Virus record (IMG/VR): IMGVR_UViG_3300006803_000082
Coordinates: 1 to 26,798 of that record
Origin: a virus
Length of the DNA: 26,798 bases
Reading direction: 5' to 3' (one strand)
Positions within the stretch are counted from its first letter, which is position 1. Every line of letters starts with the position of its first letter. This document shows, one piece after another, positions 1-26,798 of the stretch. Position numbers and translations under genes: made by a program. Below the pieces are notes generated by a model. That model was given only the letters and a program-made list of their open reading frames with translations, made no database searches and was not told where the DNA came from.

Positions 1-1578
1 CATTCTCTTATAAACAATCTTATCTTTAGCTCCTTCACCTCCAGCTTCTCCTTTACCTACCCCTCTTGATAAGTCGCCTGTATAATCTGATTCTGCAATA
101 TCATATTTAGTAGAACCTTTTGGAGTAATTTTTTCATAAAGCTCTCTTTTAATTTCTTGACCAGTTTTTTTAGATCCATCATTATTATAAGGATTAACAA
201 TAGCATCTTGCTGACCTTGAACTTTAACTACAAAATTTTCTGGAATTTCTTCCCCTATTTTAGTAGCTTTACCTGAAGCAACATCTTCTTTTGTAGCTAC
301 ACGCACATTTCTTTTAATTTTATTTAACCTTGGAAGATCTGGATTGTTTTTATTAATATCATCAATTAAATTCTGAGCTGCTGCTGCTGACTCCGCCTCG
401 TCACCTGACACCACCATGTCTACATTTTTAATATAAACTGAAGCAACTTCTTTTTCTCTTCCTAATCCTATTTCAGAAGATGTTGCAGCTCTTGTTTGAG
501 CCAGTCCTTTAACACTTTGTTCTTTAGAGTAATCAAGAGCTCCTGTTATTTGTGCTCTTGCATATTCTTTAGCAGCCTTATCTTGAGTCTCATTAAACTT
601 TGGCTTGTATAAATTATCCTCACCAAATTCCATAACAAGATATGGGTTGTTTTTTTCATCACCACCATTCTCTTCCATCCATCTGTCATAATCTTCCTCT
701 CCACCTACCTCATACTTAGTACCATTAGGTGTTGTTAAATTACCATTAACAATCATAGACTGAACATTATATGGAGAAGAAGTAAGCTGGTCTACCTTAA
801 GACTTAAAAAATCATTCCCGTCTTTAGTTCCAAAAAATTCTTCCTCAGCTCTGCTTTTCATTTCTTTTGTTATCACAACATTAGGACCATACTGTTTTCT
901 AATCATTGTAGTGGTAACAGTACCCATCTCTTCCTTGATATCCAACACCTCTTTACCTATATCAAAATTATCAATCTGTTGCTTCATAAGTAAAGTCATC
1001 CTTTGAACACTCATACTCTCTCCAGGTATTGGGTTTCCTTTATCATCTGTTCTTAACATAACCATATCCCCCGTTTCAGGATCAGCTTGTAAACTCATAT
1101 TATTCATATTAGCAAAGCCCTCTAACTGCTCAGCTATCCACTGTTCCCCTGGAGCACCTGTTCCATCTTGAACTCTTGCGGTATACTCTTTAAAAGTATT
1201 GTCAAATTGTTCAGCATTCTTTTTAACTAAATCAAATCCAGTTTTTAAATTGTGTTGAAACATCGTATAGTCAGCAGGCTTAGCTAATCCTCTCTTAACT
1301 AAATTATAAAACTCTTGTTCTTTATTAGCAGCATCTTGACCACCGTTCATAACAAACTGCTGAATAGTAGGGTTGTCATACTCACCAATATCTTGTAATG
1401 CTGTTTGTTGGTCTTGATAACTTTTCTCAATTGCATCTTTTTTTGCTTGTCTTGTATCACGAATTCCTTCAAAAGTTTTTGTAATATCTTTTGCAGCCTT
1501 ACCCCAATCTACTGTTGATGCTGGGTCTTGTCTTTGATATACATCAAAGTCTATTTCTTTTTTACTTGGTATTGCCAT
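1..1578 (-). CDS. Large putative internal virion/structural protein, C-terminus outside window
   Basis: An uninterrupted frame of 526 codons starts at ATG 1578 and is still open at base 1, so the protein is truncated by the window. The N-terminus reads MAIPSKKEIDFDVYQRQDP. The visible part is hydrophilic and rich in Lys, Glu, Asp and Gln, with long predicted helices (residues about 25-150) and no signal peptide or membrane segment. A mixed alpha/beta stretch follows (about 220-340), then an Ala-rich helix near 395-410. I recognise no catalytic motif. It follows the Ala-rich internal virion protein by 14 bases and is read in the same operon. In short-tailed phages the genes after the nozzle commonly encode large proteins ejected with the DNA (T7 gp15/gp16 type), so an ejection or internal core role is inferred from position and composition only. 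A lytic domain could lie in the missing C-terminal part. Confidence 0.75.
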   Translation of the reverse strand, partial: MAIPSKKEIDFDVYQRQDPASTVDWGKAAKDITKTFEGIRDTRQAKKDAIEKSYQDQQTALQDIGEYDNPTIQQFVMNGGQDAANKEQEFYNLVKRGLAKPADYTMFQHNLKTGFDLVKKNAEQFDNTFKEYTARVQDGTGAPGEQWIAEQLEGFANMNNMSLQADPETGDMVMLRTDDKGNPIPGESMSVQRMTLLMKQQIDNFDIGKEVLDIKEEMGTVTTTMIRKQYGPNVVITKEMKSRAEEEFFGTKDGNDFLSLKVDQLTSSPYNVQSMIVNGNLTTPNGTKYEVGGEEDYDRWMEENGGDEKNNPYLVMEFGEDNLYKPKFNETQDKAAKEYARAQITGALDYSKEQSVKGLAQTRAATSSEIGLGREKEVASVYIKNVDMVVSGDEAESAAAAQNLIDDINKNNPDLPRLNKIKRNVRVATKEDVASGKATKIGEEIPENFVVKVQGQQDAIVNPYNNDGSKKTGQEIKRELYEKITPKGSTKYDIAESDYTGDLSRGVGKGEAGGEGAKDKIVYKRM

Positions 1579-1592
1579 AGTTTATTTATCTA

Positions 1593-2369
1593 TTAAGATT
1601 GCATATAATCCATTCCTAAATCACTTTGAAACTCAAACTGATTATCTACTTTATTAAATAATGCTCGTCCTTTTTCAGCATCTCTAAGTTGTTTGTATTG
1701 ATCTCTGGAATAATCATTAGCCCCTAACTGAGCTGCAAACTGTGCGTCTGTCATACCCTCAGGTTTCTGATCTGCATATTGTGATGCTAATTTAGCACCC
1801 CTTCTATCTGCTTTACTCTGTCCAAATAAAGGCACTAATGATGCTGCTGAAGTAAGAGCTCCTCCTACACCCGCAATACCCTGCTCAATACCTGCAGCTC
1901 TTGCCGCTTCTGCATCTCTCATTCTCATGTTCTGCTCTTTCGCTGCAGCTACATCCATCTGTATAAGCTGTTGGTTTATAGCGTCTTTAGATTCAGCTTT
2001 CATTTTATTTAAATCTGAAATTTCTTCCCCCATTTTAATACGAGTTTGTTCCGCTCCTGCTTGAGCCTGAGCACCAACCCTACCTACTCCAGCTGCTAAA
2101 GCCCTTGCATCTCCTTCTTGCAAAGCCTCAACCGCTTGCTGTTGTTGTGCTAAATTAGTTTCAAACTCCGCTTCATATGCATCCATAGGAACATTCAGTC
2201 CTGCAAAATAATCTTTCTCTGCCTTTGCTTTTGCTTCAGACATTGCCTTTGCTGCTGCTGTATTTGCTTCTTCTGCTAATCTTTTTTGTTTAGCTGCTGC
2301 GCTAAATCCTTGTACCGCAGATGCTCCTGCTGACGCTATTCCTACTACTGCTGTTGTTACTGCTGCCAT
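1593..2369 (-). CDS. Ala-rich internal virion (DNA ejection) protein, T7 gp14-like
   Basis: This 258-residue protein opens with a small-residue, weakly hydrophobic stretch (residues 1-25, MAAVTTAVVGIASAGASAVQ). A long Ala/Gln/Glu-rich helical region follows (about 25-160), which should form coiled coils. A second Gly/Ala-rich hydrophobic patch (about 160-180, ending VPLFGQSKADRR) precedes a polar C-terminal tail. Hydrophobic N-terminus plus Ala/Gln helices is typical of the small internal virion proteins of podoviruses (T7 gp14 and P22 ejection-protein type), which leave the capsid and help carry DNA across the envelope. It lies just before the large truncated gene and just after the GNAT-like gene (one base separates the two). 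The function is inferred from composition and position; there is no enzymatic motif. Confidence 0.6.
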   Translation of the reverse strand: MAAVTTAVVGIASAGASAVQGFSAAAKQKRLAEEANTAAAKAMSEAKAKAEKDYFAGLNVPMDAYEAEFETNLAQQQQAVEALQEGDARALAAGVGRVGAQAQAGAEQTRIKMGEEISDLNKMKAESKDAINQQLIQMDVAAAKEQNMRMRDAEAARAAGIEQGIAGVGGALTSAASLVPLFGQSKADRRGAKLASQYADQKPEGMTDAQFAAQLGANDYSRDQYKQLRDAEKGRALFNKVDNQFEFQSDLGMDYMQS

Positions 2370-2370
2370 A

Positions 2371-2781
2371 TTATATTATTTTAATCATTTCGTGAGTGTA
2401 AGTATCACCCTCTTTAAAACCTACTTTTTTATATACATCAATTAAAGGTTTGTTTTTAATCAAAGCATATATATATTTTTTTCCTAACGCTTCTGCTTCA
2501 TCACTTATAGTTTTAACTAATAACTCTAAAGCTTCTTTTCTTTTTTGCCTGTCTTTATATTTTAAATTAGAAATGATCCAATCGCACCATGCTGCTTTTG
2601 AGTTAGTTACATACATAAAGCCTGCACATATTGGAACCTTGCCATCATAAACCATAAAGCCACCCATACCATCATCAGGCAAAAAATCTTTTGAAGGCGG
2701 TGTCCATCTCCAATCTCTCCACCAATTACATAGAATATTTTCATAGTCGTCTGCATGTAATGGTAAGATATTTAATTTCAT
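2371..2781 (-). CDS. GNAT-family N-acetyltransferase-like protein
   Basis: A 136-residue protein with the outline of a GNAT fold. Residues about 38-60 give a beta hairpin (GGFMVYDGKVPICAGFMYV). Residues 64-74 form the central strand (AWCDWIISNLKY). A basic turn and long helix follow (about 76-100, with KDRQKRKEA where the acetyl-CoA pyrophosphate loop would sit). The C-terminus has the classic GNAT ending: strand IYALI, NKPLIDVYKKVGF at 110-122, then a last strand THEMIKII. The loop deviates from the usual Q/R-x-x-G-x-G/A pattern, so activity is uncertain. Short GNAT-like proteins do occur among tail genes of marine phages; the substrate is unknown. It may modify a virion or host protein, or serve as a structural fold. 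A TATCTTTG promoter-like motif lies only 5 bases before its ATG. Confidence 0.6.
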   Translation of the reverse strand: MKLNILPLHADDYENILCNWWRDWRWTPPSKDFLPDDGMGGFMVYDGKVPICAGFMYVTNSKAAWCDWIISNLKYKDRQKRKEALELLVKTISDEAEALGKKYIYALIKNKPLIDVYKKVGFKEGDTYTHEMIKII

Positions 2782-2786
2782 TTACG

Positions 2787-2794
2787 CAAAGATA
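2787..2794 (-). promoter_or_regulatory. Bacteroidetes-type -7 element (TATCTTTG) before GNAT-like gene
   Basis: The minus strand reads TATCTTTG in the 20-base gap between the 268-residue gene and the GNAT-like gene, matching the TAnnTTTG consensus. I see no TTG at the -33 position. The motif ends 5 bases before the ATG, so if used it would give a leaderless or nearly leaderless transcript. Confidence 0.4.
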
Positions 2795-2801
2795 GTAAAT
2801 T

Positions 2802-3608
2802 CTATGGATTACTTTTCATTACACTTCCTCCTACAGCAAACAATTCAACTGCATTGGTATTAGTATTTTCAAGCGTAAAATTTAAATAGTATCCACGTGC
2901 ACCATGTGATTCTGCTACAGCATTTTTAGCAAATAAAATAAAGTCTGTAACTGAAGGAACTGTACCTGTAGTACAGTTAACAGTAATAGATCCTAATGTA
3001 GCTACACCAGTAGCAGTAGTAGAGGGTTGAGTGATAGCAGTTATTACACCACCAAGAGTAGGCGTACCTGCTGGAGCAGGGAATGTAGTAGGGGTTACCC
3101 AATACATTTCATCACCAACACTTACTATACTTCCTATGTCTACGTTAAACTCTATAACAACTGCTGTTACAGGACCTGTAATATTAATACACGCCCCAAT
3201 CCCATTTACCGACCTGTCTTTTAAATCTAAGGTGTTTTCATTCTCTCTTAAAAACGTAAACCACTCTCCTTCCTTTTGCTCAAAGTAGGTAGACAACATA
3301 GACCCAGTCCCTAAGTCTGAGAATAAACTTGTACACGCCCACCTGTCATCACTCTCGTACGACATGGTCTTAAACAACTTAATAGTCATCGGCTCTACAT
3401 TAAACACTGAGGTAATAGTAGAACTATACTGAACACCATAATAATTATTTCTTAGTAAATTGGTATTATGTCTGTATAACTGACCACCTTTCCAGCTGTA
3501 AAAAAACCCATTCATACCACACATATAATCTGGTATAAAAGAATAGAACGAAGGCCAGCCTTTTACGTCTTCGCTGTAGGATAATGTTTGTGCTGGGTAT
3601 GATGACAT
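2802..3608 (-). CDS. Virion structural protein, nozzle/stabilisation-protein C-terminal-like
   Basis: A 268-residue protein. Residues 8-45 contain a recognisable pattern, YSEDVKGWPSFYSFIPD followed by NGFFYSWKGGQLYRHN, then NNYYGVQYSSTITSVFN (54-70) and IKLFKTMSYES (76-86). From memory, this pattern resembles the C-terminal part of stabilisation/muzzle-type tail proteins in Bacteroidetes phages, where it is often fused to the large nozzle protein. Residues about 148-230 look like an inserted beta-rich module (VSVGDEMYWV, then GGVITAIT, ending TDFILFAKN). The end (ARGYYLNFTLENTNTNAVELF) is again beta. No signal peptide or membrane segment is present. It follows the 471-residue appendage gene by 21 bases. 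The likely role is part of the tail nozzle or its closure, by inference. Confidence 0.55.
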   Translation of the reverse strand: MSSYPAQTLSYSEDVKGWPSFYSFIPDYMCGMNGFFYSWKGGQLYRHNTNLLRNNYYGVQYSSTITSVFNVEPMTIKLFKTMSYESDDRWACTSLFSDLGTGSMLSTYFEQKEGEWFTFLRENENTLDLKDRSVNGIGACINITGPVTAVVIEFNVDIGSIVSVGDEMYWVTPTTFPAPAGTPTLGGVITAITQPSTTATGVATLGSITVNCTTGTVPSVTDFILFAKNAVAESHGARGYYLNFTLENTNTNAVELFAVGGSVMKSNP

Positions 3609-3629
3609 ATTTTTATTTTAAATATTAAA

Positions 3630-5045
3630 CTATTGTATATAAGAACACGCTACTATAGATTTAACAATACCATCTATATACGCTCCGCTTGATTGTACAT
3701 TATATCCTTGATTAGCATAATCTTCAGGAGGTAATGCTTGTTGTTGAACAGGAGACCTTGGTGCCGTACTTCCATTAAACCAAACAGGGCCTGTATCTTT
3801 ATACTCTCTTACCCCAACTTCTACTATCCAGTCTCTTAACCCTCCACCATCATTAGCATCAAAAGTCATTTTGTAAAGACCAGCAGCTAAAGGGTTTTCT
3901 CCGTTTTCATCTGTATATATCCAGTCATGCAAACCTAATACTCCATTTTGTTGACCTATTATAGTAGTCTGAGGAAAATTTGCTGAAGCATAATAACTTG
4001 AATTAGGATTTGAACTTCCGTAAGCATCAACAGGAACATGATAATAAGTTGCTTGATTAGGAGCTGCACATACTGTGGTTGGGGGAGTTCCTTTAGCAAG
4101 CCTTATACTACCCTGTATTCCTGTTAATAATCGAGGGCAATCTACTTTAAGTCCCCACCAAGAACCACAAGGAGAGTCTACTGTAATAGTTAATATATTA
4201 TTTGAAACTCCAGGAGGAGAAGGAACAACCATAGTAGCCCCTCTGTATTCCATCCCAGGTGAAGGCCAAGGAGTTCCAGGACCATAGGGTGCAGAGTAAG
4301 AGTATGAAGGTAGATTAGGAGCTAAAGCCCTGTGAGGAGCAAAAGGATTAGAAGGTACTAATAAAGAATCAGGTAGTGAAGGAGGTCTTTCAAAATAATT
4401 CCAATTTAAAAGTGTAGACTCATACGTTCCTGCATTATTTGATAAACCTGTCCATCCTAAAGGTGCTACTTGAGACCCTCCATTCCAAGGTCCTGTAGCA
4501 ACAAACGCTTGGGTATTAGCATCCCATATATATTCTTGACCTGTAGGAGAATAATTATCACTACCAAATTCTGTAGTCATTGTCTCTGAAGTTCCAACAA
4601 AACAATCATCTGAAGAAACTGGTCTTGGAAGAGCATCAGGTGATCCTATTAATCCTGTTTGATAACCGCCAACTAAAGCACTATACTCTGATGCTGTAAC
4701 ACCATTATAACTCCAAGTACATTGATCGGGAGAAGGAAAAGTAGTAGTGTTTAATTGCCCAGAACTAAATGTTATTATTGCAGCTCCTGAAGTAGACCCT
4801 AAATTTATATCTATAGTATACCTACCCGTACCTCCGCTATTCTGCCATTGTGTATTACATGCAAGCGAACAAGTAGGGCATGGCTGAGGAGGGCCTAAAA
4901 CCCCTGAAGTCATTACTCTACTAAAAGATCCAAAAGTATATATACCATCAGATGCAACTGTAGTTAAAGCCGCATCAGAATATAATTGTGTTGCTGAAGA
5001 AAATGATACTCCAGCCCAATATACTGTAGGTGTTGTACAAGCCAT
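3630..5045 (-). CDS. Putative tail appendage / virion structural protein
   Basis: A 471-residue, Ser/Thr/Pro/Gly/Tyr-rich, beta-type protein without catalytic motifs. The N-terminal domain (about 8-62) has the pattern YWAGVSF, ATQLYSDAALTTVASDGIY, then RVMTSGVLGP and two CxxC-like pairs (CPTC, then C at 66). This resembles small domains at the ends of Bacteroidetes tail and adhesin proteins, and a comparable domain ends the adjacent 1746-residue protein. The middle (about 180-290) is Pro-rich (PPSLPDSLLVPSNPFAPHR, then SYSYSAPYGPGTPWPSPG), which suggests an extended linker. The C-terminal part (about 330-440) contains a beta domain with DWIYTDENGENPLAAGLYKM and RDWIVEVGVREYKD. It lies 17 bases after the nozzle gene, with a repeated A/T leader (TAAATAAATAAATT) before its ATG. 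The role is inferred from context. Confidence 0.55.
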   Translation of the reverse strand: MACTTPTVYWAGVSFSSATQLYSDAALTTVASDGIYTFGSFSRVMTSGVLGPPQPCPTCSLACNTQWQNSGGTGRYTIDINLGSTSGAAIITFSSGQLNTTTFPSPDQCTWSYNGVTASEYSALVGGYQTGLIGSPDALPRPVSSDDCFVGTSETMTTEFGSDNYSPTGQEYIWDANTQAFVATGPWNGGSQVAPLGWTGLSNNAGTYESTLLNWNYFERPPSLPDSLLVPSNPFAPHRALAPNLPSYSYSAPYGPGTPWPSPGMEYRGATMVVPSPPGVSNNILTITVDSPCGSWWGLKVDCPRLLTGIQGSIRLAKGTPPTTVCAAPNQATYYHVPVDAYGSSNPNSSYYASANFPQTTIIGQQNGVLGLHDWIYTDENGENPLAAGLYKMTFDANDGGGLRDWIVEVGVREYKDTGPVWFNGSTAPRSPVQQQALPPEDYANQGYNVQSSGAYIDGIVKSIVACSYIQ

Positions 5046-5062
5046 AATTTATTTATTTATTT

Positions 5063-8000
5063 TTAACATGTTCCACTATTTATTACCACACCATTTTGAC
5101 CAACTTGAATCCATTTTTTTGGTGACGTTGTTGATGGGTTATTTACGTCAACTATATAAAAACCAGTAGCTACAAATCCTTCAAAAAATAAAGTTCCATT
5201 TACATTAACTTGTGCATTTGGATTACAAGTATTAGTACTGTCCATATAACATATGTCTCCAATTGTAGGGGTACTATAAGCACCAGAGAATGATTTCAAT
5301 CCTAAACTTAAAGGACTATTTGTATCAGTTGCACATACTTGTGTAGCATTCTGTGTTTGTGGGCCAAAGTAACATGTGTTACATGGAGGAGTACAAGTAC
5401 AACAAGCTTCTTCAATAGTTGATCCCCCTGTACAATAGCATACTGATTGACTTGTTATCATTCTTAAATCCCATATTAAATATAAATAATCATTAACAGC
5501 AGGCATATTAAAAGCTGGTTCAGTAGCCTGGAACACCCCTGTAGATGGATTAGTTACAGGGCCACTAACTACTGATGATGCCGCAAGTAAACTGGCAATA
5601 TCTGCAGCACTATTACTATATAAGGTACTTGAAGATAATATTTTAAAACTATGTAATGCAGGATCAAAATCAAAATTATCAGGAATAATTTTTTGAGTCC
5701 TTATATTTATATCTGAACCTGTAGATGGGAAAACACCAACTCCTCTTACCCCTGTAGATGATTGATATATTGCTGGTTGAGATGTTGTTAAAGCTGCTGC
5801 CGTTAAATTATAAGGACTTATTGTAGGAGTGTTAGTCCAATTATAAGATGTGTGAATAAACTCATTAACATAATTTGGAGAATTGACCACAACCTGAACA
5901 ACTGTTAAAGGTATCGTTGGCGGACATTCTATTGTTATCTCATAGCTACTTAAATTATTAACTATAATATCTACATTAGCTTGTGCCGTTGGAAGAGATT
6001 TGTTAAAACTTAATGTTCCTGCACCTGTTAATCCTACTTGATTTACAACTACCGAACCGTTCCAAGTAATAACTATATCAATAGACCCTAAAGTTATATT
6101 GTATGGTATATTAACTTGACCTGTTACTGTTCCTAAAGAAACATTGTAATTTAAATTATCAGTAGTACTATACTGAGTTAATGTAGTACCACAAGGAACC
6201 TTAGCTCCTGGAACAAATATACCAGTGTTGTTTGTAGTTAAAACATACTCATTCATATAAGGATCATAACCTCCTAATTTTTGAGTAGCAAGTTGAGCGT
6301 TAAATCTATCTCTAAACCAAGAGTTCATACCATATTGTGACACAACTTGTAGTTGATCACTACCTTGAGATGCACCTCTTAAGTTAAGTACAGCTCCTCT
6401 TTTGGTATCTGTAAAAAACATATCATATCCCCAAGAGGTAAAACTTTCAGGATTAAAACTAATTCCAAATTCTTCTATTCGTGCTATCTGAGTTCCTAAT
6501 ATTTCAGGTACAGATGCAATTGCACCACCACCTGTAGAGTCAGTAATAACATTTTTCTCTACTAATACATATGATATTTTATCTTCTTGCAATGTAAGAA
6601 TGTCTGTTTCTCTTGCGTGTAATTTCATGATAGGACCAAAAGAAGTTTCGCAATCTTTAAAGTTTACTAAACCTAAATTAAACTCATTTAAGTTATTACT
6701 GTTAGCGGCTCCACTATACACACCGCTGTATGTCATTCCTGCAAAACGGTCAGCCTCTTTAAAGTCTTGATTAGAAACTGCTAATACTCTTTCTCCTAAA
6801 TTAAAAAACTTACCTGCTGGACTATCTCCAATTCTATAACTCTCAACACCATTTCCAAATGTATAACAATTATATGCAGTTAAGTCTGTAGTTAAATCTG
6901 TAGTTGGACTTTGATTAACAGAGTTAGGAGCTAAACTATAAGTGTTAGACTGAACGTCATATATAGTATTAGCCATATGATAAGGCTGAGCACCTGCAGT
7001 TTGAGGTTCAATATCTAATAGTTCTGATGCATCATAAAATAAATTAGGGTCTGCATCTTGAGGCACAGTTTCAAATACAAATAAAGATCCACCTCTTGTA
7101 ACTTCTATAAGTGTACTACAATGACCATTATAATATTCAAATGCTTCCCAACAACGAGGAATATTACAAGTATTTACAAAAAATTGTCTACCATTTGTAG
7201 CTTCTCTTATTCTACACACACTATTAAATTGATTTTCTGTACACCCACTTCCTGATGTAACCAGAACTGGATCAAAAGATATAGCCATTTCTTGAGCAGT
7301 ACTTGCCTGTTGAGTTGTCATTTGACTTGCAAGATCATCTCCTACAGCCCAAGCGTGAAAGCTTTGGTAATCTGAAGTAGAAACAAAAGACCTATCGTAA
7401 GTTAAACTCTTACTATCACAATCGCCTCCGCCTCCGCCTCTCCAATTACGAATTTTAATTCTTATAGTTGACCCAGCAGGAATGGTATAAGGAATACTTG
7501 GAGTAGCATTATCATTTAAACTATAATTACTAATACATCCATCTTTAAAATTACCTGCATCATTTGCATCTTTAGACATTCTTCCTCTAAAGTAAGAAGG
7601 CTCTGTGCTTTCAATATTAAAACTCCCTGGTTTTAATAACATATAAAGACCAGCTAAAGAAACATCTGTTATCTCTTTAGTAGCAAAAGCCTCTACTGCT
7701 AAAACAGTTGTAGAAACTTCTGATGCTACCGCACCTCCTGTATCCAACTTTACTATTAATTCATCTCCAACTTTTACTAAGTTTTGGTTATTACCCTCTA
7801 ACTTAAACCACACTAAACTTGGGTCGTTTTCATTAGTCAGTCCACTACTTACTCCTGACTGTTTACCTGATCCATCTTGCTGGTAAAAAGTATTTGAAAA
7901 AATAGTCATATAATTCCCTTCACTTGGCTTTATTACAAACTTATATTTCTTTGCCCAATAAGGAGGTAAGTTACTTAAAGTAACTCGTATTTTATTTTTA

Positions 8001-10303
8001 TAAGTTGACTTGTCAGGCTCAACAAATACAGTGTTAGTATCAGAAACTAATACTGTAGATGATCTACCGTAATCATCCATATACACAACACCTACTTCGT
8101 AATCTCTATTTGAATGTAGACTGTTTGTTTTACTTACCTGCCTGTATCCAGCAGTACATCCATACCCTATAAAGTTATAATAAATAAATGCTTCACTATA
8201 ATTTGAGGAAGCAGGTGAAGTTCCGTCTGTATAATAATATTGAGTAGCAGGAAGCTCCAGAATGAAACCACCAGCAGTTGCTGTAAACTCAATACCTGAA
8301 GGGCTACACAATGCAGAGCTTCCAGATGCAGGAGTTATTTGATAATTTACCCCACTTGTTTCTAAAGTTACTAAACCACCATTTATATCTGTTAACCCTA
8401 AGTCGTTGGCTGCTATTGAATTAACACTTGCTGTTAATCCTGTAGCCATATCCATTACTATATCTCCTACTGCTAATCCAGCAATTAAAGTAAAGTCTAT
8501 ATTTGAATTGGTTAAAAATCCTGCAACAGCTGCGTCTGTAGCTCCTGAAGTAATAATAGTATTACTACATGTTAAAGGAAAAGATGATGGAGTACATTGT
8601 TGTGCTACCGTTCTTCCACCATTAATTAATTCTAAGTTAGTTCCTGTCATAGGAGTTACTGCAGCTTCATAAAACTTATCTGAAAGTGTAGCTCCTTGAT
8701 TTGAATTATAACAAGGATAAAGCTCTTGAATTGAGTTAGAACTAAATCCTTGAGCAATAGAACCTCCTATTCTTTCTTTAAACTCCTGAGATGCACACAT
8801 TTGTGTTACATTAGGATAGTCAACAGAACACGTAAAACTCATTCTAATTGTAAAAGGAGACTGCTGATTAAAATTATTTCCATTATTAGTACTACACTCT
8901 ACCCCTGTACCGTAATCATTACAGGTAATACTGTTTTGAGAAATAGAAAAACCAAAGAAAAAAGTAGTCCCTGTTTTTATATCTCCTGAAGTTGGATTTG
9001 CAGCCGTTAGATCCCATGTTAATCGAGAGTCGGTACCTAAAGCTCCGCCTCCTATAGTATAAGCAGAAGTCTGTACAAGTGGATTTGCAGCTACTGCAGG
9101 AATACCACCTTGAGCAGGACTTGCAACCGATCCATTTCCTAAAGGAACTCCCGCTATCTCTTCAAAGACAGGAGCTACAGTATAATTTATAGGTATTTTA
9201 TTCCCATCAAAAGCAGAAAGTAAATCATAACCATCCACATAGTTTCCGTATATTAATCTATTACCTTTAATGGTTTGAGCCTTAGCAGTTCTTGGAACAT
9301 TATCATAAAGTCTTAGTAATTCATCTGAACCTAATGTGGTATAGATTTCACTATTTGTAAATCGATGAGTCATAGTATCATTATTAGGAATACCTAAGTC
9401 ATCTTTTTTAAATCTTTTAATAACATTTATAACATTAGATGTAGTTTGTTTAAATAACAAATCTATTTCTACTACTCTTTTAGTACCTGTAGAGAATGTA
9501 ACATCAAAAGCTTTATAAACATTATACATCCCTGCATTTAAATAGTCATCAATACTAAATCTAAATTCACGAGGTTGAAACGCAGGATCACTAAATAAAG
9601 ATATTGCACTATACCCTCCATCTGTATATCTATATCTATAAGCAAAAGTAACAAACCTGGTTTGTAAATAATTTTCTTGACCTACATAGTCCTGTATAGG
9701 AACCACTACTGGAGATCCTAACGGAGAATTTTGCCCTGCCGTAGTATCAAACTGTTCGTATCCTGGCGGCTTAACTATTACACTAATATCTTCTTCTTTA
9801 AATATAGTATCTATACCACCTACAGGATAATCATAGTCTCTTGTTACATTAATTACTCGAGGAGGATTTATATCGTCAGTAAAAAATAATAAATCTTCTA
9901 TCTTATTTATACCAGTAATTAAATGTTTTTCATCAAAATTTAAAACAGATGTACTTATACAGTGATAAGTCAAAGAAGAAGTATTAGTATTAAAAGATAC
10001 TATTAAGTCAACCTTACCTGTAGGAGAGTTTGGATTATTACTATCATGTATAAACCAATAAAGAGTTTCATTTATACCATCTTCATAAACTCCAAGTGTT
10101 TTTCCATTGACTGTTTGCCCTGCATATTCAACATTAGTTAAAAGAGAATTACCTTTAGAGTTTTCTACAGCTCCTATTTCAGTAGCTTCAGTAGACCCTA
10201 AACGAACATTTAAAGCATCTATATACTCTCCAGGTGGAACCAAGCGTTCATCAACGCTTTTATTCATTTTACCTGCTATAAAATTTGTTGAGGCTTTTGC
10301 CAT
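5063..10303 (-). CDS. Giant tail nozzle / stabilisation (muzzle-like) protein
   Basis: A 1746-residue protein, the largest gene of the window. The N-terminus (FIAGKMNKSVDERLVPPGEY then DALNVRLGSTEATEIGAVEN) has the form I associate with stabilisation/muzzle proteins of crAss-like and Cellulophaga phages and, more distantly, T7 gp12-type nozzle proteins. Repeated short beta strands such as HLITGINKIEDLLFFTDDI and NRLIYGNYVDGYDLL suit a propeller-like or ring subunit. Other features are an inserted beta-rich module (about residues 586-656, AVGDIVMDMATGL), a Tyr-rich fibronectin-like region (about 730-810, with YWAKKYKFVIKPSEG), a late segment TLQEDKISYVLVEKN, a Cys-rich cluster (C1622-C1644), and a C-terminal domain ending GVVINSGTC. 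It starts one base after the stop of the 306-residue connector. Assembly below the connector rings is inferred from gene order. Confidence 0.65.
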   Translation of the reverse strand: MAKASTNFIAGKMNKSVDERLVPPGEYIDALNVRLGSTEATEIGAVENSKGNSLLTNVEYAGQTVNGKTLGVYEDGINETLYWFIHDSNNPNSPTGKVDLIVSFNTNTSSLTYHCISTSVLNFDEKHLITGINKIEDLLFFTDDINPPRVINVTRDYDYPVGGIDTIFKEEDISVIVKPPGYEQFDTTAGQNSPLGSPVVVPIQDYVGQENYLQTRFVTFAYRYRYTDGGYSAISLFSDPAFQPREFRFSIDDYLNAGMYNVYKAFDVTFSTGTKRVVEIDLLFKQTTSNVINVIKRFKKDDLGIPNNDTMTHRFTNSEIYTTLGSDELLRLYDNVPRTAKAQTIKGNRLIYGNYVDGYDLLSAFDGNKIPINYTVAPVFEEIAGVPLGNGSVASPAQGGIPAVAANPLVQTSAYTIGGGALGTDSRLTWDLTAANPTSGDIKTGTTFFFGFSISQNSITCNDYGTGVECSTNNGNNFNQQSPFTIRMSFTCSVDYPNVTQMCASQEFKERIGGSIAQGFSSNSIQELYPCYNSNQGATLSDKFYEAAVTPMTGTNLELINGGRTVAQQCTPSSFPLTCSNTIITSGATDAAVAGFLTNSNIDFTLIAGLAVGDIVMDMATGLTASVNSIAANDLGLTDINGGLVTLETSGVNYQITPASGSSALCSPSGIEFTATAGGFILELPATQYYYTDGTSPASSNYSEAFIYYNFIGYGCTAGYRQVSKTNSLHSNRDYEVGVVYMDDYGRSSTVLVSDTNTVFVEPDKSTYKNKIRVTLSNLPPYWAKKYKFVIKPSEGNYMTIFSNTFYQQDGSGKQSGVSSGLTNENDPSLVWFKLEGNNQNLVKVGDELIVKLDTGGAVASEVSTTVLAVEAFATKEITDVSLAGLYMLLKPGSFNIESTEPSYFRGRMSKDANDAGNFKDGCISNYSLNDNATPSIPYTIPAGSTIRIKIRNWRGGGGGDCDSKSLTYDRSFVSTSDYQSFHAWAVGDDLASQMTTQQASTAQEMAISFDPVLVTSGSGCTENQFNSVCRIREATNGRQFFVNTCNIPRCWEAFEYYNGHCSTLIEVTRGGSLFVFETVPQDADPNLFYDASELLDIEPQTAGAQPYHMANTIYDVQSNTYSLAPNSVNQSPTTDLTTDLTAYNCYTFGNGVESYRIGDSPAGKFFNLGERVLAVSNQDFKEADRFAGMTYSGVYSGAANSNNLNEFNLGLVNFKDCETSFGPIMKLHARETDILTLQEDKISYVLVEKNVITDSTGGGAIASVPEILGTQIARIEEFGISFNPESFTSWGYDMFFTDTKRGAVLNLRGASQGSDQLQVVSQYGMNSWFRDRFNAQLATQKLGGYDPYMNEYVLTTNNTGIFVPGAKVPCGTTLTQYSTTDNLNYNVSLGTVTGQVNIPYNITLGSIDIVITWNGSVVVNQVGLTGAGTLSFNKSLPTAQANVDIIVNNLSSYEITIECPPTIPLTVVQVVVNSPNYVNEFIHTSYNWTNTPTISPYNLTAAALTTSQPAIYQSSTGVRGVGVFPSTGSDINIRTQKIIPDNFDFDPALHSFKILSSSTLYSNSAADIASLLAASSVVSGPVTNPSTGVFQATEPAFNMPAVNDYLYLIWDLRMITSQSVCYCTGGSTIEEACCTCTPPCNTCYFGPQTQNATQVCATDTNSPLSLGLKSFSGAYSTPTIGDICYMDSTNTCNPNAQVNVNGTLFFEGFVATGFYIVDVNNPSTTSPKKWIQVGQNGVVINSGTC

Positions 10304-10304
10304 A

Positions 10305-11225
10305 TTATTTTAACCATTTATCCTGACCTCTTAAATTTTGTAAGAGTCTGCCAGGGTGTATATTACTTAATCTTAATTTAGCATTACGAAGCAAAGAAGA
10401 CTTATCTTTTCTTGCTCTGTTTACTATATATTCCTGTACTCCAAATCGGCCATTTAAAATAGCATATTTAATATATGCGTATATAAAATCTTCAAATAAT
10501 TTATTAACACTAATACTGGAGTCATCACCATTTTCCATACCATCAGAAATATATTCTAATACCACTAACTTTCCAGCCATTCCTGAATTAAAGTTTATAA
10601 CACCTCCTTTTTTATTTATACTAAAAGTAGGATTTACATTTGCTGTTTCTGTGTTTAATCCAAAACGTGCACCTATTGCATAATCAAAACACCAATTTCC
10701 ATTAATACAATAACCTTCCTGTCCATGATAAGGACCTTGTCCTAAATACATTGTTCTTTGTTGTCCTGATAATCTTTCTTTATCAAAAAAAGAATTGTTA
10801 GGTTTTAATACATTTCCGTCTATATCAAATAATATTTTACAATCATTATCTTGTAAGTATGCCCCACTCCAATTAGTTTGAATATTTTCTGTCATTGGAT
10901 ACAGCATGCCATTTTGTTCTAATGAGATTCTCACCCAGTTAACATAGTCAGGTGGAAGTACAAATCTTAATTGATCACAAATCTGAAGTTCTAATATTTT
11001 TATTTCTTTCATTGCATCGTAATTCAATTCTTGAATTCCTCTTTTTGCATGAAACAAAACTTGATATCTATTTAAGTTATTTACAATCTCATTGTTACCT
11101 TGAAACATTAACATGAAATTATTTACAATATCTTCTAAAGATATGTACTGATAAGACCCCCAATTAGAATCAGTTGGTACTACCCCATTGTTTTCATAAT
11201 ATTGATAATCTGTAATATATGTCAT
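10305..11225 (-). CDS. Head-to-tail connector / ring (tail tubular-like) protein
   Basis: A 306-residue protein. Residues about 28-90 are helical with YISLEDIVNNFMLMFQG and RYQVLFHAKRGIQELNYD, followed by a strand-rich section (QICDQLRFVLPPDYVNWVRI, 88-107). The helix, RAIQEL-like segment and LPxDYV order is seen in adaptor and tail-tubular proteins of podoviruses and crAss-like phages, where 'ALQEL' helices pack into a dodecameric ring under the portal. The C-terminus is again helical and basic (FEDFIYAYIKYAIL, then RARKDKSSLLRNAKLRLSN). No enzymatic motif or membrane segment is present. It starts two bases after the 317-residue gene and is followed within one base by the nozzle gene, so the three are translated from one message. 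The exact ring position is inference. Confidence 0.55.
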   Translation of the reverse strand: MTYITDYQYYENNGVVPTDSNWGSYQYISLEDIVNNFMLMFQGNNEIVNNLNRYQVLFHAKRGIQELNYDAMKEIKILELQICDQLRFVLPPDYVNWVRISLEQNGMLYPMTENIQTNWSGAYLQDNDCKILFDIDGNVLKPNNSFFDKERLSGQQRTMYLGQGPYHGQEGYCINGNWCFDYAIGARFGLNTETANVNPTFSINKKGGVINFNSGMAGKLVVLEYISDGMENGDDSSISVNKLFEDFIYAYIKYAILNGRFGVQEYIVNRARKDKSSLLRNAKLRLSNIHPGRLLQNLRGQDKWLK

Positions 11226-11227
11226 AA

Positions 11228-12181
11228 TTAACTTGTTTCTTGTATTTCGTTACCCTCTTCAGTTTTCCCAAAATTATATACTTCAGCATCTCTAATTTCT
11301 ATACCTACATACTGACATATCTTTGCAATTAATGTTGGCTCATCAGACTGAGGTAATTCAAACTCTTGAAAGTCAGGCTGTGTAGGGTCAAATATTGGCT
11401 CACCAACTCCTAAGTTTTGCCAAGTCCATTTTGGTATCTTAGGATATCTTACATACTGAGCTTGTATATCTCCTACGTTTAATATAGTAGTAGGATATAC
11501 TGTTATTATATTACCATCTAAAACATATGCTGGATACGTTTTAGTAGGAGCAGTTAAAGCAGAGTTTGTTAAATAAAATATTTTATTTTGATTAACCCTT
11601 TCTACTTCTCTAATATTTGTATTAGAATAAATGACATAATTCTGACCACCAACTAAAAATATATCTGCACTTAAAGTTACTACAGTACTACTAAGAACCC
11701 CTGTAATATAAGCCTGCTGTAATGTTGTAGTGTTAACCACTAAAGAACCAATCTTAGGTGTTGGTGATGATGCTGGTATTATCGTCCATCCTACAGCATT
11801 TATATCTATTAATTGATTTGCTACTACTGCAGTATTTGTTCCTTTAAATAAAGGGACTGAATAATAAAATAATTTATTTATTAGATAATAATCATTAGGT
11901 AAGTTATAAGTATTAGAATTGTTCTGAGCTAAAAAAACTTGATTAGAAAAACTATCCATCACCTCTACTAATCCTTTTATTACATCAGCATAACCTTCAC
12001 CTGACATTCTGCTATTTTGTTTGTTGATCCAATTATTATAACTATAAAAGTAATCTTCAAACATATCTACCTGCGCTTGTTTAGCGTACAAATTAAAATC
12101 TTGAGGAGATATATATCCGTAGTTATTTTTATTTGCTATAGCTAATACAGTATTCCTTACTTCATTTATTGATGCTGCCAT
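11228..12181 (-). CDS. Putative connector / neck protein with inserted beta module
   Basis: A 317-residue protein. The N-terminal helices (MAASINEVRNTVLAIANKNN; DFNLYAKQAQVDMFEDYFY) and the motif NTYNLPNDYYLINKLFYYS (about 90-108) suggest a head-completion or ring protein. Residues about 124-186 form a separate beta module (PKIGSLVVNTTTLQQAYITG then VVTLSADIFLVGGQNYVIYS) that resembles modules in neighbouring structural proteins. After it, VERVNQNKIFYLTNS and YPAYVLDGNIITVYP continue the main fold, ending with a helical EPTLIAKICQYVGIEIRD and a Gln/Glu tail. The gene is preceded by a terminator and a TATCTTTG motif 18 bases before its ATG, so it probably heads its own unit with the 306-residue connector and the nozzle gene. 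No function is proven by motif. Confidence 0.5.
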   Translation of the reverse strand: MAASINEVRNTVLAIANKNNYGYISPQDFNLYAKQAQVDMFEDYFYSYNNWINKQNSRMSGEGYADVIKGLVEVMDSFSNQVFLAQNNSNTYNLPNDYYLINKLFYYSVPLFKGTNTAVVANQLIDINAVGWTIIPASSPTPKIGSLVVNTTTLQQAYITGVLSSTVVTLSADIFLVGGQNYVIYSNTNIREVERVNQNKIFYLTNSALTAPTKTYPAYVLDGNIITVYPTTILNVGDIQAQYVRYPKIPKWTWQNLGVGEPIFDPTQPDFQEFELPQSDEPTLIAKICQYVGIEIRDAEVYNFGKTEEGNEIQETS

Positions 12182-12199
12182 ATTATATAAACATTTCTA

Positions 12200-12207
12200 C
12201 AAAGATA
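12200..12207 (-). promoter_or_regulatory. Bacteroidetes-type -7 element (TATCTTTG) for connector/nozzle unit
   Basis: The minus strand reads TATCTTTG directly after the U-tract of the preceding terminator and 18 bases before the ATG at 12181. It matches TAnnTTTG. The -33 position falls inside the terminator stem and shows no TTG. Confidence 0.6.
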
Positions 12208-12208
12208 A

Positions 12209-12245
12209 CAAAAAAAAAGAGGCCCACTTTTTTTGTAGGCCTCTC
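12209..12245 (-). terminator. Rho-independent terminator after the 259-residue structural gene
   Basis: On the minus strand a 7-bp stem AGAGGCC/GGCCTCT (12244-12238 with 12224-12218) encloses an A-rich loop and is followed by nine T residues (12218-12210). It lies 19 bases beyond the stop at 12264. Confidence 0.85.
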
Positions 12246-12263
12246 TTAATATATAATAATTAA

Positions 12264-13043
12264 TTATGCTAAAACTACAGAAGTAGCAAAAAGAACTGAA
12301 GGTCTTGAAGCCAATACAGGGGCAACTACCATTGGCATTTCAGCTATAACATCTTTCCAGTCTGACTCTAAAGTTTCAATCATCACTTTTTCAAAAGCTT
12401 TTTGCCAGCTATAATTAGCTTGTGATGCTGATATAGTAATAGTTAAAATATCATTACCTGCTGTTTTAGTTTTGTAAGTTAATACAACAGGTGTAGTACC
12501 TGCTCCACCTGCTGGTGTGGGAGTATTAGTAACTATATTATCTAAATTAATTAATCTACCACCATAACCACTTTGAGATATAACAACCGCAGTATCAGAT
12601 CCGTTATCATCAAAAATAAAGTTATCCATAGTTAAAGAAGTATCAGAATTAACTTTTGTTACTTTAGCCATTCTATCTGATGAAGTATTAATTACTAAGT
12701 CTCCTACATTTACATCAGTTAAAAAAGTTCCTGTTGCAACTAAAAAAGTATATGCGGCAGCATATGGCCATATTTTAAAAGCAGCACCTGAAACCTCTAA
12801 AGCAGTATTACCTGTTCCAGATATACTTAAAACAGTATCACTATCTACAGCTGTTACTGTAGAAATTGTCCATGTAGTAGTGTCTAAAACTTGATCTCCT
12901 ACATTTACAGCAGCATTAAAGCCACCTGTAGCATAAGTTAGTTTGCCCGTAGCAGTACCAGATGTGGTACCTGCTATTGCTGGGGAAGCCATGTCCGCTG
13001 TTACACTGTAAAGCGGGAGAGGCACGTTAATAAACTTTCCCAT
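12264..13043 (-). CDS. Putative capsid decoration / structural protein with two tandem beta modules
   Basis: I chose ATG 13043 (259 residues, MGKFINVPLPLYS). The frame extends upstream to 13109, but that start would overlap the preceding gene by 64 bases, while 13043 lies two bases after its stop and gives an N-terminus matching the neighbouring 92-residue protein (MEKFLTIPV). Two tandem modules follow: residues about 34-91 (VNVGDQVLDTTTW, STVTAVDSDTVLSISG) and about 97-156 (VNVGDLVINTS, AKVTKVNSDTSLTMDNFIF). The C-terminal part (about 206-259, ASQANYSWQKAFEKVMIETL) again matches the small neighbour. It is Ala/Thr/Val-rich with no Cys except none of functional note, and no membrane segment. 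A terminator follows. Its own transcription unit beside the capsid gene suggests an abundant virion component, perhaps a decoration protein; this is inference. Confidence 0.6.
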   Translation of the reverse strand: MGKFINVPLPLYSVTADMASPAIAGTTSGTATGKLTYATGGFNAAVNVGDQVLDTTTWTISTVTAVDSDTVLSISGTGNTALEVSGAAFKIWPYAAAYTFLVATGTFLTDVNVGDLVINTSSDRMAKVTKVNSDTSLTMDNFIFDDNGSDTAVVISQSGYGGRLINLDNIVTNTPTPAGGAGTTPVVLTYKTKTAGNDILTITISASQANYSWQKAFEKVMIETLESDWKDVIAEMPMVVAPVLASRPSVLFATSVVLA

Positions 13044-13045
13044 AA

Positions 13046-13324
13046 CTATGCTATAACTATTCCTGAAACTGCTTGTGGTGGTATAGCCATGTATGTTACA
13101 CGAGTCCAAGAAGTTTGTAAAGCAGCAACCATTGAATCAGCAATAAATTTTCTCATACTGAAAGCTACTTGAGCAGCTGCAGTAAGTGTTGCAGTGTTAC
13201 CATTTAAATAAGTAATAACTGTAGTAGTTGCTGTACCTGAAGCAGCTGTTACTGACAGGACTTCATTTACGTTTAAAAGAACGTCCCCAGAGCCTGTTAC
13301 TGGGATTGTTAAGAATTTTTCCAT
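13046..13324 (-). CDS. Small structural protein, possible capsid decoration protein
   Basis: A 92-residue protein with an N-terminal beta part (MEKFLTIPVTGSGDVLLNVNEVL, VITYLNGNTATLTA) and a C-terminal helix and strand (FSMRKFIADSMVAALQTSW, then YMAIPPQAVSGIVIA). The M-x-KF-x-x-(I/V)P start and the Ser-(M/W)-x-K-x-(F)...L-x-(S/T)-x-W helix also occur in the next gene, so the two look like paralogues, the second enlarged by two inserted modules. The gene sits behind a terminator and a TATCTTTG motif, 32 bases before the ATG, and shares a unit only with its larger relative. A role as an abundant capsid surface protein is plausible from position and size but is not shown by any motif. Confidence 0.55.
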   Translation of the reverse strand: MEKFLTIPVTGSGDVLLNVNEVLSVTAASGTATTTVITYLNGNTATLTAAAQVAFSMRKFIADSMVAALQTSWTRVTYMAIPPQAVSGIVIA

Positions 13325-13356
13325 TTTATAAAAGTTTTTAATGGGTTAATAAAGTA

Positions 13357-13364
13357 CAAAGATA
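13357..13364 (-). promoter_or_regulatory. Bacteroidetes-type -7 element (TATCTTTG) for decoration-like genes
   Basis: TATCTTTG on the minus strand lies 3 bases after the U-tract of the upstream terminator and 32 bases before the ATG at 13324. It matches TAnnTTTG; no clear -33 TTG is visible because that position falls in the terminator. Confidence 0.6.
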
Positions 13365-13366
13365 GA

Positions 13367-13393
13367 TAAAAAAAAACACCCTTATTAGGGTGC
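13367..13393 (-). terminator. Rho-independent terminator after the 251-residue gene
   Basis: Minus strand: a perfect CACCCT/AGGGTG 6-bp stem (13392-13387 with 13382-13377) and a four-base loop, followed by nine T residues (13376-13368). It lies 25 bases beyond the stop codon at 13418. Confidence 0.85.
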
Positions 13394-13417
13394 TCTTTTA
13401 AATTATGTTAATAAAGA

Positions 13418-14173
13418 TTATTTCTTTTTCTTTAACATTTGTTTTAATAACTTGTAAGTCTCCAGTCCTTCATCAGTTTGTAAATAAGAAGATACAATAT
13501 CATTTGGTTGTTCTCCATAAGGAACTGTTAACATTTTAGTTTTATTTTTAGCTAAGTTAAAATAAACATCTCTTTGGTTGTTTCTTAAAGTTAATAGGTT
13601 TTTACTAAAAAACTGAACAACATCATCATACATTTGTAGTGCAGGATCATTTAAAATATCAATAAAGTCTTCAGGATGATTTCTTGAAAAGACAAGGATA
13701 TCTCTTTTTAATTCTGCGGTACTTAACTTATCTGCACCAGAACCTAAAAGAACACGTGCAACCGTTTCAAGCATTGCAATATCTAAATCTCTTGCTAACA
13801 GTTGAGCATCTAAAATTAATTCTTCAATTTCTAATTCTTCAGCCGCATCTTTTGCTTCATCTATTTCATCGAATATCATTCCGTTTCCAGGATGTAAAGA
13901 TAAAAAGTGTTGAAGTACTTGGTTGGTTCTATCTACGGTTAGGAAGCCATCTTCAAAAACAATAGGCTCCATAATAGCATTACCGTCTTGCTCTTCCTCA
14001 AAAGGGCTCTTTTGGTTTCTTGCATAACGAAGAGGTTTGTTTACTCCTGACTCTTCATCAAAATAAAGTAATGGGGATCTTTTGTTGTGGTGTGAATTTA
14101 ACATGAAGCACAATGGTGCTACATCTCTCTTAAGTTTATACTGCTTAGTAACAGTGGTTTTTGGTTTTTTCAT
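13418..14173 (-). CDS. Conserved head-region protein of unknown function
   Basis: A 251-residue, acidic and largely helical protein. The N-terminal third is mixed: YKLKRDVAPLCFMLNSHHNK, RSPLLYFDEESGVNKPLRY and an RNQKSPFEEEQDG segment (about 52-64) that looks well constrained. The middle (about 105-140) is a Glu/Ala/Leu helix, followed by TAELKRDILVFSRNHPEDFIDIL (153-175). The C-terminal part (about 205-230) has NKTKMLTVPYGEQPNDIVSSYL and the protein ends in a Lys run. It lacks a signal peptide, membrane helix or catalytic signature. It stands alone between two terminators, directly after the capsid gene, which suggests a virion or head-assembly part needed in its own amount. I recall similar unnamed proteins beside capsid genes of marine phages; no function is assigned. 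Confidence 0.65.
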   Translation of the reverse strand: MKKPKTTVTKQYKLKRDVAPLCFMLNSHHNKRSPLLYFDEESGVNKPLRYARNQKSPFEEEQDGNAIMEPIVFEDGFLTVDRTNQVLQHFLSLHPGNGMIFDEIDEAKDAAEELEIEELILDAQLLARDLDIAMLETVARVLLGSGADKLSTAELKRDILVFSRNHPEDFIDILNDPALQMYDDVVQFFSKNLLTLRNNQRDVYFNLAKNKTKMLTVPYGEQPNDIVSSYLQTDEGLETYKLLKQMLKKKK

Positions 14174-14189
14174 TTTATTGTAATTTAAT

Positions 14190-14197
14190 TAAAGTTA
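14190..14197 (-). promoter_or_regulatory. Degenerate -7-like element (TAACTTTA)
   Basis: The minus strand reads TAACTTTA, overlapping the end of the post-capsid U-tract and 16 bases before the ATG at 14173. It differs from TAnnTTTG in the last base, so it is a weak candidate supported mainly by its placement, which repeats that of the two later terminator-promoter pairs. Confidence 0.25.
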
Positions 14198-14228
14198 AAA
14201 AAAAGGGGAGGAGGTTAATCCTCCCCTA
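14196..14228 (-). terminator. Strong Rho-independent terminator after the major capsid gene
   Basis: Minus strand: a perfect 9-bp stem AGGGGAGGA/TCCTCCCCT (14227-14219 with 14212-14204) and a six-base loop, followed by T residues (the A-run 14197-14203 on the plus strand). It lies 16 bases past the capsid stop at 14244 and is the most GC-rich hairpin seen in the window. Confidence 0.9.
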
Positions 14229-14243
14229 AATTAGTGTTACTTA

Positions 14244-15683
14244 TTAATCTCTAAATAAGAAGAAGTTGTTTGCACCTAAAGTACATACAGCTCTTTCAGA
14301 TAAGAAGTTAACTGTCATTGCATCAAGATCAGAAGTTCTTGCGCCACCAGCTGAACCAGTGATCCAAGTTTTGTAACGTCTGTCTTCAGTCTCAGAAGCT
14401 CTGTAACGAACATGTAAGAATGGTCTCTTAGCGTTCTTACCTAAGATTTGGTCATATACAGTTGTAGAACCAGCTGGAACCATAAGTCCATTGATTGCTC
14501 CACCTGTTAAACCACCTCTCATAGTAGGATCGTTTAAGTATTTCCAGTCTGACTTGTAGAAGTCATAACCTCTTCTGAATCCTGTGAATCCTAAGTTAAG
14601 AGCCATTTCTTCGTCATTGTCAAATAAACCATATGAAGTACCACCAGCTCCGTAAGAGTTTTGAGCAGCTAACATATCGTCAATATCAAATGAGAATTGT
14701 CTATTACAGAAAATAACATTTTCCTCGATAGCGCCTTGCTTGTCAAGTCTTTGGATTACTGAATCGAAACCTGCAAGAGCAACTGGGTTACCACCACTCC
14801 ATACATTTCCTCTTGTATTTACTACATGGAAAACTCCTTCAGAACCTTTGTTTCCTACTGGAGCTGCTGCTGCTGCTGCACCAGAACCTACCGCTGCAGG
14901 AACCGCTTCAACCATTGCAGTCTCAAGATAGTCTTCAAAACGAAGTCTTGTTTCGTGCTCAGATTTTAGGTACCATAAGTATCCTGTACCACCATTCTCA
15001 GTAGAAATTTCTACCCATCCAATTTGAGCCATGTCAGAACCGCTTACCTCGTAAGTGTCTTTAATGATAATTGGAGAGTTTTCAAATATTAAGTCTTGAG
15101 CTTCTAAAGATCCTTGCATTCCTACTTGACCTTTTGCAAACTCAGAACCATAAATAAATATACTACAGTTTGTAGCTGCTGCCATTGCTTGACCACCTGC
15201 TTCATAGTAAGCTACAGTTACTGTATATGGAGCTACGTTTGAAACAGCTGTTACAATAGCTTTATTACTTAGTACAGAAGCTGCAGTCTCATCAGAAATC
15301 ATTACAGTTTGACCTACTCTGATTGCTGAAAAACCTCCTGTTGGTTGTGATGAAGCTGGAGCTGCTGGGTTAACTTGAGCTGTTGGAATAGTCCAAGTTG
15401 CTACGTTAGCCGCTGCTGCTGCTGCAGATGTACATGCTGTATACTTAGTGTGTAACCTTCCTTGCTCAGCCCATTTAATAAGGTCAGAGTTAGAAGGCAT
15501 TTCAGCACCAACCATTCTTAAGAATGATGCTACTGTTCTATTACCATATCTTTCAAATTCTTTCTCATATGTATCTGGAAGATACTGATTTAAGAAATCA
15601 AAGTTAGTAATGTAATTTGTTGCCAGGGCAACCTGTTGACTACTTGGTTGTAAGTCAAAACCTGGTGTTGCATTAATTGCCAT
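14244..15683 (-). CDS. Major capsid protein
   Basis: A 479-residue protein in the position expected for the capsid subunit: after terminase, portal and scaffold, and before a strong terminator. The helical N-terminus (ATNYITNFDFLNQYLPDTYE, 21-40; GNRTVASFLRMVGAEMP, 47-63) precedes IKWAEQGRLHTKYT. Residues about 82-179 are a Thr/Ala-rich insertion with a beta module (GGFSAIRVGQTVMISDE, ending CSIFIYG). The shell-like part resumes at SEFAKGQVGMQGSLEAQD, with IIIKDTYEVSGSDMAQIGW and a long helix SEHETRLRFEDYLETAMVE. The C-terminal region has FDSVIQRLDKQGAIEENVIF, RRGYDFYKSDWKYLND and ends in ERAVCTLGANNFFLFRD. The layout suits an HK97-fold subunit with an inserted domain. Two poly-Ala tracts (near residues 87-92 and 270-275) sit in likely loops. 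Alternative explanations are unlikely given order and length. Confidence 0.88.
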   Translation of the reverse strand: MAINATPGFDLQPSSQQVALATNYITNFDFLNQYLPDTYEKEFERYGNRTVASFLRMVGAEMPSNSDLIKWAEQGRLHTKYTACTSAAAAAANVATWTIPTAQVNPAAPASSQPTGGFSAIRVGQTVMISDETAASVLSNKAIVTAVSNVAPYTVTVAYYEAGGQAMAAATNCSIFIYGSEFAKGQVGMQGSLEAQDLIFENSPIIIKDTYEVSGSDMAQIGWVEISTENGGTGYLWYLKSEHETRLRFEDYLETAMVEAVPAAVGSGAAAAAAPVGNKGSEGVFHVVNTRGNVWSGGNPVALAGFDSVIQRLDKQGAIEENVIFCNRQFSFDIDDMLAAQNSYGAGGTSYGLFDNDEEMALNLGFTGFRRGYDFYKSDWKYLNDPTMRGGLTGGAINGLMVPAGSTTVYDQILGKNAKRPFLHVRYRASETEDRRYKTWITGSAGGARTSDLDAMTVNFLSERAVCTLGANNFFLFRD

Positions 15684-15702
15684 TTTTGTTTAATTTTTTA
15701 AT

Positions 15703-16806
15703 TTATACTTTTTTTATACTTCTTATTTTGAGTCCTTTACCACTGCTATTATCACCTACGGTTCTAATCTTCAATCCATCTTTACTGAATGTCTGAGGAG
15801 TTTTACGCATGTCCATATTAATGTTTTTAGATTTCTTAGTAACATTATCTACAGCTTCGGTCATCCCCTGATTGTAAAAAAATTCAGCAAATTTGTCGAG
15901 ATTCATAGCTACCGACATAGCTCTATGATATCCTTGAGCGTCATTCATCAATCCTGACTCTGCATCCATATACTTGTTTACAAAGTTGTTTACATTAGAT
16001 TGTTTACTTTTTAACTCATCTCTATCACCAGGTTTAAAGTTAAAACTTTTTTCTCCGATATTGAACTCAAAACCTTTGAACTCATCGTTAAAGACCTCAT
16101 CAGTCTTTGATAAAAAATAGTCATACCTTTTCTTCTGTGCTTCTTTAGCAGTGTTAGATTCCTCTACATAACTTTTATAGCTATTAAATTCTTCCATGTT
16201 TTCTTTAGATAAACCCTTCCCACTTGACTCAAGAGGAAGTTTATATTTATCTTTTTGTTCATTTAAAAACTTTTTAGCTTTTACAAGTTCTCTTTTTTTG
16301 GCTAATTGCTTTTTCTTAATATCTTTAGCATCATCTAAATCTTCGTCAAACGAAAACTTATCTTCTATAATGTCTGAGATATCACTACTATCCAACCCTT
16401 CTTCTGTTGAATTGTAATAAGCTCTTAGCACTTGGTCACCATCCATTTCATCATAGTCCTTTTGTAATTTTACAAAGTCTTCGATTCCACGTCCAGTTTC
16501 TTTTTTGTACTTAAAATATGCTGAGACATCTTCAGGTAAATCTTCATTTGATTCTTTCGTTTCAAATAATTGATCTACTGAATCTATGTCTTTATCATAT
16601 CTGCTCTTAATATATGAAAGAACGTCTGCATCATTTAACTCTGGTGCGGGAGTTTCTTCTTTTACTTCTATTTTTTCTGGCTCTGAATCTTTATTTTCTG
16701 TTGATTCAAATTTTTCTTCATGTTGTTTAAGTAGTTTTTCTTCTATTTCTACTTTGGATTTTTCAACCCCTGTCACATCTTTTACTATAATTTTTTGCTC
16801 GTCCAT
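15703..16806 (-). CDS. Capsid assembly scaffolding protein
   Basis: A 367-residue, highly charged, Glu/Lys/Asp-rich protein between portal and capsid genes, the usual place of the scaffold. The first 60 residues are acidic and probably disordered (QHEEKFESTENKDSEPEKIE). Long helical stretches follow (KDIKKKQLAKKRELVKAKKF, about 163-182), then NVNNFVNKYMDAESGLMND and YHRAMSVAMNLDKFAEFFYN (about 273-317), which resembles the later part of other phage scaffolds. The C-terminal tail is basic and carries a short repeat, DGLKIRTVG then KGLKIRSIKKV, likely the capsid-binding end. No protease triad is evident. It starts 54 bases after the portal stop behind a good promoter candidate and precedes the capsid start by 19 bases. 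Scaffold is an inference from composition and synteny. Confidence 0.75.
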   Translation of the reverse strand: MDEQKIIVKDVTGVEKSKVEIEEKLLKQHEEKFESTENKDSEPEKIEVKEETPAPELNDADVLSYIKSRYDKDIDSVDQLFETKESNEDLPEDVSAYFKYKKETGRGIEDFVKLQKDYDEMDGDQVLRAYYNSTEEGLDSSDISDIIEDKFSFDEDLDDAKDIKKKQLAKKRELVKAKKFLNEQKDKYKLPLESSGKGLSKENMEEFNSYKSYVEESNTAKEAQKKRYDYFLSKTDEVFNDEFKGFEFNIGEKSFNFKPGDRDELKSKQSNVNNFVNKYMDAESGLMNDAQGYHRAMSVAMNLDKFAEFFYNQGMTEAVDNVTKKSKNINMDMRKTPQTFSKDGLKIRTVGDNSSGKGLKIRSIKKV

Positions 16807-16826
16807 TTTATTTAATTTAATTTATA

Positions 16827-16858
16827 CAAAGTTAATACTATTTTTATAGGTTTTTCAA
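16827..16858 (-). promoter_or_regulatory. Bacteroidetes-type promoter before scaffold and capsid genes
   Basis: In the portal-scaffold gap the minus strand has TTG (16858-16856), 21 bases of A/T-rich spacer, then TAACTTTG (16834-16827), which matches the -33/-7 pattern TTG...TAnnTTTG. The ATG at 16806 is 20 bases downstream. This is the most complete promoter match in the window and would drive high expression of scaffold and capsid up to the terminator at 14204-14227. Confidence 0.65.
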
Positions 16859-16860
16859 GC

Positions 16861-19296
16861 TTATCGAGGCTCAAATTCTGCTAAGTCAAAACCATCTAAA
16901 CTATCCTCATTAGACTCAAAGTTAATCGGGGGAAGGTTTCTTTTTCGTTGTTCAATCATTTTAGATTGCTGTGTATTCCCTTGACTTATACGCTCAGCCT
17001 TTGCATCCTCTTTTTGCGTTTCTCTTGCGTCAATTTGTGATTGCTCCATACCTCTTAGTTGCATATTCATATTGAATTCAACTTGCATTAATTGACGTTT
17101 AAGGTCTGCTTCATTTTTTTGTTTCTCAATTTCAAAAGCTATCTCTGCTTGTTTGATTTGTATTTTCGCTTGAAGCTCTGCCTGTGTTTGTTGCATTTTA
17201 GATTGAGCTGCTTGTTGTTGCAATTGTTGTTGTTGTTGGTTTTGCATTGCCTGCTTCTGCTGCTCTTGAGCTTGTTTTTCTGCAGCACTCTGTTTACGCT
17301 TAACCTTTAATAATTGATTAGCCATCTTAAGATTATTAATAGTTCTAATATCAATAGCATCTTCTAAGTCAATACCCTGTTGTTGTAATGCCATTTGTAT
17401 ATTAGCTTCTAATTGAGCCTTTTCTTCTTCATCAGGACTCATCTCTATAAATATTCCAAAGTCATATATATATAGATTTTTTATTTCATCTAAAATATTT
17501 AAATTGTATTTACCAATCTGCATTGCAAACTCATCTCTAAAATCTGCATACTGTAATACATCTGCAGTTCTAATAGATAAACATTCTGCTAACGTTTTAG
17601 TTATATATAAACTTGCATTTAATATATGTCTTGTTGCTACATTAGAATTTAATGCAGCTAATTTTTGTATACCAACTAAAGAATTTGGATCAGGTGTTGA
17701 TGCATCACGAGCTTCATTTAATCCTGTAACCTGTCTTATCATATTTAAATAATGATTATAATTACCAATAAGCATTTGCATTTTACTTTGACCACTATTA
17801 GATGTTAATTGAGTAATTGGAACTTTAGCATTATTAAACTCACCATCTTGAGTATAACTTCTACCTACTACACTACCTGTTTGGAAGTATAACCTTAAAG
17901 CATCTTCAGGATTATAAGCAGCACCTGTGCCTAAGTCTACCTCACTTAATCCATCAGCATCAATAAATACACCGTCTGGAACAACCTTAGAAACAACTTG
18001 CTGAATCTTTAAATGTGATATTTGAATTAAGTCTGCAAAAGGAATCATTCTTCTAACTAAAGACTCTAAAGTTCCTTTATACATTCTTGGAGCACACGCT
18101 ACATAGTTAGGCATAGCAAATTGATTAGCAGAATTTGGACGCACCATATTCTCCATCATTTCCCATTTTAATATAATATTAGTACCCATAACCATAACCC
18201 CCTCATACCAAACATCAATTCTTTTTTCTACTCTTTCAAACTCTCCTTCGTCCATCATTTCTTGTGGAGGATTGAATTGGTCGTCCTTCTCTACTGTTTT
18301 AAAAGTTCCTTCTGAAACTTTCTTTTTCTTATAAACAAAACTATTTGTTGTCTTGTAATTAAAATATAGTAAAGTACAAGTATCTCTTGAGAACATACTA
18401 TTCTCATACATAGCCGCTACGTTATAGTAGTCATACCATGACTGGCTATACTTAGATATTTTCTCCATGTCTTCATTAGTTATATCTGGATCAATCTTAA
18501 CTAACTCTCCAATTGGAACTGTTTTTATTTCTCCCCAATAAAATGTGTCTTTAAAATATGGGTCCTCTGTGTAACTGTAAACAACATTTGCTGGATCAAC
18601 ATACTCTACTCTAATGCCATCACCAGATTGAAACATATGTTTTGTAATACCTATACCTAAAGTTGTTATATCCATATCAACTCTTTTACGAGTATCTACA
18701 TAATGGTTTTCTTCAAGCATAGTATTAATAGCAATTTCATTAGCTATCTCTATACCTGGCTTGTAATTAAGTTGCATATATAATTCCATTTCACTATCCG
18801 TTTCAGGTAGTGTTTTAGGATCAACATCAAACATAGGTACTTTAAAGTCTTGTTCTATCTGAAGAAATAATGATTTTGAAATTGAGTTTCTCTCTACCAT
18901 ACTTTGAAACTGATTTCTTTTTTCAGCAGACATAGCGTCCATAGCAACGCAGTTTATTTTAAATAATCTGTCTGACATACCATTAACAACTATATCTACA
19001 AACTTAGGTATGATAGGAACGGGAGTCCAATCTAAATTTAAATAAGATAAATCTCCATCAACTGCTAATTCATTTTTATATTTAGCAATAGGTTGTTCAC
19101 CTCTTGCGTACAGTCTTAACCTATGAAATTCTTGCCATTGATTATAAAATCTACACCCTCCTCCATCTTTTCTAAACCACTCATATTGTATAGCTTGACC
19201 AACTTGTAACCCAAATTCATCAGTGGCTTTTTTAGCATCACTCGTGAATTGATCTGGGAAGGCTGTTGACTTTATATTTATATTGACTTCTTTCAT
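16861..19296 (-). CDS. Portal protein
   Basis: An 811-residue protein directly after the large terminase (4-base ATGA overlap) and before scaffold and capsid. The N-terminal part (FYNQWQEFHRLRLYARGEQP, about 50-70; NLDWTPVPIIPKFVDIVVNG, about 88-108) is the clip-and-wing-like part seen in large portals of Bacteroidetes phages. A helical middle includes MLIGNYNHYLNMIRQVTGLNEARDA (about 510-535), a portal-type helix pair, and AALNSNVATRHILNASLYIT. The C-terminal region (about 655-760) is extremely Gln-rich (KQAMQNQQQQQLQQQAAQ) and should form a long coiled helix or barrel extending into the capsid. Length and order agree with podovirus/crAss-like portals of about 700-800 residues. The dodecameric ring would gate DNA entry, contacting terminase and connector. 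A candidate promoter lies 40 bases before its ATG, within terL. Confidence 0.82.
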   Translation of the reverse strand: MKEVNINIKSTAFPDQFTSDAKKATDEFGLQVGQAIQYEWFRKDGGGCRFYNQWQEFHRLRLYARGEQPIAKYKNELAVDGDLSYLNLDWTPVPIIPKFVDIVVNGMSDRLFKINCVAMDAMSAEKRNQFQSMVERNSISKSLFLQIEQDFKVPMFDVDPKTLPETDSEMELYMQLNYKPGIEIANEIAINTMLEENHYVDTRKRVDMDITTLGIGITKHMFQSGDGIRVEYVDPANVVYSYTEDPYFKDTFYWGEIKTVPIGELVKIDPDITNEDMEKISKYSQSWYDYYNVAAMYENSMFSRDTCTLLYFNYKTTNSFVYKKKKVSEGTFKTVEKDDQFNPPQEMMDEGEFERVEKRIDVWYEGVMVMGTNIILKWEMMENMVRPNSANQFAMPNYVACAPRMYKGTLESLVRRMIPFADLIQISHLKIQQVVSKVVPDGVFIDADGLSEVDLGTGAAYNPEDALRLYFQTGSVVGRSYTQDGEFNNAKVPITQLTSNSGQSKMQMLIGNYNHYLNMIRQVTGLNEARDASTPDPNSLVGIQKLAALNSNVATRHILNASLYITKTLAECLSIRTADVLQYADFRDEFAMQIGKYNLNILDEIKNLYIYDFGIFIEMSPDEEEKAQLEANIQMALQQQGIDLEDAIDIRTINNLKMANQLLKVKRKQSAAEKQAQEQQKQAMQNQQQQQLQQQAAQSKMQQTQAELQAKIQIKQAEIAFEIEKQKNEADLKRQLMQVEFNMNMQLRGMEQSQIDARETQKEDAKAERISQGNTQQSKMIEQRKRNLPPINFESNEDSLDGFDLAEFEPR
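17160..17300 (-). repeat. CAA/CAG-rich tract encoding the portal Gln-rich tail
   Basis: The plus strand carries repeated ttg/ctg units (for example around 17213-17238), which read as CAA/CAG codons on the coding strand and give Gln runs at about residues 665-712 of the portal protein. Short-unit repeats of this type may vary in length. Confidence 0.6.
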
Positions 19297-21581
19297 GTAA
19301 TTATTTGACTTTTATTGGAGGAATTATTATATCTCGCAAAGTTAATACTTATTTTTGATTTTTCTTTAGACGGTGTGTATAAGTGCTTCTGGTTGGCCAT
19401 GATAGCTAATCCTGAACTTATAGCTGCATCAAACTTTGTTCTATTGCTAATATCAAATTTAGCCCAGTCTTCTAATGTTTTTCCAAAATACATTACACCC
19501 ATGTCTCCAGCGTCTCTATAGTCTCCATTAAAATCTATTCCTACATATTTTTCTATGTATGATTCTATAGCAGAAGCATGCGATTGTTTTACGTCTTCAG
19601 AAGTATTAGGGATACCTCCTAATTCTCTTTCTGTTTTAGATAATTTATTATAAGTTTTATCTGGTCTGTTTAAAGAAAAACCTCTGTAACCTCTATTTTT
19701 AAAATGATAAAGCAACCTGGGTTTATTGTTTTCACAAAGTATAGGCATACCATAAAATATACAAGCCATTAATACTTCTTCAAAAAATATTTCAGCTGTC
19801 TGTGGCCTTGCAATGTATTCTAAAAAAAACTCATTACTTGGAGCGTCTTCCATACTAAATTTAGTTAATCCATGTAAGGCTCCATTAGATCCTTTTCCAA
19901 CTACCACTCCAGATATATCGTAAGAGTCACAACCAAAAGAACCTATATGTTCGTTCCCTGGTTTTTTAATTCCTCTTTGTGATACAATATTATTCTGTAA
20001 ATGTGGAGGAGGTGTCCAGCTTACTAAAAATCTTCCATGCTTATTAGGACTCCAAATTACCTCAGTATCTTTTATACCGTTCTTCCAAGAAAAAGATCCT
20101 CTTGTTAAATGATGATGAATAATTAAAGAATCATTATAATCTACCTGTTGGTATATTTTAGTTAAGTTAAATATAGACTGCTTACTTTCATCTCTAAATG
20201 CATGAGACTCAGTACGAGGAAATTGTCTATAAAATTCATTTAATGCGTCAGCATCTTGCGATAAAGAATCAACTTCGTTTTTCCAATAATCAATAGCGCC
20301 AAGAGATATAGGTTCCCCATCAATACCTATTATTGGGGTTTTTGGAGAATGTAATACTGGCATACCATATCTATCTATGTATCCTTCAAAGTTCCATTCC
20401 ATTGGAACAAACAAACAATACAAACCACTTTTAGTTTGTCCATTTGCATTTCGTTTATTTGGCATAGAGTCTTCATATAAAGATTTAAAATTATTACCAC
20501 CCTTATCTAAAGCATTAGATGTTGACCCCATCATACACTTACCTATAACCTTACTACCTAATCGTAAACAAGTTTTAGTTACCCTCCAGTTGTTTAATAT
20601 ATTATCAGGCCTTTCCCATTTACCACTTTCATCATGTAATAATAACTGTAGCTTCTCCCCATCATAACTATTATCCCCTGTGTTTTTCCAGTCAATAGTA
20701 GTATCTAAACCTTCTAACTCTTCTTCAGCTAAATTGTGCATGTTTTTTTTAGTAATCTTAGACGCTGGAACTCTATAAGCTAACTCTGTTTTAGGCTTAT
20801 CCATACCATCTTGTATAGGTTTAAAAAAGAAAGGATAGTTGTTAGATATTGGAACTACTTTATCTGTAAACATTTTTTTAGCATCTGATCCAGATTTTGA
20901 AAGTATTCCTATACGAGCATCTTTAGTTATAGTAGCCTGATTAACACCTTCACACGAGCTCATAAATGAAAATCCTGAACGCCTTATTTTTAAATAACAC
21001 ATTCCAAAACTTCTTTTATCTGCCTTACATGCTTCCCAAAAAATATAGAATATTCTATTTGCTTCTCTAAAGTCTGGATTACCAACATCAATCTTAGTCC
21101 ACTGTAAATACATATAATGAGTACCAGTAATATAAGTAGGCACACCATTATTCATAAACCAATATCCTTGTTCTCTTCTATTAAACTCTTCTTCTATATA
21201 GTCAACCCATTGAGACTTAAATGTATCAGGGGTTTCGTGCCATTGGAATATAGACTTTACCCTGTTTAATTCTTTAGATATTGGATGCGCTTCCCAGTAC
21301 TGCTCTTGTTTATCTTTAGATCTTTTATATATATTTTTAGGAACTTTTGGAAGTGCAATCCTTAATCCATTTATATCAATCACACTTTCTATCTGTCCTG
21401 TTTTTGATATTACAACAACATCATACTTTTCATTATAACCATAGAGCCATGTCCTTGCTCTGTTCTTATTTGATATAACAGAGTTAGGAATAACTTTACT
21501 TATTTCTTTATATAATTTATTTTGATCTTGACTCTGCAAATCCTTTAGGTGTATTATTTTTCTTTTCTGCAACGTTTCCAT
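19293..21581 (-). CDS. terL: Terminase large subunit (packaging ATPase/nuclease)
   Basis: A 762-residue DNA-packaging motor. The ATPase half has a deviant Walker A, KIRRSGFSFMSSC (about 198-210), lacking the usual GK[ST]. Walker B is LQLLLHDES (311-319), where D317/E318 carry the catalytic acid, and the coupling motif is GSTSN (352-356). The second half fits an RNase H-like nuclease: D552 in GCDSYDISG, E617 in PILCENN and D718 in TKFDAAISSGLA are the likely metal-binding acids. The N-terminal region (TPDTFKSQWVDYIEEEFNRREQGYWF; YITGTHYMYLQWTKID) is also terminase-like. ATG 21581 overlaps the preceding small gene by 65 bases; the alternative in-frame TTG starts at codons 4 and 15 would not remove the overlap entirely. 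The portal gene follows with a 4-base overlap. Identification rests on motifs plus synteny. Confidence 0.9.
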   Translation of the reverse strand: METLQKRKIIHLKDLQSQDQNKLYKEISKVIPNSVISNKNRARTWLYGYNEKYDVVVISKTGQIESVIDINGLRIALPKVPKNIYKRSKDKQEQYWEAHPISKELNRVKSIFQWHETPDTFKSQWVDYIEEEFNRREQGYWFMNNGVPTYITGTHYMYLQWTKIDVGNPDFREANRIFYIFWEACKADKRSFGMCYLKIRRSGFSFMSSCEGVNQATITKDARIGILSKSGSDAKKMFTDKVVPISNNYPFFFKPIQDGMDKPKTELAYRVPASKITKKNMHNLAEEELEGLDTTIDWKNTGDNSYDGEKLQLLLHDESGKWERPDNILNNWRVTKTCLRLGSKVIGKCMMGSTSNALDKGGNNFKSLYEDSMPNKRNANGQTKSGLYCLFVPMEWNFEGYIDRYGMPVLHSPKTPIIGIDGEPISLGAIDYWKNEVDSLSQDADALNEFYRQFPRTESHAFRDESKQSIFNLTKIYQQVDYNDSLIIHHHLTRGSFSWKNGIKDTEVIWSPNKHGRFLVSWTPPPHLQNNIVSQRGIKKPGNEHIGSFGCDSYDISGVVVGKGSNGALHGLTKFSMEDAPSNEFFLEYIARPQTAEIFFEEVLMACIFYGMPILCENNKPRLLYHFKNRGYRGFSLNRPDKTYNKLSKTERELGGIPNTSEDVKQSHASAIESYIEKYVGIDFNGDYRDAGDMGVMYFGKTLEDWAKFDISNRTKFDAAISSGLAIMANQKHLYTPSKEKSKISINFARYNNSSNKSQIIT
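19337..19344 (-). promoter_or_regulatory. Candidate -7 element (TAACTTTG) inside terL, before portal
   Basis: The minus strand shares 13 identical bases (AGTATTAACTTTG) with the promoter before the scaffold gene. It lies within the end of terL, 40 bases before the portal ATG. I see no -33 TTG, and it also encodes residues INFA, so chance is possible. Confidence 0.3.
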
Positions 21582-21795
21582 TAAGCATTGCTCTTTCTTC
21601 TTCTATTCTTTTAAGTATTTCAAAAGCATCCATAATACAAAGCTTCTTAGTAGCAGCCGCATTTTTTAATCTATCAGCAGCCAACGGATCTTCAGACTCA
21701 TACTTTATTATATCTTCTTTAGCTACTTTGATTAATTGTTTAACAGCTTTCTCTCCTGCCTTTATTATTTCTTCTTTAATTTCTTTAGTATCCAT
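21517..21795 (-). CDS. Small helical protein in terminase small-subunit position
   Basis: A 92-residue, mostly helical, charged protein: EIKEEIIKAGEKAVKQLIKV (5-24), a short acidic link (KYESEDPLAADRLKNAAATK, about 31-50), a helix with MDAFEILKRIEEERAM (55-70), and a polar tail ending PKGFAESRSK. It sits directly before the large terminase, which starts inside its last codons (65-base overlap), and its ATG overlaps the oxygenase stop by one base. Position and helical make-up fit a terminase small subunit, which binds DNA and recruits the motor, but no helix-turn-helix signature is clear and it is shorter than many such subunits. The overlapping arrangement implies translational coupling. I treat the role as a hypothesis. 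Confidence 0.45.
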   Translation of the reverse strand: MDTKEIKEEIIKAGEKAVKQLIKVAKEDIIKYESEDPLAADRLKNAAATKKLCIMDAFEILKRIEEERAMLNGNVAEKKNNTPKGFAESRSK

Positions 21796-22367
21796 TACTT
21801 AAATTTATAAAATATTACATAAACTTCTCTGCCTTCTTTCCAAGATGTATTAGGAAATTTACTATGAAAGTAATTAGAAGGGTAAGATAAAATTCTATTT
21901 TGTTGATACCCCACTACAGATGAAAGCCTCCATTTTTCCAGCATCTCAGAATCTTCAGTAAGTAATAAATCAAATTCTTTATCGCTAATATCCATAGGTA
22001 ATTCCTTACCATATACATCGTGTTCATAAAAAGCAGTTCCATGTAAATCTTCTAATTCTCTTGGAGACATATATAAAACAGCAGCCCTATCTGGACGCTC
22101 TCCTTTTATCTTAGCGTCTGCATGTATTCTCCAGTCATCATCAAACTCAGCATTAGACATTCTAAAAAAACTTAATATATTATATAGTTTCTTACCTTCA
22201 AACTTAGATAGTTTATTTAATACATAATTATCAAACTCTTCGTTAGACTCTTGAATATAAAAATTTTTATCTCCAGCTTTTTTCTCAGTCCAACTTCCTT
22301 TTTTTAAATAGTCGTTAGCTATTTCAAATAATTTTTTATCTATAAAATCATCCAGTATATATATCAT
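21795..22367 (-). CDS. 2-oxoglutarate/Fe(II)-dependent oxygenase (prolyl-hydroxylase type)
   Basis: A 190-residue protein with the double-stranded beta-helix iron-site pattern. H82 and D84 form the HxD motif (WRIHADAKIKG); the distal ligand is H168 in PSNYFHSKFP; R180 in GREVYVIFYKF is the likely 2-oxoglutarate salt-bridge residue, 12 positions after the distal His. The opening (IYILDDFIDKKLFEIANDYL) matches the usual start of this family, and RAAVLYMSP-x-x-x-L-x-x-L-H-G-T-A-F-Y after HxD matches its core strands. Such enzymes hydroxylate peptides or other small targets using O2 and 2-oxoglutarate and are common in marine phages. The substrate is unknown; a virion protein or host factor is possible. 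The start overlaps the GroES-like stop by 4 bases, so the two are translationally coupled. Confidence 0.8.
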   Translation of the reverse strand: MIYILDDFIDKKLFEIANDYLKKGSWTEKKAGDKNFYIQESNEEFDNYVLNKLSKFEGKKLYNILSFFRMSNAEFDDDWRIHADAKIKGERPDRAAVLYMSPRELEDLHGTAFYEHDVYGKELPMDISDKEFDLLLTEDSEMLEKWRLSSVVGYQQNRILSYPSNYFHSKFPNTSWKEGREVYVIFYKFK

Positions 22368-22927
22368 ACAATCATTGTTATGTTATTAGTAAACATTCTA
22401 TATAGCTTTTCATCATCTACTGTAAAAGGATATTCACTGTCAGGGGTAAATGATATTTGATCCCCTTCCTTTACACCTAAATCTAAAAGCTCTTGGTTAA
22501 TATATTTAATAGTTCCAAATAAAGGTTCTTCACTGCCTCCCTTAAAAATATAAGAGTCTGTAAGTGGAGCTGGCTTTACAAAACAATACTTTCCATGGGC
22601 CTTCCATTTTCCTTTTTGTTTGTATAAAAAAAACTGTTCGTTATCTACTAAGAATAAGTTTTCTTTTAAAAAACTTCTACCACTTTTTTCTCTTCCATAC
22701 ATATCATAATAAAACTTAAATACATTATGATGTACTAATAAAGTATCTCCTATTTCTATAGGTCCTTTATAATTAATAGGTAAGGAGACTACTTCTGAAA
22801 ATCTATTAGAAGCCTCATGATCTTCTTGTGAAGAGCTGGTGATAAATTCTACACCACTTATACTTTTAATATTGTCATACCTCCTGTTGTTTAAAGGTTT
22901 AACAATAAAGTTATATGGAGACCTCAT
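22364..22927 (-). CDS. Tandem GroES-like co-chaperonin (putative)
   Basis: A 187-residue protein that reads as two GroES-like barrels. The first (about 6-110) has IVKPLNNRRY, a polar loop VEFITSSSQEDHEASN (26-41) where GroES has its mobile loop, then RFSEVVSLP and IEIGDTLLVHHNVFK. The second (about 113-187) has CFVKP, GTIKYINQELLDLGVKEGDQISF and SEYPFTVDDEKLYRMFTNNI. The GxV...VGDxVxF and late 'DxexLyRM' pattern are GroES hallmarks. Phage co-chaperonins (T4 gp31 type) replace host GroES so GroEL can fold the capsid protein. Its neighbours, terminase and capsid genes, fit this. The start shares one base with the stop of the small upstream gene. A single-chain double barrel is unusual, so the call is a family-level inference that needs structure prediction. 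Confidence 0.55.
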   Translation of the reverse strand: MRSPYNFIVKPLNNRRYDNIKSISGVEFITSSSQEDHEASNRFSEVVSLPINYKGPIEIGDTLLVHHNVFKFYYDMYGREKSGRSFLKENLFLVDNEQFFLYKQKGKWKAHGKYCFVKPAPLTDSYIFKGGSEEPLFGTIKYINQELLDLGVKEGDQISFTPDSEYPFTVDDEKLYRMFTNNITMIV

Positions 22928-23145
22928 TAGAAGTTTATGTTAAATTCTAAAGATATAGGTAGTGTACTTAAAAATTCTTTCCACATATATATCTCATCAT
23001 TTCTCTGTATCCAGATCTTATAAGACCTTTCACTTCCTTGAATTAAATGTATTGTATGTGAGCCGCCTAAAACTTCTTGACCGACTATGTAGTGCATTGC
23101 TCCAGACTTATAGTCAGAGCCAATTGATATTTTTCTAATGTCCAT
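22927..23145 (-). CDS. Small conserved-looking protein of unknown function
   Basis: A 72-residue soluble protein I do not recognise. It starts MDIRKISIGSDYKSGAMHYI and contains strand-like segments VGQEVLGGSHTIHLI, SYKIWIQRNDEIYMWKEFL and a hydrophobic end ISLEFNINF, so it is probably a small alpha/beta or beta protein. Its stop shares one base with the ATG of the GroES-like gene (TAATG), and it starts 24 bases after the large fibre gene in the same direction, behind an A/T leader (TTAAATTAAATGAAATG-like). The spacing puts it in the same message as the GroES-like and oxygenase genes and the terminase pair. No membrane segment, signal peptide or motif is visible. Confidence 0.6.
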   Translation of the reverse strand: MDIRKISIGSDYKSGAMHYIVGQEVLGGSHTIHLIQGSERSYKIWIQRNDEIYMWKEFLSTLPISLEFNINF

Positions 23146-23169
23146 TTCATTTAATTTAATTATATATTA

Positions 23170-25167
23170 TTATGGCACATTTTGTTCAAACGCCATATTT
23201 ACATCCATTAATAGTTTAGGTTTCCAAGATATAGCAGTATCTGTTCTTCTCATAGTCATAAAAACTGCATCTCCAACATTAATATTTTGATTGCCCGTAA
23301 TAGTTACCGTAGCACAATTAATAGCTGTTGCTGATACTGATATATCAGTAGAAGATATTGGTAACATAGAAGATGGAGTACACTTAGGGCCTGTTATTTT
23401 CCAGAACTCAACATTAATATCTGCATCTGCAGAAGTTGTAATTGCTAAATCAATTTGACAAATAGTCGCCATAGAAAGATATGTCTGACAACGTGTATTT
23501 GTATTTTTAAAAATTTGTCCTGCTAAAAAATCTTGCACACTATATATTGTTCCTGAAGGAATGTTAGGTAGTGGATTGTGAATAGCATTTGTTCCATAAC
23601 CAACTGCTAAATCAAGATTACTATTTAATGTGTAATATATATTATTAGTCATTGAAACTGTATTATTTATATAATACCTTTCGTTAAATATAAATCCACT
23701 TAATTGAGCAGCGCCTCCTGTTGCTGCTATTGTCATCTGTGAAGCACTATTTCTGGTAATAGTAACCCCTGTTCCCGCTGATAAAGTTACAGGGTCTGAT
23801 GTACCGTCACTTCCTGTTAATGTAATATTTGTAGTTCCAACAGGTACATCTAAGTCGTATGTAGTATTTGTTCCTGCTGCTGAAGACCAAGCTAAGGCTG
23901 TACCTGTAGAGGTAAGAACTTGTCCTGCTGTCCCAACACTTGCAACGCCATCTTGAATTACTCCTGGTATAGCTGTAGGTACGGTTAAAGAAGCTGAACC
24001 TGTTAAGGTAATAGAAGTAGTAGAAGTAGCTCCTACTGCTAAAACGTTATCTAAAGTACAACATGCTGGAGGGGTTATCCAAGACAATCCTGTTCCTGTT
24101 GATGTTAAATATTGACCAGCCGATCCTGATGATGATGACCCATCTTGTATCGTAGCAGGCTCTATAAATCCTGTTAATGTAATATTTGCATTTGCTCCTG
24201 TAGCAGAATTCCCTGCTGTCAATACTTGTTGCAATGTTTGTGCTGATGCAGATGATGTTATCCAGGAAACACCCCCAGAACCTGTTGATGATAATATCTG
24301 CCCTGCTGTCCCTGTTGTAACCCCATCATATAAGCTTCCTGACAAAGCAATAGCAGCTGTTGATGATGTAGTTCCAGTAGCGCTAAAAGTATTGTTTCCG
24401 CTAAAAGTATTTGTTCCTGCAGAAGAAATATTATTACTTGATCCAAATGTCCACGTGCTTGTACCGCTTAGTGTAACACTCTGACCAACCGATGTAGCTC
24501 CTGCTGCTAAAGTATCTTGTAGATTACAACATGATGTAGATGGTATTGTGCTACTCCATTCTACTCCTGTTCCTGCTGCATCTACTGTTAACCACTGACC
24601 AGCTGTTCCTGTACTACCTGTACTATCATTAATTTGACCTGTAGTATTAAAACTTAATTGTGTGGAATTAATATTTACTTGGCCAGTAAAAGTACTTGTG
24701 CCTGTGTTAAGTAATGTAGCAGGAGTTATTATTTGTAACTGACCTCCTGCATCTTTTATTTCTAATGTATTTCCACTAACAATAACTTTTTGAGTGGCAG
24801 TATTTCCAACAGTTAAAGAGGCATCCCAGCTACTAACTGAAGTTGAAGGACTTGGTATCCACGCTAAACCTGTTCCAGTTGAACTTAATATTTGACCCGA
24901 TGTCCCTGTACTACCTCCTGCTGTTATAGTAGTTGGCTCTACAGTACCAAAAACAATTATGTTACCTGTAAGAGTAATATTTTGTGTGGCAACATTCCCT
25001 GTATCTAAAACTGATTGTAAATCTTGAGCAACACCTCCTGCGCCTACTATATCACTTACTAAAAATGTAACTGTTTCATTATTATTATCAACATCAGTAC
25101 CTATCAGTAAATCGCTTGCTGATGGAAGTACCGTAGGGTATGCAGTAGTGTTTTCAATTTTTGCCAT
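23170..25167 (-). CDS. Tail fibre-like protein with five repeated modules
   Basis: A 665-residue Gly/Ser/Thr-rich protein. Residues 1-42 (MAKIENTTAYPTVLPSASDLLIGTD) match the start of the neighbouring 172-residue protein and probably anchor it to the virion. The shaft (about 48-430) has five repeats pairing an LQxxLxxGxxAT...ITLTG element with GTxGQxLxSTGTGLxWI. The GTxGQ elements start near residues 88, 187, 286, 348 and 412. Vicinal Cys pairs precede two LQ elements (213-214 and 369-370). A segment NTTYDLDVPVGTTNITLTGSD (434-454) resembles shafts of marine phage fibres. The C-terminal head (about 490-665) is less repetitive and contains FNERYYINNTVSMTNNIYY and QIDLAITTSADADINVEFW; it is the probable receptor-binding part. 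It starts 4 bases after the 172-residue gene. Confidence 0.75.
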   Translation of the reverse strand: MAKIENTTAYPTVLPSASDLLIGTDVDNNNETVTFLVSDIVGAGGVAQDLQSVLDTGNVATQNITLTGNIIVFGTVEPTTITAGGSTGTSGQILSSTGTGLAWIPSPSTSVSSWDASLTVGNTATQKVIVSGNTLEIKDAGGQLQIITPATLLNTGTSTFTGQVNINSTQLSFNTTGQINDSTGSTGTAGQWLTVDAAGTGVEWSSTIPSTSCCNLQDTLAAGATSVGQSVTLSGTSTWTFGSSNNISSAGTNTFSGNNTFSATGTTSSTAAIALSGSLYDGVTTGTAGQILSSTGSGGVSWITSSASAQTLQQVLTAGNSATGANANITLTGFIEPATIQDGSSSSGSAGQYLTSTGTGLSWITPPACCTLDNVLAVGATSTTSITLTGSASLTVPTAIPGVIQDGVASVGTAGQVLTSTGTALAWSSAAGTNTTYDLDVPVGTTNITLTGSDGTSDPVTLSAGTGVTITRNSASQMTIAATGGAAQLSGFIFNERYYINNTVSMTNNIYYTLNSNLDLAVGYGTNAIHNPLPNIPSGTIYSVQDFLAGQIFKNTNTRCQTYLSMATICQIDLAITTSADADINVEFWKITGPKCTPSSMLPISSTDISVSATAINCATVTITGNQNINVGDAVFMTMRRTDTAISWKPKLLMDVNMAFEQNVP

Positions 25168-25171
25168 ATCT

Positions 25172-25690
25172 TTATATTTCTACTATTCTATATTGTAAGT
25201 TTATTGTTATCGTCCCATCTCCTAAAGTAAACACGCCTCCAAAAGTAGAGAAAAGAAGAGGGTTGTTATCTGTAACTGTATTAACGCCTGTTAACTGCAT
25301 GTTATATGCATAGGAAGCTGTAGCTGCTCCTGTTAAGTCTGTTGAATTTACAGTTGTATAAATAGCTGTACCGCATACAAAACCTGGGTTAGGGGTAGTA
25401 TATGAATATGCTGTTGTGTTGAAAGTATTTGTAATAACTAAAGATCCAAAAGGAACTATAGCTTTACCTGCTCCTGGTGCAGGAACTATAACTACAGGAT
25501 GGGTGTGTAGGTTAAGAATTTGAGATTTACTCAATGTTACTGAAGCTATACCACCACCATTAATATTTTGAAAATTAGATACCTTACAAGTCTTAGTCGC
25601 ATTACTATCACTAACATCTGTTAATATTAATAAATCATCAGAGGTTGGTGTTATAGTAGGATAGACTGTAGTATTACTTATTTTCGACAT
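25172..25690 (-). CDS. Short tail appendage protein sharing the fibre anchor
   Basis: A 172-residue protein whose first 42 residues (MSKISNTTVYPTITPTSDDL, then LILTDVSDSNATKTCKVSNF) parallel the larger fibre: NTTxYPT, SxxDLLIxTDVxxxN and a VSxF/VSDI position. The rest is Thr/Val/Ala-rich and beta-type (HTHPVVIVPAPGAGKAIVPFG; GGVFTLGDGTITINLQYRIVE). No catalytic motif or signal peptide is present. A shared N-terminal anchor with a different C-terminus suggests both attach to the same virion site and display different tips, or that this one is an adaptor or short fibre. It overlaps the end of the coiled-coil gene by 17 bases (25674-25690) and precedes the large fibre gene. A function in adsorption is inferred from neighbours. 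Confidence 0.65.
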   Translation of the reverse strand: MSKISNTTVYPTITPTSDDLLILTDVSDSNATKTCKVSNFQNINGGGIASVTLSKSQILNLHTHPVVIVPAPGAGKAIVPFGSLVITNTFNTTAYSYTTPNPGFVCGTAIYTTVNSTDLTGAATASYAYNMQLTGVNTVTDNNPLLFSTFGGVFTLGDGTITINLQYRIVEI

Positions 25691-25928
25691 CTTTTTCTTT
25701 TTGTTTTATTTCTCCTGTTTCAAGATTAATTACAGAATCAACACCATACTTTTCCATTAGTGCTTTCTCTAACATTTGAAACTCTGTTTTTAACTCTTCT
25801 ACTCTTAAGCAAATCCCATGCTTTTGTAAGCTTAAGTCTCCCAACTGTGTTTTAAATTTATTAAACTCAGTGTTTAACTCTTGTAAACTTGCTAATTCTT
25901 TTTCATCAATTTTTTTTTGTGCACTCAT
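25674..25928 (-). CDS. Small coiled-coil protein, possibly virion or fibre-associated
   Basis: An 84-residue protein dominated by a charged helix (residues about 9-62, with heptad spacing: ELASLQELNTEFNKFKTQLG and EELKTEFQMLEKALMEKYG) that should form a coiled coil. A short turn (VDSVINLETGEIKQKEK) follows. No membrane segment is seen, so it is not a holin or spanin by itself. The first gene after the TATCTTTG promoter at 25961-25968, it lies immediately before the two fibre genes and overlaps the first by 17 bases. A structural or fibre-chaperone role is a guess from position. Confidence 0.55.
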   Translation of the reverse strand: MSAQKKIDEKELASLQELNTEFNKFKTQLGDLSLQKHGICLRVEELKTEFQMLEKALMEKYGVDSVINLETGEIKQKEKDVENK

Positions 25929-25960
25929 TTTTATTAAATTTTATTTGTAATTAATTTTTA

Positions 25961-25968
25961 CAAAGATA
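25961..25968 (-). promoter_or_regulatory. Bacteroidetes-type -7 element (TATCTTTG) before fibre operon
   Basis: The minus strand reads TATCTTTG in the 61-base gap between the holin stop (25990) and the ATG at 25928, 32 bases before the ATG. It matches TAnnTTTG; no good -33 TTG is visible, and no hairpin terminator precedes it. Confidence 0.55.
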
Positions 25969-25989
25969 ATAAAAAGATTGGGATGTGTT

Positions 25990-26397
25990 TTATTTGTTTT
26001 CTTTACTGCTACCTCCAAAAAAGAAATCAACTATAGTATTAACTTTAGCCGACATAGCTCCAAATACGGTAGATATAAAACCTATTTCGTATTCAGATAA
26101 AACAACTTCGTGTAGAACAAAGTATTTAAACATAGTGTATGTAAGTAAGAAGTACGCTATAGTAAATAATGCTGCTAATATTTTCTGAATGAAAGCATCG
26201 TCTTTATATAAAGATCTTGCGTCTTTACGATCTTCTACTTCTTTATTGAAAGCCTCTCTTTCTGCCTCCAACATTATTCTTTTTATTTCAAGCTTAGCTT
26301 TATCACGCTCTTCGTCTGTTGTGATTATTTCATCTAATATTCCCTCAGCATTCTCAACAACTTTACCAAACAGCCCACCTAATAAATTTTTTATCAT
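25990..26397 (-). CDS. Holin (3TM holin-like, GTA/phage type)
   Basis: A 135-residue protein with a short amphipathic, weakly hydrophobic N-terminus (MIKNLLGGLFGKVVENAEGI), a long charged helix (about 28-68, with EERDKAKLEIKRIMLEAERE), and two clear membrane helices: about 72-95 (KILAALFTIAYFLLTYTMFK) and about 105-127 (IGFISTVFGAMSAKVNTIVD) ending DFFFGGSS. This arrangement, including the FFGSS-like end, matches the 'holin of 3TMs' family of phages and gene-transfer agents. It would sit in the inner membrane and trigger its permeabilisation at lysis, letting an endolysin act; no endolysin gene is visible in this window. Its ATG overlaps the stop of the small basic gene by 4 bases. The first two-thirds of the family match is by recall, the topology by direct reading. 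Confidence 0.7.
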   Translation of the reverse strand: MIKNLLGGLFGKVVENAEGILDEIITTDEERDKAKLEIKRIMLEAEREAFNKEVEDRKDARSLYKDDAFIQKILAALFTIAYFLLTYTMFKYFVLHEVVLSEYEIGFISTVFGAMSAKVNTIVDFFFGGSSKENK

Positions 26398-26648
26398 CGT
26401 CTTGATTTTTTACCTACACACTTCCATCTCTTACGAGACAAGTTATTAGGGGTATTAGGATCGTTTCTTTTTCCTATAGGTAATCCCATTTTTATCCCAT
26501 AGCTTCTTGCACAATATGAATCGCCTTTTGACGTTCCAGGCTTAACTCTTGGACCACCACCCTTAGCTTTACCCGCTTGACCATAACTAACCTTCTTACC
26601 ACTTGAAGTAATTTTTACTCTTGCTTTTCCTTTTCTTGGTGTTGGCAT
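26394..26648 (-). CDS. Small basic Gly/Lys-rich protein with two cysteines
   Basis: An 84-residue, strongly basic protein: RKGKARVKITSSGKKVSYGQ and AGKAKGGGPRVKPGTSKGDS in the first half, then YCARSYGIKMGLPIGKRNDP and NTPNNLSRKRWKCVGKKSRR. Two Cys residues (46 and 77) are far apart and may bind zinc with partner residues, or be surface cysteines. The high Lys/Arg content suggests nucleic-acid or capsid contact. Similar short proteins with a YGIK-MGLP-type segment occur in marine phages, but I know of no assigned function. The start shares one base with the stop of the upstream 47-residue gene, and the end overlaps the holin start by 4 bases, so it is in a translationally coupled lysis/tail cluster. 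Confidence 0.6.
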   Translation of the reverse strand: MPTPRKGKARVKITSSGKKVSYGQAGKAKGGGPRVKPGTSKGDSYCARSYGIKMGLPIGKRNDPNTPNNLSRKRWKCVGKKSRR

Positions 26649-26791
26649 TATTTTTTCTTAGGTAGTGATTTAATCTTTCCGTTTTCTGTTCTTGCGTATC
26701 TGTGAGTTTTAGTTTCTTTACTTGGTATTAGTGTACCGCAGTATTTTCCTTTACCGTATTCCCAACATACTTTCTTTCCTTTTCTTTTCAT
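26648..26791 (-). CDS. 47-residue basic protein (short ORF)
   Basis: The short frame from ATG 26791 to TAA 26648 encodes MKRKGKKVCWEYGKGKYCGT followed by LIPSKETKTHRYARTENGKI and KSLPKKK. It is Lys/Arg-rich with Cys at 9 and 18 (CWEYGKGKYC), a possible small zinc or redox pair. Its stop overlaps the next ATG by two bases (TAATG arrangement), as other genes here do, which supports it as a real gene, and the leader TATTAAG is A/T-rich like the others. The coding start lies only 7 bases from the window edge, so its upstream context cannot be judged. No function is assigned. Confidence 0.55.
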   Translation of the reverse strand: MKRKGKKVCWEYGKGKYCGTLIPSKETKTHRYARTENGKIKSLPKKK

Positions 26792-26798
26792 CTTAATA

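Follow-up and report, generated by a model that had tools for sequence, protein, structure and literature searches.

Lambdoid phages carry morons, autonomous genes with their own promoter and terminator that are inserted between the genes of a phage operon. In Bacteroidota, sigma-A promoters with a TTTG at −33 and a TAnnTTTG at −7 have been described for Flavobacterium johnsoniae, F. psychrophilum and B. thetaiotaomicron. The F. johnsoniae promoters exhibit TAHHTTTG at −12 to −5, a weak −33 element and AT-rich −18 and −28 regions; these two stretches are stronger than any −33 element, and the G of the −7 element is nearly invariant (PMC6847099). The sigma-A of F. psychrophilum uses TAnnTTTG, too (PMC9723704). 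Since the −33 element is weak in F. johnsoniae itself, a missing −33 TTTG is no bar to membership in the sigma-A class. Furthermore, E. coli RNA polymerase was found to stay on the DNA after termination and to restart at nearby promoters in vitro (PMC6978380; PMC11347151), a process termed recycling termination or facilitated reinitiation.

Here we analyze a 26.8 kb virus record (IMGVR_UViG_3300006803_000082, positions 1 to 26,798; the whole stretch is called the window) whose structural genes lie on the minus strand. Two junctions, near 13.4 and 12.2 kb, are very probably fusions of an intrinsic terminator with a host sigma-A promoter, each forming a minus-strand element of about 50 bp that would insulate transcription units from one another. 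Like known Bacteroidota sigma-A promoters, these elements possess a matching −7 element (TATCTTTG or TATATTTG, with H at positions 3 and 4), an AT-rich −18 region and short leaders, but the −18 AT tract is the terminator U-tract, the −28 region is a GC-rich stem and the −33 TTTG is absent. With intrinsic (Rho-independent) terminators they share a GC-rich, covarying stem and a T6–T11 tract, while differing in the −7 element that follows 1–3 bp past the tract in a fixed register. As in lambdoid morons, extra genes with their own promoter and terminator are located between two conserved structural genes; in the phage slot, however, the exit promoter would also restart the conserved downstream gene and persists where the cassette is lacking. 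The position of a terminator directly upstream of a promoter for the cellular RNA polymerase resembles recycling termination (PMC6978380, PMC11347151), although the phage spacing is far closer than that mechanism needs.

The nearest named relatives are MW202828, Maribacter phage Panino and the Flavobacterium elemo phages, and where a host is on record for a named relative, it mostly belongs to the Flavobacteriia. Further off are Cellulophaga phage phi38:1 and Calle_1 (Pervagoviridae), which share a homologous capsid gene (39% identity), the gene order, a terminator followed by TATATTTG before the 317-aa homologue and a post-capsid terminator without TTTG, but differ by the absence of the cassette and by an interrupted T-tract (TTTTCTTTTTTCCG). 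A literature search did not find a description of the fused element in such Bacteroidota phages.

Results and discussion

Gene order of the locus

The genes referred to below are, in order of transcription:

21581–19293, minus strand: terminase gene
19296–16861, minus strand: portal gene
between portal and capsid genes, minus strand: 367-aa gene, predicted to form a unit with the capsid gene
14244–15683, minus strand: major capsid protein gene, 479 aa (phrog_13704, E = 3e-102; major capsid protein by annotation in the relative Calle_1)
13418–14173, minus strand: 251-aa gene (phrog_34748, function unknown)
13046–13324, minus strand: 92-aa gene, variable cassette gene 1 (open reading frame; homologues at 21/83 loci)
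12264–13043, minus strand: 259-aa gene, variable cassette gene 2 (open reading frame; homologues at 6/83 loci)
11228–12181, minus strand: 317-aa virion structural gene (phrog_14543)
downstream of the 317-aa gene, minus strand: 306-aa gene, then 1746-aa gene, both structural

Neither an RNA polymerase nor a sigma factor is annotated in the relative phi38:1, and no phage-own polymerase is annotated in phi38:1 or MW202828. Known RNA families yielded zero matches within the window. The 259-aa (12264–13043) and 317-aa (11228–12181) proteins, both on the minus strand, have a short stretch in common (VGDLVINTSSDRMAKVTKV..., E = 0.004), perhaps a small domain found in both a cassette and a structural protein. 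A 665-aa protein (23170–25167, minus strand) contains repeated units of the GTAGQ(I/V)L(S/T)STG type and is perhaps a fibre.

Terminator hairpins and promoter motifs

Stem-loops with long U-tracts had been predicted at three minus-strand sites, and all of them turned out to be real: each folds far better than shuffled sequences (z from −2.9 to −5.4), and a tract of eight or nine T directly follows the stem.

14204–14227, minus strand: terminator 1, 9-bp stem, −17.1 kcal/mol, T8 at 14204–14197
13368–13399, minus strand: terminator 2, hairpin 13399–13370, 13-bp stem, −15.6 kcal/mol, T9 at 13376–13368, z = −5.35
12210–12247, minus strand: terminator 3, hairpin 12247–12215, 13-bp stem with A7 loop, −20.2 kcal/mol, T9 at 12218–12210, z = −5.43

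Between 8 and 18 kb, nine terminator-like sites were seen versus 4.1 ± 1.9 in shuffles. We infer that these hairpins act as intrinsic terminators. Four motifs of the −7 type are relevant to the same region:

16827–16834, minus strand: TAACTTTG, predicted host-type promoter of the 367-aa and capsid genes, terminator absent
14190–14197, minus strand: TAACTTTA, claimed as a weak −7 element; present, unsupported as a promoter
13357–13364, minus strand: TATCTTTG, −7 element of promoter 2, predicted start at about 13352; octamer in 22/22 relatives with the 92-aa gene
12200–12207, minus strand: TATCTTTG, −7 element of promoter 3, predicted start at about 12195; in 64/65 and 77/77 relatives of two samples

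Both TATCTTTG copies are present where the original prediction had placed them and match TAHHTTTG, beginning three bases past the T9 tract at 13364–13357 and two bases past it at 12207–12200. The assignment to the Bacteroidetes TAnnTTTG type held as well, the octamer fitting the Bacteroidota sigma-A −7 element and being retained in relatives (22/22 and 64/65). Counts of TANNTTTG are uninformative without context, because the motif is no commoner than in shuffles of AT-rich DNA (33 seen across the window, 39 expected). Within the window, TATCTTTG occurs four times on the minus strand, each time in an intergenic region ahead of a gene. At the TAACTTTG site of the 367-aa gene, TAHHTTTG was found in 60/71 relatives, with the T-tract absent in 55 of these 60. 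A search for E. coli-type sigma-70 sites gave no signal (43 seen, 43.6 expected).

A second TAACTTTG (19344–19337, minus strand), conserved some 43 nt ahead of the portal start, was left uncounted as a promoter since it lies inside the terminase gene; it may be a promoter or reflect coding (INFA). At 2781–2794 (minus strand), TATCTTTG precedes the ATG of a 136-aa gene, annotated as acetyltransferase-like in a relative, by just 5 nt; the distance is 4–7 nt in 18/20 relatives, so that a leaderless or almost leaderless message is predicted. The leader behind promoter 2 (13356–13325, minus strand; TTTATTAACCCATTAAAA) is conserved across cassettes with differing proteins.

Conservation, covariation and spacing in relatives

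Two motif-blind samples were used, 80 contigs selected by capsid homology (sample 1) and 80 by homology to the 317-aa protein (sample 2). Upstream of the 317-aa homologue, sample 1 exhibited TAT(C/A)TTTG in 64/65 cases (1.2 expected from shuffling), 63 of the 64 with a T6+ tract right before it, and sample 2 exhibited the motif, the abutting tract and a hairpin of −8 kcal/mol or below in 77/77 contigs (35 distinct sequences), the relatives being non-independent observations, though down to 35–50% protein identity. Upstream of the 92-aa homologue, the octamer was present in every case (22/22) and directly followed the T-tract in 15.

As MAFFT left the hairpin stems unaligned, an anchored test was used instead. 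Among 171 distinct segments upstream of the motif, drawn from relatives and pattern hits (a few may belong to other genes), 164 form a hairpin closing at the U-tract, with 72 distinct 8-nt 3′ arms and every kind of base pair. Native hairpins reached −14.1 kcal/mol versus −6.4 kcal/mol for arm-swapped chimeras. Since a 5′ arm joined to a foreign 3′ arm thus loses about 8 kcal/mol on average, the stable GC-rich stem is selected as a structure, as indicated by the z-scores in the window and by covariation and chimeras for hairpins of the 12.2-kb type.

Spacing was equally constrained. For 154 distinct hairpin-plus-T6 terminators, 92 TAHHTTTG octamers were found within 60 nt downstream, 90 of them at 1–6 nt past the tract, while six permuted octamers averaged about one match each. 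This coupling indicates that terminator and promoter are placed as one unit rather than merely packed into a short gap; promoters without a hairpin are common in these phages, e.g., at the 367-aa and 84-aa genes.

The original prediction had the −33 position fall inside the terminator, so that stop and start share the same DNA. The position does lie within the hairpin, but a TTTG is missing there (2/59 relatives at the 317-aa gene, 0/21 at the 92-aa gene), and the run in common is the U-tract at −18. A T6+ tract was located at −29 to −13 in 58/59 relatives at the 317-aa junction, corresponding to the AT-rich −18 region; about −24 to −33 is taken up by the 3′ arm of the stem, which is GC-rich. 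The GC fraction of the −28 region is 0.42 at the fused junction, compared with 0.10 at the 367-aa gene promoter, which has no terminator attached. Because this region is AT-rich in host promoters and a GC-rich stem here, promoter strength is uncertain. Runs of A5 or more in the upstream region, including the hairpin loop, were seen in 36/59 relatives at the 317-aa junction compared to 3/54 before the post-capsid U-tract. They may represent a second common element; common descent could also account for them.

The variable cassette slot

In 22 contigs the slot is empty, with the 251-aa and 317-aa genes adjacent (64–131 nt apart) and a single TAT(C/A)TTTG in 21/22. It is filled with 0.38–2 kb of variable genes in 43 contigs, 41 of which show at least two −7 sites, in most of them one just after the 251-aa gene. 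Extra genes therefore bring their own promoter, whereas the exit promoter of the 317-aa gene is constant. In the window, the cassette is flanked on both sides by terminators 2 and 3. An insertion between genes that are adjacent in relatives, with its own promoter and terminator, is moron-like in anatomy, and terminators fused to host sigma-A promoters would insulate the slot. Insulation of a variable slot between conserved head genes is a clearer pattern than dose, although separate doses for the units are plausible.

Specificity and spread

The exact 21-mer T9GTTATCTTTGTA occurred in five stretches among 84,980 species genomes, four of which lack a convincing hairpin, versus at least 119 viral contig stretches. 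Each of the 80 viral loci with the 21-mer that were read carries homologues of window genes, and the next gene is mostly a 317-aa or 92-aa homologue. A variant pattern additionally detected the arrangement, hairpin mostly included, in contigs that lack homologues of window proteins. Among 41 Bacteroidota genomes, a tight composite gave zero matches; a looser one was present in ten of them at roughly 0.5 per Mb, with a hairpin at about 10 of 22 distinct sites. The arrangement is, as far as these patterns indicate, general in Bacteroidota and rare in hosts; near-fixed conservation refers to measurements in this phage group only. Coupling is weaker in distant relatives: in Panino, no clear hairpin accompanies TATCTTTG, and in phi46:3, TAACTTTG stands with no hairpin.

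Proposed mechanism and alternatives

Conservation, stem covariation, positional coupling and specificity argue for fused terminator–promoter elements at two junctions. Host RNA polymerase would come to a halt at the U-tract that ends an upstream unit. This T-tract would double as the AT-rich −18 region for the promoter that follows, with the −7 element TAT(C/A)TTTG beginning 1–3 bp later, and sigma-A polymerase would start a new RNA about 15 bp beyond the release point. Unit 1 would comprise the 367-aa and capsid genes, running from TAACTTTG at 16834–16827 as far as terminator 1, and read-through would supply the 251-aa gene. Unit 2 would be the variable cassette, in which the 92-aa and 259-aa genes have a promoter and a terminator of their own, and unit 3 the 317-aa, 306-aa and 1746-aa structural genes, restarted by promoter 3. 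A cassette could then be swapped in while neighbouring genes hold their own dose.

The original prediction of three terminator–promoter junctions stood for those at 13.4 and 12.2 kb. Its extension to the junction after the capsid gene, where TAACTTTA at 14190 had been proposed as a weaker −7 element, seems unlikely. In its favour, TATCTTTG follows the same terminator in two relatives, MW202828 and elemo, so this site can gain or lose a promoter, and the relaxed octamer TAHHTTTH is found after the capsid gene in 17/71 distinct relatives. However, TAACTTTA lacks the nearly invariant G, TAHHTTTG is present in only 2/71, and the conserved leader registers with the ATG of the 251-aa gene (21.3 bits over 40 nt that include the T-tract), not with the U-tract (5.9 bits over 26 nt). 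Moreover, AAATTAAATCAAATG-like leaders also follow true promoters of other genes (367-aa, 84-aa) and fit the A-rich translation context of Flavobacterium (PMC6847099). From its sequence, the conserved stretch before the 251-aa gene is best read as a translation leader, and this gene is probably expressed by read-through of terminator 1, whose hairpin is itself conserved (z < −2 in 69/71 relatives).

We consider it very unlikely that the hairpins are promoter parts or regulatory RNAs through which transcription runs. The hairpin and the −7 element are positionally inseparable at the 317-aa gene, and an A-tract loop is commoner before that promoter than after the capsid gene (36/59 versus 3/54), as would suit such a role, but each hairpin is GC-rich and then followed by 6–11 T, as in a textbook terminator. 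A hairpin of this form is also seen after the capsid gene, where a promoter is lacking, and many promoters (367-aa, 84-aa) have no hairpin. Phage RNA polymerases can read hairpin promoters, as in N4, yet the position misfits that idea. That a single leaky late message is made, with hairpins and −7 motifs as remnants of cassette shuffling that have little effect, is most improbable: cassettes clearly turn over, but near-total retention of the module, covarying stems and a 1–3 nt spacing mean active selection. A relay, in which the released polymerase is passed to the abutting promoter, is compatible with the fused element and draws on the conserved distance of about 15 bp, but we regard it as rather doubtful, since it has been demonstrated in vitro only with the E. 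coli enzyme, distances of up to about 1000 bp suffice so that tight abutment is unneeded, and insulation alone explains the anatomy. Were it to operate, which we likewise hold to be a slim prospect, polymerase would keep or regain sigma-A, and one promoter upstream of the capsid unit might tune the late chain while cassettes are freely exchanged.

For marine Bacteroidota phages of this widespread and mostly uncultured group, the fused element yields a transcription map at the sequence level, together with a rule by which late genes could stay balanced despite turnover in a slot next to the capsid gene. It is also an abundant natural system in which to ask whether promoter-adjacent termination recycles polymerase, as seen so far in vitro only, and could serve as a compact stop-and-start part of about 50 bp for Bacteroidota gene circuits.

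Post-capsid hairpins with a nearly invariant loop

In some relatives, the loop of the post-capsid terminator, GGCATACATG(T/C)AAACGTTCTC, which is absent from the window, is nearly invariant on stems that vary yet pair (L443:4630–4700, L444, L006:~4150, L015:~2480, L028:~11180 and other viral contigs). This hairpin had no match to Rfam at the gathering threshold (seven loci). All exact viral matches to the loop (22/22) lie within such a hairpin, 21 of them next to a detected capsid homologue, and the element looks like an undescribed structured RNA.
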